Source: Terriglobia bacterium (lineage in GTDB: Bacteria; Acidobacteriota; Terriglobia; Bryobacterales; UBA6623). From it: a stretch of 64,000 nt of DNA. The notes beneath the pieces were generated by a model that saw only the letters and a list, made by a program, of their open reading frames with translations, searched no databases and was not told the origin of the DNA. The stretch covers positions 62,001-126,000 of the forward strand of contig VXMF01000048.1 of NCBI GenBank assembly GCA_009841225.1. The letters run 5' to 3'. Shown here one piece after another: positions 1-64,000 of this stretch. Within the stretch, counting starts at the first letter, position 1, and every line of letters starts with the position of its first letter. Made by a program: the position numbers and the translations under genes.

Positions 1-699
<699 letters not shown>

Positions 700-2244
700 A
701 AGCTTCGCACTGCCGAGCGCGGATCGCTAACCAGCGGTTCGCCGAAAAGGTTGAACGATGTGTTGTAGAGAACGGGCAGGCCGCTGACGCGGCCGGCCTC
801 GTTCAGCAGGTCCCAGTACAGGCGGTTGTCAGCCCGGCTCACCACGTGCAGCCGGATGCGTTCGCCGTCCAGCAGGGCAGACTCGAAGGTCTTGCGATGG
901 GCGGGCTTGACACGCGAGACCGTCGCGAGATAGCGGGAAGCCGGGGTGCTCTCGAAGTACTCCTCCACGGCTTCCTCGGGGACGGACGCTGCGAACTTGC
1001 GGAAGTTCTCTCGGCGCTTGATATATACGTTGAGATTCTCTGTGGAATAAGGATTTAGCGGCGATGCCAGAATGCTGCGGTTGCCGAGCGCCCTCGGGCC
1101 GAACTCGGTGCGGCCTTGGAACCAAGCCAAGATCTGGTCGTCAGCCAAGCGCTCCACCGCCGAGCCGATCAGCTCGGCATCCGTGAGCAGGAAGCGGAAG
1201 TTGAGCTTGCAATTCTCCAAGACCTGGCTGATGTCCTCTTTGCCGTAGCGAGGCCCGAGGAAGAGGTCCCTCAGCGGCACTCGCTCCGAGCGTTTCAGTA
1301 CCCTGTGCCAAGCGTGGTACACCCCGCCAACCGCTGTCCCGGCGTTGCCAGCGGCGGGCTGGACAAAGACCTCCCCGAACTTCCCGCTGCGCTCGAGTGC
1401 TTCCACGAGCAAGGCGTTCATGGCGATACCGCCTGCCAAGCAGAGATGGCTAGCGTCGCCTGCCAATCGCAAGACGGCGTCTGCGACCGCCTGATGCATG
1501 CTGGCGGCGAGGTCGCGTTGCATCGCGTCGGAAATGCTAGCGGAGGGCTCCAGCCCCAGCTCGCGGTAGAACTTGTCGCTGAATGCCCCCTGCGTCGGGC
1601 GTGCCGGATCGAAGTAGCTATGGTCCAAAGTCGGCAGCCGGCCCGCTCGGCTACCCATCATGGCGGCGAATAGGTCGCTGTAACGCGGCTCGCCGGATAG
1701 CGCGAGCCACTGGACCTTGTGTTCCTCTCGCCCCGAGCGAAATCCCAGCAGCTCCGTCACGCGGCTGTAGACCACTGCCGGGGAGTCTGGAGCGTACAGG
1801 TCCTCCTCGGATTCGAGGCCGGCGCCCCGGCCCCGCCAGACCGCGCCACAGCGCATGTCGCCTTGGCGATCCAGGGTTAGCACGCGAGCTTCGTCAAACG
1901 GCGACGCATAGTATGCACTGGCAGCGTGGGCATCGTGGTGGTCCGTGACCACGATGCGGGCCCGCGGAAACAGGGACCTCAGGTGAATTTGAAACGTGTT
2001 GTCCGCCCCTCTGCCTAGCGGCCGCACCAGCGCCACGCAATCAACTTCTTCGGCAGTCGCGTCGGCTAGGTCTAGGCACGCGTGGATGGCACGGGTCGGC
2101 AAGCCGCCCCGATGCGTCTCTCGTGAGAGCTTCTCCTCCTCGATGGCGGCCACGATAGCCCCATCGCACATGACAGCGGCCGCACCATCGTGCAACCAGC
2201 CCCCGATTCCAAGTAGCAGCATGGTCGAAATACTCCGGGCGAAC

Positions 2245-3684
2245 TCAGGCCCTGCGCAGACGTTCCACCGCGCGCTGCTGGCCAACCAGCGTGAACACGC
2301 GAAAGGCGCTCGGACCGACCGGCTGTCCGGTCAGTGCCGCCCGCGAGCCGTTGATGAGGAGGCCTGCCTTGACCTGCTCTTGAGCGGCCAGCGAACGCAG
2401 CTCGGCCTCGATGTTTTCCTCCGTGAAATCCGACAACGCCTCCAAGCGGTCGGCAAGGTGCTTGAGCAGAGCGCGGACCCCCGGTTTGTTTAAGTTTTCC
2501 TTTGCCTTGGGCTCGAAATCGAAGTCTTCCACGAAGTAGGCCCGACAGCGAAGCTGGAAGTCAGTGAGCAAGTTCAAGCGGGAACGCAGGTCATCGACCG
2601 CTGCGGCAAACCAGTCGCGCCGACCGGCGCCGAACGCATCGTCCCACCAACCCGCTTCGCGCAAGGCTCGCTCCGCGAACGGGAGCAGGTCTTCAACTGG
2701 CATTGTCCTGAGGTGCTGTCCGTTCAGCCACAGCGCCTTGGGGTCGACTTGTTCAGCCCTTCCGTCTTCGCCGAACTGGACGGTTGCGTTGGTTCGCAGC
2801 ACGTTCTCGATCTGGAACAGGTCCTGGATCTCCTTCAGAGTCAGGACCTCGCGGTTGTCTTTGGGGGACCAGCCCAGCAGGCAGAGGTAATTGATGAAAC
2901 CAGAGGGAAGGAAGCCCATGTCGCGGTAGCTGGTCACGCTGACGATCGCGCCGTGGCGGCGCTTAGACAGTTTTGAGCCGTCGGGCCCGAGCAGCAGCGG
3001 AAGGTGCCCGAATGTGGGCACATCGTACCCGAGCGCTTCGAACAACATGATGTGCTTGAAGGTGTTGGCGAGATGGTCTTGGCCGCGGATCACATGGGTG
3101 ATCTTGAGATCGCCATCGTCCACGGTAGAAGCGAGGTGATAGGTGGGCAGGCCGTTACTGCGCAGAAGGGCAAAGTCCTCGATGTCGGCGTACTTGCGAA
3201 ACTGCTTTCGCAGCACGAGGTCCTTGAACGCCACGCCGTCAGGCCGTTCGCGGGGGACACGGAATCGGACGGCGAAGGGCTCGCCCGCCCCTGCCCTCCG
3301 ATCGCTCTCGGCGGAAGACATCTCGCGCATGCCGGGATTGCACAGCCAAGGAGCGCCGTCGGTGCGATCCTCCCGAGTGTCACTTTCGACGGTGAAGTCG
3401 CGATAGGCGACGCCGGCGTCCAGCAGCGAACGGGCTGCCTGGATGTGCACGCTGCGGCGGTCAGACTGCGAGTGCTGCTCGTCCCACGGCAGGTCCAGCC
3501 ACTTCAGACCGTCCAAGATCGAGCGCAGCGATTCTTCGGAGTTCCGACCTGTGTCGGTGTCGTCGATGCGAAGGACCATCTGGCCGCCCGTCGAGCGAGC
3601 GAAAAACCAGTTGAAGACATAGGTCCGCGCTCCGCCGATATGCAAGAAGCCCGTCGGCGACGGCGCAAAGCGAACGCGGTTCAT
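2245..3684 (-). CDS. gltX: Glutamate--tRNA ligase
   Basis: A class I aminoacyl-tRNA synthetase of 479 residues, the normal bacterial length, which charges tRNA(Glu) with glutamate in the cytoplasm. The ATP-binding HIGH motif appears as HIGGA at residues 15-19 after RFAPSPTG, and the KMSKS loop as SKLSKRR at about 237-243, followed by HGAIV. The C-terminal third is the helical anticodon-binding region. The ATG at 3684 starts MNRVRFAPSPTG exactly where the family starts; 14 further in-frame codons upstream are not conserved. It is followed closely by the carbamoyltransferase gene. About 210 bases separate it from the dehydrogenase gene upstream on the same strand. Confidence 0.97.
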   Translation of the reverse strand: MNRVRFAPSPTGFLHIGGARTYVFNWFFARSTGGQMVLRIDDTDTGRNSEESLRSILDGLKWLDLPWDEQHSQSDRRSVHIQAARSLLDAGVAYRDFTVESDTREDRTDGAPWLCNPGMREMSSAESDRRAGAGEPFAVRFRVPRERPDGVAFKDLVLRKQFRKYADIEDFALLRSNGLPTYHLASTVDDGDLKITHVIRGQDHLANTFKHIMLFEALGYDVPTFGHLPLLLGPDGSKLSKRRHGAIVSVTSYRDMGFLPSGFINYLCLLGWSPKDNREVLTLKEIQDLFQIENVLRTNATVQFGEDGRAEQVDPKALWLNGQHLRTMPVEDLLPFAERALREAGWWDDAFGAGRRDWFAAAVDDLRSRLNLLTDFQLRCRAYFVEDFDFEPKAKENLNKPGVRALLKHLADRLEALSDFTEENIEAELRSLAAQEQVKAGLLINGSRAALTGQPVGPSAFRVFTLVGQQRAVERLRRA

Positions 3685-3894
3685 GGACGGGATGGGAAGA
3701 GGCCGCAGGCAAGCGACCCCACGCAATGCGCTAAGCCCAGTATATCGGCATCCCAGGCTGGAGGCGCAGTTTGGATTCCGGGCGTCCCAGCGTGGACGGC
3801 GTGCTGATCACGGCCACGCAGAGTCTGCGATAGCGAGCGGAGGGTCCGGAACCCGACGGGGATTCCCGACTGGCTCGTTGCCATTCATGAGGCT

Positions 3895-4926
3895 CTATTC
3901 CGGAACGATCACGATCTTGCCGAAGTGCTCCTTGGCGGCCATCCTCTCGTGCGCTCCCCGGACATCGCTTAGCGGAAAAGACCTGTCCAATACCGGCTTG
4001 AGCAGGCCGCGCTCGAAGAAGCGCAGCAGGTCGTAAAGTTCTCCCATGGTCCCCATATACGAACCATGCAGGCTTAGGTGCTTGGCGAACAGGTGCCCGA
4101 GATTTAGAGTGGTCTCGAATCCCGTCGTCGCGCCGCAAGTGACTAGGCGTCCGTGACGCGCCATGGATGCCGCGGAATGGCCGAACGTCGCGGCGCCGAC
4201 ATGCTCGAAGACGAGGCTCGCGCCGCGCCGACCGGTGATCCTCTTCACTTCATCCTTGATCGACTGCTTGTAGTGATCAATGACATGGTCCGCGCCTAGA
4301 GCTTTGGCCTTGGCGAGCTTGTCGTCTCCGCCTGCCGTCGCGATGACACGGCAGTGGTGCAGCTTGGCAATCTGGATCGCGGCGATGCCCACGCCGCTGG
4401 ACCCACCGATCACCAGAACGTCTTCTAGCATGCGAATCTTGGCGATGCCCACCAGCATGTGCCAAGCCGTGAGAAACACCAGCGGCACCGAGGCGGCCTC
4501 CTCGTAGTTCAAGCCGCCCGGAATCGGCAGTGCGTTGGCCTCCGGAATCGCGACATACTCGGCGTTCAAGCCTGGATATACCGATCCGAACAGGCCGTAG
4601 TCAGGTGCCGCGTTGTCGACCCCATGAGCGGTCTCGAAACCGGCGGCGAGCGTCCGCCCCGGGGCGACCAAGATGCGGTCGCCGACCTTCACTCGCTCGC
4701 ACAGCTCGCCGACCTCGACTACTTCGCCAGCGGCATCGCTGCCGAGAACCCACGGAAATTGCAGCCTCAGAGTCGGCAAACCGCCGCGCACCCACAAGTC
4801 GAGATGGTTGAGCGAACAGGCCCTTACGCGGACCACTACTTCGTTCGCTCTCGGGCGAGGTTCGGGGGCGTCTTCATAGCGGATCACCTCGGGGCCGCCA
4901 CACTCGTGGATACGGGAAGCTTTCAT
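3895..4926 (-). CDS. Zinc-binding dehydrogenase, MDR superfamily (alcohol dehydrogenase/quinone reductase-like)
   Basis: A 343-residue medium-chain dehydrogenase/reductase acting on an alcohol, aldehyde or enone with NAD(P)H. The GroES-like N-domain carries CSLNHLDLWVRGG at about residues 37-49, with Cys37 at the position of the catalytic zinc ligand, and GSDAAGEVVEVG. The Rossmann dinucleotide site is IGGSSGVGIAAIQIAK at about 173-188. The four cysteines of a structural zinc lobe are missing, as in the quinone-reductase-like branch. The GT9 gene is transcribed divergently from 88 bases upstream. The family is certain; the substrate is unknown. Confidence 0.9.
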   Translation of the reverse strand: MKASRIHECGGPEVIRYEDAPEPRPRANEVVVRVRACSLNHLDLWVRGGLPTLRLQFPWVLGSDAAGEVVEVGELCERVKVGDRILVAPGRTLAAGFETAHGVDNAAPDYGLFGSVYPGLNAEYVAIPEANALPIPGGLNYEEAASVPLVFLTAWHMLVGIAKIRMLEDVLVIGGSSGVGIAAIQIAKLHHCRVIATAGGDDKLAKAKALGADHVIDHYKQSIKDEVKRITGRRGASLVFEHVGAATFGHSAASMARHGRLVTCGATTGFETTLNLGHLFAKHLSLHGSYMGTMGELYDLLRFFERGLLKPVLDRSFPLSDVRGAHERMAAKEHFGKIVIVPE

Positions 4927-5014
4927 AGTCTGCTACCGGGCTCCGGCCCGGCATCCGATTATACCGGCAGGCCTGTGTTGCTCTCTGCGAGCGGGTTCGC
5001 CATCCTGAAGGCTG

Positions 5015-6403
5015 GTGCGGGTCGCAAATCTTGTCAGCGGTGTGAAGGAGCACCAGCCCGGTTCTCGCGGCTTCACCGACTGCACCCGATCCTTGGCCGA
5101 GGCGGCGCTCTGCTCGAACCCTGAGTTGGCGGCGGCCGCTACGAAGGCCCTGTTCTCTGAACTCGTAGAGGAGTGGGCGGATCGCTTCGAGCCCTCGCAT
5201 TGCGCTACCTACGCTGCGTTCATGTCCGAGGTGCTGTATGCGCCAGGCTCTCCAGTTGCTGCCGTACTGGCAACTCTCGGGTACGGCGAGCCAGAAGAGC
5301 TGCTGGATCGCTATCACCGGATGGCGGCCGCTGGGAGGACGGCGGGCCTCGGCCGCCGCCATGTCAAGAAGGTGGCCGTCCTGTCTCGAATCACGCTAGG
5401 TGCCGATGTGGCGGTAACAAGGCCGTTGCTGCTTGCCGCCGCCCGTGCTTTCCCGGCGGCAGAGATCGAGTTCATCGGCCCTAAGAAGAACGCGGGCCTG
5501 ATCATAAGCGGTCATCGTATCGGTCACTGCGAGATTGCTTACAATCGTACCGCCTTGCTGGTTGACCGCCTACTGGCATGGAACCAGCTACGCGAGGCCG
5601 TGCAGGGCAGCGTCAACGGGCTGCGGCCTGATGATTACCTGATCGTTGATCCTGACAGTCGCCTGACGCAGTTGGGACTGCTGCCTGTCGTTCCGGACAG
5701 CTCGTATCACTTCTTCGAGAGCCGCTCTGCTGGTGGTGGAGGGGGCTCTAGTCTGGGTGCCCTCGCTCTACGGTGGTGTGGCCGAGTCTGGGGTGTTGAC
5801 GCTGCGGACGCGGGGAGGGTGCCCCCGCACGTTCCGCCAGCTTCATGCAAGCGTCTGCTGGATGAGGGTGATCGCCCTCTTGCAGCGGTAAGTTTCGGCG
5901 TTGGCGGCCGCGCGCCGAAGCGCGTCGGGGACCAGTTTGAGGACGGCCTGTTGGAGTTGCTCCGCCGGCGCGGCTTTCGGATCGTGCTCGACTACGGCTT
6001 GGGCGAGGAAGAAGCTCGCGTGGTAGATCAGCGCCTCGCCGCCTTTGCCGGTAGGGCTGGTGAGTTGTCTAGCGATCAGCCCGGATGGCCTAGCCAGACC
6101 GATCTCTTGACATGGCGCGGCAGCCTGGCGGCTTTCGGAGCGTGGACGGCTGCAGCAGATGTCTATGTGGGATACGATTCAGCGGCGGCCCATTTGGCCG
6201 CGGCGCACGCAACGCCTGTCATCGAGGTCTTTGCCGGGGCCCCCAGCGAACGGTTTCGCCATCGGTGGACGCCAGCTGGCCCGGCACCGGTCCATGTCCT
6301 GCCCTTCACAGGCTCCACCGACGTAGAGGCTCTGCTGCGAAAGGTCGACCAGATCGCGGCCGAAACGGTACTGTCGAAGCCCCGGCCGCGACTCGACGAA
6401 TAG
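5015..6403 (+). CDS. Glycosyltransferase family 9 (heptosyltransferase-like) protein
   Basis: A 462-residue protein whose C-terminal half matches the GT9 fold of ADP-heptose:LPS heptosyltransferases. It has VAVLSRITLGADVAVTRPLL and AEIEFIGPKKNAGL in the first Rossmann domain, and VYVGYDSAAAHLAAAHATPVIEVFAGAP, the nucleotide-sugar binding region, near residues 385-412. About 110 residues precede the domain with no recognised fold. The GTG at 5015 gives the longest frame, but a later start is possible because no clear ribosome site is visible. A role in lipopolysaccharide or surface glycan synthesis is inferred from the family only; no other LPS genes are nearby. Confidence 0.75.
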   Translation: MRVANLVSGVKEHQPGSRGFTDCTRSLAEAALCSNPELAAAATKALFSELVEEWADRFEPSHCATYAAFMSEVLYAPGSPVAAVLATLGYGEPEELLDRYHRMAAAGRTAGLGRRHVKKVAVLSRITLGADVAVTRPLLLAAARAFPAAEIEFIGPKKNAGLIISGHRIGHCEIAYNRTALLVDRLLAWNQLREAVQGSVNGLRPDDYLIVDPDSRLTQLGLLPVVPDSSYHFFESRSAGGGGGSSLGALALRWCGRVWGVDAADAGRVPPHVPPASCKRLLDEGDRPLAAVSFGVGGRAPKRVGDQFEDGLLELLRRRGFRIVLDYGLGEEEARVVDQRLAAFAGRAGELSSDQPGWPSQTDLLTWRGSLAAFGAWTAAADVYVGYDSAAAHLAAAHATPVIEVFAGAPSERFRHRWTPAGPAPVHVLPFTGSTDVEALLRKVDQIAAETVLSKPRPRLDE

Positions 6404-6547
6404 GGTTGACCGCAAGCTCGCGGCCGCAGCAGCCTAGGCGCGGCTCACCGGGAAGCATCACGGCAACCGGCCCTTGGCGCACTGAGCGGCCCGCCGTTCG
6501 TTCGTGCCATACTCAATGCAAGCTGTGATCGCGCCTAGACGGCGCTG

Positions 6548-6994
6548 ATGGTGATGGCATCCAAACCGAAACCTCCCGAGCGCAGTCGGGCGGAGGCTCC
6601 AAGGCCTAAGCTTTCAGCGCAAATCCCGCCGGTGCTGCTCGCCTGGCTGGTGCCAGGTGCCGGGCACTACTACCTAAAGCGTCCGTGGCATGCAGCCGCA
6701 CTGCTGCTTTCGATCGCCGGGATGTTCCTGGCAGGATTGGCCATGCAGGGTCGGATGTTCACGCCCATGACCGGGGACCTGTTCACCACGATCATGACCT
6801 ACGGCGGATACTTCGGCGACTTGTGCAACGGATCGCTCTACCTGCTGACGGTCTGGTTTGGCTACGAGCAGGACACAGTGCCGGGAGCTGTGCACGACTA
6901 CGGAACGAAATTCATCGTTTGCGCCGGGTTTCTGAACCTGTTGGCGATCGTCGACGCCTACGAGATCGCTTCCGGCAAGAGAGCCAGAGCCTGA
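6548..6994 (+). CDS. Small polytopic membrane protein, DUF6677-like
   Basis: A 148-residue protein with a basic, proline-rich head of about 25 residues and then three to four hydrophobic stretches: PPVLLAWLVPGAGHYYL, AAALLLSIAGMFLAGLAM, a segment after NGSLYLLTVWFGY, and FIVCAGFLNLLAIVDAYEI. The LVPGAGHYYLKRPW motif and overall layout fit the short membrane proteins common in Acidobacteriota; the DUF6677 label is from memory and was not searched. The stop overlaps the next start by one base, so it is translationally coupled to the next two genes. ATG at 6548 and 6554 are both usable. No function can be assigned. Confidence 0.7.
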   Translation: MVMASKPKPPERSRAEAPRPKLSAQIPPVLLAWLVPGAGHYYLKRPWHAAALLLSIAGMFLAGLAMQGRMFTPMTGDLFTTIMTYGGYFGDLCNGSLYLLTVWFGYEQDTVPGAVHDYGTKFIVCAGFLNLLAIVDAYEIASGKRARA

Positions 6995-7173
6995 TGTTCA
7001 GCCCGTCGCACCTCCAAGCGTCGCTCCTGTTTGCGCTGCTAGCATCCACGGTCATGGGGATCGTGGGGCGCTCCACGAACCGGGATCGACTGCACTATGG
7101 CCTGTACTGCTTCGGCTACTTCGTCGCGGCAATCTTCGTGCTCGGCTGGCTGATGCGCTTGGGGCACGGTTAG
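6994..7173 (+). CDS. 59-residue two-helix membrane protein, unknown function
   Basis: A very small protein with two hydrophobic segments, ASLLFALLASTVMGIVG and GLYCFGYFVAAIFVLGWLM, joined by a short polar loop STNRDRLH. The start codon overlaps the previous stop (TGATG), and its own stop overlaps the GTG start of the HAD gene (TAGTG). This double one-base overlap is the main evidence that it is a real, co-translated gene. I do not recognise the family. Its constant neighbours suggest it works with the membrane protein upstream. Confidence 0.7.
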   Translation: MFSPSHLQASLLFALLASTVMGIVGRSTNRDRLHYGLYCFGYFVAAIFVLGWLMRLGHG

Positions 7174-7919
7174 TGCCCGCCACCCACAACAGCGGTGACC
7201 GCGTTGCGTTCTACGACTTCGACGGCACGCTCGTGTCCGGAAACGTCGTGACGCGCTATGCGTGGGTCGCCAGGAGGCACCCCAGCCGCGCCCAGGCCAT
7301 TTGGCGATACGGAAAGACTGTTCTCGGCGTGCCGCTGTGGCTGGCGCTGGACGCGTTTTCCCGCCGCCTGTTCAACGTGGTCTTCTTCCGCCTCTATCGC
7401 GGCTTGCGCGAGGACTGGCTGCGGGCGCAGGCACCGGCCCTGTTCGAAGCCCAGATCCGGGGCGAGCAATTCAAGTTCGCGAAAGATCGCGTGGCGCTGG
7501 ATCGCGCCGCCGGCTACCGCACGGTATTGGTCACCGGAGGGATCGACTTGGAGATGCAGCCGGCGGCGGAGTACTTCGGATTCGACGACCTGCTAGCCAA
7601 TCGTCTGGAATTTCGCGATGGGATTGCGACCGGTGACATCGTTCCGCCGTTGCTCGCAGGGGAGGCCAAGGCGGCCGCGTTGCGCGACTACGCTGCTGCA
7701 AGCGGCGTGGACATGACCGCCTCATGTGCCTACTCGGACAGCGGCTCGGATCTCCCGATGCTCACCGCAGTGGGCAATCCCATCGCGACCAATCCGGATT
7801 CACGCCTGCGCAAGGAGGCGCGGGCCCGCGGCTGGGCGGTCCTCGATCTGAGCCGCTCCAGCGAGCTCGTTGTCGCTCCCGGGCAGGCGCGCGGGGACGA
7901 TTCCGAAGGCAGCGCCTAG
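7173..7919 (+). CDS. HAD-IB family phosphatase
   Basis: A 248-residue haloacid-dehalogenase superfamily hydrolase of subfamily IB, the group holding phosphoserine phosphatase and lipid-phosphate phosphatases. Motif I is FYDFDGTLVSG, with the nucleophile and acid Asp at about residues 15 and 17. Motif II is VLVTGG at about 120, the motif III lysine lies in GEAKAAAL, and motif IV is AYSDSGSDLPML near 190. It begins at a GTG overlapping the preceding stop, making it the last gene of a three-gene coupled unit with two membrane proteins. A membrane-lipid or phospho-metabolite substrate is possible but not shown. Confidence 0.88.
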   Translation: MPATHNSGDRVAFYDFDGTLVSGNVVTRYAWVARRHPSRAQAIWRYGKTVLGVPLWLALDAFSRRLFNVVFFRLYRGLREDWLRAQAPALFEAQIRGEQFKFAKDRVALDRAAGYRTVLVTGGIDLEMQPAAEYFGFDDLLANRLEFRDGIATGDIVPPLLAGEAKAAALRDYAAASGVDMTASCAYSDSGSDLPMLTAVGNPIATNPDSRLRKEARARGWAVLDLSRSSELVVAPGQARGDDSEGSA

Positions 7920-7958
7920 ATCAAGAGGGCTAGACTCTTTTCAGGAAGCGGCACAACA

Positions 7959-9611
7959 ATGTCCTCGTCAGCGGAACCAGTCGTCTTCGGCGAGCCGACC
8001 CCCAATGCTGTGGGACGGGCCGCGCTCGTGTCCGATACGGATTGCGTCCGAGAGCTCAGTGCTGCCTCGGCCGACCGCTTGCTGTGGTACGGCGAGGACT
8101 TGATCCGAGTCAAGCTGCCCGCTGGCACGAGGGTGATCTATCCGAAGCCGAGCATTCCCGGCCTCCCGGACCGCGATGCCGCCATTCGCTTTGCGTTGGA
8201 TCACCCTGAGCAGGCGGCTCCGCTACGCTCTCAGCTCCGTCCGGGGGCCAAGGTAACGATCGCCATCGACGATATCTCGTTGCCGCTGCCCAAGATGAAC
8301 CGCCCCGACTTGCGCCAGTCGGTGCTCGCGATCCTGCTGGAGATGCTGGAGCAAGAGGGCGTGACCGATGTCGAGATGGTCATTGCCAATTCGTTCCACC
8401 GCCGCATGGAGCCCTTCGAGATCCGCTGGAGCGTGGGCCGGGAAATCTTCGACGCCTTCTATCCCCACCGTCTCTACTGCCACGACGGCGAGGATCCCGA
8501 GGGCATCGTCGAACTTGGCGAGACCGAGCTTGGCGAGAAGGTGCGGATCCACCGCCGCGCGGCCGAGTCCGACCTGCTCATCTACGTCAACATCAACCTC
8601 GTGCCGATGGACGGAGGCAACAAGTCGGTAGGCGTCGGCCTCTGCGACTATACCTCGCTGCGAGCCCATCACAATCCGCAGACGATCCGCGCGTCGGACT
8701 CGTACTTCGACCACACCAAGTCGCCGCTGACTGACTCGTGCAACCGCATGGGCCGCGTGGTCAACGACAAACTCAACGTCTTCCATATCGAGACGGTGGT
8801 CAACAACCAGATGTTCGACCCGCGCATGCAGTTCTTCGTCAAGCCTGAGGACGAATGGAACGCACTCGACAAAGTGACGTTTCGCATAGCCCAGGTCGGC
8901 TTGGGAGCCATGCCGAGGCAGTTGAAGCGCAAGGTGCTCTTCTCAGTGCCGGCACCCTACGAATTGATCGCCGTCCATGCCGGCGCGACCGACGCCGTGC
9001 ACGCCAAGACGCTTGCGTACAACTACCAGCAATACTGCGTCCCGGTTGACGGGCAGGCGGATGTCGCGGTGTTCGGCGTCCCGTTCATCTGCCCCTACAA
9101 CGTCAACGCGCCGATGAACCCGATTCTCGTGCGCTGCCTGACCCTGGGCTACTTCTTCAACATGTATCGCGGTGCGCCGATCTTGAAACAGGGGGGGGTG
9201 TTCATCCTGACACACCCGCTGTACAACGAGTTCAGCCCATCTCACCACGCCGCTTACCACGAGTTTTTTCACCGCTGTTTGTCCGAAACAAATGATGCCG
9301 ACGAGCTGCAGCATAGGTACGAGGCCGAGTTCGCGCACGACTCCGCCTACAGCGAGATGTATCGCAACGGCTACGGCTACCACGGTGTTCATCCGCTGTA
9401 CATGTGGTACTGGGCCGAGAACGGTGCCAAGCATTGCGGTCAGGTCATTGTCGTGGGAGCGGAGGACCGGGAGTCAGCCCGGATCATGGGCTGGGAATGC
9501 GCAGACACCTTGGCCGAGGCGCTGGAAATGGCACAGACCTTCCTCGGCAAGCGTCCCAGCGTGGCGCACGTCCACATCCCTCCGATCAACATGGTCGACG
9601 TAGCCGCCTGA
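7959..9611 (+). CDS. LarA-superfamily (DUF2088) protein, lactate racemase-like
   Basis: A 550-residue protein related to nickel-pincer lactate racemase and the wider LarA homologue group of alpha-hydroxyacid racemases/epimerases. Seen features are IAIDDISLPLP at about 101-111 (the LarA substrate/nucleotide segment), MVIANSFHRRM with a histidine at about 147, and MDGGNKSVGVGL at about 217-228. The lysine of GGNK lies where LarA attaches its cofactor, and HHNP follows. LarA proper has about 425 residues, so this is a long homologue. No larB, larC or larE maturation genes are nearby, so the cofactor must be supplied elsewhere or may be absent. AGGAAG precedes the ATG by 10 bases. Confidence 0.75.
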   Translation: MSSSAEPVVFGEPTPNAVGRAALVSDTDCVRELSAASADRLLWYGEDLIRVKLPAGTRVIYPKPSIPGLPDRDAAIRFALDHPEQAAPLRSQLRPGAKVTIAIDDISLPLPKMNRPDLRQSVLAILLEMLEQEGVTDVEMVIANSFHRRMEPFEIRWSVGREIFDAFYPHRLYCHDGEDPEGIVELGETELGEKVRIHRRAAESDLLIYVNINLVPMDGGNKSVGVGLCDYTSLRAHHNPQTIRASDSYFDHTKSPLTDSCNRMGRVVNDKLNVFHIETVVNNQMFDPRMQFFVKPEDEWNALDKVTFRIAQVGLGAMPRQLKRKVLFSVPAPYELIAVHAGATDAVHAKTLAYNYQQYCVPVDGQADVAVFGVPFICPYNVNAPMNPILVRCLTLGYFFNMYRGAPILKQGGVFILTHPLYNEFSPSHHAAYHEFFHRCLSETNDADELQHRYEAEFAHDSAYSEMYRNGYGYHGVHPLYMWYWAENGAKHCGQVIVVGAEDRESARIMGWECADTLAEALEMAQTFLGKRPSVAHVHIPPINMVDVAA

Positions 9612-10023
9612 GCCGGGGACCTAGGGAAGGGTCGGGCTGTCGGCAGCGCCGACCCCTTTGCGTCCGGTGACTCGCGCCTGGCAGCGAGCGGTCTGCCGGG
9701 GGTGGACATCGCGCCACCTAGGTCTGGCCTCGCAGCGAGGCCTGCCTGCCCAGGGTCCGTTGTTTCGGAACACGATTGTTTATAGGGGGAATAGAAATTA
9801 TCTGCTTCCGCTTTGTGATCACACGTAGTTAGACTGCAAGTTAAGGGTCTTTATGGACCCGAGAACATGTGCAAGTGAGAGCTCGGAACGAAAAAAGACA
9901 AGATCATTCCTGCCATGTTTGCAAAGATTTCATGGAATTCTGCGGCCCTTGAAGTGCCCGAATTCACATCAATTCAATGACGTGCTCTTGGCGTCAACGT
10001 ACTTTGGAGGTACACACTGAGCC
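9612..10023. other. Intergenic region upstream of amt, with a candidate terminator at its left end
   Basis: No convincing gene is present. The first 50 bases hold a hairpin that may end the LarA-like transcript. The stretch from about 9765 to 9960 is clearly more A+T-rich than its surroundings and probably holds the promoter for the ammonium transporter. I looked for a sigma-54 GG-N10-GC element, which would be expected for nitrogen control, and found no good match. Confidence 0.5.
9629..9659 (+). terminator. Candidate terminator after LarA-like gene
   Basis: GGGTCGG at 9629-9635 pairs with CCGACCC at 9649-9655, giving a 7-bp stem with a 13-base loop, followed by CTTTG. The short T run makes it a weak rho-independent terminator. 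Confidence 0.4.
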
Positions 10024-11412
10024 ATGAGAGGACACGCTGATCCGTGCTTCAATGCGCCGCCAGTGAGCCGTAGGGCGGGTATTCTAGCCGCCGGCTTAAT
10101 GTTGGCATCGATGTCGGTGTGGGCCCAAGAGGGAGCGAATCCATCTTCCGGAGACCTGATGGCTGCGGTTGAGCAGGTTCAGACCCACGCCAACATTCTT
10201 TGGACGCTCGTGGCTGCATGCTTGGTGTTCTGGATGCAGGCGGGCTTCGCCTTTGTCGAGTCCGGCTTCACCCGCGCGAAGAACGCGGCGCACATCATGA
10301 TGAAGAACGTCCTCGACATGTCGATGGGCGCTCTGGCGTTCTGGCTGATCGGGTTCGGCATCATGTTCGGTGCCACCAACGGTCTCTTTGGCACCGATCA
10401 CTTCCTGCTCTCGCCCGACAACGGCGCTGGCGACGGCCAGTGGGAGTACACGTTCTGGATGTTCCAAGTGGTCTTCGCGGCGACGGCGGCCACAATCGTG
10501 TCCGGTGCGATGGCCGAGCGGACCCAGTTCGCGGCCTACCTGATCTATAGCGTCGCGATTACTGCCATCATCTATCCCGTCTTTGGCCACTGGGCTTGGG
10601 GAAACCTTCTCCTAGACCAGCCGTCGTGGCTGGCCGATATGGGCTTCATCGACTTCGCTGGCTCAACCGTGGTCCACTCGGTTGGAGGCTGGGCAGCTCT
10701 AGCGGGCGCGATCGTGGTCGGCCCGCGCCTGGGCAAGTATTCCTTTGACGGCTCGCCGCGCGCCATTCCCGGCCACAACCTGGGCATGGCAGCCTTGGGA
10801 GTGTTCATCCTGTTCTTGGGCTGGTTCGGCTTCAACGCTGGTTCGACCACGACAGCGGACGGCACGGTCTCTCGCATCGTGGTGAACACGTTCCTGGCCG
10901 CATGCAGCGGCTCGATCTTCGCCATGGTCGTCTCGTGGAGGAGGTTCGGCAAGCCCGATGTCGGCATAACGCTGAACGGCGTGCTGGCCGGCTTGGTTGG
11001 CATTACCGCTCCTTGCGCGTCGGTGACGCCGCTCGGCGCGATCATTATCGGTGCGGTCGCGGGAGTGCTCGTGGTCATGAGCATCCGCTTTTTCGACAAG
11101 GTGCATGTCGACGATCCCGTGGGCGCGATCTCGGTGCACGGCGTGTGCGGTGTATGGGGCACGCTTGGTGCGGCGCTGCTGCACGAGAACTTGTTCCTGG
11201 GACTTGAGTACGACTTGCTCCGCACACTCTCGGTGCAACTCGTCGGCGTCGTTGTTGCGTTCGTCTGGACATTCGGCACAGCCTTCGCGCTGTTCAAGAT
11301 CATCAAGGCAGCGATCGGCCTGCGTGTCACGCAAGAGGACGAGATCGAAGGTCTGGACCTCGGCGAGCACAACTCGCGCGCCTACCCGGACTTCCAAGTC
11401 TCGATCAACTGA
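10024..11412 (+). CDS. amt: Ammonium transporter, Amt family (first copy)
   Basis: A 462-residue ammonium channel. It begins with a signal peptide ending around SVWAQEG, which is typical of bacterial Amt proteins. Eleven transmembrane helices follow. The conserved pore residues are present: Asp210 and His218 in DFAGSTVVHS (E. coli AmtB Asp160/His168) and His372 in VHGVCGVWG (AmtB His318). It is followed by a PII gene, the classic pairing in which PII plugs the channel when nitrogen is plentiful. A 343-base gap separates the two, so they may have separate promoters. Together with the second amt-PII pair and glnD this forms a nitrogen-sensing cluster. Confidence 0.95.
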   Translation: MRGHADPCFNAPPVSRRAGILAAGLMLASMSVWAQEGANPSSGDLMAAVEQVQTHANILWTLVAACLVFWMQAGFAFVESGFTRAKNAAHIMMKNVLDMSMGALAFWLIGFGIMFGATNGLFGTDHFLLSPDNGAGDGQWEYTFWMFQVVFAATAATIVSGAMAERTQFAAYLIYSVAITAIIYPVFGHWAWGNLLLDQPSWLADMGFIDFAGSTVVHSVGGWAALAGAIVVGPRLGKYSFDGSPRAIPGHNLGMAALGVFILFLGWFGFNAGSTTTADGTVSRIVVNTFLAACSGSIFAMVVSWRRFGKPDVGITLNGVLAGLVGITAPCASVTPLGAIIIGAVAGVLVVMSIRFFDKVHVDDPVGAISVHGVCGVWGTLGAALLHENLFLGLEYDLLRTLSVQLVGVVVAFVWTFGTAFALFKIIKAAIGLRVTQEDEIEGLDLGEHNSRAYPDFQVSIN

Positions 11413-11755
11413 TCTCGGTCTATCCATCCACCGGGCCCGGCGTGTCCTGACGGGAGCGCTGGGCCGTCGCGCTGGGGTCGCCCTGGGCCATCTCTTGAAT
11501 GCCGCGCAGTGCACGTGCGGTTCGAGTTCCCGCGAATGTCGACCACTAGGGAGCAGTAGGCGTACGCGCTCGATCCGTTGTGTTTTCGGTGAATTTGAAG
11601 CGCAATAGAAATCTTCAATTGGAGCAATTTACCATCGAAATATTCACCCGAATATGGACTGTTAAGTTGTATTGAAATGGAGATCCTATCGCACGCTAGG
11701 AGCATTCCAATGCAGACAAGGATCTGATCTTTGTAGATCACCGGAGGGAACTGAG
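11413..11755. other. Intergenic region between amt and the first PII gene
   Basis: No gene is seen. The right half, from about 11580, is A+T-rich and probably carries a promoter. A 6-bp hairpin, TGATCT-TTGT-AGATCA at 11725-11740, lies immediately before the ribosome-binding site CCGGAGGG of the PII gene, where it could affect translation or be chance. No sigma-54 element could be identified. Confidence 0.4.
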
Positions 11756-12094
11756 ATGAAGAAGATTGAAGCGATCGTACAGCCGTTCAAGCTGGACGAC
11801 GTTCGGGAGGGCCTGAAGAAGGTCGGAATGGATGGAATGACGGTCTTCGACGTGCGGGGATACGGCCGCCAGCGCGGGCACAAGGAGATCTACCGAGGCC
11901 ACGAGTACGAGGTAGACCTGCTGCCGAAGGTCAAGCTCGAGTGCGTCGTGCCCGACGATCGCGTCGACGAGACGGTGGGCGCGATCATCGAGTCCGCCCG
12001 CACCGGCTCGATCGGCGATGGCAAGATCATCGTCTCTGACGTTCCGGAAGCGATCCAGATCCGCAGCGGCCAGTCCTTGGAACACGTCTCGTGA
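11756..12094 (+). CDS. glnK: Nitrogen regulatory protein PII (GlnB/GlnK), first copy
   Basis: A 112-residue PII signalling protein. It forms trimers that bind ATP/ADP and 2-oxoglutarate and control ammonium channels and nitrogen enzymes. The T-loop YRGHEYEVDLLPKVK carries Tyr51, the uridylylation target of GlnD, and the B-loop region GKIIVSDV follows the conserved ESARTGSIGDG. The ATG at 11756 is chosen because a strong GGAGG lies 8 bases upstream and MKKIEAIVQPFKLDDVRE is the family start; 28 upstream in-frame codons are not conserved. The amt-PII order suggests the GlnK role, but GlnB and GlnK cannot be told apart by sequence alone. Confidence 0.95.
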   Translation: MKKIEAIVQPFKLDDVREGLKKVGMDGMTVFDVRGYGRQRGHKEIYRGHEYEVDLLPKVKLECVVPDDRVDETVGAIIESARTGSIGDGKIIVSDVPEAIQIRSGQSLEHVS

Positions 12095-12256
12095 GGCGTG
12101 GCCTCCGTGTCCAGTCCGGGCCGCTGAGCCCATCAGAAATTCTTATCCGGCATATGCGCTCGGCAGCCGCGCAATCCGCTAGGGACAATGCTGGTAATCG
12201 GACTCCCCCAAGTCGAGGGATCGCACGCCTACCCTGCCGGCATTTCGACGACTGTA

Positions 12257-12274
12257 GCAGCCGTTCGCGGCTGC
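12257..12274. other. Short hairpin with TTCG loop in the PII-amt intergenic region
   Basis: GCAGCCG at 12257-12263 pairs perfectly with CGGCTGC across a TTCG loop. No T run follows, so it is not a standard terminator. It could stabilise a 3' end or act as weak attenuation before the second amt gene. Confidence 0.3.
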
Positions 12275-12347
12275 AGCCGCGCTGCCACAGGGACGGGTTC
12301 GCGACACGGTCTTCCCACGAGCGGGGATCTGGGAAAGGAGTGTTGAG

Positions 12348-13634
<1,287 letters not shown>

Positions 13635-13661
13635 CGAAAGCGTGACAGGAGGACATCAGAG

Positions 13662-14000
13662 ATGAAGAAGATCGAAGCGGTTATCCAGCCGTTCAAGTTG
13701 GACGACGTCCGTGAAGCGCTCAAGGGGATCGGCCACGATCGCTTGACGATTTACGACGTGCGCGGCCACGGTCGGCAGAAGGGCCATAAGGAGGTCTACC
13801 GCGGCCAGGAATACGAGGTGGACCTGCTGCCCAAGGTCAAGCTCGAGAGCTACGCGTCCGACGACCGGGTCGACGAGATTGTCAACGCTATCGTCGAGTC
13901 CGCTCGCACAGGCAAGATCGGCGACGGCAAGGTGTTTGTCTCCGATATCGCATCGGCCATTCGGATACGCAGCGGCGAAACCGACGACGACGCCATTTAG
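13662..14000 (+). CDS. glnB: Nitrogen regulatory protein PII (GlnB/GlnK), second copy
   Basis: A 112-residue PII protein, similar in length and pattern to the first copy but differing at many positions. The T-loop is YRGQEYEVDLLPKVK with Tyr51 conserved, and the C-terminal part has ESARTGKIGDGKVFVSDI. AGGAGG precedes the ATG. It sits between the second amt gene and glnD, which encodes the enzyme that adds and removes UMP at Tyr51. A strong hairpin follows and probably separates its transcript from glnD. Confidence 0.95.
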   Translation: MKKIEAVIQPFKLDDVREALKGIGHDRLTIYDVRGHGRQKGHKEVYRGQEYEVDLLPKVKLESYASDDRVDEIVNAIVESARTGKIGDGKVFVSDIASAIRIRSGETDDDAI

Positions 14001-14033
14001 CCTGCCATGGCTGTCGCCTCTCGGCAGCCTCAA

Positions 14034-14067
14034 GGCCGGGCGGGCAGCAATGCCCGCCCGGCCTAAT
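14034..14067 (+). terminator. Strong hairpin after the second PII gene
   Basis: A perfect 13-bp GC-rich stem runs from 14034-14046 to 14051-14063 with a GCAA tetraloop. Only TAATCT follows, so the T run is poor. The stem alone is stable enough to act as a terminator or a 3' end stabiliser between PII and glnD. Confidence 0.55.
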
Positions 14068-14108
14068 CTACTCTCGTAGGAAGCGCGTCGCGTCCTGGCG
14101 GAGGTCCG

Positions 14109-16679
14109 ATGTCCAACCTCACCACGTATCATGCGCAACAGATGGAGCGGGTGAGTTCGGACTTCTTTGAAGATGGAGACGGCCTGCGTGCCGTAGCCCG
14201 GCGCACCAATGCCGTGGACGATATCGTCCGGGGCCGGTTTGACGAAATCTTCCCCGGCACGCGCGACGGAGTGGCCGCCATCGCAGTGGGCGGCTACGGT
14301 CGCGCGGAACTGTTCCCGTTCTCCGACATCGATTTGCTGCTGCTGTTCGGCAGCATACGCGATGCCGAGCGCAACGAAGAGCGCATCGCGAAACTGATTG
14401 CCTCGCTGTGGGATTCGAAACTACAGGTTTCCCACTCGGTTCGGTCCCCTAAGGATTGCACCAGCTTGGCCCGCGACAACACCGACCTGCACATCAGCAT
14501 GCTCGACACGCGCTTCGTCGCCGGTGACGAAGCCTTCGTCGCGACGCTGCAAGATAGCCTGCTGCCGAAGTTCTACTTGCGGGAGCAGCGCTCGCTGCTG
14601 CGCTCCCTGATCCAGAAATCCCGTCAGCGACACCAATCGTTCGAGGATACTCTGTACCATCTGGAGCCCAACATCAAGGAGGGCCCCGGAGGCCTGCGGG
14701 ACTTCCATCTCGCCTGTTGGGTAGCGCAGCTGCAGAACATCGAGCCAGGCCGCGTACCTGCCAGCGGCGAGTTCCTGCCGCAGAGCCCGTGGCTCGACCC
14801 GGAAGGCTCGAAGCGCTTCCTATTCGCTCTGCGCTGCTACCTTCACTACTACTACGGCCGAGACAGCAACGTGCTGTCGTTCGATCTGCAGGACTCGATC
14901 GCTCACGCCGGCGCCGGCAAGGTCTACGACGGGCCTGGCGGCGCTGCGGACATGATGCGCGTGTTCTATCGCAGGACACGGTCGGTGTACCGTCTCGCAC
15001 TGCGCCTGATGGACGAGTCTTCAGCGCCGGCGAACGCTCTGGTTTCGATCTTGCGCAGCCGCAAGTCGCGCCTGTCCAACGTAGACTTCAGCGTTAGCAA
15101 TGGGCAAATCTACTTCAAGGATCCGCGCTTGTTGGAGCACCGCCCTGAGCGCGTGCTGAGCCTGTTCGAGTTTCAGGCGCGCCACGGTCTCGCGCTGGCA
15201 TCAGAGACTGAGCGGCGCATTCGCGATCAGCTGCCGCTGTTCCGGCAACACGTCGAGGCCACGCCGGCACACTGGCCCGCCCTGAAGCGGATTCTGCTGC
15301 TCCCGCACACTTACCGGGCGTTGGAGGCGATGCGCGAGGCCGGCGTCTTGTACGCGCTTTTCCCCGATTTTGAACTGGTGGATTGCTTGGTGATCCGCGA
15401 CTTCTACCACCGCTATACCGTGGACGAGCACACTCTGGTGGCCATCCGCGTGCTGAAGGAGCTTCCGAGCGCGACTGAGCGCATCGACCAACGCTTCGCT
15501 TCTCTGCTAGGGGAGATTGACCATGCCGAGCTGCTGCAACTTGCGCTGCTGTACCACGATCTCGGCAAGGGCGTGGACGGGCGGCCGCATCAGGAGACCA
15601 GCGCGGAAATGGCTGACCGTGGGATGCGGCGGATCGGGTTGGAGGATCCGTTGGCTCGGGAAACCGTGATCCAGCTCGTGGCCGATCACCTGAAGATGTC
15701 GGAAGTGATGACCAAGCGGGACCTCAGCGAGATGTCGGTATTGGAAGACTTCAAGCAGGAGGTCAAGACGCTGGAGCGGCTCAAGCTGCTCACGTTGATG
15801 ACCTATGCCGACACGGTCGCCGTGAACCCTTCGGTACAGACCAACTGGCGCAAGGAACTGCTGTGGAGAATGTATCGGGGCATCAACTCCATCTTTCAGC
15901 GCGACCACGGGGACCGGCGTATCAACACGAGCACCGTCGCGGACTGCTTGGACCAAGCCGCCGACCAGGCCGAGAGAACGCGCCTAAAGCGCTTCCTGCG
16001 AGGCTTTCCGGAGCGCTATGTGCGCACGCACACGCCAGAACAGGTCCGTCGGCACGCAGAGCTGGCGGGCACTATGGAAGCGGGGCGGGCGACCGCTAAG
16101 TGCGTCTGGAAGGGCGGCCACCTTGAAGTGCTAGTCCTGTCGCCGGATCGGCCCTTCCTGTTCGCCTCGCTGTGTGCCGGCATCACGGCTTCCGGGGGAG
16201 ACATCGTCAGCGCCGAGGCCTTTGCCAACGAGGACGGGCTCGTGCTCGACTCGTTTCGCGTTGCGCCGAACACGACGGTGGGAGAGCTGCGGCAAATCGA
16301 CCCCACCCAGATCGAGGACCTCGAGCTGAGACTGCAAGGGCTGGCCGAAGGTACCATCGACGCTTCCAGCCTGCGCCAGTGGCGCGTGCGCGCTCCCTAC
16401 AGCCGCCGCAACGGCGAGCCGCCCTCGGTGTCGTTCGACAATGACACCTCAGCCCGCGCGACCATCTTCTTCGTCAACACCGCGGACCGACCCAAGCTGC
16501 TGCACGATCTGGCTAGCGCGTGCTCAAGCAGGGAGTGCAATATTGACGTCGTGCTGAGCCACACGCAAGGCAGTTTGGCGATGGACACCTTCTATCTCAC
16601 CCAGCGCGGAAAAAAACTCCCGGAGCAGATCTGCGAGCTGCTCAAGGATGATCTGCTAGAGGCTTGCGCGCCCGGCTAG
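14109..16679 (+). CDS. glnD: Bifunctional uridylyltransferase/uridylyl-removing enzyme
   Basis: An 856-residue GlnD, close to the 890 residues of the E. coli enzyme, which attaches UMP to PII when glutamine is low and removes it when glutamine is high. The domains in order are: nucleotidyltransferase with GGYGRAELFPFSDIDLLL (catalytic Asp at about 73 and 75); a helical linker with EGPGGLRDFHLACWVAQ; an HD hydrolase domain with LLYHDLGKG near residue 482; and two C-terminal ACT domains at about 670-750 and 785-850 that sense glutamine. All catalytic motifs are intact. Its place beside two PII genes and two ammonium channels makes this a self-contained nitrogen-signalling locus. Confidence 0.96.
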   Translation: MSNLTTYHAQQMERVSSDFFEDGDGLRAVARRTNAVDDIVRGRFDEIFPGTRDGVAAIAVGGYGRAELFPFSDIDLLLLFGSIRDAERNEERIAKLIASLWDSKLQVSHSVRSPKDCTSLARDNTDLHISMLDTRFVAGDEAFVATLQDSLLPKFYLREQRSLLRSLIQKSRQRHQSFEDTLYHLEPNIKEGPGGLRDFHLACWVAQLQNIEPGRVPASGEFLPQSPWLDPEGSKRFLFALRCYLHYYYGRDSNVLSFDLQDSIAHAGAGKVYDGPGGAADMMRVFYRRTRSVYRLALRLMDESSAPANALVSILRSRKSRLSNVDFSVSNGQIYFKDPRLLEHRPERVLSLFEFQARHGLALASETERRIRDQLPLFRQHVEATPAHWPALKRILLLPHTYRALEAMREAGVLYALFPDFELVDCLVIRDFYHRYTVDEHTLVAIRVLKELPSATERIDQRFASLLGEIDHAELLQLALLYHDLGKGVDGRPHQETSAEMADRGMRRIGLEDPLARETVIQLVADHLKMSEVMTKRDLSEMSVLEDFKQEVKTLERLKLLTLMTYADTVAVNPSVQTNWRKELLWRMYRGINSIFQRDHGDRRINTSTVADCLDQAADQAERTRLKRFLRGFPERYVRTHTPEQVRRHAELAGTMEAGRATAKCVWKGGHLEVLVLSPDRPFLFASLCAGITASGGDIVSAEAFANEDGLVLDSFRVAPNTTVGELRQIDPTQIEDLELRLQGLAEGTIDASSLRQWRVRAPYSRRNGEPPSVSFDNDTSARATIFFVNTADRPKLLHDLASACSSRECNIDVVLSHTQGSLAMDTFYLTQRGKKLPEQICELLKDDLLEACAPG

Positions 16680-16961
16680 CAAGCGCCGTTGAGGCGCAAC
16701 GCCGTGGCGGGTGTCTTGGATACGCGGTATAGCCGTCCCGCGCGGCGCTGGGGTTGTTGGCTGGGAGAGCTTCTGCGTTAGGTTTGCGCTGCAGTGTCCG
16801 CAATGGGCTCCGAATCGGTCCGATGCGAGGGCCGGAGACTGCAGAGCCGATCGGGCCGATCCTTCGACGAGACCGGTGCGGACGCGTAGATCCAACCATC
16901 CTCCTGCCGACGAGTCGATGGCCACGACGGTGAGACTCGGTCCGTCGCGAGATTTCGAAGA

Positions 16962-17837
16962 TTACTGAGCGTCCGGTTGGTTGATTGCGTCGTCTCGGTA
17001 GATCCGGTCCATCACGTTGACCACGTGCCGGATGGAGAGGTTCTCGTCGATCGTCAGTATGTGCGCCCCGGATTCCACTGCAAGCGTGGCCGCGACGGCA
17101 AGACCCGCGGCACGCTGTTCGGCACTGGCGCGGATTGACTCGGTGAAGAATCGCTTGCCCACCAGAGTGGCTTGGAGGCCTTGGGCTGGAGGGGCCAAGC
17201 GGCTTAGATTTCTGAGCAGATTGAAGTTCTCGAATCCCTGCTTGCCGTGCTCGAGCCCGGGATCGAGGACGATTCTCTGGCGTGCGATATTTGACTTATC
17301 GGCCCTCAGCAGCGCCGCGCTGAAATCGTGCCGCACGATCTCTTCCAAGTTCGTGATTGGTTCCATCCGCGCCCACTGCTCCGGCGCGCCGCGCATGTGT
17401 CCCAGGATCAGCGCGGCGTCGGTTCCATTGACGGTCGGCGCCATCAGACGGTCATACGCAAGCCCGCTGAAGTCATGCACGATGGAGGCACCTAGCTTGG
17501 CAACCCGGTATGCCGTCTGGGAGTGGACGGTCACTACGCTGATCGGCACCTTCAGTTCGTTGCTGAGCTTGCGCACTACCGGGACGAGCAGCGGCAATTC
17601 GTCTTCGGCGTCAGGAACGCCGGACACCGGGCTCAATGGCAGGGCCTGCAATTCCACGATGTGGACTCCAGCAGCCTCGAGCGCAAGCGCCCGACTCAGG
17701 ATCGCGCCCGGGTCCGGCTTGCTGGTACTGCCGGCCTGAGCGAGGTTGACTCGCACCGACAGGAAGGTGGTCACGCCAAGCGTGACGTGCTCGTTGGGCA
17801 GGCTCCACAGGGCCCTTGTGCGTCGAAAAGCCATCAC
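16962..17837 (-). CDS. Dihydropteroate synthase-like protein
   Basis: A 291-residue TIM-barrel protein with the overall layout of FolP, which joins dihydropterin pyrophosphate and p-aminobenzoate. Recognisable pieces are GASIVHDFSG (FolP: GA-x-IIND-x-SG), LILGHMRGAP, and VLDPGLEHGKQGFENFNLLRN (FolP: DPG-x-GFGK). The N-terminal NxTPDSF substrate loop has become VTTFLSVRVNLAQAG, the D-x-GG-x-STRP segment reads VELQALPLSP, and the usual ND is HD. Several pterin- and pPABA-binding residues therefore differ. It could be a divergent FolP or a homologue with another substrate. Start is GTG 17837 or ATG 17834. It follows the GNAT gene with no gap. Confidence 0.6.
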   Translation of the reverse strand: MMAFRRTRALWSLPNEHVTLGVTTFLSVRVNLAQAGSTSKPDPGAILSRALALEAAGVHIVELQALPLSPVSGVPDAEDELPLLVPVVRKLSNELKVPISVVTVHSQTAYRVAKLGASIVHDFSGLAYDRLMAPTVNGTDAALILGHMRGAPEQWARMEPITNLEEIVRHDFSAALLRADKSNIARQRIVLDPGLEHGKQGFENFNLLRNLSRLAPPAQGLQATLVGKRFFTESIRASAEQRAAGLAVAATLAVESGAHILTIDENLSIRHVVNVMDRIYRDDAINQPDAQ

Positions 17838-18677
17838 TTATCCAAATTCGAACCCAGCCGTCGCGTAGACCTGTTCGGAGTGCGAGTGCAGGGAGGGGGA
17901 CTCTCCCCCGCGCCGCATCATTCGCTCGAGTCGGCGGACCGGCTGAAAGCCGAGTTCGGCAGCCAGTTCGCGCGCGGACTGATTTGAAGGCAGGAAATCC
18001 CAGAATACGCGCTTGTCCTCCTGCTCTTCAAGCGATCCTCGCAACACGGCAGCAGCGGCCTGCTCATCCTTGGCCACGCACGGGCCGACGAACCAAGCCG
18101 AAGAACCGGGACGTCCGAAGGCGAAGCCGTCCGGGCAGATCACGCCTGTGACGGTGGAATCCGTGCATAAGTCGCGCAACAAGCGGGACCGGTCGTAGTT
18201 GCAGGCTTCCCGGTCAATCCGTTCCAAGGCAGAGGGAAGTCTGCCGACGCACCGAGCCGCAACCTGACCCTTGGAGCTTGGATCGCCTAACGGCGGCCGT
18301 TCCCAGCGCTCGATCAGTTCGGTGGTAGCGAATCCGACCTGTTCGTAAAGCGGCTTTCCCATCGCAGTGGCATCCAAGCCGCACGCTCGGGTTCCCTTGA
18401 AATTGAGCCAATTCAGCGCGTGCTGCACCAAAGCCCTTGCAATGCCCTGTCGGCGAAACGCGGGCAGAACTAGCACCATGCCCATCCAAGCCATCTCTGA
18501 CCCGTAGCACACCGCCGTCGTACTGCCCGCAACCATGCCGTCCCTTTCGGCGACGAAGCATCCCTCGGGCTCCAGGCGCAGCAGCCGCTGCCAGTCCGCG
18601 GGAGTCTGATTCCACCCGGCCGCGTGCTTGAGGCGCATCGCAGCGGGAATGTCGGCATTCCGCATCTGCCGGATCAT
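17838..18677 (-). CDS. GNAT family N-acetyltransferase, two-domain
   Basis: A 279-residue protein. Residues 1-130 form a GNAT domain: MIRQMRNADIPAAMRL, then MAWMGMVLVLPAFRRQGIARALVQHAL with the acetyl-CoA loop RRQGIA, then PLYEQVGFATTEL. The rest resembles the second, degenerate acetyltransferase domain of YitH-type proteins. The ATG at 18677 is chosen because it overlaps the VTT gene stop as ATGA; a start six codons earlier is possible. The gene is coupled to the membrane protein upstream and abuts the folP-like gene downstream. The acceptor is unknown. Confidence 0.75.
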   Translation of the reverse strand: MIRQMRNADIPAAMRLKHAAGWNQTPADWQRLLRLEPEGCFVAERDGMVAGSTTAVCYGSEMAWMGMVLVLPAFRRQGIARALVQHALNWLNFKGTRACGLDATAMGKPLYEQVGFATTELIERWERPPLGDPSSKGQVAARCVGRLPSALERIDREACNYDRSRLLRDLCTDSTVTGVICPDGFAFGRPGSSAWFVGPCVAKDEQAAAAVLRGSLEEQEDKRVFWDFLPSNQSARELAAELGFQPVRRLERMMRRGGESPSLHSHSEQVYATAGFEFG

Positions 18678-19360
18678 GTGGTTCTGCGTCTCCACTGATA
18701 GTAGGCCGTGCTCGCCAGGACCAGCACGACCGCGAGGCCGATCCAGAGCATCGCAGTGAAGTTGCGGTCATATGCTTGCGATCCGAAGAGCGTACTGGCC
18801 ATCAAGGCGGGCGCCCGGGCCGGGACGCTCAGAGCCAGAAAGCGGCCCAGTCCGAGCGGCGAAAGGCCCGCTGCGTAGCTCATCGCATCTTTTGGCGTGC
18901 CCGGCAGTAGGAACAGGACGAAGATGGCGACGTGGCCCTTGCGCGATTGGAGCGATTCGTCGATTCGCGCAAGCTTTTCGCTGCCGATCATCCGCTCGAC
19001 GACCGGCCTTCCCACCGCCTTGGCAAAGCCGAAGTCGAAGGCAGCGCCCAACAGGATGCCGATGATCGAGTAGAAGAAACCCCAGCCCGCGCCAAACACG
19101 TAGCCAGCGGCGAACTGGGTGATCTCGCCCGGGATGGCGAAGACCACCACCTGCAGGAACTGGATCCCGATGCAGATGAGCGGCCCGGCGATGCCGTCCC
19201 GCCGCATCCACTGCACGAGCTGGTCGTGCTGAGGCAGGCGGTCAAGCCAGCCCAGCGACCAGGCCAGTGCCAAGATCGCTCCCAATCCCGCCGCGCCGGC
19301 GATCGCCCACCGCTTAGCGTGTGGGCGCGTCGGACGCACGTCTGGCGCTGCCTGCCCCAT
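18674..19360 (-). CDS. TVP38/TMEM64 (VTT domain) membrane protein
   Basis: A 228-residue inner-membrane protein of the DedA-related VTT superfamily, thought to move or scramble lipids. The N-terminus is cytoplasmic and basic, with a first helix at about 18-36. The core shows VVVFAIPGEITQFAAGYVFGAGWGF, then LGAAFDFGFAKAVGRP, and the re-entrant loop LLPGTPKDAMSYAAGLSPL. A final helix precedes the basic tail QWRRRTT. It overlaps the GNAT gene by four bases. Only 18 bases separate its start from the divergent seven-helix protein gene, so the two promoters must overlap coding or shared sequence. Confidence 0.85.
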   Translation of the reverse strand: MGQAAPDVRPTRPHAKRWAIAGAAGLGAILALAWSLGWLDRLPQHDQLVQWMRRDGIAGPLICIGIQFLQVVVFAIPGEITQFAAGYVFGAGWGFFYSIIGILLGAAFDFGFAKAVGRPVVERMIGSEKLARIDESLQSRKGHVAIFVLFLLPGTPKDAMSYAAGLSPLGLGRFLALSVPARAPALMASTLFGSQAYDRNFTAMLWIGLAVVLVLASTAYYQWRRRTT

Positions 19361-19378
19361 GTCGTATTCTATGACGCG

Positions 19379-20005
19379 ATGATGCTGAACGAGCCGATGA
19401 CGCTAGTGACTGACTACGCGTTGGGCGCATTGTGCGTTGTGCTCGCTATTCGGATGCGCAGCAGGGGCTTGCCGCAGAACCGATCGGACTGGACGGCGGC
19501 CCTGTTCGCGTGCGCCGTCGCAGCATTCGCGGGTGGCACGTACCACGGTTTTCTTCCGTGGATGGACGATACCGTTGCAGCGGTACTGTGGCGCCTGACG
19601 TTGCTTGCAATCGGCTGGGCCGCTTATGCGGCTGTGGTCGCTACTTGCCGCGCACACGTGGGCGGCAGCCAGGGGACAATAATTTGGATCGCGCGCGCGC
19701 AGTTCGGCATCTATGCTCTTGCGGCAATAGCCAGCGGCGAGTTCATCGTTGCCATCATCGACTATTCCCTGGCCTTCTTGTTTGTGCTCGCAGTACATGC
19801 TTGGGCTTGGCGAAAGTACAGCGATAGCGCCGCCAGAACGGTGGTCGGTGGCGTGCTTGTGACCTTCGCGGCCGCTGGGATCCAAGCGGCGGGGATTGCG
19901 CCGCACAGAGCCTTCAACCACAACGACCTCTACCACGTGGTGCAAATGGCGGGTGCAGCGCTCCTCTATCGAGGGGCACTTACCTCGGCGCGCAGATCGA
20001 TCTAG
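19379..20005 (+). CDS. Seven-helix membrane protein, CREST-superfamily-like
   Basis: A 208-residue protein made almost wholly of seven predicted helices at about residues 8-23, 35-55, 64-86, 98-116, 122-146, 152-172 and 183-201. His/Asp-containing motifs lie at membrane edges: GGTYHGF in helix 2, IDYSLAFLF in helix 5 and FNHNDLYHVVQM before helix 7. Seven helices with a late H-x(n)-DL-x-H pattern recall the CREST hydrolases (alkaline ceramidase, PAQR, Per1), so a metal-dependent lipid hydrolase is a reasonable hypothesis. It is not confirmed. Either of two adjacent ATG codons (19379, 19382) may start it. Confidence 0.6.
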   Translation: MMLNEPMTLVTDYALGALCVVLAIRMRSRGLPQNRSDWTAALFACAVAAFAGGTYHGFLPWMDDTVAAVLWRLTLLAIGWAAYAAVVATCRAHVGGSQGTIIWIARAQFGIYALAAIASGEFIVAIIDYSLAFLFVLAVHAWAWRKYSDSAARTVVGGVLVTFAAAGIQAAGIAPHRAFNHNDLYHVVQMAGAALLYRGALTSARRSI

Positions 20006-20012
20006 GTTGAGG

Positions 20013-21068
20013 CTATTCGGCCCAGCCGTGCGCGTCTTGCACGCTGACCATGACGGCCAGGATGTCGTTCCACGTTTGCGGGTCCATCATCACGGCGTTG
20101 GGGAACATGCAGCCGTCCCAGCAAATGTGACGGCATGCCTTCGTGAGTTGGCCGCCCCCGTCCCGTAGCCAGAATCCCGCGTGGCGGGTGATGTCGAGCC
20201 GCCCGTTCGGATCAGTGGCCTGGCAGTGCCGGCCGGTCCGGTCATGGCTGCCGCTGCCGAATACAGTGCCGTCATTTTGGGCCACGTGGAAGTCGTTGGT
20301 CCACGGGCGCAGGGCGCCGGTCACTTGACGCAGGGCATCGTCCAGCTGGGCACCGTCATTCCAGGCGAAGTCACCTGGCAGGATGGCGTGCTCCGGTGCG
20401 TTGTAGCCCAGCGTGTAGAGTAAGGTGTGGGCCATGTCGGCCTGAAAGCCAACGTGGTCATCACCCACGCCCTCAAGCACTTCCAGCATATACTTCCAGC
20501 TGTGCATGCTGCCCCAGCAAATCTCGCCCTCGGCGGATAGGCGTTCGCCGTGATCGGCAGCAATCGCCGCCGCCTGCCGGAACGTCTCGACGACGTTGGC
20601 GGTGTTGCCTGCCGGATCCTTCGCCCAGTCCTCGACCCCGCTGGCGGAGTCAATCCGGATCACGCCGGACGGGCGGATGCCCCACTGAGTTAACTTGCTG
20701 GCGATGCCACAGGCCTTCCTAATGGCGGTCAGGAAGGCGGCACGTCCGGCGCCTGGGTCAATCGCAGCGCCCCCACCGGTCGGTTCCCAGACTGGTGCGA
20801 CGACAGAGCCGATTACCAAGCCTCGCGCCGCAAACTTGTCGACCCAGGCCTTGAGCTCGTCGTCGCTGCTGTCAATGCCGATGTGCGGTTCGGAGAGGAA
20901 CAAGTCCACTCCATCGAACTTCCTGCCATCGACCTCGGCGTTGGCAGTCAGGTCGAGCATGGTCTCGAGGGCGATCGGCGGTTCGTCATCCGGCCCGTCG
21001 CCGCCCTTGCCCACGACTCCGGGCCAAGCGGCATTGTGCAGTTTCGGGAAGTTGTTGCGGTTGTTCAT
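20013..21068 (-). CDS. Sugar phosphate isomerase/epimerase-type TIM-barrel protein
   Basis: A 351-residue protein with a xylose-isomerase-like TIM barrel. Likely metal-site segments are FDGVDLFLSEPHIG, LSAEGEICWGSMHSWKYM, HVGFQADMAHTLLYTLG and WTNDFHVAQNDGTVFGSGSHDRTGRHC. The glutamate, the aspartate-histidine pairs and the late histidines fit the usual divalent metal centre. There is no signal peptide, unlike the related gene at 33867. The start is set at MNNRNNFPKLHNAAWPG because five upstream codons lack support. Substrate unknown; it stands alone between convergent and same-strand neighbours. Confidence 0.75.
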   Translation of the reverse strand: MNNRNNFPKLHNAAWPGVVGKGGDGPDDEPPIALETMLDLTANAEVDGRKFDGVDLFLSEPHIGIDSSDDELKAWVDKFAARGLVIGSVVAPVWEPTGGGAAIDPGAGRAAFLTAIRKACGIASKLTQWGIRPSGVIRIDSASGVEDWAKDPAGNTANVVETFRQAAAIAADHGERLSAEGEICWGSMHSWKYMLEVLEGVGDDHVGFQADMAHTLLYTLGYNAPEHAILPGDFAWNDGAQLDDALRQVTGALRPWTNDFHVAQNDGTVFGSGSHDRTGRHCQATDPNGRLDITRHAGFWLRDGGGQLTKACRHICWDGCMFPNAVMMDPQTWNDILAVMVSVQDAHGWAE

Positions 21069-21188
21069 GGTTGTGCGAGTCAATAATATCGCATCGCCGC
21101 ATACGGACTTCGCCGAGCGCGCTGGCGATAGCGCGAGCGTGCCCCGTTGACAGCAAGGGGATGCACTTGCCGAGCCCTCGGCGCGGTC

Positions 21189-22709
21189 TCAGGGAGCAGT
21201 GATTTCCAGCGCGGCGGCGGCCTGCGTCTCTTGCCGCGCCCGTGCCTGAAGGGCTTGGTACGTGGCGAGCGCCTCGCGGGCTTTGTCCGGCATGCCTGTC
21301 CTCTGATACGCCTGGGACAGCTGGTAATGCACGCTCCCGTCGGTGTCTAGGCTGGCGGCGGCACGCAGGTGCTCCACTGCCTTGGCTGGCTCGTCGACTG
21401 CGAGGTATGACCTGCCGAGGTCAAGCCTCGCGGACAGCGGTGGCAGCGGGCCCTCCAGAGCGCTCTCCAGCAGCGGGATGGCGTTCTCGAAATCCTGCGC
21501 TTCGGCCAGCAGGTTGCCCAGCATCGCAGCCCATCGTGAGTCGCCCGTATCTGATTGGCGGAACTTCTCCAGCAGGGGCCGCGCTTCCTCAATGCGGCGT
21601 GCCAGATAGAGGAGCTCGGCCATCTGTCTCTCCAGTGCGCCATCTTGAGGGCGAATCGCAAGTGCCGCCCGGGCCGCCTCGGCTGCCTCGGAGAACTCCG
21701 ATTGCGCCGCCAACAGGTCTGCGACTAGGGTCAACTGATCCGCCGATTCAGGCAGCCTGCGCAAACCGTGGAAGGCATCGGCGGACAGCGCGGCGTAGGC
21801 TCTTGCCGCCCAGTAGTACTCTTCCGATGATGCGTTGGATGAAACGGGCACGATGGCATCGAATTGTCCCGCCTCGAATGCGCACTCGAGGGATCCCGAA
21901 CGGGAGCAGTCCGCTTCGGGCAGGGAAGCGGCGCGTGTGCGCTCGACCTGAGCCCAGTCCCGGCGGCCAGCTTGCTCATACAAGGCGGCGAGGGCTTCGT
22001 GGTCGGAGCGCCTCCTTGGCCCCCTTGCCATGGCCTCTCGGAACAGGTACAAGGCGCTTGGGAACTGTTTCGCAGTCAATCGCGTGTAAGCCAAGAGGCG
22101 CAACATGTGCTCGGACTCGGGATCCCGCTCCTGCAATCCCGCAATCGCCTCGGATGCGAGTTGCTCGTAGCAACGCACCAATCCGGCGTATGGAAACGGA
22201 TTGGTGCCGTCCTGTTGCCTGAGCCTCACCCAAGCATCCGACGCTTCGGAGTACTCTCCCACCGCCTCCAGAGCGTCTCCTAGCAGTGCGCGAGCGAAGG
22301 GATGCGCGGGATTCAAGCGGACCGCTTGGCGCAACGGCTCGACTGCCTCCGCAAAATCTCCCAGCCGCGAATAGGAGGCTCCCAGGAAGAAGTGCGCCGG
22401 AAAGGACGACGGCATCGCCGACGCAGCCGAGCGCAGCGGAAGGACAGCGGCAGTGTCTTGGCCGCTCAGATGCAGTGCCATCCCCAGATTGGCCTGCAGC
22501 GACGGTTCACCCGGGTAGCTGGCGGCCAGCTGGCCATACAGTTCGGCGGCCTTCGCGAAGCGCTCCTCTTGCATTGCCTTGCTGGCTTGGGAGGCGATGA
22601 CCGATGGATCAGTCTGTGCGAAGAGGTTCGCGAAGGTGGCGAGGAGAAAGGCGGACCGAAGGACCGTGGAGCAAGGATGGCTTGGCGATCTCAACTTGCA
22701 CTCCGGCAT
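21189..22709 (-). CDS. Exported TPR-repeat protein
   Basis: A 506-residue protein with a hydrophobic segment near the start (STVLRSAFLLATFANLFAQ) that looks like a signal peptide. It is followed by tetratricopeptide repeats through most of its length, for example RFAKAAELYGQLAASYPGEPS, TAAVLPLRSAASAMPSS, DFAEAVEPLRQAVRLNPAHP, ENAIPLLESALEGP and KAVEHLRAAASLDTDGS. TPR arrays are protein-binding scaffolds; periplasmic ones in Acidobacteriota are common but mostly uncharacterised. No enzymatic domain is present. Confidence 0.8.
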   Translation of the reverse strand: MPECKLRSPSHPCSTVLRSAFLLATFANLFAQTDPSVIASQASKAMQEERFAKAAELYGQLAASYPGEPSLQANLGMALHLSGQDTAAVLPLRSAASAMPSSFPAHFFLGASYSRLGDFAEAVEPLRQAVRLNPAHPFARALLGDALEAVGEYSEASDAWVRLRQQDGTNPFPYAGLVRCYEQLASEAIAGLQERDPESEHMLRLLAYTRLTAKQFPSALYLFREAMARGPRRRSDHEALAALYEQAGRRDWAQVERTRAASLPEADCSRSGSLECAFEAGQFDAIVPVSSNASSEEYYWAARAYAALSADAFHGLRRLPESADQLTLVADLLAAQSEFSEAAEAARAALAIRPQDGALERQMAELLYLARRIEEARPLLEKFRQSDTGDSRWAAMLGNLLAEAQDFENAIPLLESALEGPLPPLSARLDLGRSYLAVDEPAKAVEHLRAAASLDTDGSVHYQLSQAYQRTGMPDKAREALATYQALQARARQETQAAAALEITAP

Positions 22710-22921
22710 CGCGACAACGCTCGGCTTTATGATGGCACGCTGATTTCTACTTGCGACATTACGGGGCAGGCTGCCATCAATCCATCCGGTGCGACGGCGT
22801 CATCCCGGGCACTCAGGCGGCTTTGCTTGAAGCTTAGCGACTGCCGGATAAGGGATACTCCGATGCCTCGTCGGAAGCAGTTGGTTGCTGTGCTGTTGCG
22901 CCTTACTCTGGAATTGGACGA

Positions 22922-22951
22922 ATAAAAGGGGCCTGCCCGAAGGCAGGCCCC
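22922..22951 (-). terminator. Rho-independent terminator of the first TonB receptor gene
   Basis: On the minus strand a perfect 10-bp stem, GGGGCCTGCC with GGCAGGCCCC, closes a TTCG tetraloop and is followed directly by TTTTATT. It lies 27 bases past the receptor stop codon. This is a textbook intrinsic terminator. Confidence 0.9.
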
Positions 22952-22978
22952 GACAATAGGCCGACTGAGCGCGTCGAG

Positions 22979-25900
22979 CTAGAAGCTGAACCGTAGCCCG
23001 ATGCGGATTACGCGCGGGTTTGATGCGCTGGTGATTGTCATGAAGCCCCCGCTGTTCACGTTGTCGTTGAAGCGTCCGAACTGAGGAGTGTTCGTCAGGT
23101 TGAAGAACTCAGCCCGGAACTGCGCTTCGGCGGTCTCCCCGATCGGAAACTTCTTGAAGATGCTCAGGTCGAGGTTTGTGACTCCCGGCGTGTCGAGGAT
23201 ATTGCGCCCCGAGTTGCCAAAGCGCTGCTCGGTGACCGGCGCGAATGAGCTTGGGTCGTAGTAGTGCTGTCCAGGCCCGACTCCGCCCAGCTTCCTCACG
23301 GGGCCAACTTGGTCCGCAGTCTGCACCGCGCTGGCGGCGTTCAGTGAGGCGCCTGAGGCGCGGATGCTCCTCGGTGTGCCGGTGAACATAGCCGCGATGC
23401 CGCTGACCTGCCAGTTGCCCAACACCGTGCCAACTGCCGTGTTGTTGTTCTGCAGGAACGGCAGATCATAGACGAAGCCCATCTGGAACATGTGTGTTCG
23501 ATCATACCCCGCTCTGGATCGGTTGCGGTGGAACACGTCTGGGTGATCCCACCAGACACCAGCCCAACCCTCGTCGTCGGCCATGCCGATGGCTTTCGAC
23601 CACGTGTACGCCCCCTTGAGCATCACGCCCCTTGAAAAGCTACGGTTGATGGCCAGTTGCAGCGAGTGATAGTCCGAGTTCAGGTAGCTGTCCCACATGT
23701 TGATATTTTGCCGCCGCCCGGTAATCGAAGCGTAAGGACGGCCTGCGTTACCCTCTCCAGGCCGCGACGCATTGATGTCCTGATCGGCCAGCATGTCCAC
23801 CGACCTGGTCGCCACGTAGCCCAGCGAGGTGATCACTTCGCCCGGCAGGCGTCGCTCCACCGTGAAGTTCCACGAAGCGATGTAGCCGCGGTTCAGGGTT
23901 CCCTCGTATGGGCTGCGGAAGCCAGCGACCAAGGGAACTTCGATCACTCCTTGGTCGACATCTGGCCCGACCACCGGAGGTATTCCGTCGGATAGCTTGC
24001 GGAAGAGCTCGAAGCTGTTGTCGCGCTGGAAGGTGAACGCCACTGTGATCGGGTATTGTCCACGCATTGGGCGCGAGAACGGCATCGGGCTGTAGTTGAG
24101 GCCGAAGCCGGTTCGGACCACCGTCTTGTCGTCGACGCGATAGGCAATACCCGCACGCGGCGAGAGCAGCCCGCTGCTCACTTCGATTCCGGCGTTCTTT
24201 GGCGTGCTGCCGCGACCGCCCATGTACATCAGGTTGGTGTTGGGGTCATAGCGCTCGATTCCCTTGCCTCGGGCGCGCGTCATCAGCGGATAGTACTCGT
24301 AGCGCAGTCCTAAGTTGACGGTCATGTTCGGCGAAACCTGCCAGCGGTCGGTGATGTAGCCGGCGAACTGCCATTCGGCGCCAGTTGCCAGCACGTGCTG
24401 GATTGCCTTACGCATAACCGACGTCTCGCCGAGCAGAAATGCCGCGTAGTGATTGAACTGTCCGGGAGCGGCCCCGCCGTTGAGCGATGTGACATCGCCG
24501 TTGAAGTCAATCACCCCGCGCGGGCCGCCGCCAAGCTCAGGCTGCCAGTGGGCCAGCTTTAGGAGAATGCCGTCGAATCCAAAACGGATTTGGTGCGTGT
24601 TCTTGATCAACGTGAAGTTCTGGCTCGTTGTGTAGTTCTCCTCGACGCGGTCGAGTGGCTGCCAGCCGGGCGCGCCTAAGCGGGTGTAGGGCCCAGGCTG
24701 GATCCGCGGGAAGCCGATTTGGCGCGGGTCCGGGCCGCCCAGCCCCGGAATTCCCAGGCCGAAGTCCTTACCCAGATCGGTGGGATTGACGAACTGATCC
24801 TGCCGCCAGTATCCGACCACGCCGTCGTAGAGGAATGTCGGCGAGAACGTATAGGTGTGGCCGAACGTGCCCAAGTTTACGTACGTCTCCGCATTGCCCG
24901 GACTGCCGCCCGGAGCGGGCCCGCCCGCGTCCCCGAAGATCGGCGTGCCGGAAACCGGCGCGTCCATAAAGCCGTGCTTGGCCCACAGGGAGTACTTGTC
25001 GTTGACCGTGAAATTGATCTTGCTGTCATAGTATGCACGGTCGAACGGAGGCGACCCCGAAGAGTGAAAGTTGTTGTTCGTGCCGGGCTGGTTGGGCTCC
25101 GGGATGTACGTCTGGACCAGCCGGGCTATCGGGCTCTGCAGGCTGCCAGGGATCATCTTGTTGGGGAATAGCTCCCTGCCAGTTCCGTCGGGATTGCCCG
25201 TGTACGGGTTGTAGATGTCATCCTCGTAGGCGCTAAAGTCTCCCATCCGCTGGTCCATTGTCGGCACTTCGTCGCCTGTGCGAACGCCCGAAATCGCCTG
25301 GGTCGTGTTGTCGTAGCTGAAGAAGAAGAAAAAGCGATTCTTGACGAACGGCCCGCCGATCGTGCCGCCAAAGTTGTCGAAGCTGCTCTCCGGCTTGCCT
25401 GCGGCGAAAAAGTTCCTCGCCCGCAAGCTGTCGTCGTCATGGAACCAGAACCCAGAGCCGTGCAGTTCGTTGGTGCCGGACTTGGTGATCACGGTCGTGG
25501 ACGCCCCGCCAGAGAGGCCCTGCTCGGCCTCGCCCGAGCCAGTCGTGATGCTCACTGTCTCGATCGTCTCGGCCGGTGCGATGTAGCCTGCGTGGTGGGG
25601 CAGCCAGACATTGATGCTCGCCGCACCATCGATGCGGGTGACGTTGTTGTTTCGATTCGTACCGTTGACGTTCGTGCTGAGGGCGCGCGCGGGAGTGTCG
25701 AGGATCGAGTTCTGGAACCTCGCCGGCGTTGCGCCGGGTACGAGGTTGACTAGGCTCTGGTAGTTGCGGAAGTTGGGCAGCGGGAAGTTCGTGATCGCTC
25801 TTTGAGTGATCTCCGAACGAGTGTCTGCCTTCTGAGTCTGCAACTGCGCGGCCGAGGCCTCGACCGTGACTTGTTCCGTCACTTGGCCTAGGACCAAGCC

Positions 25901-26236
25901 GACGTCGACTTGAGACACGGCATTCGCCGTTACGTTGACGCCAGTCTCGGTGTGAGTGCGGAAGCCGTCTGACGTGATGGCCACGTCGTAGCTTCCGATG
26001 GGCACGTTCACCAGACGGAACAGCCCGTCCCCGCCCGTCGAGGCGTCTAGTTCCTGGCCCGTGCCGACGTTCACTGCGCTGACGCTGGCACCGGGAACTA
26101 CGGCACCGGTTCCGTCTGAGACGGTTCCAACGATTGAGCCGTACAGCACCTGCGCCGAGGCAGGTGCCGCCAAGCTGAGCGCCAACGCCGTAGTGACAAC
26201 GGCAATAGCGCACAAGCTAAAGGCTTGCTTCATCAT
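22979..26236 (-). CDS. TonB-dependent receptor with carboxypeptidase-regulatory domain (Oar-like), copy 1
   Basis: A 1,085-residue outer-membrane receptor. Order: a signal peptide ending near APASAQ; a carboxypeptidase-regulatory-like domain (VLYGSIVGTVSDGTGAVVPG to about residue 110); a plug region with TVEASAAQLQTQ, PARALSTNVNGTNRNNN and ITKSGTNELHGSGFWF; then a long beta-barrel ending in IGLRFSF with the C-terminal Phe needed for outer-membrane assembly. The start is fixed by GGAGG upstream of ATGATG; an earlier in-frame ATG contains that GGAGG itself. A TTGACA-like element lies at 26377-26382 on the same strand, but no matching -10 was convincing. It likely imports a large, unidentified substrate such as an oligosaccharide. 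Confidence 0.92.
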   Translation of the reverse strand: MMKQAFSLCAIAVVTTALALSLAAPASAQVLYGSIVGTVSDGTGAVVPGASVSAVNVGTGQELDASTGGDGLFRLVNVPIGSYDVAITSDGFRTHTETGVNVTANAVSQVDVGLVLGQVTEQVTVEASAAQLQTQKADTRSEITQRAITNFPLPNFRNYQSLVNLVPGATPARFQNSILDTPARALSTNVNGTNRNNNVTRIDGAASINVWLPHHAGYIAPAETIETVSITTGSGEAEQGLSGGASTTVITKSGTNELHGSGFWFHDDDSLRARNFFAAGKPESSFDNFGGTIGGPFVKNRFFFFFSYDNTTQAISGVRTGDEVPTMDQRMGDFSAYEDDIYNPYTGNPDGTGRELFPNKMIPGSLQSPIARLVQTYIPEPNQPGTNNNFHSSGSPPFDRAYYDSKINFTVNDKYSLWAKHGFMDAPVSGTPIFGDAGGPAPGGSPGNAETYVNLGTFGHTYTFSPTFLYDGVVGYWRQDQFVNPTDLGKDFGLGIPGLGGPDPRQIGFPRIQPGPYTRLGAPGWQPLDRVEENYTTSQNFTLIKNTHQIRFGFDGILLKLAHWQPELGGGPRGVIDFNGDVTSLNGGAAPGQFNHYAAFLLGETSVMRKAIQHVLATGAEWQFAGYITDRWQVSPNMTVNLGLRYEYYPLMTRARGKGIERYDPNTNLMYMGGRGSTPKNAGIEVSSGLLSPRAGIAYRVDDKTVVRTGFGLNYSPMPFSRPMRGQYPITVAFTFQRDNSFELFRKLSDGIPPVVGPDVDQGVIEVPLVAGFRSPYEGTLNRGYIASWNFTVERRLPGEVITSLGYVATRSVDMLADQDINASRPGEGNAGRPYASITGRRQNINMWDSYLNSDYHSLQLAINRSFSRGVMLKGAYTWSKAIGMADDEGWAGVWWDHPDVFHRNRSRAGYDRTHMFQMGFVYDLPFLQNNNTAVGTVLGNWQVSGIAAMFTGTPRSIRASGASLNAASAVQTADQVGPVRKLGGVGPGQHYYDPSSFAPVTEQRFGNSGRNILDTPGVTNLDLSIFKKFPIGETAEAQFRAEFFNLTNTPQFGRFNDNVNSGGFMTITSASNPRVIRIGLRFSF

Positions 26237-26511
26237 TCGTGAATCCTCCATTCAAGTGTTTGGCCGCCGAGCTCGCGCTCTCGACCGCCAATCTCTCTGA
26301 CCCCTGTCTCATCGTGCATTTCGCCTTGACAGGCGCGAGCACCAGTGAGCTAAACTCTCGCACAAAGTTAAGAGATTGTCAAATCAGGGTGTAAAGCATT
26401 GCAGAGAAACTGGATGCCTCCGCTTGGCCGTCCCACGTAGCCGCCAGAGGGGCGGGCCTAGGCTCACTCACCCCGTACGTGAGAGCCTCAGTCCGAGACG
26501 TCAAGCTACCA

Positions 26512-27083
26512 AGCTTGAACTTGGCGATGCTTCCGTCTAGGGGTGCCTCTTTGCTGGTGCCACTGGCCCTGCTGTGCCAGGCGGCGAGTGTTCCTGCCCA
26601 GATTCGCTTCCGAACTGCCTCAGAGGACTCCGGCGTCGGCTTCACGCTGCGCCATGCCCCGACCGAGCGGAAGCGCATGATCGAAACAATGGCGGGCGGG
26701 CGGTCTTCGACTTCGACGAGGACGCGGAGATCGCCACTGTTGGCACCCACCACGGAGCGGCGGTCGCAGACTTTGACGCCGACGGTCGCCTGGAGGTCGT
26801 GGTCAGCGCGTTGGGCGAGCCGGCGCAGCTCTTTCGAAACGTCTCCGAGCCATCACACGCTTGGCTCGCCCTGCAACTGGTCGGCGAGCGATCAGGGTGC
26901 GACGCCCTTGGTGCGAGGGTTCGCGTGGAGGGACAGACCCGTTGGGTAAAGAGCGCCGCAGGCTATGCCTCATCAGCGTTGCGGCCGGTGCATTTCGGGC
27001 TCGGGGACTCCGATCAGCCCGTAGCAGTCGAGATCGATTGGCCCGGCGTCAGAGTCAGGCGCTTTGTCAGACGGTGCTCCTAG
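26512..27083 (+). pseudogene. Decayed, internally deleted copy of the UnbV gene at 31741
   Basis: The first ~190 bases closely resemble the start of the intact gene at 31741, with the same signal peptide (LLVPLALLCQAASVPAQ) and TLRHAPTERKRMIETMAGG. A CTAG present in the intact gene is missing here (GGCGGG-CGGTC), which shifts the frame. Soon after, roughly 1 kb is absent: the frame jumps from VFDFDEDAE to VGTHHGAAVADFDADGRL. The C-terminal ASPIC/UnbV domain then matches again (LQLVGERSGCDALGARVRVEG) until the last residues, which differ. The matching begins at AAGCTTGAACTTGGCGATG and ends near 27055. No functional product is expected. Confidence 0.88.
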
Positions 27084-27535
27084 CCAAGTGTGGGTTCGGC
27101 AACTTCCTGGATGACTTCAATCCAGTTCGCCCCTCGCCGGATCGTCCATTCGCCCGGATCGACGACCTTGTAGCTGTGTCGCCAGCGGTAGTCTTCTTCC
27201 TCCGGGTTCTCGACAACACCCACTCCGATGCGCAGGAAGCGCTCCTCGCCGTCGTCATAGCCCAGTCCCTTGTCGTTGGAGCGGTACTCCTCGATCGGTC
27301 CGGTCATGCGGTCGTGGAGGTAAGGATCGTCGGATTCCTGCCACTCACCAAAGTACTCGTGTCCGGCGTTCTTCAGGCTAAAGATCGCCGCCGACCAATC
27401 GAAGCGCGTCCCGCTGTAGTACCCGTTTTCCGGATCCGGAGGGCACGCCCGCGCCTCAACCTGCTCATTCGCGAACGAAGCGGAGGGGTGACCGGCGCCA
27501 TGACCGCCATAGGGAAGGGCTAGAGAGGCTCTGCC
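27080..27535 (-). pseudogene. Remnant of a conserved hypothetical gene, start codon missing
   Basis: The open frame runs from just after a TGA at 27536-27538 to a stop at 27080, but no ATG, GTG or TTG lies in it before the ATG at 27307. Coding-like residues extend well upstream of that ATG: GYYSGTRFDWSAAIFSLKN, GHEYFGEWQESDDPYLHDR, then GLGYDDGEERFLRIGVGV and YKVVDPGEWTIRRGANWIEV. I recall similar uncharacterised proteins in Acidobacteriota that continue past this end, which would make this copy truncated at both ends. Its 3' end meets the 3' end of the decayed UnbV copy. Confidence 0.6.
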
Positions 27536-27783
27536 TCAGACCGACGAGAGCGTGCGATCGGGCGGAGAGCCGGGATACATGCGCAGCTTCCTTCTCCGCG
27601 TTGCGGAGGGACCGGGAATCGAATTAGCGGATGCCTCCGGTGCCGTCGGCTCGGCCGTTTAGTCGATGTGAATGCGGAAACCGCTGCTCTTTCGAGCGGG
27701 TGCCTCTTTCGCGCTTCAATTTGGCGAGTTCTGCCTGACTCGGCGGCAAAGGTCGGTTAGCGATTGCTCCGAGCGGTCCCAGA

Positions 27784-28602
27784 TCAGCTGGAAGACCGCA
27801 GCCTCGTTTCCAGTTCGCGGACGCGTCGATTCGCCTCGTCCCGCTCGCGCTCTGCGGCCTGCCGCCCGCGCTTTTCGACCTCTCGCTCGCGCTCCGCCGC
27901 CTGTCGCTCTAGCTCTGCGGCCTGTCGGTCTAGCTCTGCGGCCTGTCGCTCGCGCTCGGCTGCGCTGGCCCACTCCTCCCCCGTGCGCGGGTCCCGGAAA
28001 ACCAACACGATCCCCCGCTCCCGCCACTCGCCGCGCAGCTCCAGCCCCAACACCTCGCTGCGTAGCCAGGCCCGGCCCGCGACAGCCACCGCTGTCGCCG
28101 GCTCGTAGCCGCCCGCTCGGGCCAGGTAGCCCTCCAGCGGACTGGCCATCAACTCCCCGACCGGATCGAGCCGCCAGTACTCCCGTACGCCTAGGCTGGC
28201 GTATTCGCCCACTTTGTGCTGCGCATCTCTGGCCGCTGTCGACGGCGATGCCACCTCCAGCACGAAGTCCGGCGGCTTGCCTTCCTCCCACACCAGGTAG
28301 CTGCTGCGGCTCGGGCTGCGCCCCACCCCGTGCACGACCTGCACATCCGGCTGCAGCCAGACCTGGTTGTTGCCACGCCGGTAGTACACCCTTAGTTCCA
28401 TCGCCACCAGCACCTCCGCGCGCTCCCGGAAGTGCAGGCGCAACGCCCCGGTGGCCTGCTCGACGGCGTCGCCGTGAGAGGTGCTCTGCGCGACCCACTG
28501 GCCTTCGGGGTACTCGACCTCGTCGGCCTGCCGCACCTCGGCGGCGACATCCGTCGCTGGAACTGCGGGAACAGGCGTGTCTGTGGTAGTACCGGCTGAC
28601 AT
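27784..28602 (-). CDS. Uma2 family (DUF820) protein with C-terminal coiled coil
   Basis: A 272-residue protein. The core is the PD-(D/E)XK-like Uma2 fold: LRVYYRRGNNQVWLQPDVQVVHG, then PPDFVLEVASPSTAARDAQHK and YASLGVREYWRLDP, containing the D, E-x-x and K-like catalytic positions. From about residue 190 come ERERQAAELDRQAAELERQAAE and further heptads, a long charged coiled coil encoded by a near-perfect tandem repeat (about 27885-27960). Uma2 proteins are widespread and multi-copy, and their nuclease role is presumed rather than proven. The ATG at 28602 is favoured over one 29 codons upstream, whose extra residues look non-conserved. Confidence 0.8.
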   Translation of the reverse strand: MSAGTTTDTPVPAVPATDVAAEVRQADEVEYPEGQWVAQSTSHGDAVEQATGALRLHFRERAEVLVAMELRVYYRRGNNQVWLQPDVQVVHGVGRSPSRSSYLVWEEGKPPDFVLEVASPSTAARDAQHKVGEYASLGVREYWRLDPVGELMASPLEGYLARAGGYEPATAVAVAGRAWLRSEVLGLELRGEWRERGIVLVFRDPRTGEEWASAAERERQAAELDRQAAELERQAAEREREVEKRGRQAAERERDEANRRVRELETRLRSSS

Positions 28603-28821
28603 TTGGACTCGGTGCGTGTGGCGCACCTCCCGTGCCAATGATTGTACAGCCGCAGTAGGTTCACCGGCCGCGGTGCCGCCCATCGGCAATGCTTGCTCAG
28701 GCGTCGAAACTGACTCGATTGTCGACTCTACGCCGAGACAGGGGGTCTAGAAAAGAAAGTGCGATTGTGAAGAAGCGCATGCACCGGATGTTGACCGATT
28801 CCCCACAAGGCCAAGCTCCGA

Positions 28822-30252
28822 CTACCTCGGGCTTCTTGGCCATGGGTAGTCCGCCCTTCCGGCACCGGGGTCGACGGGGCCGGGTGGCAGCGTCTTGTGC
28901 CAGGCCAGGAGCTCCCTGGACAGACGCCGAACAATGTTCGGCTCTCGGGAGGCGACGTTATCCATTTCGCTCGGGTCCCTGGGAATGTCGTAGAGTTCGA
29001 TCCGGCTGCGGTCAGGATTCATCAGCAGCTTCCATCTGCCGCTCCGGATCGCGAGCATCGGGCTCTTATCCAGAACGTGTCCGTAGACCGGGAAACGGTT
29101 CTCCCACATCAACGGCCCGGAGCGGGCAACGGGTTCCCCGCGGATCGAGTCCGCGAGAGACTCCCCACGGACGTTCGGCGGGACATCGACGTTGGCGAGC
29201 TGCAAAACGGTCGGCAGCCAGTCCACTCCGCCGAATACAGTCTCTCGATTCACCGCATTCGTCGGTGTGTGGCCTCTCCAGCGCACGATGAACGGCTCTC
29301 GTATCCCGCCCTCGTAGAGACTCCGCTTCAGGCCGCGAAACGGTCCTGCCGAGGAGGCGTTGCCGTAGTGCGAGACAAACGGGATCAGGCCGGATTCGGG
29401 GCCGTTGTCACTCGAGAAGACCACCAATGTGTTCTCGCTGAGGCCCAACTCATCCAAGCGGTCCAGTATGCGGCCGATCTGTTTGTCCATGTAAGTCAGG
29501 ACCGAATACCACACCTGCAGCGCCCCGTAGTTCTCGCCCCAGCGGGGCGTGAGATCCTTGTACTCCGCCAGCATCTCATCTGTTGGATGGAGAGGCGAAT
29601 GCGGATCATAGAGCCAAGCGTTGATGTAGAAGGGAGCGTCCTTGTGTCGCTCCATGAATGCGATCGTCGCATCGGCGATCTGGCTGCTTGAAGTTACGCG
29701 ACCCCCGGGTCCGGAGCGGCAGGCATCATAAAGATCGATGCCATATTCTTGCGGTGGGGGCGCTCCAGTACGACCGCCAAGGTGCCATTTCCCGAAATGC
29801 GCGGTGGAGTAGCCCGCATCCTTGAGCAGGCGGGTCACCGTGGGAATCTCGGGGTCAAGGTAGTTCACACAGCCTCTTCGCTCGTTCAGTTCCTCGCTGG
29901 CCAGGTAGTCGTGGATCCCGACTTCGCCCGGGAACCTACCGGTCATGATGGCGGCTCTGCTCGGTGAGCACACTCCGGAGGCGACATAGAACTGGGTGAA
30001 CAGAGTCCCTTCCCTGGCCATGCGGTCGATGTGCGGAGTCTTGAGTTCGCCGCGAACGATCCACCCTCCGTGGGCATCGACATTTCGGTGCCCGTAAACC
30101 GGAAGGTCACCCCAGCCAAGGTCGTCACAGAAGATGAAGATGAAGTTCGGTCGGCGCTCGGCAGCCAAGCTGGCCGCAGGGACCGTCCCCAGCAGCTTGA
30201 GGGCGTCTCGTCGAGTCACGGTGGTTCTCCCGTTTGCCATCGCGATGACCAT
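28822..30252 (-). CDS. Sulfatase (arylsulfatase A-like), Tat-exported
   Basis: A 476-residue enzyme that hydrolyses sulfate esters. The N-terminus carries a twin-arginine signal (VTRRDALKLLGTVPAASLAA). The metal site begins with IFCDDLGWGD (Asp43, Asp44). The active-site cysteine to be converted to formylglycine is in GVCSPSRAAIMTG (Cys95), and GKWHLGG and SSDNGPE follow at their usual places. No formylglycine-generating enzyme or anaerobic maturase is in the window. ATG 30240 is an alternative start. It sits beside the divergent PQQ-like propeller gene and near a TonB receptor, a setting typical for sulfated polysaccharide use. Confidence 0.93.
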   Translation of the reverse strand: MVIAMANGRTTVTRRDALKLLGTVPAASLAAERRPNFIFIFCDDLGWGDLPVYGHRNVDAHGGWIVRGELKTPHIDRMAREGTLFTQFYVASGVCSPSRAAIMTGRFPGEVGIHDYLASEELNERRGCVNYLDPEIPTVTRLLKDAGYSTAHFGKWHLGGRTGAPPPQEYGIDLYDACRSGPGGRVTSSSQIADATIAFMERHKDAPFYINAWLYDPHSPLHPTDEMLAEYKDLTPRWGENYGALQVWYSVLTYMDKQIGRILDRLDELGLSENTLVVFSSDNGPESGLIPFVSHYGNASSAGPFRGLKRSLYEGGIREPFIVRWRGHTPTNAVNRETVFGGVDWLPTVLQLANVDVPPNVRGESLADSIRGEPVARSGPLMWENRFPVYGHVLDKSPMLAIRSGRWKLLMNPDRSRIELYDIPRDPSEMDNVASREPNIVRRLSRELLAWHKTLPPGPVDPGAGRADYPWPRSPR

Positions 30253-30483
30253 ACTACCCGGCCACCAGCCGGAGAGTTCGTGAGGAAAAGACTCCAGTCC
30301 GTCGTCTGGTTCGCAGTTGCCGCTGGGATCGGAGCCATAGGGGAGTGGCCAAGATCCGCATCCGACCGAGGCAAGGCTTCATGAGCGCTCGAGGATGATC
30401 GCACTCGGGTGAACGCCGCATTGAATCGATCGGCCCAGAACGATGCAATGACCCACCCAGTGAACCCTGATACCCTCGTGCCC

Positions 30484-31719
30484 ATGAGTTGGGTCTCCCG
30501 CGTGGCCGTACTGACGGCGTGCATTCTCTCGGTCGCCTCGGCGGAGAACTGGCCTGGCTTTCGAGGCCCGACGCGCCAAGGAGTCTCGTCGGAAACTGAT
30601 CTCCCGCTGCACTGGGCGCGGGACAATAACGTGTTTTGGAAGACGCCAATTCCCGGAAGCGCGTGGTCGTCTCCGATCGTCTGGGGAAACCGCATCTTTC
30701 TGACGACCGCTGTGGACGGCGGCTCGTCCTGTCACGTGCTGTCAATCGACGCCCGGACCGGGCGGATCCTGTGGGACACGCACGTCTTCGATCAGCAGAC
30801 GCTGATGAAGAGGCGGCAGAATTCCTACGCCTCGCCGACACCCGTCACCGATGGCCAGAGCGTTTTCGCGGTGTTTGCCGACGGCAGCATTGTGGCTCTG
30901 GATTTCGACGGCAACGTGCTGTGGCGGAATCGAGAGTTCGATTTCTTTTCCGAGCATGGCCTCGGGGCTTCACCGATTCTCTACGAGAACCTGCTCATCA
31001 TGGCGTTCGATCCTTCCAGCCGTACGGGGCGCGCGGAGAAGATCGGCTGGAAAGTCCCCTGGGAGGGTGCCGCCCTCTGGGCGCTCGAGAAAGAGACCGG
31101 CGAACTCGTCTGGGAGGGCAAGCGGGGGCCTTCCCGGCTGGCTCACGTGACTCCCAACCTCATGCAGGTCGACGGAAAGATGCAGCTCGTCTCAGCGGCA
31201 GGCGACGTGATTCAGGGGTTCAACCCGGACACTGGCGAGCGGCTCTGGTCCGTGTACGCCCAAGGCGAGGGCGTGGTGCCCTCGATCGTTACCGGAGGCG
31301 GCTTGGCTTACTCCATCTCGGGCTTCGAGGCGACCGCAATTCGCGCCGTAGCTCCTGGCGGTACGGTGACTTGGGAACAAACGCGCTCCGCATCGCATAT
31401 TCCGTCGATGATCTATGACGCTGGCCTGCTCTATAACATCCACGAGAATGGCGTGGCTACCTGCATGGACGCAAGAACCGGCGCAGTCATTTGGCAGGAG
31501 CGCGTCGGCGGAACGCATTGGGCGTCCCCTGTCCTCGCCGACGGACGAATCTATTTCCTCTCGGAGGAGGGAGAGACCACCGTGATTGAGACAGGTCGTG
31601 AATTCAAGGAGCTAGCTCGTAACCGCCTGGACGAGCACACGCAAGCATCGATGGCAGTGTCCAACGGACGGTTGTACATCCGCACCGAGAACTTCGTTTG
31701 GGCGATTGGCGACAAGTGA
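30484..31719 (+). CDS. Exported PQQ-like beta-propeller protein
   Basis: A 411-residue protein with a signal peptide (VSRVAVLTACILSVASA) and repeated propeller blades of the PQQ/pyrrolo-quinoline type, for example VLSIDARTGRILWDTHVF, IVALDFDGNVLWRN, ALWALEKETGELVWEGKR, IQGFNPDTGERLWSVYA and ATCMDARTGAVIWQERVG. The N-terminal NWPGFRGPTRQGVS is a hallmark of these acidobacterial and planctomycete exported proteins. It lacks the cysteines and metal ligands of true PQQ dehydrogenases, so it is more likely a structural or binding protein. It ends 21 bases before the UnbV gene and is probably co-transcribed with it. Confidence 0.85.
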   Translation: MSWVSRVAVLTACILSVASAENWPGFRGPTRQGVSSETDLPLHWARDNNVFWKTPIPGSAWSSPIVWGNRIFLTTAVDGGSSCHVLSIDARTGRILWDTHVFDQQTLMKRRQNSYASPTPVTDGQSVFAVFADGSIVALDFDGNVLWRNREFDFFSEHGLGASPILYENLLIMAFDPSSRTGRAEKIGWKVPWEGAALWALEKETGELVWEGKRGPSRLAHVTPNLMQVDGKMQLVSAAGDVIQGFNPDTGERLWSVYAQGEGVVPSIVTGGGLAYSISGFEATAIRAVAPGGTVTWEQTRSASHIPSMIYDAGLLYNIHENGVATCMDARTGAVIWQERVGGTHWASPVLADGRIYFLSEEGETTVIETGREFKELARNRLDEHTQASMAVSNGRLYIRTENFVWAIGDK

Positions 31720-31740
31720 CCATTAAGCTTGAACTTGGCG

Positions 31741-33363
31741 ATGCTTCCGTCTATGGGTGCCTCCTTGCTGGTGCCAGTGGCCTTGCTGTGCCAGGCGGCG
31801 AGTATTCCTGCCCAGATTCGCTTCCGACCGGCGACAGAGGACTCAGGCGTGGGCTTCACGTTGCGCCACGCCCCGACCGAGCGCAAGCGCATGATCGAAA
31901 CGATGGCCGGCGGGCTAGCGGTCTTCGACTACGACGGAGACGGCCTCCAGGACATTTACTTCACGAACGGCGCAGCCGGGGAGGGCATGCGCAAGGAATC
32001 GCCGGAGTACTCGAACCGTCTCTTCCGCAATCTCGGGGGCATGCGATTCGAGGATGTGACCGAGGCTGCCGGTGTGGCTGGGCGCGGCTACTCCATGGGA
32101 GCTGCGACAGCGGACTTTGACAACGATGGGCATGCCGACCTTTTCGTTGCCGGCGTCTTCCAGAACACTCTATTCCGCAATCTTGGGGACGGCACGTTCG
32201 AGGACATCACGGCGGGGTCGGGGATTTCCAGCGCGGATTGGGCCGTGGCGGCGGGGTGGTTCCATTACGACGACGACGGGCGGGCAGATCTCTTCGTGGT
32301 CAACTACGCCGACTGGACGCCGGACTTCGACCGATATTGCGGCGACCGGGAGCGCGGCTTACGGGTCTATTGCCATCCGAAGTACCTCACTCCCATCGCG
32401 AATCGCCTGTACCGCAACCTCGGCTCCGGTCGATTCGAGCCGATTGGCGAGCGCGTCGGCCTGAGTGAGTTCGCGGGGCGCGGGATGAGTGCGACATTCT
32501 CCGATTTCGACGCCAACGGTCGCGTGGACATCTTCGTGACCAACGACAACCTGCCAAATTTCCTCTTTTTGAACCAAGACGACGGCAGATTCATCGACGA
32601 TGCCCTGTTGGCAGGCGCGGCACTCCTTGACCACGGGCGTCCGGTCGCTTCGATGGGAGTGGACCTTGGCGACATTGACGACGATGGCGTCGCGGACCTG
32701 TCGGTGACGGCGCTGAGCAACGAGACATTCCCACTGTTTCGCGGCGGTGCTGGCGGGTCTTTTCGCGATGCGACTGTAGCCTCCGGGCTGGCCAAGGCAT
32801 CGCGAGCCTACGCAGGCTGGGGCAACGTGTTCGCGGATTTCGACAATGACGGCCGGCTGGATTTGTTCACGGCTAACTCCCATGTCAACGATCTGGTAGA
32901 AGACTTCGAGCCATTCGTCTATCGACAGCCCAACACGGTATTCCGAAATCTCGGCGGGCGCTTTGGCGAGGCCATGGAGGTCGGCAGCGCCGGCACCCAT
33001 CGCGGAGCAGCGGTGGCGGACTTCGACGCCGACGGTCGCTTGGATGTCGTGGTCAGCGCACTGGGCGAGCCGGCGCAGCTGTTTCAGAACGTCTCTGAGC
33101 CGCCGCATGCCTGGCTCTCCCTGCAACTCGTCGGCGAGCGGTCAGGGCGCGACGCCCTTGGGGCAAGGGTTCGCGTGGACGGGCAGACTCGCTGGGTAAA
33201 GAGCGCGGCGGGCTATGCCTCGTCGGCGTTGCGACCAGTGCATTTCGGGCTCGGCGACGCGGACCAGCCGGTATCAGTCGAGATCGAGTGGCCCAGCGGT
33301 CAGCGCCAGATTCTTGAGGATGTGCCGCTGAATCGCATCACAATCGTGCGGGAGCCTCGCTAG
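31741..33363 (+). CDS. CRTAC1-type protein: FG-GAP/VCBS repeats and ASPIC/UnbV domain
   Basis: A 540-residue exported protein. After the signal peptide (LLVPVALLCQAASIPAQ) come six or more calcium-loop repeats: DYDGDGLQDIYF, DFDNDGHADLFV, DFDANGRVDIFV, DIDDDGVADLSV, DFDNDGRLDLFT and DFDADGRLDVVV. The C-terminal ASPIC/UnbV domain is LQLVGERSGRDALGARVRVDG to VEIEWPSGQRQIL. Such proteins resemble cartilage acidic protein 1 and form calcium-binding beta-propellers, probably for surface binding. The ATG at 31741 gives the signal peptide at the right distance; a TTG four codons upstream is possible. A decayed second copy lies at 26512. Confidence 0.9.
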   Translation: MLPSMGASLLVPVALLCQAASIPAQIRFRPATEDSGVGFTLRHAPTERKRMIETMAGGLAVFDYDGDGLQDIYFTNGAAGEGMRKESPEYSNRLFRNLGGMRFEDVTEAAGVAGRGYSMGAATADFDNDGHADLFVAGVFQNTLFRNLGDGTFEDITAGSGISSADWAVAAGWFHYDDDGRADLFVVNYADWTPDFDRYCGDRERGLRVYCHPKYLTPIANRLYRNLGSGRFEPIGERVGLSEFAGRGMSATFSDFDANGRVDIFVTNDNLPNFLFLNQDDGRFIDDALLAGAALLDHGRPVASMGVDLGDIDDDGVADLSVTALSNETFPLFRGGAGGSFRDATVASGLAKASRAYAGWGNVFADFDNDGRLDLFTANSHVNDLVEDFEPFVYRQPNTVFRNLGGRFGEAMEVGSAGTHRGAAVADFDADGRLDVVVSALGEPAQLFQNVSEPPHAWLSLQLVGERSGRDALGARVRVDGQTRWVKSAAGYASSALRPVHFGLGDADQPVSVEIEWPSGQRQILEDVPLNRITIVREPR

Positions 33364-33379
33364 CTAGAGAGGAATCTGC

Positions 33380-33619
33380 TCATCCAACGCGCCGGAGGTC
33401 GCCACTGCGCTGGCGGCTCACCCAGTCGGCTGGGTCATCATCCCACTCGTGTTCGCCATCGCGAAGCAGGCCGGCCACCTCGTGCAGGTGCTTCGTGCGA
33501 AGGTGCCGCTCAACGGCCTCTTTGACCGCTTTCCGCACAAAAGCGCTGCGCCGTCGCGGTCCGGCGATGGCATCGATCTCGCGGACGATCGCGTCGTCGA
33601 GCTCAATGTGCACTCTCAC
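33380..33619 (-). CDS. Ribbon-helix-helix (CopG/VapB-like) antitoxin, toxin gene not adjacent
   Basis: A 79-residue protein with an N-terminal ribbon-helix-helix DNA-binding motif (VRVHIELDDAIVREIDAIAG, then RRSAFVRKAVKEAVERHL) and an acidic tail EHEWDDDPADWVSRQRSGDLRRVG of the kind that binds a PIN toxin. The frame has no ATG at the right place; GTG 33619 or GTG 33613 must start it. In vapBC operons the toxin follows the antitoxin at once, but here only 16 bases remain before the end of the UnbV gene, which runs the opposite way. It may be a remnant or a solitary regulator. Confidence 0.65.
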   Translation of the reverse strand: MRVHIELDDAIVREIDAIAGPRRRSAFVRKAVKEAVERHLRTKHLHEVAGLLRDGEHEWDDDPADWVSRQRSGDLRRVG

Positions 33620-33866
33620 ATGTACATCTATCGCACAAACCGGTGGGCCTCTTTCAAAGAGCGGTGAGCCCAAGGATAGCTCCGCCTGTCGTTGTCGGCG
33701 TATTCCCCTGAAAGCGCCCCTCCGCCAAAGTCCGGCGGGGCTGTTCGGCTCCATTCAGAGCCGTCAAGGCGGGTGGCCACCCTTGCAATCTGGGCGGCTT
33801 TCGGGCCAGACTGACGGAAGATCGAACTCTTGACGAGCACTGCTCAAGGTGAAGGAGCCCGTGAAC

Positions 33867-34826
33867 ATGTACCAGTCTGATTCCGCACAGCAACCTACCC
33901 GTCGGCGCGTGCTGGGCTACGGTAGCGCCGCCGCAGCTACCACGCTCGCTTCCTGCACGACCGGCGCCTCCGAGGATTCCGAGGAGGCTTGGACGAAGGC
34001 GGTCAACGGCCGCATCCGCCATTCAGTTTGTCTGTGGCCGTTCGAAGGATCCGAGTGGGCTTGGGACCTAGAGACACTTGCCGGGCACGCCGCTGACTTG
34101 GGCCTAATGAGCGTCGAATTGCTTTCGCCCGAACAGTGGCCGACAGTGCGCAAGCACGGGTTGACCTGCGCCATCGCCGGCAACGGCATGCCGGCTCCGC
34201 CCTTCATGAAGGGCCTCAACAATCCCCGCTACCAGGCCACTGTCATCGAAACCACAAAACAAGTGATGGACGCTTGCTCCGAGGAGGGGATTCCGAGCGT
34301 GATCGCGTTCAACGGTTACAAGTGGAACGATGCCGAGGATCCGCAGAGCGGCGAGATCTCCCTGGAAGAGGGTGCGCGGAACACCATTTCGGGACTGAAG
34401 GAATTAGCAGCCTACGGCGAGGAAAAGGGCGTCACGGTCTGCTTGGAGATGCTCAACACAAGGGATGACACGCATCCCATGAAGGGGCACCCCGGGTACC
34501 AAGGCGACGACATCGAGTACTGCGCGGACATTATCCGGGAAGTCGGATCGCCGCGGGCGAAGCTGCTCTTCGACATCTATCACGTCCAGATCATGAACGG
34601 AGACGTGATCCGTCGCATCCGAGACATGGCTGATCTGATCGGTCACATCCACACGGCGGGCAATCCGGGGCGCAACGAACTGCACCTCAAGCAGGAGATC
34701 CACTACCCCTCGGTGATGGAGGCCCTTGCGGAGTCCGGATACCAGGGCTATGTGGGCCACGAGTTCATGCCTACCCGCGACCCGCTGGACTCGCTGGCGC
34801 AGGCAGTCCGGCTCTGCGACGCATAG
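33867..34826 (+). CDS. Hydroxypyruvate isomerase-like TIM-barrel protein, exported
   Basis: A 319-residue protein of the AP-endonuclease-2/xylose isomerase-like barrel, closest in pattern to hydroxypyruvate isomerase. It starts with a Tat-type leader (PTRRRVLGYGSAAAATTLASC) whose cysteine could also make it a lipoprotein. The barrel shows RHSVCLWPF, VELLSPEQWP, VCLEMLNTRDDTHPMKGHPGYQ, KLLFDIYHVQIMNGD, IGHIHTAGNPGRNELH and VGHEFMPTRDP, with Glu, Asp-x-x-His, His and Glu metal ligands in the Hyi order. AAGGAG nine bases before this ATG supports the start. An exported isomerase suggests sugar handling in the periplasm. Confidence 0.82.
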   Translation: MYQSDSAQQPTRRRVLGYGSAAAATTLASCTTGASEDSEEAWTKAVNGRIRHSVCLWPFEGSEWAWDLETLAGHAADLGLMSVELLSPEQWPTVRKHGLTCAIAGNGMPAPPFMKGLNNPRYQATVIETTKQVMDACSEEGIPSVIAFNGYKWNDAEDPQSGEISLEEGARNTISGLKELAAYGEEKGVTVCLEMLNTRDDTHPMKGHPGYQGDDIEYCADIIREVGSPRAKLLFDIYHVQIMNGDVIRRIRDMADLIGHIHTAGNPGRNELHLKQEIHYPSVMEALAESGYQGYVGHEFMPTRDPLDSLAQAVRLCDA

Positions 34827-34918
34827 GCCCAGAGCGAAGTCGGCTCAGCCCTCTTGGCGCCGGCGACGGTCTGGTCTCGGCATTCTCGCTAACATCAGAC
34901 AAGTAAGGCGGGTTGGCG

Positions 34919-35941
34919 ATGGCAGGGCGAACGCGTGTTGGAATTGTCGGGTTCACCGGCTACAGCGGGGCCGAGTTGCTCCGCATCTTGAAGACCCATC
35001 CCTGTGCGGAACCGCTGCTGCTCGAGCACCGGCCTGTCGCCGATTCGGAGCTGCCCGTCGGCGAGGACACCCCGCGTGTCCCGTTCGAGATGGCCGCTTT
35101 GGCCGGAGAAGGGGTCGAGATCGTATTCCTCGCCACGTCATTGGACGTCGCAATGGAAGCCGCGCCGCAGGTCTTGGAGGCGGGCATGCGCTGCATCGAC
35201 CTCAGCGCGGCCTTTCGCCTGCGAACGACGGCTAACTACCAACGCTGGTACAAGGTCGAGCACAGCTGCCCGGAACTACTCGGCGAAGCGGCCTACGGAT
35301 TGCCCGAATTCTTCCGCGAGGTCGTCAAGATTTCCCGCTTGGTGGCTAATCCGGGCTGCTATCCGACCGCCGTCAACCTCGCCCTTCGGCCCCTCATCGT
35401 TGAGGCAGTGCTCGACCGGTCCGCGGGTGTGATCTGCGACGCAAAGTCCGGCGTCAGCGGCGCTGGCAGGAGCCCGTCGCTGAAGACCCACTTCTGCGAA
35501 GTAACGGAGAACCTGTCAGCCTACAGTGTCCTGAACCACCGCCACGTGCCCGAGATCTTGCACACCACGGATGTGGACGAATACGAGCTGAGCTTCACCG
35601 CGCAGCTGCTGCCTATCCATCGCGGCATCTTGGAAACGGTCTACGTGCGGGCTGCCGAGCAGATCGGGTGGGAGGACCTGCGCGCGACGTATGACAAGTA
35701 CTACGCCAACGAACCATTCGTGCGCGTTTATCCGGAAGGCCGCCTGCCAGACATTCGCAGCGTACGCGGCACGAACTTCTGCGACATCGGCTTTCAGGTC
35801 CACCCCGAGAGCCGCCGAGTGGTGATCGTCGCCGCCATAGACAACCTCGTCAAGGGTGCCGCGGGCCAAGCAGTGCAGAACATGAACCTGCTCCTGGGGT
35901 GCAGCGAGACGGACGGCCTGCTCCACGAGGCGCCGCAATGA
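34919..35941 (+). CDS. argC: N-acetyl-gamma-glutamyl-phosphate reductase
   Basis: A 340-residue enzyme of arginine synthesis that reduces N-acetylglutamyl phosphate to the semialdehyde with NADPH. The nucleotide site is VGIVGFTGYSGAELLRIL at residues 7-24. The catalytic cysteine is Cys147 in VANPGCYPTAVNLAL, and the substrate segment KSGVSGAGR and a late histidine (AYSVLNHRHVPEI) are present. The stop overlaps the argB start as ATGA, so the two are translationally coupled. No other arg genes are in view. Confidence 0.96.
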   Translation: MAGRTRVGIVGFTGYSGAELLRILKTHPCAEPLLLEHRPVADSELPVGEDTPRVPFEMAALAGEGVEIVFLATSLDVAMEAAPQVLEAGMRCIDLSAAFRLRTTANYQRWYKVEHSCPELLGEAAYGLPEFFREVVKISRLVANPGCYPTAVNLALRPLIVEAVLDRSAGVICDAKSGVSGAGRSPSLKTHFCEVTENLSAYSVLNHRHVPEILHTTDVDEYELSFTAQLLPIHRGILETVYVRAAEQIGWEDLRATYDKYYANEPFVRVYPEGRLPDIRSVRGTNFCDIGFQVHPESRRVVIVAAIDNLVKGAAGQAVQNMNLLLGCSETDGLLHEAPQ

Positions 35942-36708
35942 AGCTGCTCGTCAAGCTAGGCGGCACACTTCTGGAGTCAGACGAGAGCCGTTCTTCGTTA
36001 GCTCGCCAACTAACCCGTCTGCAGCGCGCTGGGCACCGCTTGGTGGTGGTTCACGGGGGAGGGAAGCGCCTCAGCCGCTACTTGTCTGGGCTCGACCACA
36101 AGAGCGAGTTTCGAAACGGGTTGCGCGTTACGCCCCCGGAGATTATGGATGCCGTGCTGCGCGTGCTGGCGGGATCGGTCAACCGTCAACTTGTGGCGGA
36201 GCTGCAAGGAGCGGGCGCCCGAGCGGTCGGACTGACAGGAATTGACGCGGGAACCGTCCAGGCCTCCCAACTCGCACCTGAACTGGGCTTGGTCGGCAAG
36301 GTTGAGCGGGTCGATCCCGAATTGCTCGACACATTGACCCATCGCGGGTTCCTGCCGGCTGTAGCGTGCATCGCCGGCGGAGCCGACGGCGCGATCTTCA
36401 ATGTCAACGCGGACCAAATGGCCGCGGCCTGCGCTGCGGGCCTGGCTGCGGATCAGGTTGTCTTCCTGACAGATGTCGGCGGGGTGTTGGACGAGTGTGG
36501 CAAGACGATTCCGAAACTGTCTGCGAGCGAAGCTGAGTCCCTGATTACAGAGGGTGTGGCAAAGGGTGGTATGGAAGCGAAGCTGAGGGCCGCCATCTCT
36601 GCCCTGACGGGTGGCATCGAGCGCGTCTCGATCGTCAACGGCCATGAGCAGGACATCCTGGCGCGGGCGCTGGAGGGCGTCGCGGCCGGATCTGAACTGT
36701 CGGCGTGA
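35938..36708 (+). CDS. argB: Acetylglutamate kinase
   Basis: A 256-residue amino-acid kinase that phosphorylates N-acetylglutamate (or an N-acylated analogue), the step before ArgC. It begins MKLLVKLGGTLL, has the substrate loop VVVHGGGKRLSRYL near residue 40, GLTGIDAG, FNVNADQMAAACAAGL (ATP site) and VVFLTDVGGVLD. The ATG overlaps the argC stop. The gene ends convergently, 21 bases from the rhomboid stop. It is somewhat shorter than the roughly 300-residue arginine-feedback type, so it may be the unregulated form. Confidence 0.95.
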   Translation: MKLLVKLGGTLLESDESRSSLARQLTRLQRAGHRLVVVHGGGKRLSRYLSGLDHKSEFRNGLRVTPPEIMDAVLRVLAGSVNRQLVAELQGAGARAVGLTGIDAGTVQASQLAPELGLVGKVERVDPELLDTLTHRGFLPAVACIAGGADGAIFNVNADQMAAACAAGLAADQVVFLTDVGGVLDECGKTIPKLSASEAESLITEGVAKGGMEAKLRAAISALTGGIERVSIVNGHEQDILARALEGVAAGSELSA

Positions 36709-36729
36709 CCGCCAGGCAGGCTGCTATGC

Positions 36730-37554
36730 CTAGCCGGTGGCAAGCGCGAAGTTGCGGTAGGCGAAGAAGAACGCCACCAACGTGGTGGCTACAGCTGCAA
36801 TGGCTATGCCGCGCCAAATGGCCTCTTTGTCGCGGTCATGGCCCGGAGTTCCGCACAGGTAAGTGAAGCCGAATCCCGATACGAGTCCGCCGAAGTGGGC
36901 AGCGTTGTCGATTGCCGGGAACAAGAATCCGAAGATGGCGATGAAGAGGATCCAGCGCTTGCCAATAGACTGCAAGTCCGAGTTGAAGCTGATGCGCCCA
37001 TAGGCGTACATGGCCCCGATCAGCCCACAGATCGAAGCCGAGGCTCCGATCGACAGCGAGTTGGACCACATCATGCTGGCCACGAACCCACAGATTCCGG
37101 TGACCAGATACAGCGAGACGTAACGCGCCGTGCCGAAGACCTCTTCGGCAACCGTGCCCAAGTTGAACAGTGACATCGAGTTGAACGCGATGTGCATCAG
37201 GCCTCCGTGAAGGAAATTGGCCGTGACCAGCCGCCACCACTCCCCGTGCAGCAGGATCGACAAGCGGTACTTGCCGCCAAGCAATAGCAGAACCTGGCCA
37301 TCAATCCCGCCCAGAAAATTCATCTCGCCGGTGAAGCGGACAGTCAGTACCCACGACACCACGAACAAGCTGGCGTTGACGAGCAGCAGCAGTTTGGTCG
37401 TGAAACTCACCTGCGCACCCGCATTCTGGATCCGCTCTTCCCTGAGCAGCCGACGGCCGGCTGTCATCGGCAGATCGTTCTCGCAGTAAGGGCAAGTCTT
37501 GTCGCTGCTATCTACGAACGCCCGGCAATGCGGGCACATACGAGGCTTAGCCAT
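36730..37554 (-). CDS. Rhomboid family intramembrane serine protease with N-terminal zinc ribbon
   Basis: A 274-residue membrane protease. Residues 1-27 form a zinc ribbon with two CxxC pairs (Cys7, 10, 21, 24). The rhomboid core has six helices with GEWWRLVTANFLHGGLMHIAFN, the catalytic serine in LSIGASASICGLIGAMYAYG (near residue 172) and the catalytic histidine in IDNAAHFGGLVSGF (near 219). GASAS replaces the more common GASGA, but the serine is kept. The start at ATG 37554 coincides with the zinc ribbon and GGGAAG upstream. It shares a 308-base divergent promoter region with the ROK gene. Confidence 0.9.
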   Translation of the reverse strand: MAKPRMCPHCRAFVDSSDKTCPYCENDLPMTAGRRLLREERIQNAGAQVSFTTKLLLLVNASLFVVSWVLTVRFTGEMNFLGGIDGQVLLLLGGKYRLSILLHGEWWRLVTANFLHGGLMHIAFNSMSLFNLGTVAEEVFGTARYVSLYLVTGICGFVASMMWSNSLSIGASASICGLIGAMYAYGRISFNSDLQSIGKRWILFIAIFGFLFPAIDNAAHFGGLVSGFGFTYLCGTPGHDRDKEAIWRGIAIAAVATTLVAFFFAYRNFALATG

Positions 37555-37862
37555 TGCAAGCTTCCCATCTTGAGACGAATACGGCCAGATTGCAATGGCG
37601 AGTTCGGACGCTCCGGCGCTGCGCCCCACGGCTGGGGATCTGGCAGGCCCCCTGCAGGGTTCCTTCAATTGGACATTGCGCACCCATTGATACACCCGAG
37701 CGGACCGTGCCGAACGATTGGCTAGGCTGAATATGGCCTTGTTCTGCAGGCCTGCTAGACGCAAGATGGCGCGTTGCAGCAATTGGCGACCCGACGGGGG
37801 CGGATCGCGACGAATGATTGGGGGCAGATTCGGGAGGATCTTCTGGCGCTGCCCATTCCGCA
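37555..37862. other. Divergent intergenic region between rhomboid and ROK genes
   Basis: No coding sequence is supported; the rhomboid frame stays open through it, but those codons look non-coding. It must hold the two divergent promoters. No clear operator or hairpin was found. Confidence 0.4.
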
Positions 37863-38792
37863 ATGGCTAAGAAGTTCTTGATCGGCATCGATCTGGGCGG
37901 TACCAAGATCGCCGCTGCCACCTTCGACCTTGTCGGCAATCGGCTCGGCAAGATCGCCCGGCTGCCGACGATGGCGAGCATGAAGCCAGCCGTGACGCTC
38001 ATGAACCTTAAGCGCGTCGTGAAGCAAGCCAAGCTGGAAGCGCAAGTCACCGGATCGCCCGTAGCTGTCGGGATGGGCAGTTCCGGCCCACTCGATTTAG
38101 AGAATCAGCTCCTCCAGGATCGCGATTCTCTGCCCAACCTGCTGGGGTTCGACATTGGCAGGTTCTGCCGCCAGGAGTTCGGCGCACCCTTCCACCTCGA
38201 GAACGACGCGGCCTGCTTCGCACTAGGTGAGGCGGTCTACGGGGCCGGCCGCGGCCGCGAGATCGTGCTCGGGGTCACGCTGGGGACCGGGTTCGGTTGC
38301 GGAATTTCGATCGGCGGGCGCATCTACTCCGGTGCGACCAACAACGCTGGGGAGGTGGCGTACTGTCCGCTGGGTGAATCGGACTTCGACACGGCCGGTT
38401 CGGGGAGTGGTGTCGTGCAGCAGTACCTGAAGCACTCCGGCTTGACGCAATCTGACTCCATCACCGCCAAGCGAGTGGGCGAGCTGGCCGAGCAAGGCGA
38501 TGCCTCTGCCATCAAGGCTTGGGAAGGGTTTGGAGCAGTCGTTGGGACTGCCATCGGGACGCTGTGCTGCGTGTTGGATCCGCACGTGGTGGTGATCGGA
38601 GGTTCGGTGAGCCATCGGCTCGGCCTGTTTGAACCAGCATTGATGTCTGCGGCCAGCGCCATCCTGCCCGCCGCGTCGCGCGAAGTTTTTCGAGTTGCTC
38701 CGTCAGAGCTCGGCGACGCAGCCGGCGTGACGGGTGCTGCGGAGCATGCCCGTGTGGCCGAAAACGGCGGGCTTCCGCCAGGAACGTCGTAA
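37863..38792 (+). CDS. ROK family sugar kinase (glucokinase-like)
   Basis: A 309-residue sugar kinase. The phosphate-binding loop is IGIDLGGTKIAAATFD at residues 7-22, the catalytic base is Asp115 in HLENDAACFALGEA, and the second nucleotide motif is VLGVTLGTGFGCGI. The zinc motif of ROK proteins, CxCGxxGCxE, is missing: the segment reads AYCPLGESDFDTAGSGSGV. The fold may therefore be held together without zinc, or the specificity may differ from glucose. The ATG matches the family start; 15 upstream codons do not. Confidence 0.85.
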   Translation: MAKKFLIGIDLGGTKIAAATFDLVGNRLGKIARLPTMASMKPAVTLMNLKRVVKQAKLEAQVTGSPVAVGMGSSGPLDLENQLLQDRDSLPNLLGFDIGRFCRQEFGAPFHLENDAACFALGEAVYGAGRGREIVLGVTLGTGFGCGISIGGRIYSGATNNAGEVAYCPLGESDFDTAGSGSGVVQQYLKHSGLTQSDSITAKRVGELAEQGDASAIKAWEGFGAVVGTAIGTLCCVLDPHVVVIGGSVSHRLGLFEPALMSAASAILPAASREVFRVAPSELGDAAGVTGAAEHARVAENGGLPPGTS

Positions 38793-38857
38793 CGCGTTGG
38801 ATCTGGGAGTCCGCATCTTCTAATCCAGCCCGCGAGGAAAATGTAGGGAACACGCTT

Positions 38858-39619
38858 ATGCACAGAGATAACGGTCGAGTCGTGGTCAAGCTTGGACTTG
38901 TCGTGACGGCTGTTCTTGTCACCGTTTCCAACTCACTGCATGCACAGTCGACTTGGCGTGGCCTGAAGGTCGAGCCGGAGCGGCGCTGTTCACGCTACGA
39001 TCCAGACGACTATCGGTATTCGCAGTCAGTAGAAGGCCGGATCATCGCTGACCACGGTGGAGTGTATAGCCCGTACACGGGTCAATGGTTCTCCACCCAG
39101 CGCGAGACCGACATCGAGCACATGGTGGCCCGGTCCGAGGCGCACGACAGCGGCCTCTGCGCTGCGGATCTCGCGACCCGGCGACGCTTCTCAAACGACC
39201 TGCTCAACCTCACTCTGGCCAGCCCTTCGGTGAACCGGGGTCAAAAGGTTGCCCGAGACGCTGCGGAGTGGCTACCTGAGAAGAATCGTTGCTGGTTCTC
39301 GGCGCGGGTGGTTGAGGTGCGGCGGCGGTACCGTCTCACCATAGACCGGCGCGAAGCGGACGCGTTGGAGCGGGTGCTATCTGCCTGCGAGTCGACCGCA
39401 ATGGTCAAGTACGGGCGCGGAGCGGTTTCTGACGGATCCGCTACCAAGGCTCGTCAGAAGCCTTCGGGCAGCACTGCACTAGCGCGGTGGGACGACAACG
39501 GGAACGGTCGCATTACCTGCGCCGAAGCGAGGGCGCACGGCATCGCACCGGTGCGGCGGGGGCACCCCGCGTACCCGTATATGAGGGATGGCGACGGCGA
39601 CGGCGTAGTCTGCGAATAG
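38858..39619 (+). CDS. Secreted HNH nuclease with C-terminal excalibur domain
   Basis: A 253-residue exported protein: signal peptide to about residue 30 (VVTAVLVTVSNSLHAQ), an HNH-type nuclease domain of the DUF1524/GmrSD kind with TDIEHMVARSEAHDSGLC (His88) and RFSNDLLNLTLASPSVNRGQK, a conserved KNRCWFSARVVEVRRRY, and at the end an excalibur calcium-binding motif DGDGDGVVCE. Two cysteines probably form disulfides. It is likely an extracellular or periplasmic nuclease for DNA scavenging or uptake. AGGGAA precedes the ATG. Confidence 0.85.
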   Translation: MHRDNGRVVVKLGLVVTAVLVTVSNSLHAQSTWRGLKVEPERRCSRYDPDDYRYSQSVEGRIIADHGGVYSPYTGQWFSTQRETDIEHMVARSEAHDSGLCAADLATRRRFSNDLLNLTLASPSVNRGQKVARDAAEWLPEKNRCWFSARVVEVRRRYRLTIDRREADALERVLSACESTAMVKYGRGAVSDGSATKARQKPSGSTALARWDDNGNGRITCAEARAHGIAPVRRGHPAYPYMRDGDGDGVVCE

Positions 39620-39812
39620 GCGGTTGGCCGGTTGGATCGACCTAGAAGTGCGTGCTCGGCCCTCGATGCAAGCCTCCACCGCACGGTTCGAGCCGGGCGG
39701 TTCATGAGCACACGGCCCGCGGCAGTGGAATCGAAGAACCGGCATGCTGTTCGGCCTCCCATCGAAACGGAACCACCGATAGTGTTCTACAATAGCCTCA
39801 GGTAGATCGAAG

Positions 39813-40103
39813 ATGGCCAAACATCGAAACGAGGGCAATTTTGCGTGGTTTGTGGCCGGCGTGACAGTGGGGATCGCGGGCGCGATCCTGTTTGCGCCCA
39901 AGTCCGGGAAGGAGACACGCCAGCAGCTTGCCGATGCCGCCTCGAAGGGGCGCGAGTTCGCTTCGGAACAAAAGAAACAGGCTACGCAGTTCGGGCGCGA
40001 GCTTTACGAGAAGGGCCGTGATCTTGTCGAGGAGATGAAGCTGCCTGGCGACTCGTCAAACGATGGCGACAAGGCCGAGCCGACGGACTCAGCGGAAGCC
40101 TGA
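39813..40103 (+). CDS. YtxH domain-containing small membrane protein
   Basis: A 96-residue protein with one helix near the start ([20 protein letters not shown]), the [10 protein letters not shown] motif and a long charged amphipathic helix ([21 protein letters not shown]). This is the standard YtxH layout found in general-stress-induced proteins. The acidic tail is not conserved. It is the last gene before the tRNA and the integrated element. Confidence 0.85.
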
Positions 40104-40217
40104 GCTTGGCCGTCCCACCGTTGTGACAACGATTGCGTAGAACGCAGTTGGGATTGAATTCGCCGGTCGGGTCCTCCTGACAGCCCGCAGTTGATTGGGC
40201 TAGACTGAGAGTTCAGT

Positions 40218-40294
40218 CGGGGCGTAGCGCAGCCTGGTAGCGCGCTTGCTTCGGGAGCAAGAGGTCCCGAGTTCAAATCTCGGCGCCCCGACCA
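40218..40294 (+). tRNA. tRNA-Pro (anticodon CGG)
   Basis: A complete cloverleaf: acceptor CGGGGCG pairs with CGCCCCG, discriminator A, encoded CCA. The D arm contains AGCCTGGTAGC. The anticodon stem CTTGC/GCAAG frames the loop TTCGGGA, giving anticodon CGG for proline. The T arm is CGAGTTCAAATCTCG. Its 3' half is repeated exactly at 51642, marking it as an integration site; the gene itself stays intact. Confidence 0.96.
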
Positions 40295-40301
40295 TTCTTC
40301 C
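40248..40301 (+). repeat. Left attachment repeat (attL-like), tRNA-Pro 3' half
   Basis: 54 bases from the anticodon arm of tRNA-Pro to seven bases past CCA, identical to 51642-51695. The next base differs (T here, C there), as does the base before, so the match is exactly delimited. Confidence 0.9.
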
Positions 40302-40379
40302 TTAATGTTCTCAACGACTTAGGTAAACCAACCACGGTCGATAACGTTCGAACTATTCTAAAACTGTTCCAGAAGTCCG

Positions 40380-40604
40380 TCAGTTCGATATTGGTGTTCC
40401 AAAACCCTCCGTATGCTCGTTCGCCTGCCGGTCGAGCCGCGCAAGCGCCTCGCGGAGCATCTGGAACTTGGCCTGGCTGTACCGCTTGAAGACAGCGGAG
40501 TCGTCCTGCCGCAACGCTTGCGCCACAAAGTGATCGGCAACCCCGCCTGCACTGAGGCGGGTTGCGAACGTGTGACGCTTATTCCGAGCTCGGAATAACG
40601 ACAT
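40380..40604 (-). pseudogene. Island integrase, C-terminal fragment (split by RIT insertion)
   Basis: 74 residues forming the end of a tyrosine recombinase: RHTFATRLSAGGVADHFVAQ carries the catalytic Arg and the following histidine region, and VFKRYSQAKFQML carries the nucleophilic Tyr. The first residues MSLFRARNK come from the end of the inserted element, not the integrase. The missing N-terminal part is on the same strand beyond the insertion, ending at YELRH. Joining the two at the shared TGACGC gives an uninterrupted YELRHTFATRL. Confidence 0.9.
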
Positions 40605-40709
40605 AATTCCGAGTCCGGGATTATTCCGAGTTGGTCCAAGCGCTCGGCGAGAGTGCTTGTAGTTTCAACAGGTTGAGGGGCGCCACGCCATGGATAACGG
40701 AATAATCCC
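40573..40709. repeat. Left end of RIT element: target repeat, palindrome and recombinase-site array
   Basis: Order: TGACGC (40573-40578), the direct repeat shared with 43997-44002; a perfect 20-bp palindrome TTATTCCGAGCTCGGAATAA (40579-40598); a 33-base segment (40602-40634) that matches the inverted right end at 32 of 33 positions; and CGGAATAATCCC (40698-40709), the exact reverse complement of GGGATTATTCCG at 40617-40628. The common core is ATTCCGAG. These look like recombinase binding sites. Confidence 0.88.
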
Positions 40710-40726
40710 GTCGGCAGACCCACACC

Positions 40727-41989
40727 GTGAAGCCGGCCGCATGCTTGGGAATACCTATTTCCATTCATCACGTATTCCCAAATCCGGACCATCAACAGAG
40801 GTTGCGAGCGGGGCCTCTGGCCGGCGACATCGACGGATTCGCTGCTTGGCTTGCAGGCGAAGGGTATAGCCATTCGTCAGCCAGGGACAAGCTTCTACTC
40901 ACCGCCGACCTGAGCCTGTGGCTTGCAGAGCAAGGTCTGGAGCTCGAAACTGTCAACGAGCAGCGGGTCGAGGCGTTCATGCACTCGCGCAAGGCGCGCC
41001 GAGGCGACCCGGCCACCGGTCGGCAATTGCTGGCGTACTTGCGAGACCGCAACCGCGTGCCGCCCGCCTTGTGCGCCCCGCCAGGCGACGGCGGGCTTGA
41101 GCGAATCGCATGCACGTACGAACGCTTCCTGATCGAACAGCGGGCGGTCAGCCCCGCCACGGTAAGGAACTACCTGCCCGTTGTGCGTGCCTTTCTCGAC
41201 GAGCGCCTCGGTTCCCGGGAAATCGATCTGGCCAGTCTGTCGGCTCGGCACGTCAACCAGTTCGTCCGGCGCGAAGCCGAACGTCTGAGCCGTTCCCGCG
41301 CCAAGCTGGTCGTGACGGCGCTGCGCAGCTTCCTCCGTCACTTGCACCAGCAGGGGGAGCTGCCAGCGGACCTCGCCAGCGCAGTGCTGCCGGTCATGCG
41401 CTGGCGCCTGTCCGGGTTGCCGAGATCACTGGCTCCGGAACAGGTCATGGCGCTCCTCGCCAGCTGTGATCGGGAGACGTTGTCAGGACGGCGGGACTAC
41501 GCCATCCTGCTCTTGCTGGCCCGTCTGGGGCTGCGCGCCGGTGAGGTGGCTGCCCTCACGCTCGACGATTTCGATTGGCATGCAGGGATCGTCACCGTTG
41601 CTGGCAAGGGGCAGAGACGCGAGCCGCTGCCGCTGCCCCACGAGATCGGAGAGGCCTTGGCGGCCTACCTACAGGACGGTCGACCAGCTTGTGCGACCCG
41701 GCGGCTGTTCATTCGCTCCAAGGCCCCCCTTCAGGGTTTCCGCTCCGCCGCCGCCATCTGCGACATCGTGCGGCGTGCGTTGGCGCGGGCCGGGATCGAC
41801 TCGGCCTTCAAGGGAGCGCACTTGCTGCGCCATTCCCTGGCCACCGGCATGCTCCGCAACGGTGCCTCGCTGGAAGATATCGGAGAAGTCCTGCGACACC
41901 GTCATCCGGAAACCACCCAGATTTATGCCAAGGTCGATCTGGAATCGATGCGCGCCCTGGCGCCAGTCTGGCCCGGAGGTGTGGCATGA
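40727..41989 (+). CDS. Tyrosine recombinase, first of the trio (RitA-like)
   Basis: A 420-residue site-specific recombinase. An N-terminal extension of about 120 residues precedes the SAM-like core-binding domain (YERFLIEQRAVSPATVRNYLPVV). The catalytic domain is complete: Arg in LGLRAGEVAAL, Lys in VTVAGKGQRRE, H-LL-R in GAHLLRHSLATGML, His in VLRHRHPETT and Tyr in QIYAKVDLESM. The start is a GTG, the only plausible start between the left array and the conserved region. The stop overlaps the next start. Confidence 0.92.
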   Translation: MKPAACLGIPISIHHVFPNPDHQQRLRAGPLAGDIDGFAAWLAGEGYSHSSARDKLLLTADLSLWLAEQGLELETVNEQRVEAFMHSRKARRGDPATGRQLLAYLRDRNRVPPALCAPPGDGGLERIACTYERFLIEQRAVSPATVRNYLPVVRAFLDERLGSREIDLASLSARHVNQFVRREAERLSRSRAKLVVTALRSFLRHLHQQGELPADLASAVLPVMRWRLSGLPRSLAPEQVMALLASCDRETLSGRRDYAILLLLARLGLRAGEVAALTLDDFDWHAGIVTVAGKGQRREPLPLPHEIGEALAAYLQDGRPACATRRLFIRSKAPLQGFRSAAAICDIVRRALARAGIDSAFKGAHLLRHSLATGMLRNGASLEDIGEVLRHRHPETTQIYAKVDLESMRALAPVWPGGVA

Positions 41990-42921
41990 CCGACCTCCAA
42001 CACCTCTTGGATGAGTATCTCGCCACGCGCCGCGCCCTGGGGGCCGAGCTCAGGCTGTGCGGACGCCTGCTGCAGCGCTTTGTCGCGTTCGCGGCGCAGC
42101 GCGAGGCCGCCTTCCTGACCACAGAGCTGGCGCAGCAGTGGGCGAGCCAGCCCCGCGATGCGCAGCCGGCCCAGTGGGCGAATCGTTTCGGCATGGTGCG
42201 TCGCTTCGCTCTCTATGCGCACGCCGCCGACTCGCGCCACGAAGTTCCGCCGCCCGGTCTGCTGCGTGGCAGCTATCGCCGCCCGCAGCCTTACATCTAC
42301 AGCGACAAGGAGATCGCCGACCTGCTGGGCGCGGCACGCGGCCTGTCCGCGACCACCGGACTGCGGCCGTGCACCTATGCCGGGCTGCTGGCGCTGCTGG
42401 CTGTGACCGGGATGCGACCGAGCGAGCCGCTGGGCCTGGACCGCGATGACGTCGACCTCGAGGCCGGCGTACTGACAGTGCGCCAGGGCAAATTCGGCAA
42501 GTCGCGGAACATTCCGGTTCACGCCTCGACCCAAGCGGCGCTGGCCCGTTACGCGGCGCAACGGGATCGCCTCTGTCCACAACCGCTCGACCCGGGCTTC
42601 TTCCTCTCCAAGCGCGGCACCCGGATCACCGAATGGGCGTTGCGCTGGACGTTTGTCCAGCTGTCCCGGCAAGTCGGCCTGCGAGGCCCGTCGGATTCCC
42701 GCGGCCCCCGCCTGCAGGACTTCAGGCATCGGTTTGCCGTCGCGACGCTGCTGAGCTGGTATCGCAACGGTGCCGACATCGAACGCCACCTGCCGCGCCT
42801 GGCCACCTATCTCGGCCACGCCCACGTGAGCGACACGTACTGGTATCTCAGCGCCACTCCGGAACTGCTGGAGGCGGCCGCCCGACGGCTCGACCATCGC
42901 GCTTGGAGGCCACTGCGATGA
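41986..42921 (+). CDS. Tyrosine recombinase, second of the trio (RitB-like)
   Basis: A 311-residue recombinase. It starts MTDLQHLLDEYLATRRALGAEL, the usual start of second-position recombinases in such trios. The catalytic residues are present in somewhat unusual settings: Arg in VTGMRPSEPLGL, Lys in GKFGKSRNIPV, DFRHRFAVATLL instead of HxLRH, His in YLGHAHVSDT and Tyr in YWYLSATPELLE. The ATG overlaps the previous stop and its own stop overlaps the third gene, so all three should be translated together. Confidence 0.92.
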   Translation: MTDLQHLLDEYLATRRALGAELRLCGRLLQRFVAFAAQREAAFLTTELAQQWASQPRDAQPAQWANRFGMVRRFALYAHAADSRHEVPPPGLLRGSYRRPQPYIYSDKEIADLLGAARGLSATTGLRPCTYAGLLALLAVTGMRPSEPLGLDRDDVDLEAGVLTVRQGKFGKSRNIPVHASTQAALARYAAQRDRLCPQPLDPGFFLSKRGTRITEWALRWTFVQLSRQVGLRGPSDSRGPRLQDFRHRFAVATLLSWYRNGADIERHLPRLATYLGHAHVSDTYWYLSATPELLEAAARRLDHRAWRPLR

Positions 42922-43823
42922 AGGCCGCTGACTTCCCCTCTCTGCTGGCCGCGTTCTTCACCCGGCGTCTGCTGCAGCAGCGCCAGGCCAGCCCGCATAC
43001 GATCACCAGCTATCGCGACACCTTCCGGCTGCTCGTCGGGTATGCCCAGCGGGAACTGCACAAACCACCGCGCCGTCTGGCCCTCGATGACTTGGACCCT
43101 GACTTCCTCGGCGCATTCCTGACCTATCTCGAGACCGAGCGCGGCAACGACGCCCGCACACGCAACACGCGTCTGGCCGCGATCCGTTCTTTTTTCGGCT
43201 ATGTCGCAGCGCACGAGCCGCAGCACGCGGCCCTCGCTCAACGCGTCCTGGCCATGCCCAGCAAGCGTTACACGCGCCGTCCAGTGGACTTCCTCAGCCG
43301 CGAGGAAGTCGATGCCCTGCTGCAAGGCCCGGATCTGCGAACGCGAGCCGGGCGCCGCGACCGCACTCTGCTGCTGGTGGCGGTCCAAACCGGACTGCGG
43401 GCGTCGGAGCTGATCAAGCTGCGCCGGGAAGATGTCGAGCTTGGCCCGGGATCCCACCTGCGCTGTCAGGGCAAGGGTCGCAAGCAGCGCTGCACTCCAC
43501 TGCGCAGGGACTCGCTAGCGGCCTTGCGGCAGTGGCTGGACGAACTCGGCGACGAACCGGGCAGTCCCGTCTTTCCGAACCAACGTGGCGGCTCACTCAG
43601 CCACGACGGGCTGGCCTACGTCCTGGCCAAGCACTTGGCCGTTGCCCGGACCGCCTGCCCCACGTTGAAGAAAAAACGGGTCACGCCCCACGTGCTGCGT
43701 CACACTGCGGCCATGGACCGGCTGCAAAACGGTGTCGACCGCGCCGTGATCGCGCTGTGGCTTGGGCACGAGTCCGTCGAAACCGCCTACATCTACCTGC
43801 ACGCCGATCTCACGCTGAAGTGA
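42918..43823 (+). CDS. Tyrosine recombinase, third of the trio (RitC-like), possibly shortened by an in-frame TGA
   Basis: A 301-residue recombinase with all catalytic residues: Arg in TGLRASELIKL, Lys in CQGKGRKQRC, HVLRHTAAM, His in LWLGHESVET and Tyr in AYIYLHADLTLK. The stop TGA comes right after LTLK. The same frame continues for 29 more codons as AALAKTTPTQGKSARYRP and DDDVLAFLSSL before the next stop at 43911-43913. From memory, recombinases of this group usually end with just such a tail, so a nonsense change in the last part of the gene is likely. The catalytic Tyr lies before it, so the enzyme may still work. Confidence 0.9.
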   Translation: MKAADFPSLLAAFFTRRLLQQRQASPHTITSYRDTFRLLVGYAQRELHKPPRRLALDDLDPDFLGAFLTYLETERGNDARTRNTRLAAIRSFFGYVAAHEPQHAALAQRVLAMPSKRYTRRPVDFLSREEVDALLQGPDLRTRAGRRDRTLLLVAVQTGLRASELIKLRREDVELGPGSHLRCQGKGRKQRCTPLRRDSLAALRQWLDELGDEPGSPVFPNQRGGSLSHDGLAYVLAKHLAVARTACPTLKKKRVTPHVLRHTAAMDRLQNGVDRAVIALWLGHESVETAYIYLHADLTLK

Positions 43824-44982
43824 GCGGCCCTGGCCAAGACGACTCCAACACAAGGGAAGTCGGCCCGATACCGCCCCGATGACGACGTGCTGGCCTTCCT
43901 GAGCAGCCTGTGATTATTCCGAGTACGATGCGCCCAAATGTACGAGCACCGCCCAAGTTCCACTGCCAACTCGGAATAATCCAGGACTCGGAATTATGAC
44001 GCAACTCGTACAACGCGAAATACTCGACACCCGCGTGCTTGAGCGTGGCCTTCCAAGCCTTCCGCACGTTCGAGATGTACGGACGCTGGCTGTGACGAGG
44101 TGAAGGGAACAGGTATTCTGCGCCCTTTGCCTCGGCGAGCTGAGCCGCGAAGGCTTGTTTAGCGGGACCGGTCATGGGCATGTCCGCGATGCCGCCCGGC
44201 GTCTTCGAGCCCGCAACGTGCACGGTCTCGTTCGCTAGGTCGACATGCTCCTGCTTCATCCGCAGCAGTTCGCGGTACGGCCGGAGCCCCATTTCGACCA
44301 TGATGACGATGACGTTTCGCAGGTAGCTCGGAGCATGCAGTAGAATTCGCTCCTGCTCGCTCGCCGTCATGTAGTGTGGCTTGCGCGTCGAGCCGGTCAG
44401 GCGAACCGGAAACTCGACAGCCTGACAGGGATTGGCCGCCAGGAGTTTTTGTTGCACTGCAACATTCAAGATGCGTCGCAACACGCGGAACTCCCGGTGC
44501 ACTCCTGCCGGCCTCAGCGCGCCGCCGAGGCGGATGCCGAACTTCGTGTGAATCCTCCTTTTCGCGTGGAGCCGATCGTCGAGATACCGCTCGATGAGCT
44601 CTGCCGTGATCTCTTGCAAGCGCATCGAGCCGAAGACCGGCGAGAGGGTCTTGATGATCACGAGGTTGCCCTCGTGGGTTTGTTCGGACCGGTAGGGCGG
44701 CTTCGACCGTCGTTCGAGAAACCACTCGCACCACTCGTCGAAGGTCAGCTTCTTGCCGGCCTGAATTGCAGCGAGCGATCCGTCGTCGCGCGAGTCGAGC
44801 CGGTCGCGCAGAAAGCGCTCGGCCTCGTCGCGGTCCTCGGTTCTCGCCGACTCCTTGACGATGCGGTCGTCTTGGGCGCGAGGGACTGCTGGGCGTGATG
44901 CCGGTCTACCTTCCGTCTTCGGGGACGCTTTCGACAAAGCTCGTGAGCGTGTTCCCGGGCAATGCGGCGCTGGGAGCGCCAA
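43810..44982 (-). pseudogene. Island tyrosine integrase, N-terminal part (split by RIT, 5' end also replaced)
   Basis: The integrase portion runs from about 44876 down to 44002: an N-terminal arm (TEDRDEAERFLRDRLDSRDDG), core-binding domain (LTFDEWCEWFLERRSKPPY) and catalytic domain with Arg in EMGLRPYRELLRMKQEHVD and Lys in VHVAGSKTPGG, ending at FALYELRH. Residues after that are translated from the inserted RIT end and are foreign. The first ~35 residues (MALPAPH to PRAQD) lie antisense to the ornithine cyclodeaminase gene, so the true integrase start has been lost in another rearrangement near 44880. The C-terminal fragment is at 40380. Confidence 0.88.
43912..44002. repeat. Right end of RIT element: recombinase-site array and target repeat
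   Basis: GATTATTCCGAGT (43912-43924) is a perfect inverted match to ACTCGGAATAATC (43969-43981) with 44 bases between. The terminal 33 bases, 43966-43998, are the reverse complement of the left end with one mismatch. TGACGC at 43997-44002 repeats the left flank. The array mirrors the left end but lacks its outer palindrome. Confidence 0.88.
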
Positions 44983-45725
44983 GCCGCCAGGCGTTGATCG
45001 CAGTCTTCGATTGCGAGACGGGGACGCCGCTTGCGGTGATGCACGGCGAGGTGGTCACCGCGATGCGCACCGCTGCGGGATCGGCCTTGGCGGCTCGGAT
45101 TCTGGCGCGCGCCGAGGCTGATGTATTGACCATTGTCGGAACTGGCGTTCAGGCCCGCGCTCATGCGTACGCGATCTTGCGGATTAGGAAGATTCGCGAG
45201 ATACGCGTTGCCGGTCGAAACTCAGAGCGCGCTCGGGCGCTGGCAGCCGAGCTCGAAAGGGAAGTCGGCGCGCTGGCCCGAGCGCTCGATTCGATCGAAG
45301 CCTCTGTTGCCGGCGCCGCAGTGGTCTGCGCGCCGACACATTCGGTTGATCCGGTCATTCGCGGCGCTTGGCTCGAGCCGAGAACGCACGTCAATTCGGT
45401 CCGGCTGAACCCCCGCGGCCGTGAATTGGACGAAGAGGGCGTGAAGAAATCCTTGGTCGTGGTCGAATCGCGGCAGTCCGCGCTTGCGCCTGCGCCCGCA
45501 GGGGCGAACGGGCTACTTTGGGCGATTCGGGACGGCCTGATCAGCAAAGATCACGTTCACGCCGAAGTCGGCGAGCTGATTTCGGGGGCGATGCCCGGCC
45601 GGACTTCTCAAGATCAAATTACGGTGTACAAGTCCGTCGGAGTGGCCGTGCAGGACGCTGTGGCGGCAAACTTGGTCTTGAAGGCTGCGCGTGAGCGGGG
45701 CTCGGGCACAGAGGTGGAGTGGTAG
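44895..45725 (+). pseudogene. Ornithine cyclodeaminase/mu-crystallin family gene, 5'-truncated
   Basis: 276 residues of an NAD-binding OCD-family protein: MPVYLPSSGTLSTKLVSVFPGN, AVMHGEVVTAMRTAAGSALAAR, the Rossmann VLTIVGTGVQARAHAYA, HVNSVRLNPRGRELDEE, AEVGELISGAMPGRT and VYKSVGVAVQDAVAANLVL to a normal C-terminus. Intact members have about 50-60 more residues before PVYLPS, including part of the substrate-binding lobe. Here the frame meets a TGA at 44856-44858 and the upstream sequence belongs to the integrase on the other strand. The gene was therefore cut at about 44880. A product from GTG 44895 is possible but probably inactive. Confidence 0.8.
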
Positions 45726-45802
45726 ACGGGCGGCGTTTAACAAACGGGTCAAGTTTGGCGACGGCAAAAGGACCCGCGACCGCATTGGGAGCCTTGCTCG
45801 CT

Positions 45803-45829
45803 AAAACGGGCGGGGCTGGGAGCCCCGCC
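45803..45829 (-). terminator. Rho-independent terminator of the second TonB receptor gene
   Basis: On the minus strand a perfect 9-bp stem, GGCGGGGCT with AGCCCCGCC, has a CCC loop and is followed by CGTTTT. It lies about 40 bases beyond the receptor stop. Confidence 0.8.
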
Positions 45830-45867
45830 GCAACGGAAATACAGCAGCCCCCAAGGGTCCCCGGCCG

Positions 45868-48800
45868 CTAGAAAATAAACTTCAATCCGAGCTGCACCAA
45901 GCGCTGCGTCCGCTGCAGCGTCACTTCCGACCCCGCACGGGTGATTATTCCTGTTCGAGGGTTGCCGAGCCTGGAAATGGGGCGGTTGAACTGTGGGGTG
46001 TTCGTCAAGTTGAAGACCTCCGCACGAAACTGCAGGCGCTTGCCCTCGGCTACTGGGATATTCTTGAACACCGAAAAGTCCAGCTGTTTCGTTCCAGGGC
46101 CGTACAGAATATTCCGGCCACTGTTCCCCCACTCCCGGAATCCAGGGTCCGTGAATGCGTCCACGTCGAACCATCGCTGGAGGCTCCGCTGGCTTGAGGG
46201 CAAGGCGCCATCCGCGAGACGGTCGGCAAAGCTTCTCTCCCCAATGTTCAAGCTGTTTCGTGCCGCGATCACGCTAAAGGGTAATCCACTATAGAAGGAA
46301 AGTCCCCCTGCAATCTCCCAGCCTCCCAAGATCTTGTCCGCAACCGGATTGGCATTCGAGAGGAAGCGCTTGCGCTGGCCGAAGGGCAGCTCGTAACCAA
46401 ACGTCGTCCGCAGATTGTGCCGAATGTCCGCCCAGTCCCCGTTACCCCGCAAGCGAGCAATGTCATTAATCGGCACATTGCCAATGAATTCAGCGTCGTC
46501 AATAAGATGGCTCCAGGTATATGCCAACTGATAGTGCAGGCCCTGCGAAAAGCGCCTTACCAAGTGGGCCTGCAGTGCATGGTAGATCGAATTTCCCCGG
46601 CTTTCGAAGATATTGACTCGGCCATGCTGCGGCCAGCGGCGGCGGGGGTTGATAGGACCGTCCCCGGGGACTGCCTGGTTCTGGTTGATCCGCTGCCGAA
46701 GGCGTGTTCCTTTCGTTCCGACGTAGGCAACCGAGAGTTGCTGCTGGCCGGGCAACTGCTGCTGAATCGCCAAATTCCATTGCTGCATGTAGGGCACTGT
46801 CCACTCCGGGTGGATACCGGTGCGGTTCTGTCCTGGGGCGTCCGGGTCGGAGGTCCGGAGCGGACCGTCCGACAGACCGCGGGCGCCCTCAAAGTCCCCT
46901 TGGTCGTTGACGACGGTACTGTTGGTGTAGAACGGCGGGTTGGAGCCCAGACTTTCGTTCAAATGAAACGGCATAAGGAAGTAGTAGAGACCGTAAGCCG
47001 CCCGCACCACCGTGGTGTCCGTGATCCGATAGGCTAAGCCCAATCGTGGGCCAAAATTGTTGCGGTCGGCTTCGATCCCGCTCCTCGTGTCAAACCGACC
47101 TGCAGCTACAGGAACGTTCATCCCAGCGTCAATGTCGAACTGAGCGAATCGGTCGAACACTTCATAATGCGGGTAACCAGGCGACAGATCATACCGCAGA
47201 CCGAAGTTCAGAGTCAGCCGCGGAGTCACTTTCCAGTCGTCCTGAATGTACCAGGCCCAGTCGGTTCTCCGAAGTCCTCGCGTCCCGTCAACACCGTTAA
47301 ACACAATCCTTTGTGGCTTCCCCAGTAGCAACTCCGCAGCGCCAAAGCCTGTGCCCCTGCGGCTGGCGGGGTTGCTGGTATAGATGGTGCTGAAACGGAA
47401 CTCGCCCCTCGGACGCGGGGCCTGAAAGATGTTCGTCTGGCGCCGTACCCAGTCAAATCCCACTTTGAGACTATGGTTGCCGCGCGTCATGTCGGCGTTG
47501 GTGCTGAACTGATAGTTGTTCATGGCGATGATGGCGGGGTTGGATCCCGGATCGCCGAATCTTGGGTAGCCTGCGACGTCTATGACGGGAAGTCCCGTGG
47601 TGAACTCGCTCACGTTGACGTTGGGTATCCCGAATTCGTCGGACAGGTTCCGCCCGTCGTTCAAAATTATTGACGCCAAATCTTCCCGGCTGGCGCCGAC
47701 CCGACCTTGAACGATCGTACGCGGATTGAGGATATGGGTGAAGCTGATTACCCCTTGGTTGGTCGGGGCCGCTCTCTTGGTGAACGGTGTGGCCTCGGGG
47801 CCTAGATCACGCGGACTCACGTAGTCAGCTCTGCCTTGCGTATAGCGCACAAAGGCGCGTGAGCCCCCACTGAGCTCTCGATCGACTTTGACGGTACCCT
47901 GATCGGTGTCGCCGGTAATCCCCGGGGCGTGCTCAAGGTTCGCCGCGAGGCCGGGAAGGTTCGGTTCCGGGTAGCGGTTGAGGATCATGTGGCCGGGTCG
48001 ACTAAACCTGTCCGTGGGGATGACGTTGTTTGGGAACGGATCGCGAATGTTGCCCATCCCTGCGGGGTTTGGACGCGTGGTCAACGGATCGAAAATCAAG
48101 TTCGACCCGGCCACTTCGCCGAAGTCCCCGCCCTTCATGGCGCGGGTCGGCACTGACCTCAAGAAGGTCGTTCCCCTGCGAATGCGCCTGCCCTCGAAAG
48201 AAAGGAAGAAGAAAGTCTTTCCATCCTTGCGGCCCAGCGGCCCCCCGAGCGTGCCGCCAAACTGATTCTGACGCAAGGGGGCTTGCGCCCCTCTGTTAAA
48301 GAAATTCCGGGAGTCGAGCTTGTCGTTGCGCACGAACTCAAAAAGCACTCCATGGAACTCATTGGTGCCGGATTTGTACCCCACGTTAACGGTGCCTCCG
48401 GTTCGGCCGAATCGAGCATCCGGCACCGAGGTCTCGACACGGTATTGTTCTAACGCCTCGATTTCAGGGAAGCTCATCACTCCAAAACCCTGATGGTTGC
48501 TATTGTTCTGAATTCCGTCAACGAGGAAGTTGTTGTCCCGAAAATTAGCGCCATTGACGCTGTTTTCCGTGTTGCCTCTTGCCTCGGAAATGGCGAGCCC
48601 CCCCGCGTCCGGGCGGGCCGGCACCACACCGGGACTGTAGCGCATCACCTCCGCGAAGATCCGGCCGATATTAGGGAGGTCTTTTACTTCCCTCTCTGTA
48701 CGAAGCGTGCTCAGCGTTGTTGTCTCCGTCTGCAGCACTGCTCCAACGGCTTCGACAGTGACGGTCTCGGCGACCGCTCCTAGCTGCAGGGTGAAATCAA

Positions 48801-49113
48801 CAGCCAGGCGCTCGGAGAGAGAGAGCTGGATCTCTTTCGCCACCGGCTGAAATCCTTCCTGCCTGACCTCGATGCGATACGTACCCGGCTGCAGGGGCGG
48901 AGAGACATACAGCCCCGCAGCGTTGGTCTCCAATTCGAGGCTGTAGTTCGTCCCGATGTTCGTTAGAGTTACCTTTACGCCCGGCACCACGGCGTCGCTA
49001 TTATCGAACACGGTTCCGCTCAGCACCCCCGTGTCAACCTGTGCGACCACAGTGGTTGCAACGCTGAAAATAAGGAACAACAACGCTGTGAAGCGACAGA
49101 AGCGTGTTTTCAT
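45868..49113 (-). CDS. TonB-dependent receptor with carboxypeptidase-regulatory domain (Oar-like), copy 2, island cargo
   Basis: A 1,081-residue outer-membrane receptor. Signal peptide (FTALLFLIFSVATTVVAQ); carboxypeptidase-regulatory-like domain from VDTGVLSGTVFDNSDAVVPG to about residue 95; plug with GAVAETVTVEAVGAVLQTE, ENSVNGANFRDNNFLVDGIQ and GYKSGTNEFHGVLFEF; then a long barrel ending LGLKFIF. It has the same architecture as the receptor at 22979 but is clearly diverged. It lies wholly within the tRNA-bounded island, next to a BNR-type secreted protein, so the pair may have been acquired together for use of a surface or dissolved glycan. Confidence 0.92.
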   Translation of the reverse strand: MKTRFCRFTALLFLIFSVATTVVAQVDTGVLSGTVFDNSDAVVPGVKVTLTNIGTNYSLELETNAAGLYVSPPLQPGTYRIEVRQEGFQPVAKEIQLSLSERLAVDFTLQLGAVAETVTVEAVGAVLQTETTTLSTLRTEREVKDLPNIGRIFAEVMRYSPGVVPARPDAGGLAISEARGNTENSVNGANFRDNNFLVDGIQNNSNHQGFGVMSFPEIEALEQYRVETSVPDARFGRTGGTVNVGYKSGTNEFHGVLFEFVRNDKLDSRNFFNRGAQAPLRQNQFGGTLGGPLGRKDGKTFFFLSFEGRRIRRGTTFLRSVPTRAMKGGDFGEVAGSNLIFDPLTTRPNPAGMGNIRDPFPNNVIPTDRFSRPGHMILNRYPEPNLPGLAANLEHAPGITGDTDQGTVKVDRELSGGSRAFVRYTQGRADYVSPRDLGPEATPFTKRAAPTNQGVISFTHILNPRTIVQGRVGASREDLASIILNDGRNLSDEFGIPNVNVSEFTTGLPVIDVAGYPRFGDPGSNPAIIAMNNYQFSTNADMTRGNHSLKVGFDWVRRQTNIFQAPRPRGEFRFSTIYTSNPASRRGTGFGAAELLLGKPQRIVFNGVDGTRGLRRTDWAWYIQDDWKVTPRLTLNFGLRYDLSPGYPHYEVFDRFAQFDIDAGMNVPVAAGRFDTRSGIEADRNNFGPRLGLAYRITDTTVVRAAYGLYYFLMPFHLNESLGSNPPFYTNSTVVNDQGDFEGARGLSDGPLRTSDPDAPGQNRTGIHPEWTVPYMQQWNLAIQQQLPGQQQLSVAYVGTKGTRLRQRINQNQAVPGDGPINPRRRWPQHGRVNIFESRGNSIYHALQAHLVRRFSQGLHYQLAYTWSHLIDDAEFIGNVPINDIARLRGNGDWADIRHNLRTTFGYELPFGQRKRFLSNANPVADKILGGWEIAGGLSFYSGLPFSVIAARNSLNIGERSFADRLADGALPSSQRSLQRWFDVDAFTDPGFREWGNSGRNILYGPGTKQLDFSVFKNIPVAEGKRLQFRAEVFNLTNTPQFNRPISRLGNPRTGIITRAGSEVTLQRTQRLVQLGLKFIF

Positions 49114-49795
49114 GACGAACTCCTTGCTTGACAGAAAGCAGGTCGGCGTCGCGCAGCCGAACTGATGGCCGAGCCACGTGTCGCAAAAAAAGCCTTGGGG
49201 AGATCTGAAGGGACGCTGGGTCGAGCCCGCTGTCCCCGACGAGGTCGTAGATATCGTTTGGCGCTGGTCTCGGCGGCGCCCGAAGAGCTCCCGAGGGCCG
49301 GGAGCGCGGTGGTTAGGAAGTGCGTGTCTCGAGGATGCACTGAGTGCTACCTCCGACGGGTAAACACTACCAAAGACCTAAGTCGATTGTCACGGGAATC
49401 ACTGACGAAACTAGACAAAACGGGCCGAAAAACCCGAAAACTTTGCCGAATTGCCAAATATTTTCGGCAAAACGCTTGACGGGCTCTCTTGGGTTTAACC
49501 AGCAATCAGCGCCAACTCGATTACGACCTCCTCGTAGGTCCTGGAATTGATCCCGAAGTCATCCGACTTGCCTTTGACGCCAACAATCAATATCCGCTGC
49601 TCATCTTCTACGCATTCAAGCAGGCTGAGACAAAGAAAGATCAGCGGTCCTCCACTGGGTAGGAAACCTTTCTCGAAGGGGTCATCAGCTCTGGACTGTC
49701 AGAAATTGGCGCCTGGCCTGTCCGGACCGAAGCAACGATCACTCTAAACCGTGCCGAGATGGCCCAAACGGAAATCCTACTCTATAGTTGTGTTG
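49114..49795. other. Divergent intergenic region between TonB receptor 2 and the BNR gene
   Basis: About 680 bases with no supported gene; short open frames here lack coding character. The section 49370-49520 is the most A+T-rich part of the area. TTTGCCGAA at 49442-49450 pairs with TTCGGCAAA at 49463-49471 (9-bp stem, 12-base loop), which could be an operator or the end of a small transcript. Promoters for both divergent genes are expected here, but none could be assigned. Confidence 0.4.
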
Positions 49796-51139
49796 ATGCT
49801 AGCATTCCGAGCCCTCGTCGTCGCCTTGCTGATCTGCGCGGTCGCGTCTGCCGACGCCGTCCCGTTCGCCGAGAACGGCGGACTCAAGATGCTCTACGAC
49901 AACCGCATGTATCCCCAGGCGGTTGAGCTCGACGGCAGCCTCTACCTGGTCTGGCGGGGCTCGGAAGGGTTTCCCTACACGCGCTCGTACGACCTGGCGA
50001 CGCGCAAGTTCTCTGATCCGGTGATGATTCTCGACGGGCTCGAAGACACGGTCAACAAGGAGAGGTACGCGGCGGATCATCACTTCGCACCGGTCATCTG
50101 GAAGGACCTCAAGAACCACCTGCACGTCCTGTTCGGCTGGCACGGCGCCAACGGGATGCACATGGTGTCTGAGAACCCGCGCGACATCACAGCTTGGCGG
50201 CAAGGACCCAACGTGGCCGACATCATGTCGTACCCCAAGATCCACCAGGTCTTCGACAATCAGACGTTGATCTACTTCCGTTACATGGCGCACCTGGGGT
50301 TCTGGACCTACCGCATCAGCGGCGACGACGGCGAGACTTGGCGTGGCCCGGCCGACGGGCTGATCGACATGAGCGCGCCGCCGCAGACCGGGTTCATGGC
50401 CGATCACGCGGGCTCGTATCAGACCACGCGCGTCAGCGAAGACGGCAAGACTCTACATGTCGGGTTCATCTGGAAGGTCGAGGACCCGATCCCGAGCTTC
50501 CGCTACTCGAAAGTGCTGCACCACCACGTGCGGCGGCACAATCTGTATTACTTGAAGGTCGATCTGCCGACCGGCAAGGTTTACAACTACGAGGGCAGGC
50601 AGCTCCCGGTCCCGGTGAACAAAGAGGTCGCCGACCGCGATTGCCTGGTTTGGGATACGCGAGGCCGCGTCGCGGCGGTGGGGCCCACGATTCATCTGGA
50701 TGACGGTGAGCCGAGTTTCGTTCTGCCCGTCTCCGACCGGACGCCGCTCGAGTCTAAGTTCTACTACGTGCGCCGCCAAGGCGACAAGTGGGCGCGGACG
50801 GCGATTGCGCGCACGCCGCATCCGTTCAATTCCTGCCATCTTGACCGCGACCCCGACGGGACCTTGCAAGCGTACTTGATCACCGGCCTCGGCGAGAGCG
50901 TCCCCGAGCCGGGGATGAACTTCTACGGCTGGGGCCACAAAGTGGAGCGCTGGTTCTCGACCGACAACGGGGCCAGTTGGAAGCATGGTGCGGATCTGAC
51001 GCCCAAGCTGGGGCGCAAGTATCAGAACATCCAGTTCGTCGCCAAGGGCCTGCGGGAGATTTCGAAGGATATCTTCCTGTTCTACGGCTGGGATACGAAC
51101 GACGGGATCGGAACAGGTTACCTCTGGGACGGGCGGTAG
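49796..51139 (+). CDS. Exported BNR-4 repeat protein, putative polysaccharide-active beta-propeller
   Basis: A 447-residue protein with a signal peptide (MLAFRALVVALLICAVASA) and a beta-propeller of BNR-4 type: LYLVWRGSEGFPYTRSYDL, HLHVLFGWHGANGMHMVSE, LGFWTYRISGDDGETWRGP, TLHVGFIWKV, KWARTAIARTPHPFNSCHLD and VERWFSTDNGASWKHGADL. BNR-4 proteins are found among sialidase-like and polysaccharide-lyase-like secreted proteins, but the catalytic residues cannot be assigned here. ATG 49796 is chosen because it starts the signal peptide; a GTG 15 codons upstream is possible. It sits divergent from TonB receptor 2 inside the island. Confidence 0.75.
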   Translation: MLAFRALVVALLICAVASADAVPFAENGGLKMLYDNRMYPQAVELDGSLYLVWRGSEGFPYTRSYDLATRKFSDPVMILDGLEDTVNKERYAADHHFAPVIWKDLKNHLHVLFGWHGANGMHMVSENPRDITAWRQGPNVADIMSYPKIHQVFDNQTLIYFRYMAHLGFWTYRISGDDGETWRGPADGLIDMSAPPQTGFMADHAGSYQTTRVSEDGKTLHVGFIWKVEDPIPSFRYSKVLHHHVRRHNLYYLKVDLPTGKVYNYEGRQLPVPVNKEVADRDCLVWDTRGRVAAVGPTIHLDDGEPSFVLPVSDRTPLESKFYYVRRQGDKWARTAIARTPHPFNSCHLDRDPDGTLQAYLITGLGESVPEPGMNFYGWGHKVERWFSTDNGASWKHGADLTPKLGRKYQNIQFVAKGLREISKDIFLFYGWDTNDGIGTGYLWDGR

Positions 51140-51198
51140 CCCACGTCAGAGCCGCGACCGCGGAGGGAGCCGGTTTCCGGGGACCTCGAATCGATTCG

Positions 51199-51604
51199 AT
51201 GGCACGTCTTGAAGGCAAGGTCGCGCTGATCACCGGCGCCGGGCGCGGCATCGGGGCGGCAATTGCCGCGCCTATGCCGCTGAAGGAGCGAGCGTTGTCT
51301 GCGCGGCGCGTTCGCGGGACGAGGTCGAGCGGACAGTCGAGGGGATCTCCGGGCTGGCGGTCGTCTGCGACGTCACCGACCACTCCGCGGTCAAGCGTAT
51401 GTACGCCGCGGCGATCGAAAGATTCGGCGGCCTCGACATCGTCGTCGCCAACGCGGGAGGAAACCCCGACCGAGCACGCGTCGACGAGGGCGAAGCCGAA
51501 GGATGGGTCGCGACCATCGAGCTGAATCTGATCGGCGCCTTCTACACGATGAGAGAGGCCGTGCCCCACCTGAAGGAACGCGGCGCCGGGAAAATCATCT
51601 CGGT
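51199..51604 (+). pseudogene. Short-chain dehydrogenase/reductase, frameshifted and 3'-truncated at the island edge
   Basis: The first frame gives MARLEGKVALITGAGRGIGAAIA, the SDR cofactor motif TGxxxGxG. The match then moves to the next frame as RAYAAEGASVVCAARSRDEV, VCDVTDHSAVKRMYAAAIER and FGGLDIVVANAGGNPD, ending ELNLIGAFYTMREAVPHLKE and RGAGKIIS. The shift is explained by one missing C near 51266 (GCCGCGCCTAT where GCCCGCGCCTAT would keep frame). The gene stops abruptly at 51604, before the catalytic Ser-Tyr-Lys part, only 37 bases from the right attachment repeat. Confidence 0.85.
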
Positions 51605-51641
51605 TAGGAGGTGTCAGATGACCGGAATGTCAAAAGACGGG

Positions 51642-51695
51642 GCTTCGGGAGCAAGAGGTCCCGAGTTCAAATCTCGGCGCCCCGACCATTCTTCC
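51642..51695 (+). repeat. Right attachment repeat (attR-like), copy of tRNA-Pro 3' half
   Basis: 54 bases identical to 40248-40301, covering the anticodon loop, variable loop, T arm, acceptor 3' strand, CCA and seven bases beyond. No 5' half of a tRNA precedes it, so it is a target-site copy and not a gene. Confidence 0.9.
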
Positions 51696-51813
51696 CCGCT
51701 GGCTGTCAACACTCTTGTGCCGAGGCCACATTGCGCTCCGAAAACGGCGTTTCCTCCCAAGTAATGCCAGAGTATTGTTGACGGGAAGGCACTTGGCTCG
51801 CTATCTTGCCGCT

Positions 51814-52764
51814 ATGACCCGGAAACAATTCCTCGCCTCCCCGCTATTGGCCGCTGGCGCTGCTGCCGCAGCCACGGGCCCCGCCAAGACGCCACGTCGG
51901 ATCAACAGGGCCATCGAGCTTCTCGAAGCGGACCAGATGATCTTCTACACCGGCGGACGCGGCGGATACGAACAAGGTAAGCAGGCCGCTGCGACGAAGT
52001 ACGACTACATCAACTATGAGATGGAGCATGGCGCTCTAGATTTCAGCGCCTTGCGAGGCTTCATGCAGGGCTTGGTCGATGCAGGTCCGACGCGTAGCGG
52101 GCACCGAACGCCTGCGGTCATCGCGACGTTGCCCGTTATCGGGATTGACGAGATGCACATGCGCGCCAATTTCTGGGTCGTTCAGCAGACCTTGCTGTGC
52201 GGTGTTCACGGAATCCTGCTGTGCCACGCTCGCGACCCCGACGCGATCAAGTGGATGGTCCGCGCGGCGCGTTACCCCAACGCCGAGCCTGTCGTGCCCG
52301 AGCTCGGCGAGGGCCTGCTCGGCAATGGCAGCCAGGGCTTTCCATCGGAGATCTGGGGCGTGTCTCGCGAAGAGTACATACGCAAGGCCGATCCTTGGCC
52401 GCTCAACCCGGATGGCGAGTTCTTGCTCGGGCTGAAAATCGAGGACAAACACGCCTTGGCGAATGCCGGCAAGGTCGCGGCCGTTCCCGGCATTGGCTTT
52501 GCCGAGTGGGGGCCGGGCGATATGGCGCTTTCTCTCGGCCTGCCCGACGGCCACGGACCGAACCGATCCCTGCATCCCCGTATGCGGGAGGCCCGTGCGA
52601 CCGTACTGAACGCATGCAAGAAGAACGGCTTGGCGTTCCTGAACACTGTCCGAGAGCACGACGTCACCGAAATGTTCGATGAAGGCGTTCGCATTGGTGC
52701 CGGTGCGAGCGAGGCGGCCATGGTCAAGGGCCGCAAGTACGCCGGTCGCAAGATGCCGGTGTGA
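51814..52764 (+). CDS. HpcH/HpaI aldolase/citrate lyase family protein
   Basis: A 316-residue protein beginning MTRKQFLASPLLAAGAAAAATG, a hydrophobic leader that may export it. The barrel shows FDWHG-family equivalents: KYDYINYEMEHGALDF, GIDEMHMRANFWVVQQ, GVHGILLCHARDPDAIKWM, GLKIEDKHALANAG (metal-binding Glu) and IGFAEWGPGDMALSLGLP (metal-binding Asp). Family members cleave or form 2-keto-3-deoxy acids with pyruvate. The stop overlaps the dctP start (GTGA), so it is translated with the TRAP transporter, suggesting that it acts on the imported acid. Confidence 0.85.
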   Translation: MTRKQFLASPLLAAGAAAAATGPAKTPRRINRAIELLEADQMIFYTGGRGGYEQGKQAAATKYDYINYEMEHGALDFSALRGFMQGLVDAGPTRSGHRTPAVIATLPVIGIDEMHMRANFWVVQQTLLCGVHGILLCHARDPDAIKWMVRAARYPNAEPVVPELGEGLLGNGSQGFPSEIWGVSREEYIRKADPWPLNPDGEFLLGLKIEDKHALANAGKVAAVPGIGFAEWGPGDMALSLGLPDGHGPNRSLHPRMREARATVLNACKKNGLAFLNTVREHDVTEMFDEGVRIGAGASEAAMVKGRKYAGRKMPV

Positions 52765-53747
52765 GACGGTCGCTATACGCAGTTGCGGCGTGGGCCGTCC
52801 TGTCGGCGGCTTGCGCAGGAGAACGGACTCAACTGGACCTGCGTCTCGGGCACGTTGCCTCGCCAGGCTCGTTGACGGCGATTACGGCGGAGGAATTCGC
52901 CGAGCGTGCGAATCAGCGCTTGGGCGATCAGGCGCAGGTCACAGTGTTCGGCTCCAGCCAGTTGGGCGACGACGAGACGCTGTTGATCAAGCTCAAGCTT
53001 GGCACCGTGGATTTCTCGATGCCGTCTACGATCATGTCCTCGGCCGTAGCTTCGTTCGGCCTGTTCGAAATGCCGTACTTGGTGCGGGACCGCGAGCACA
53101 TGCGGCGGATCGAGCAGGAGTTAGTATGGCCGCGCCTTGCTCCCGACGCCGCAGCTCGCGGGTATGAGCTGCTGGCCGTTTGGGAGAACGGTTTCAGGCA
53201 CATCACGAATGACACCCGTCCGATCGAGGGCCCCGATGACCTGCGCGGGATTAAGCTGCGGACGCCCCGCGGCCGCTGGCGAGTGCGGCTGTTCCAGACC
53301 TTCGGTGCCAATCCGACCCCAATGTCGTTGTCGGAGACTTTCATCGCCTTGCAGACCGGGGTCATCGATGGCCAAGAGAACCCATTGAGCCAGATCCACA
53401 GCCAGAAATTTCACGAGGTCCAGAAGTTTCTCACGCTCTCCTCCCACGTATATACCCCGGCGTTTCTCCTAGCCGGGCGGGATCGTTGGCAGTCTCTTCC
53501 CGAGCCCGTGCGAGAGATCTTGTCCTCGACCGCCCGCGAGGTCCAAGCTTTCGTCTATGAGCAGGCCGAAGTGCTGGAGGAACGCTTGCTAGCCGATCTC
53601 CGGCTCGCCGGAATCGAGGTCAATGAATGCGACCGGGAGCAGTTCTTGGCTGCAGGCCGGCCGCTGTTCGAGGAGTTCGCTCGCGAGGTGCCGCGGGGCG
53701 GGGAGATGGTGGCCAAGGCACTTGCCCTCGCTTCGGCGGAACGGTGA
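52761..53747 (+). CDS. dctP: TRAP transporter solute-binding protein (DctP family)
   Basis: A 328-residue periplasmic binding protein with a leader AVAAWAVLSAACAG whose LSAAC fits a lipoprotein box. The DctP features are LRLGHVASPGSLTAITAEEFAE, VTVFGSSQLGDDETLLIKL, the ligand-binding Arg region in FRHITNDTRPIEGPDDLRGIKLR, and TPMSLSETFIALQTGVIDGQEN. It starts with GTG overlapping the aldolase stop. The ligand is probably a C4-dicarboxylate or sugar acid. dctQ starts 13 bases after its stop. Confidence 0.93.
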   Translation: MRRSLYAVAAWAVLSAACAGERTQLDLRLGHVASPGSLTAITAEEFAERANQRLGDQAQVTVFGSSQLGDDETLLIKLKLGTVDFSMPSTIMSSAVASFGLFEMPYLVRDREHMRRIEQELVWPRLAPDAAARGYELLAVWENGFRHITNDTRPIEGPDDLRGIKLRTPRGRWRVRLFQTFGANPTPMSLSETFIALQTGVIDGQENPLSQIHSQKFHEVQKFLTLSSHVYTPAFLLAGRDRWQSLPEPVREILSSTAREVQAFVYEQAEVLEERLLADLRLAGIEVNECDREQFLAAGRPLFEEFAREVPRGGEMVAKALALASAER

Positions 53748-53760
53748 TACTAGCCGCTTG

Positions 53761-54237
53761 GTGGCCACACGTCTGCGCGCGGCTCTGAGCCGCTTCCTTG
53801 AGGTCACCGTTGTCGGCATAATCGCTGCCTTGGCGCTGCTGGTCGTTGTCGGTGTGGCCAGCCGAAAAGCCGGGTACTCGCTCGTTTGGTACGACGAGGT
53901 GGCGGCGATCCTGCTCGCCTGGGTCACTTACTACGGGGCGGCTCTGGCCGCGCTGCATCGGGCCCACCTTGGTCTGCCGAATCTAGTCCGCCGAGCGCCG
54001 CGGTCCGCTCGGCTCGCACTGGGCGTCTTCCGTGAGGGAGCGATCATCGGCTTCTTCGCCCTTGCCGCGTGGATGGGAGTGGACTTGCTGGCGGCGCTCG
54101 GGGGCACGTTCCTTGTCAGCCTGCCATGGCTCCCCGCGCAGATCGTCTATTCGGCCATTCCGATCGGAGCGGTGCTCTTCATCGTTGCCGAGTTGACGGT
54201 TGCCGTCGAGGACTGGCAGCGGAGTCGTGCCGCATGA
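53761..54237 (+). CDS. dctQ: TRAP transporter small permease (DctQ family)
   Basis: A 158-residue protein with four helices: VTVVGIIAALALLVVVGVAS, YDEVAAILLAWVTYYGAAL, GAIIGFFALAAWMGVDLL and QIVYSAIPIGAVLFIVAEL. AALHRAHLGLP is the conserved DctQ loop (A-x-R-x-x-H-I/L). GTG 53761 is chosen as the first usable start after the dctP stop; the longer frame would overlap dctP. Its stop overlaps the dctM start. Confidence 0.9.
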   Translation: MATRLRAALSRFLEVTVVGIIAALALLVVVGVASRKAGYSLVWYDEVAAILLAWVTYYGAALAALHRAHLGLPNLVRRAPRSARLALGVFREGAIIGFFALAAWMGVDLLAALGGTFLVSLPWLPAQIVYSAIPIGAVLFIVAELTVAVEDWQRSRAA

Positions 54238-55517
54238 CGCTGTTGTGGGTCTTGCTCGGCCTGCTGGCTCTGGTGCTGGCCGACGTGCCGATCGCAGTTG
54301 CCTTGGGACTGGCGTCGGTAGCGGCGATGGTGCTGGAGACGGGTCTGCGGGACTTGCCGAATGTTCCTCTGACGCTCTTCGACGGGGCAGTGAAGTTCTC
54401 CTTGATTGCTGTTCCTCTGTTCATCTTGGCCGGGTCCATCATGAACGCCAGCGGCATTTCGCGTCGGCTGATCGCCCTGACCTCGGCGCTGATCGGCTTC
54501 GTGCGAGGTGGCCTGTCGATGGTCACGATCGGTACGTCGCTCTTCTTTGCCGAGATCTCCGGATCTGCGGTGGCAGACGTAGCCGCGCTCGGCTCTGTCC
54601 TAATCCCTTCGATGAAGCGGGCCGGCTACCCCAAGGAGTTTGCCGCGGCGGTCACGTCGTCGGCGTCGACTCTGGCGGTGATCATCCCTCCCTCGATCCC
54701 GATGATCCTGTATGCCGTGATGGCGGGCGTGTCGGTCGTGGAGTTGTTCGTGGCAGGCATCATCCCAGGGCTGCTGGGCGGATTGCTCCTGATGGCAGCG
54801 GCATATCGCATAGCGGTGCGTCGCGGATTCCCAGCGGAGGCAGCCTTCCAATGGCAGCGGCTAGGGCGAGCGTTCAAGGACGCGGCGTGGGCCTTGCTGC
54901 TGCCGGTGATCATCCTCGGTGGAATCTTCTCAGGCTGGGTGACGGCCACAGAGGGGGCCGGGTTGGCGGTGCTGGCGGCAGCCGTGATCGGCGGGTTGGT
55001 CTACCGCGAACTAGATTTCCGGGCCTTGCGGAAGGCAGTGGTCGATGGCGGCATTCAAACCGCGGTAGTGATGCTTCTGGTGTCCACTTCCGCCCTGCTC
55101 GGCGAATACCTGACCTCTGCTCAAGTGCCGCAGCGGTTCGCCGAACAACTGCTCGCATTTACCCACAGCCAGTGGGTGATCCTGCTGTTGCTGAACGTCT
55201 TCTTCCTGCTGGTGGGCCTCTTTCTACACTCCGCTGCTGCGATTATCCTGGTCGTGCCGGTGGTGATGCCCCTAGTGCACCAAGCAGGCATTGATCCAGT
55301 GCACTTCGGGCTGGTGTTGACACTGAATCTCGGCATCGGACAGCAGACTCCGCCGGTCGCCAGCGTGCTGCTCACCGCGTGCTCGATCGCCAAGGCCCAG
55401 GTGTGGGAGGTGAGCAGGGTCAACGTCGCCTTCGTGGGAGTGCTCCTGCTGGTACTACTGGTCGTCACCTACATTCCGGCTATTCCGATGTCGTTGGTGG
55501 ACCTGTTCTATCGATAG
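54234..55517 (+). CDS. dctM: TRAP transporter large permease (DctM family)
   Basis: A 427-residue permease with about 12 helices: LLWVLLGLLALVLADVPIAVALG, LIAVPLFILAGSIMNASGISRR, FFAEISGSAVADVAALGSVLIP, VTSSASTLAVIIPPSIPMILYAV and a C-terminal half ending IPAIPMSLVDLFYR. The GSAVAD and IIPPSIPMI loops are the sodium/substrate signature. The ATG overlaps the dctQ stop, completing an aldolase-dctP-dctQ-dctM operon. Confidence 0.94.
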   Translation: MTLLWVLLGLLALVLADVPIAVALGLASVAAMVLETGLRDLPNVPLTLFDGAVKFSLIAVPLFILAGSIMNASGISRRLIALTSALIGFVRGGLSMVTIGTSLFFAEISGSAVADVAALGSVLIPSMKRAGYPKEFAAAVTSSASTLAVIIPPSIPMILYAVMAGVSVVELFVAGIIPGLLGGLLLMAAAYRIAVRRGFPAEAAFQWQRLGRAFKDAAWALLLPVIILGGIFSGWVTATEGAGLAVLAAAVIGGLVYRELDFRALRKAVVDGGIQTAVVMLLVSTSALLGEYLTSAQVPQRFAEQLLAFTHSQWVILLLLNVFFLLVGLFLHSAAAIILVVPVVMPLVHQAGIDPVHFGLVLTLNLGIGQQTPPVASVLLTACSIAKAQVWEVSRVNVAFVGVLLLVLLVVTYIPAIPMSLVDLFYR

Positions 55518-55886
55518 CGAGCTGTTATGAGGCGTTTACAAGGCTCGTAGCGGAGCGTCGCACTTTGCGAAGCAGGTGCCACACAGACGGATCCAACGCG
55601 GCACTATCGGCCGGCAGATGGCATCGAGGGATCGAGGGCAAAGCTATGACAAGCTGTGACATCGAGCTGCGGCGTTCGGCTATGCCCTCTCGCAAGAGGA
55701 CCTACTTGGGGGCGAGAAGCAAGAGCGACTCCGATGATCTTCAGGTGCCAACCACGAACAGGCATGCCAGTGTCCATCTCCAGAGCGCCGCAAGAGTGCA
55801 CGGCGGGTGTACTCGGTGTCCTACCGCAGCCATCGGAAGTTTCTATCCCGTGCGATCCCTTCGAGTATCTAGTAACGTCACTACGT
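55518..55886. other. Intergenic region between dctM and the Phd antitoxin
   Basis: No gene is supported. The antitoxin frame is open upstream, but those codons are not conserved-looking. No strong hairpin after dctM was found. Confidence 0.4.
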
Positions 55887-56141
55887 ATGCCCGTGACGAC
55901 CATAACAAGTCGCGAACTGAAGCAGCACATCGGATACGCCAAGAGGGCAGCGAAGTCGGGGCCTGTATTCATCACCCACCGGGGCGAACCTGCGCATGTG
56001 CTGCTCAGCATGGAGGACTATCGGAGGTTGGCGGGGCAGCGTCGCAGTCTTGTGGAGGCGTTGTCCATGCCAGGTCTGGCCGATATCGACTTCGAGCCGT
56101 CGACTTTCCGCATCGAAACCCCTCGTCCCGATCTTGGCTGA
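55887..56141 (+). CDS. Phd/YefM family antitoxin, toxin missing or reduced to a remnant
   Basis: An 84-residue protein: VTTITSRELKQHIGYAKRAA then GPVFITHRGEPAHVLLSMEDYRRL, the Phd/YefM DNA-binding fold, with a C-terminal tail (DIDFEPSTFRIETP) that normally neutralises a toxin. In such operons a PIN toxin starts at the antitoxin stop. Here an ATG overlapping the stop opens only 15 codons (MHSLDIDFLRLGRTR), which recalls the LDTNVLSELR start of VapC but ends at once. The toxin seems lost. Confidence 0.8.
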   Translation: MPVTTITSRELKQHIGYAKRAAKSGPVFITHRGEPAHVLLSMEDYRRLAGQRRSLVEALSMPGLADIDFEPSTFRIETPRPDLG

Positions 56142-56231
56142 TGCATTCGCTGGATATTGATTTCCTGAGACTTGGCCGAACACGTTAGGCAGACCGCACC
56201 ACGCGAGACTTCCACCTTACGAAACTGAAAC

Positions 56232-56816
56232 TTAATTATGGCACTGCTTGCAGGCCTGTTCCTTGGGTAATCGGAGCAACTGGGCGGCCGCGGAGCCGTG
56301 CGCGTCATGACACATGCCACAGCTCGCAAGTTCATGCGGTTCATGACTGTGGGTCTTGATGAATGGCTCCTTGGGATGGCACGATTGGCAGCCCCCGCTG
56401 AACCGGAACCGGCCGCGGCGGCTCACGCTGTGGCAGTGCGTGCAGGCGATCCGAGAGGGAGGGTGGTCCGCGTACTGCTCGCTGGCGCTGTTCGGCGGCT
56501 CGTCGCCCGAATGGAAGCTGATCTCGCGCTCTTCTGCGGGCGACTCGAGGAGCAAGCGATGGGTTCCGGGTCGCAACTCGGCGGTTACGGTATAGACGCC
56601 CGGAAACGGCTCTTCGGTCTCGAGCGGTTCGCCGTCAAGCAGGAGCTTGGCAGATTCTCCCCTCGCAATGATCTGCACCGATGTGCCGGACAGCCATGCT
56701 CCGTCCGGAGGCTTGACGATCACGCTGTCGGCCGCAGGGAGCCAGAGCGCCGAGCAGACGAGCAGTGCAGCAGGCGCGAGCGCTCTACAGTTCAATGCGG
56801 CAGATCGCCCCGCCAT
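56232..56816 (-). CDS. Exported tetraheme cytochrome c
   Basis: A 194-residue protein with signal peptide (LAPAALLVCSALWLPAADS), a beta-type domain of about 75 residues (VIVKPPDGAWLSGTSVQIIA to HRLLLES), and four CxxCH heme sites: CTHCH, CQSCH, CGMCH and CKQCH, the last one three residues from the end. The pattern HEPHELASCGMCHDAHGS is of the doubled-CXXCH type. It overlaps the propeller gene upstream by 32 bases and ends an operon with a 2-hydroxyacid dehydrogenase, so it probably takes electrons from that enzyme outside the cytoplasm. Confidence 0.88.
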   Translation of the reverse strand: MAGRSAALNCRALAPAALLVCSALWLPAADSVIVKPPDGAWLSGTSVQIIARGESAKLLLDGEPLETEEPFPGVYTVTAELRPGTHRLLLESPAEEREISFHSGDEPPNSASEQYADHPPSRIACTHCHSVSRRGRFRFSGGCQSCHPKEPFIKTHSHEPHELASCGMCHDAHGSAAAQLLRLPKEQACKQCHN

Positions 56817-57588
56817 GCTTGCTGAGGTTGTCCTTGTGCCCGGGCGCGATGCCTGCATCGCAGTAGTACAGCGCTCCGTTCCACCAGGTCATGCCGTGCG
56901 GGTCGGGATCGTCGCGGTCGAGTTCGACGCCTTCGAGGATGCGGCCGGTGCGGATTTCGAACCTCAGCGCGAGGTAGTCGTTAGAGAACATGCACCAGAT
57001 ATGCTCGCCATCCCAGCCGAGGCCGTGGGGTCGGCCTAGCGGCAAGTCGAAATCGTGAAAAGTGTTCAGGTTGGCGTCGGCCTTGACTACCTTCAGCGGA
57101 TTGAACTGGGTGATCCACAGCGCATCCTTGGCCCACAGCATCCCATGCACTCCTCCGCCGTCGGGAGTCTGGTAGTTGGAGATGTGCTGTCCGGTCTTTG
57201 CGTCCAGCTTGACGATGCGGCCACCTTGGGTGACGTCGTGGGGGCGGCGGGGACGCCTGTGGGCAGGGCCGTTGGCTCCCATGAAGACAAAGCCGCCTCC
57301 CGCGGCAATTCCGCTGGTGTTCGATGACTGTGTCTCGTACTTGGCGAGCGGACGGCCGGTCTTCCAATCGAGCAAGTACGCCCGGTCGGTGACTTGTTCG
57401 CCGACCCAAAGGCCTTCCGGCGTCGCTTCCAACCCGTTCGGATGACCATCGGGCGACTGATACAAGACTTCGACGGCCTTGCGGCGCCGGACAGGATAGG
57501 AGCCACCGGCGTTCGCCATGGCCCGTGTAGCTCCCAGCAGGGCAGCCACGCTTGATCCGCAGGAAGCGGAGAATTCTCTTCTTGTCAC
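56785..57588 (-). CDS. Exported beta-propeller protein (NHL/SMP-30-like)
   Basis: A 267-residue protein that begins with a twin-arginine signal (VTRREFSASCGSSVAALLGA). Its repeats have the form GLEATPEGLWVGEQVTDRAYLLDWKTG, GIAAGGGFVFMGAN, GVHGMLWAKDALWITQF, PHGLGWDGEHIWCMF and PDPHGMTWWNGALYYCDAG, a six-bladed propeller. The GTG start overlaps the stop of the 2-hydroxyacid dehydrogenase gene (GTGA). Its place between an oxidoreductase and a cytochrome suggests an accessory or lactonase-like role, but no catalytic residue can be named. Confidence 0.75.
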   Translation of the reverse strand: MTRREFSASCGSSVAALLGATRAMANAGGSYPVRRRKAVEVLYQSPDGHPNGLEATPEGLWVGEQVTDRAYLLDWKTGRPLAKYETQSSNTSGIAAGGGFVFMGANGPAHRRPRRPHDVTQGGRIVKLDAKTGQHISNYQTPDGGGVHGMLWAKDALWITQFNPLKVVKADANLNTFHDFDLPLGRPHGLGWDGEHIWCMFSNDYLALRFEIRTGRILEGVELDRDDPDPHGMTWWNGALYYCDAGIAPGHKDNLSKHGGAICRIEL

Positions 57589-58802
57589 GGTTGTAGTCCT
57601 CCTTCGTACGACCAATTCCGCCAGCGGACCAAGCTTGCGTCGATGTCCGCTATGTTGGCCACGCCCGACATGCCCATGTCGAGGGCCAACTCGGTCTTGA
57701 GCAAGTGCAGGACGCGCGCGACGCCCTCGCTGCCGAAGCATGTAAGTCCCCATAGGTAGGGGCGCGCGACGCCGACTGCCGTCGCTCCCATGGCGAGTGC
57801 CTTGAGCACATCTGTCCCTCGGCGGAAGCCGCCGTCCACTAACACCGGTATGTGCCCGCCCGCTGCCTTCACGCACTCCGGCAGGGCTTCGATCGTCGAA
57901 CCGGTGTGATCAAGCTGCCGGGCGCCGTGATTAGAGACGACCACGGCATCGGCACCGACCTCGATGGCCTTCACGACATCCTCGCCGATCATCAGGCCCT
58001 TGAGCATGATCTTGAGATCTGTCATGTCCCGCAGCTGCTTCACTGTATCCCAAGTCGGAGTGGGGGACACCCGCCCAGGGTACTCGCCCGTAATCCACGT
58101 GCGATCGTCCGGGCTCCTGACGAGGTTTCCGTCGTCATCGCGAGGGATCGCTCCCAAGTTGCACCATGTCCGCACGAGACCGTTATGGATCGATCTCTCG
58201 CGGTGCGATACCAGCATGTTGTCCACCGTGAAGCAGATGCCAGTGCAGTTCGAGTCCTCCAATCGCTCGACGAAGTCCAGCATGGTGTTCTCGGTGAGAA
58301 ACTGGCCTCCCGTCGTGTATTGCCACCAGTGGTCTGGGGCGTCCCCGGATGCCAGAAATTCCTCGACGCCGCCATTGCTGATGTACATCGCGTTGGCGAG
58401 GGCCGCGCCGCGAGCGGTCTCCTCCTCGCCGTCACGGCGGAAACAGTTCTTGCCACCTGCCGGACAGACGAAGATCGGAGAGTCCATGTCACGGCCGAGC
58501 AATTCGGTGGAGACGGAGATCTTGTGGACGTCCGTCAGGAAGCGGGGGCGCAGGATTACGCGGCGAAAAGCGAGCCGGTTCTCAGCAAGCGAAATCTCGT
58601 CCTTGCCGCCCTCGTCCATGTAGTCAAACGCCACTGGATCGAGCAAGCGGCGTGCTAGGTCACGGAAGTCGAAGACGTTGGCGAGTTGAGTCGAATCGGT
58701 TAGTTCCGGTTTGTCCGCCGCTAAAGCGAGCGGGGATGCGAGCAGCAAAGCAGACAGCTGGCGCAGCGCGTCGCGTCGGTGGAATGCGTGCGCCACTGGC
58801 AT
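57585..58802 (-). CDS. FMN-dependent 2-hydroxyacid dehydrogenase/oxidase, exported
   Basis: A 405-residue (S)-2-hydroxyacid oxidising enzyme of the LctD/glycolate oxidase family. A Tat-like leader (FHRRDALRQLSALLLASPLALA) precedes the barrel: FDFRDLARRLLDPVAFDYMDEGG, PRFLTDVHKISVSTELLG, CPAGGKNCF, the catalytic His-Arg in VVVSNHGARQLDHTGSTIEAL, and the FMN phosphate site VLVDGGFRRGTDVLKALAMGA. Most family members are cytoplasmic, so an export signal is notable. It leads an operon with a propeller protein and a tetraheme cytochrome. Confidence 0.9.
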   Translation of the reverse strand: MPVAHAFHRRDALRQLSALLLASPLALAADKPELTDSTQLANVFDFRDLARRLLDPVAFDYMDEGGKDEISLAENRLAFRRVILRPRFLTDVHKISVSTELLGRDMDSPIFVCPAGGKNCFRRDGEEETARGAALANAMYISNGGVEEFLASGDAPDHWWQYTTGGQFLTENTMLDFVERLEDSNCTGICFTVDNMLVSHRERSIHNGLVRTWCNLGAIPRDDDGNLVRSPDDRTWITGEYPGRVSPTPTWDTVKQLRDMTDLKIMLKGLMIGEDVVKAIEVGADAVVVSNHGARQLDHTGSTIEALPECVKAAGGHIPVLVDGGFRRGTDVLKALAMGATAVGVARPYLWGLTCFGSEGVARVLHLLKTELALDMGMSGVANIADIDASLVRWRNWSYEGGLQP

Positions 58803-59013
58803 GCGAGCTTCCGTTGGTCATTATAGGAAGCACGATCGTCGGCGCAAGAGTATTTCTGGCGGCGATGTCTCTTCACCCGTGTGATGGCGTGGTCACGAGG
58901 CGGGCCCTCTCGATGTTTCGGCCAGCGGTCCGGACTGGAGACACGCCGACGGTATCGTACGGGCCGGCGCGCACCGCGAGCTTCAGGAGCGCGCTGAGCG
59001 TCTTCCTGTCGCC

Positions 59014-59958
59014 CTACTGAAGCCCGCGCGCCACGCTCTCGCCGATAGACGCCGGCGAACCCAAGGCCAGCCCCGTCAGGCTCTCTTCGATTTGGGTGAA
59101 GAGTTTGCGAATTGGCTTGGCCACCTTTCCCTTGCTGAAAGCACCTCCGTAATGCGCTCGGATCAATGTCAGCACATTGTGAGCGTTCTGTGGATTCTCG
59201 ACCTTGGTGGACTGGGCGGCTGCGGGATCCTGGCGGAAGAAGACGCCCGTAGTCCCCGCTGACCTCTGTGCGGTCTCGGGTGCCTCTATTAAGCCAGCCA
59301 GACCCGCGCAGACGCGCAACGTCCACGGATTGAAATTGAAGATATGGGCGTAGTGGAACATGCGGCCGCGCGACTTGCTACGGCAATCGGCTTCAATGTT
59401 GGGAACTTCGACGTACAGCAGCCCATCCGGCGCAAGCCAGTTGGCGATCTCGCCGAGGTACTTTACCGGGTTGTTGAGGTGTTCCAGCACATGGTTCATG
59501 CGGATCAGGTCGAACTGCGCGGGCAGGAACAGGTCGGGAGCTAGATGGGAGGTGCGTACATCCAGTCCAAGTTCGTCTCTGCAATGGGCCGCATAGTCGA
59601 CATTGGGCTCGATCCCTGTGACGGTCTTGCCGAGCCGCGTCATTAGGAACGCGAACTCACCCGATCCGGCTCCCACATCCAACACGCGCCTTGAAGGCTC
59701 TAGCAGATCCCGATAAGTGCGCACATGAACTGCCGCACGTCGAAAATTCCGAAGAATCTGGCGGCGACGAGGCTTCCGAGCGCCCTTGTAGCGTATGCGG
59801 TAGTCGTCGGCGTAGAACTGTGCGAGCTCGGCGTCGTCCGGCACAGGGTCGTTGCGAACCAACCCCGTATCCAGGCAGATAACTGTACGTAGGGGCCTGC
59901 CCCGACGGTCAGTCTTGGAGACTACTTCATACCTGCCGGTGCTATCGAGCGGCCACAT
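59014..59958 (-). CDS. Class I SAM-dependent methyltransferase
   Basis: A 314-residue protein. The SAM site is VLDVGAGSGEFAFLMTRLG at about residues 92-110, with IEPNVDYAA as motif II, LIRMNHVLEHLNNPVKYL as motif IV and WLAPDGLLYVEVPN as motif V. This is the type-11/23 methyltransferase pattern often used in surface glycan or lipid modification. The C-terminal 100 residues are not recognised. ATG 59958 is preferred; 13 upstream codons look non-conserved. The substrate is unknown. Confidence 0.85.
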   Translation of the reverse strand: MWPLDSTGRYEVVSKTDRRGRPLRTVICLDTGLVRNDPVPDDAELAQFYADDYRIRYKGARKPRRRQILRNFRRAAVHVRTYRDLLEPSRRVLDVGAGSGEFAFLMTRLGKTVTGIEPNVDYAAHCRDELGLDVRTSHLAPDLFLPAQFDLIRMNHVLEHLNNPVKYLGEIANWLAPDGLLYVEVPNIEADCRSKSRGRMFHYAHIFNFNPWTLRVCAGLAGLIEAPETAQRSAGTTGVFFRQDPAAAQSTKVENPQNAHNVLTLIRAHYGGAFSKGKVAKPIRKLFTQIEESLTGLALGSPASIGESVARGLQ

Positions 59959-60562
59959 TATCGCTCGCTGTGTCCCTGCGTGATCAATTGGCGGCAAACA
60001 TGGAATGGGTCTCGTGTCGCAATTGTCCGCTTGCTCTGAGATGCCCAGTGCCGAGGTTCGCCAAGCGAGTGTAGCACGCGCGAATTCGGCACAATCGGCG
60101 AATTAATTTACCCGCGAAGCTTCAAGGGTCTCAAGAGGCTCAAAGTACTGTGTGGAAGGGCTTAGAGCGCTCTGGGCAGGGTTTGAGCAGGCCGAGAATA
60201 GGTCCTTCGTTGGATCGCTTGTTATGGCCATGCAACACCAGCGGTACAATCTACCCCTCCGTGATCGGCCCGGCCACCTCGCACCACCGAATCAAAGGCA
60301 GGCTCGGCCACGGAGGTCCGGGTGTGTCTACGGGACTAGTGGCCGCGAACGACGACGTTAGGGCGCCCAAGAGGAGTGCTTTTCTCTGTCCTGGCCTCTT
60401 TCAGCACCTTGCCTCGAGCGTCGGGCAAGCCCTCACTTGTAGCCAGACCTACTCTCGCCCCCGGGCCTCGACTGGCGCGGACCGCATCGGGTCAATCTTT
60501 AGCCGCAGGTCGAAACTGAATCGGGCCCGAGACCGGTCGTTGGCCAATATCGGAGGCGCGTA
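59959..60562. other. Region with no intact gene upstream of the RraA fragment
   Basis: No complete gene is seen. One frame (60150-60563) contains stretches such as GTIYPSVIGPAT and GLVAANDDVRAPKRSAFLCPGLF, and it ends SLANIGGA just where the next frame continues VMPGDIMVGD. These faintly resemble an RraA-family protein, so a decayed 5' part of that gene may lie here. The left part contains an A+T-richer patch near 60090. Confidence 0.35.
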
Positions 60563-60772
60563 ATGCCGGGCGACATCATGGTCGGCGACAGCGACGGGGT
60601 TGTCGCCATTTCCAAGTCCCGTGAAGAAGAAGTCCTCGCGACGGCGGAACAGATTAACGAAGCCGAGGAGCAAATCCTGGCGTTGCTCAAACAGGGCAAG
60701 CGACTCGATGAAGCACGCAAGGAGCTTCAATACCACAAGCTTCAAACGCCCGATGAAGGAGAGGGCGGATAG
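60563..60772 (+). pseudogene. RraA/4-hydroxy-4-methyl-2-oxoglutarate aldolase family, C-terminal fragment
   Basis: 69 residues matching only the end of an RraA-like protein: MPGDIMVGDSDGVVAISKSR is the conserved PGD-x-x-x-GDxDGVVxI segment, followed by the usual helical end (EEEVLATAEQINEAEEQILALL) and KQGKRLDEARKELQYHK. Intact members have about 200-230 residues. GGAG lies six bases before the ATG, so a short protein could be made, but the metal- and substrate-binding half is absent. It ends nine bases before the sulfatase gene. Confidence 0.65.
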
Positions 60773-60781
60773 GAGAGGAAG

Positions 60782-62449
60782 ATGCGAGTCCCGCGATTTC
60801 ACATTCATGCAGTCCTATGCCTCGCCGTGCTAGCGGGATGCCGTCAAGACGATACGCCGGACAGCACCGAGGCTCGCCGGCCCAACATCCTGCTGATCGT
60901 CGCCGACGACATGGGCTACACCGACCTTGGTTCGTTTGGCGGCGAGATTCGGACGCCGCACCTAGACGAGCTTGCCTTTGGCGGCGTGCGGCTGACGAAC
61001 TTTCATGTGCACCCCAGCTGCGCTCCAACTCGTACCGCTCTCATCTCCGGCACCTATCCGCACTTAGCGGGCATGGGGACGCAGCTGGTTACGATAGCTC
61101 GGTTCAACGGCGATCCGCTGGTCGAAGCTCGCCGAGGAAAACCCGGTTATGAGGGGCATCTGACCGATCGCATCGTTCCGATTCCGAAGCTTCTTCAAGA
61201 CGCCGGCTACCGCACCTACATGGTGGGCAAGTGGCACCTCGGTGAGACGCCGGAGCTGAGTCCGGCAGCTCAGGGCTTCCATCGATCCTTTGGCCTCAAG
61301 TTCGGTTCCGCTGTCCACTTTGCGAACGTTCCGGCAGAGCGTTACTGGGAGGACGGTGAAACTCTCGAATCCATGCCCAACGAGTTCTACTCAACGGATT
61401 TCTACACCGACAAGTTCCTCTCGTTTCTCGAAGAAAGCAAAGAAAACCCCGCACCCTGGTTTAGCTATTTGGCCTACACGAGCCCGCACTGGCCCTTGCA
61501 GGTTCCCGAGGATTGGCTGGACAAATACGAGGGCAAGTACGACGGAGGTTACGACGAGCTGAGGAAGCAACGCATCGCTGGAGCGGTCGAGGCAGGCGTC
61601 ATTTCGGAGCAAGCCAGGGACAAGCCCGCCGAACCCTTCGCACGGACCTGGAATAGCCTCGGCGACGAGGAGCGCTCGAAGTACTCGAGGGCCATGGAGA
61701 TCTATGCGTCGATGGTCGAAAACCTTGACTACAACGTCGGACGCATTGTTGAACTTCTTGATGAAACCGGCGAGCTGGATAACACGGTCATCGTCTTCAT
61801 GTCCGACAACGGCGCCGCTTCCAGCGATCTAGACTTTGCGCGCAGAGCGCCTCGCAGACCGGAGAGAATCAACAACGACCTAGAAAACTTCGGCCGGCCC
61901 GACTCGTTCGTGACGTACGGTCCTGGCTGGGCGCAAGCTGGGATGGGGCCATACCACTTGCACAAGGGAACAGTCGCATCCGGCGGCATTCGCGCGGCTG
62001 CCTTCGTCAACCATTCCAGCGTCATCCGCAAAGGCTGGACAGAGAGCGCCTTCCTCACTGTCCGCGACCTGTCAGCGACTCTTCTCGACCTCGCGGGCGT
62101 GGAGCACCCTGGGACAACCTACCAAGGCCGGCCGGTGCACGAGCTCGAAGGCGCCTCGTTCGCCCCGCTGCTGACCGAAGAGGGCGCAGACCTGAACCGG
62201 CCCGACACCGTCTTCCTGTGGGAACACGACGGGCAAGTGGCTTTGGTCAAGGACAACTGGAAGTACTCGCGGTTGAAGTCGCCACATGGTCCCAGAGGAA
62301 CAGCGCCGGGATGGCAGTTGTACAACATGATCGATGATCCAGGCGAGACCACAGACGTAAGCGCCGAACAGCCTGAGCTGGTCGCCGAGTTCAAGGGCGC
62401 CTGGGAACGAGTGGCGTCTTCCGGAGAGATGATTCTCTACCCGGAATAG
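60782..62449 (+). CDS. Sulfatase (arylsulfatase), lipoprotein
   Basis: A 555-residue sulfate-ester hydrolase. The N-terminus (HAVLCLAVLAGC) has a lipobox with Cys20, so it is probably anchored in the outer or inner membrane. Metal residues are in NILLIVADDMGYTDLG (Asp42, Asp43). The formylglycine cysteine is Cys80 in HPSCAPTRTALISG, and GKWHLGE and MSDNGAASS follow. CxPxR matches the C-x-(S/P/A)-x-R rule. It is longer than the sulfatase at 28822 and belongs to the arylsulfatase A group with an insert of about 80 residues. AGGAG precedes the ATG. Confidence 0.93.
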   Translation: MRVPRFHIHAVLCLAVLAGCRQDDTPDSTEARRPNILLIVADDMGYTDLGSFGGEIRTPHLDELAFGGVRLTNFHVHPSCAPTRTALISGTYPHLAGMGTQLVTIARFNGDPLVEARRGKPGYEGHLTDRIVPIPKLLQDAGYRTYMVGKWHLGETPELSPAAQGFHRSFGLKFGSAVHFANVPAERYWEDGETLESMPNEFYSTDFYTDKFLSFLEESKENPAPWFSYLAYTSPHWPLQVPEDWLDKYEGKYDGGYDELRKQRIAGAVEAGVISEQARDKPAEPFARTWNSLGDEERSKYSRAMEIYASMVENLDYNVGRIVELLDETGELDNTVIVFMSDNGAASSDLDFARRAPRRPERINNDLENFGRPDSFVTYGPGWAQAGMGPYHLHKGTVASGGIRAAAFVNHSSVIRKGWTESAFLTVRDLSATLLDLAGVEHPGTTYQGRPVHELEGASFAPLLTEEGADLNRPDTVFLWEHDGQVALVKDNWKYSRLKSPHGPRGTAPGWQLYNMIDDPGETTDVSAEQPELVAEFKGAWERVASSGEMILYPE

Positions 62450-62761
62450 CCCCGGCGGCCAAACACTCCTGCGCCACTGCTGGAGCGGCGACCCGGTGGA
62501 AACGTTGTGAAAGAGTTTCGCGCTCATTGATTGCGACTCAAATGACCCGGATGCCCTTAAACAGGGCCCTGGAGCCCGCTAGAAGGGCCTTTCCGCGCCT
62601 TTCGGTTAGGAGTTTGTGGCTTCGCTTGTTCCCAGCAGCTAACAGGCATCAAGCCTCTCTAGGCGCCAAAATCGACCCCGGCGTTCAATGCAGGGTGATG
62701 GGCTCTGTTCTAATTGCCGGAGCGGGGTCCCTCCAGCCCGCTGAAGTACGCTGAGAAAGCC
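62450..62761. other. Intergenic region between sulfatase and SGNH gene
   Basis: About 310 bases with no supported gene, strong hairpin or recognisable regulatory site. Confidence 0.4.
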
Positions 62762-64000
62762 ATGGGCGCTCGATCCCGGTCACGAGTGAGCCGCATTGCC
62801 CTGACTGTGGCTGCGGTGACTTGGCTGGTCCCATCCGGAGCCGACGGCGCGAATCCCTACGGCAGCAATGATGCCTGGTTCAAAGTCGTTCCGAAGAAAT
62901 ACCAGGAGCGCCCGGAATACGGCTTCGTCGAGGCTGATCCGGAGCTGCCCAACGTACTGCTCATCGGCGATTCGATTTCGATGCGCTACACGACCGGGGT
63001 GCGGAAGCAGTTGATGGGCGCAGCCAACTTGTATCGCGCGCCGGACAACTGCCGTTCGACCCGCCAGACGCTCGCCGAAATTGAAATCTATCTCGGCGAG
63101 GTGAAGTGGGACGTGATCCACTTCAACGCAGGGATCCACGACCTTACTCATCTTGACACCAATGGCAAGACCGCGCCGCCGCCCGAGGGCCGGCATCAGA
63201 TTCCGCTGAAAGACTACCGCGCCAACCTGGGGAAACTGATCGCGCGCCTGAAGGCGACGGGCGCAAAGTTGATCTGGGCCGCGTCGACGCCCATTGGCTC
63301 TGGGACGGAAAAGACCGGTATTCGCCGCGATCGCGATGTGGTCGCCTATAATGCCGCCGCGTTGGAGGCGGTCATTTCGCGTGGCGTCGCGGTGAACGAT
63401 CTCTACGAGGTCGCCAAACCCCAGGCGGACGCACTCCTCTCAGACGGCGTGCATCCGAACGCGGAAGGGAGCCGTGTTCTCGCCAACGCTGTCGCGGCGG
63501 CAATCCGAGATCAACTTGCCGAGTCAGCGTACGTCACCAAAACTGGACGCACGCTGATTTCCAACATCGGCAGTGAGCGGGCCACGCAGGGCAACGGCAA
63601 CAAGATCGTCACAGTCGGCGACAAAACCCATGTCGTCTGGCAAGACTCGATCGAGGAAGGCTACTTTGCCCGCGCGCGCACTCTGGACCGCAACTCGGGC
63701 GAGTGGTCAGCGGTTCAGACCCTGGGAAAAGGCCGTGACAACCACGCACGACCCACGATCACGGCCGACAGCAAAGGCTTCCTGCACGTCATCATCGGCG
63801 GGCACCATGACAGTCTGCAATACCGGCGAAGCATTCGCCCCAACGACTCTTCCGAATGGACGCCCATCCAGACTTTCGCGAAGACGACCTACCCCATACT
63901 CCTCTCCGGCCCAGACGACACGCTCTACATCACTGGCCGTCATGACCAGGGCTGGGCGGGCATGGATTTCTATGCAAAGCCTCCGGGCGGGGATTGGGAG
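62762..64000 (+). CDS. Exported SGNH hydrolase fused to a BNR-4 repeat domain (3' end outside window)
   Basis: 413 codons run without a stop to the window edge. A signal peptide (VSRIALTVAAVTWLVPSGA) is followed by an SGNH/GDSL esterase domain: block I VLLIGDSISMRYTTGV (Ser71), NCRSTRQTLAEI, block III IHFNAGIHDL (Asn122) and block V LSDGVHPNAEG with the catalytic Asp and His near residues 229-232. From about residue 260 the repeats are of BNR-4 type: THVVWQDSIEEGYFARARTLD, FLHVIIGGHHDSLQYRRS and TLYITGRHDQGWAGM. The esterase probably removes acyl groups from a glycan that the propeller binds. It follows a sulfatase gene, in keeping with polysaccharide use. Confidence 0.85.
   Translation, partial: MGARSRSRVSRIALTVAAVTWLVPSGADGANPYGSNDAWFKVVPKKYQERPEYGFVEADPELPNVLLIGDSISMRYTTGVRKQLMGAANLYRAPDNCRSTRQTLAEIEIYLGEVKWDVIHFNAGIHDLTHLDTNGKTAPPPEGRHQIPLKDYRANLGKLIARLKATGAKLIWAASTPIGSGTEKTGIRRDRDVVAYNAAALEAVISRGVAVNDLYEVAKPQADALLSDGVHPNAEGSRVLANAVAAAIRDQLAESAYVTKTGRTLISNIGSERATQGNGNKIVTVGDKTHVVWQDSIEEGYFARARTLDRNSGEWSAVQTLGKGRDNHARPTITADSKGFLHVIIGGHHDSLQYRRSIRPNDSSEWTPIQTFAKTTYPILLSGPDDTLYITGRHDQGWAGMDFYAKPPGGDWE

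What the first reader, a model, noticed from the sequence alone, without database searches (positions are those of the whole stretch)
40573..44002. Recombinase-trio element inserted into, and inactivating, the integrase of a tRNA island
Three overlapping tyrosine recombinase genes with inverted-repeat ends sit between two copies of TGACGC. On the minus strand the right flank codes ...YELRH and the left flank codes RHTFATRL..., the two halves of one integrase active site. Removing 40579-44002 gives an exact, in-frame YELRHTFATRL. This is a two-level nesting, one integrative element frozen by another, and the exact pre-insertion sequence can be reconstructed.
Basis: partly seen in the sequence, partly recalled or inferred. 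Interest (0 to 1): 0.8.

Follow-up and report, generated by a model that had tools for sequence, protein, structure and literature searches.

The report
RIT element targets recombinase active-site codons
A small jumping element made of three recombinase genes sits in the codons for the active-site Arg-His of an island integrase, and its relatives in several bacterial phyla repeatedly hit that same spot in other recombinase genes, so this looks like a DNA parasite that homes to the catalytic motif of other mobile elements' enzymes.

Summary
Removing 40579-44002 restores a continuous tyrosine integrase (YELRHTFATRL; Pfam Phage_integrase across the joint) beside tRNA-Pro, in an 11.4-kb island bounded by a 54-bp repeat. 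The insert is a RIT (recombinase-in-trio) element.

The integrase also lacks its N-terminus (fused to a truncated ornithine cyclodeaminase), so which damage came first is unknown. The RIT itself looks decayed: ritC has a premature stop.

The new result came from relatives. Eleven other RITs found by similarity (14 with a motif search), from four phyla, also sit between the codons of the catalytic R-H of tyrosine recombinases, including other RITs' genes. Related families sit in other conserved motifs: ArdC HExxH, IS91 zinc finger, IS66, IS21.

Simple insertions read target-6bp-[RIT]-6bp-[20-bp palindrome]-6bp-target. The palindrome is always on the same side of the target; the genes point either way. 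The inner 6 bp is RH-codon type in 12 of 16 cases (background 0.9%). Palindrome-only and RIT-only junctions look like recombination between two recombinase genes.

The site preference is strong; the circle mechanism is inferred. Two founding RIT papers could not be read.

The parts
40218..40294 (+). tRNA-Pro (CGG), integration site of the island
   Evidence: ARAGORN
40248..40301 (+). island left attachment repeat (3' part of tRNA-Pro)
   Evidence: 54-bp exact direct repeat with 51642-51695
51642..51695 (+). island right attachment repeat
40380..40572 (-). 3' part of the island integrase (C-terminal half, HTFATRL...KRYSQ...)
   Evidence: PF00589 on the joined protein
40573..40578 (-). X3: 6-bp core GCGTCA (codons of Arg-His) next to the palindrome
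40579..40598 (.). P: 20-bp perfect palindrome TTATTCCGAGCTCGGAATAA, always on the 3' side of the target in relatives
40598..40603 (.). X2: inner 6-bp core ACGACA between palindrome and RIT end; RH-codon type (overlaps the palindrome's last base; the boundary is ambiguous by one base)
40604..40634 (.). left RIT end (TAATTCCGAG + N7 + TTATTCCGAG), arm of the long inverted repeat
40727..41989 (+). ritA, tyrosine recombinase
   Evidence: ORF; PF00589 9.7e-26
41986..42921 (+). ritB, tyrosine recombinase
   Evidence: ORF; PF00589 1e-16
42918..43823 (+). ritC, tyrosine recombinase, shortened by a premature TGA at 43821-43823
   Evidence: PF00589 2.4e-28; relatives continue about 30 aa
43824..43913 (+). 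former ritC tail (AALAKTTPT...VLAFLSSL), still in frame after the stop
43966..43996 (.). right RIT end, other arm of the inverted repeat
43997..44002 (-). X1: 6-bp core GCGTCA on the palindrome-free side
44003..44890 (-). 5' part of the island integrase (ends ...YEL); its own N-terminus is missing
44895..45725 (+). ornithine cyclodeaminase lacking its first ~54 residues, abutting the truncated integrase
   Evidence: PF02423 2.8e-58, profile 55-312

Best explanation
The insert is a RIT element of a clade that site-specifically inserts into the DNA coding the catalytic Arg-His (HxxR box: LRHT/S/A) of tyrosine recombinase genes. Recognition is of DNA, roughly CTG-NCGNCA-C, not of a protein. Each insertion reads target5'-X1-[L end, ritABC, R end]-X2-[palindrome P]-X3-target3', with X a 6-bp strand-exchange overlap that in RH targets holds the R-H codons. 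Proposed mechanism: the mobile form is a circle [RIT][X][P][X] with two equivalent P-X-RITend cores. Either core recombines with a target core, so the palindrome always ends up on the 3' side of the target while the genes point either way, and the unused core (X2) keeps the R-H codons of an earlier host gene. The core between RIT and P can also recombine with a second recombinase gene, giving T5-RIT-T5' and T3-P-T3' junctions. SHOWN: anatomy, exact rejoining, recurrent RH target, fixed polarity, RH-type X2, and the predicted junction classes. INFERRED: the circle, the order of strand exchange, and which Rit protein binds which arm. In this window the copy is probably immobile now, because ritC has a premature stop.
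For: Joined frame and Pfam for the window. Same RH position in relatives, joined frames continuous and PF00589 significant: L017 6e-23, L018 8e-18, L025 1e-23, L026 1e-14, L046 2e-21, L061 2e-7. L074 by split ritB at residues 246/247. L016 and L048 (two recombinase C-halves each), L052 (two N-halves) and L111 (one). L129, L135 and L142 from a motif search: the half-proteins begin at PF00589 position 133, the Arg. Motif with palindrome and RH core: 22 hits in 13 of 396 genomes against 1 for the reversed control. Palindrome on the target's 3' side in all simple RH insertions, with rit genes in both orientations. X2 is RH-type in 12 of 16 not found by motif search (15 of 19 in all), background 0.9%, binomial P about 4e-22 (shared ancestry not corrected). 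X1 and X3 differ by one base in 3 of 7, as a crossover overlap predicts. Palindrome-only junctions join two recombinase C-halves (L132, L133) or a recombinase and an ArdC half (L130). The RitC tree groups target classes (11 changes against 20.9 shuffled, 0 of 200 as low), with the ArdC-targeting clade (98% SH-aLRT) nested among RH-targeting elements.
Against: Not every element of the clade is in an RH box: the nearest relative with a resolved target (outer RIT of L121) is in a TnpB gene, L064 in DUF3489, L117 in IS66, and L062 in a gene I could not name by Pfam. About 15 further elements of the clade are cut by contig ends or have unresolved targets. L018's X2 (CAACCA) is not RH-type. No circle, excision or integration was observed; these are fixed sequences. 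Several loci are metagenome-assembled genomes, where RIT repeats could cause misjoins, which weakens the single-locus cases L016, L052 and L132 in particular.
Confidence: 0.82

Rival explanations
1. The RIT inserts with little sequence preference into mobile DNA; recombinase genes are hit because islands and plasmids are rich in them, and insertions in essential genes are lost.
For: Several RIT families do sit in transposase and other mobile-element genes. Literature reports RITs in radC, IS66 tnpA and a Tn6049 transposase (PMC3414803, PMC2864759).
Against: It does not explain the same dipeptide position in the window and 11 similarity-found relatives from four phyla, the fixed palindrome polarity, the RH-type X2 cores, or the clustering of target motif on the RIT tree.
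Confidence: 0.06
2. Target choice is by the 6-bp overlap alone: any NCGNCA match to the circle's X suffices, and RH boxes are hit because they contain it.
For: X1, X2 and X3 share the pattern NCGNCA or NAGGCA. L015's inner RIT sits in ritB at a different motif (TTCGGCAAG, KFGKSR).
Against: That hexamer occurs about once per 114 positions, so it cannot alone give recombinase RH boxes. Flanking CTG...CAC and the related HELTH codons of ArdC suggest recognition of flanking bases too.
Confidence: 0.15
3. RIT inserts anywhere by staggered cuts with a 6-bp duplication, as a transposase would; TGACGC is an ordinary target-site duplication.
For: Exact 6-bp repeats in the window and in 3 other parsed RH insertions.
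Against: All three genes are tyrosine recombinases, which make no gap-filled duplications (established knowledge). Copies differ in 3 of 7. The inner core X2 is a third, related 6-mer.
Confidence: 0.05
4. The palindrome plus X2 is a remnant of an earlier, separate insertion (a collapsed second RIT or a MITE-like relic), not part of the element.
For: P looks like the outer 10 bp of the two RIT ends fused head to head; P-only junctions exist.
Against: P is found beside most RITs whose ends could be read, across families with different end sequences, matching each family's own ends; independent relics would not be so regular.
Confidence: 0.15

Closest known systems
RIT (recombinase in trio) elements, C. 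metallidurans type (Van Houdt 2009/2012; Ricker 2013)
   Same: Three overlapping tyrosine recombinase genes ritA-B-C, about 3.4-3.5 kb, terminal inverted repeats of about 30 bp with nearby palindrome, insertion in mobile-element genes (PMC3414803, PMC2864759, PMC10214605).
   Different: Held papers describe no target motif, no unified end structure and no 6-bp core; PMC10214605 lists RIT target specificity as not tested. Here a clade is tied to R-H codons and the palindrome is given a fixed polarity.
SE elements (strand-biased circularizing integrative elements)
   Same: Tyrosine recombinases, 6-bp overlap between inverted motifs, and a flank carrying bases from the previous location (PMC10214605).
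   Different: Different gene set, gammaproteobacterial hosts, and no palindrome unit described; here the remembered core is internal (X2).
[quoted passage not shown]
   Same: Three integrase-type genes needed together; circular form (PMC5385486).
   Different: They have a fourth gene ginD, which this element lacks.
Tn554 family
   Same: Several tyrosine recombinases, 6-bp flank effect, target specificity (PMC10214605).
   Different: Different genes (TnpA/B/C); by general knowledge its target is a fixed host site, whereas this clade hits a motif shared by many recombinase genes.
Homing introns and inteins (from general knowledge)
   Same: Exploit the conserved DNA of active-site codons as a target.
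   Different: They use endonucleases and splice out; a RIT destroys the gene it enters.

Membership tests
RIT elements | three adjacent, overlapping tyrosine recombinase genes in order A-B-C | tested here: met
   ORFs overlap by 4 bp, all PF00589
RIT elements | RitC-specific extra C-terminal helix (PMC8138268) | tested here: not met
   Premature TGA at 43821-43823; the remaining ~30 codons are still in frame, so this is a decayed member rather than a different family
RIT elements | catalytic R..HxxR..Y in all three proteins | tested here: met
   By inspection: GLR / HLLRH / Y in A, GMR / DFRH / Y in B (HxxR box reads QDFR), GLR / HVLRH / Y in C; PF00589 in all
RIT elements | length about 3.5 kb with ~30-bp terminal inverted repeats and palindrome | tested here: met
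   36-bp repeat at 94%, 20-bp palindrome
RIT elements | mobility | not testable with these tools
   Only inferred from insertions in different genes
RH-targeting RIT clade (proposed here) | insertion between the codons of the catalytic R-H of a tyrosine recombinase | tested here: met
GInt | ginD beside three integrase-like genes | tested here: not met
   No fourth gene between the ends
[quoted passage not shown]
   Not searched directly; the insert holds only three XerC/D-like recombinases
tRNA-targeted genomic island (host of the insertion) | integrase beside a tRNA, direct repeats of the tRNA 3' end at both borders | tested here: met
   54-bp repeat 40248-40301 / 51642-51695

The most novel reading that the evidence does not exclude
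RIT elements are a class of motif-seeking parasites of other mobile elements. Each family reads the DNA of one conserved catalytic or metal-binding motif (recombinase R-H, ArdC HExxH, IS91 zinc finger, IS66, IS21 IstA). It integrates through palindrome-core-end sites by a fixed arm rule, records its previous target in an internal 6-bp core, and can recombine two target genes with each other, disabling rival recombinases (including other RITs) as it spreads.
Probability: 0.6. Interest if true: 0.87.

Novelty: new variant of a known kind. Interest (0 to 1): 0.8.

Why it matters
RITs have been known since 2009, but the held literature lists their target choice and excision as untested and calls the need for three recombinases hard to understand (PMC3414803, PMC10214605). 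A defined attB (about 15 bp around an R-H codon pair), a defined attP (palindrome-6bp-end) and an arm rule make integration directly testable in a plasmid assay. It would also be an unusual ecology: a mobile element whose landing site is the active site of its competitors, with nested RIT-in-RIT insertions as the visible result. The target is common to most tyrosine recombinase genes, so it is a broad haven that mostly spares housekeeping functions, apart perhaps from Xer.

Tried and rejected
Reading the outer TGACGC pair as a plain duplication: rejected, because copies differ in relatives. Taking the outermost 10 bp as the inverted repeat: rejected, because the 36-bp repeat defines the end and the extra 25 bp is the palindrome unit. 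Looking for a second copy of this RIT in the same genome: none by protein beyond weak recombinase hits, and the full palindrome only here. A close intact copy of the island integrase in 297 genomes of the phylum: none at E <= 1e-60, so support for the join rests on Pfam and a distant full-length plasmid homologue. Viral collections gave few RITs, and the short motif there gave mostly chance hits without a RIT. L019 (apparent RIT in ritB at residue 147) was dropped, because the break is a long hairpin that looks like an assembly artefact. L030 (ritB split near residue 244, different RIT family, ends not found) was kept only as possible. First off-by-one join corrected. The founding papers (Van Houdt 2009, Ricker 2013) and Nielsen 2017 are not held, so prior mention of the target motif cannot be excluded.
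Full report
WHAT IS THERE. The window carries tRNA-Pro(CGG) at 40218-40294. Its 3' part is repeated exactly over 54 bp at 40248-40301 and 51642-51695, which marks an island of about 11.4 kb. The first gene inside, on the minus strand, is a tyrosine integrase split by an insert. Joining 40300-40578 to 44003-44990 gives one frame...YFALYELRHTFATRLSAGG...KRYSQAKF.... Pfam finds a full Phage_integrase domain (6e-18, profile 2-171) plus an N-terminal SAM-like domain, and an intact plasmid integrase aligns over residues 41-346 without a break (24.6% identity, 7e-10). No close intact copy exists among 297 genomes of the phylum.

THE INSERT. Three genes overlapping by 4 bp, each with PF00589, make a RIT (recombinase in trio) element (definition in PMC3414803). 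Its long inverted repeat is 40599-40634 / 43966-44001 (36 bp, 94%). Outside the left end lies an extra unit: the perfect palindrome TTATTCCGAGCTCGGAATAA (40579-40598) and a 6-bp spacer ACGACA (40598-40603). ritC ends at a TGA (43821-43823), after which the conserved tail AALAKTTPT...VLAFLSSL continues in frame. The lost part appears to be the stretch that PMC8138268 describes as a RitC-specific C-terminal helix. The copy is therefore probably no longer active.

The integrase is broken twice. Its own N-terminus is gone, and near 44890 the frame meets an ornithine cyclodeaminase that lacks its first 54 profile positions. Which break came first cannot be told, so 'frozen by the RIT' is not established.

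THE SITE IS NOT RANDOM. Relatives were collected by RitC similarity from genome contigs, whole-genome searches and plasmids and their ends were read. The insert sits between the codons of the catalytic Arg-His of a tyrosine recombinase in the window, L017, L018, L025, L026, L046 and L061. Each restored frame is continuous and matches PF00589. It also does so in L074, by a split ritB, and in the rearranged loci L016, L048, L052 and L111. The hosts belong to Acidobacteriota, Myxococcota, Actinomycetota and Pseudomonadota, by record titles, taxonomy lines and the tree's origin labels. Targets include phage-type integrases and ritB- or ritC-like genes of other RITs, which produces RIT-in-RIT nesting. 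Three more (L129, L135, L142) came from a motif search and are not counted as independent evidence of frequency; their half-proteins begin exactly at PF00589 position 133, the Arg.

OTHER RIT FAMILIES HIT OTHER MOTIFS. Alphaproteobacterial plasmid RITs split ArdC at HELTH (annotated halves and PF18818). L060 and L078 split the IS91 zinc finger YNSCRNRHCPKC, L066 and L120 the IS66 GRKNWLF motif, L041 IS66 TnpB, L053 Uma2, L064 DUF3489, and the outer RIT of L121 a TnpB gene. L055 and L097 lie at IstA YDN by inspection. At DNA level HDLRH (CATGAYCTGCGNCAC) and HELTH (CATGAGCTGNNNCAC) share CATGANCTGNNNCAC. This offers a simple route for a target switch, and it fits the RitC tree, where the ArdC clade (98% SH-aLRT) is nested among RH-targeting elements. 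Target class follows the tree with 11 changes against 20.9 expected.

ANATOMY AND A RULE. Every simple RH insertion that could be parsed reads T5-X1-[RIT]-X2-[P]-X3-T3. P is always on the T3 side, while the rit genes point either way: P on the ritA side in the window, L025 and L046; on the ritC side in L017, L018, L026 and L061 (L061). X1 and X3 are the R-H codons and differ by one base in 3 of 7 cases, as a crossover overlap predicts and a fill-in duplication does not. X2, read outward from P, is also of R-H type in 12 of 16 elements not selected by motif (background 0.9%; binomial P about 4e-22, ignoring shared ancestry). In all cores seen, one arm is T5 or P and the other is a RIT end or T3. 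The exceptional junctions obey the same rule: T5-RIT-T5' (L052), T3-P-T3' (L132, L133), P on both sides of a RIT (L016, L048), and a P joining a recombinase half to an ArdC half (L130). The simplest model is a circle with two equivalent P-X-RITend cores. Either core may integrate; the other keeps a record of an earlier target and can later recombine with a second recombinase gene, causing rearrangement. This mechanism is inferred. Metagenome assemblies could have misjoined some of the rare junction types.

COMPARISON AND NOVELTY. By gene content, size and ends this is a RIT. It differs from GInts (no ginD) and is unlike SEs and Tn554 in gene set, though it shares a 6-bp overlap that carries bases from an earlier site (PMC10214605). 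PMC10214605 lists RIT target specificity as untested; PMC3414803 and PMC2864759 report insertions in radC, IS66 tnpA and a Tn6049 transposase without a motif. I rate it a new variant (a motif-targeted RIT clade) of a known kind, with high interest because an attB, an attP and a rule for joining them can now be tested directly.

Noticed in passing
window 44880-45725: Island integrase lacking its N-terminus is fused head to head with an N-truncated ornithine cyclodeaminase: a deletion scar independent of the RIT.
   Followed up: partly
window 51399-51700: A short-chain dehydrogenase gene is cut off just before the island's right attachment repeat, so both island borders hold broken genes.
   Followed up: no
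L105, L102, L103, L107, L104, L116, L049, L113 (between the split ArdC half and ritA): Plasmid RITs in ArdC carry cargo between the left end and ritA: chromate resistance (chrA), alkene reductase with TetR, hydrolases and others. These look like cargo-bearing RIT transposons.
   Followed up: partly
L132, L133, L130, L126, L137: Palindrome-only junctions without any RIT join C-terminal halves of two different genes in inverted orientation.
   Followed up: partly
L060, L078; L055, L097; L041, L066, L120: Other RIT families sit in the IS91 zinc finger, IS21 IstA YDN, IS66 TnpB and IS66 TnpC motifs, each with a palindrome matching its own ends.
   Followed up: partly
L015 / L121 (Bryobacterales contig JAJDZN010000168.1): Closest resolved relative (RitC 78% identical) is itself interrupted in ritB by another RIT in the opposite orientation, at the KFGKSR motif rather than RH; the outer RIT lies in a TnpB gene.
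   Followed up: yes
L051 (G297 contig 267): RIT with RitC 81% identical to the window; the RH-type core is followed by RHSLFVNMVR-stop, a target I could not identify.
   Followed up: partly
L149 (IMG/VR contig): RIT of this clade in a DUF3489-like sequence (RHSIRGAMAGALKKKLGL), whose motif also holds R-H codons.
   Followed up: no
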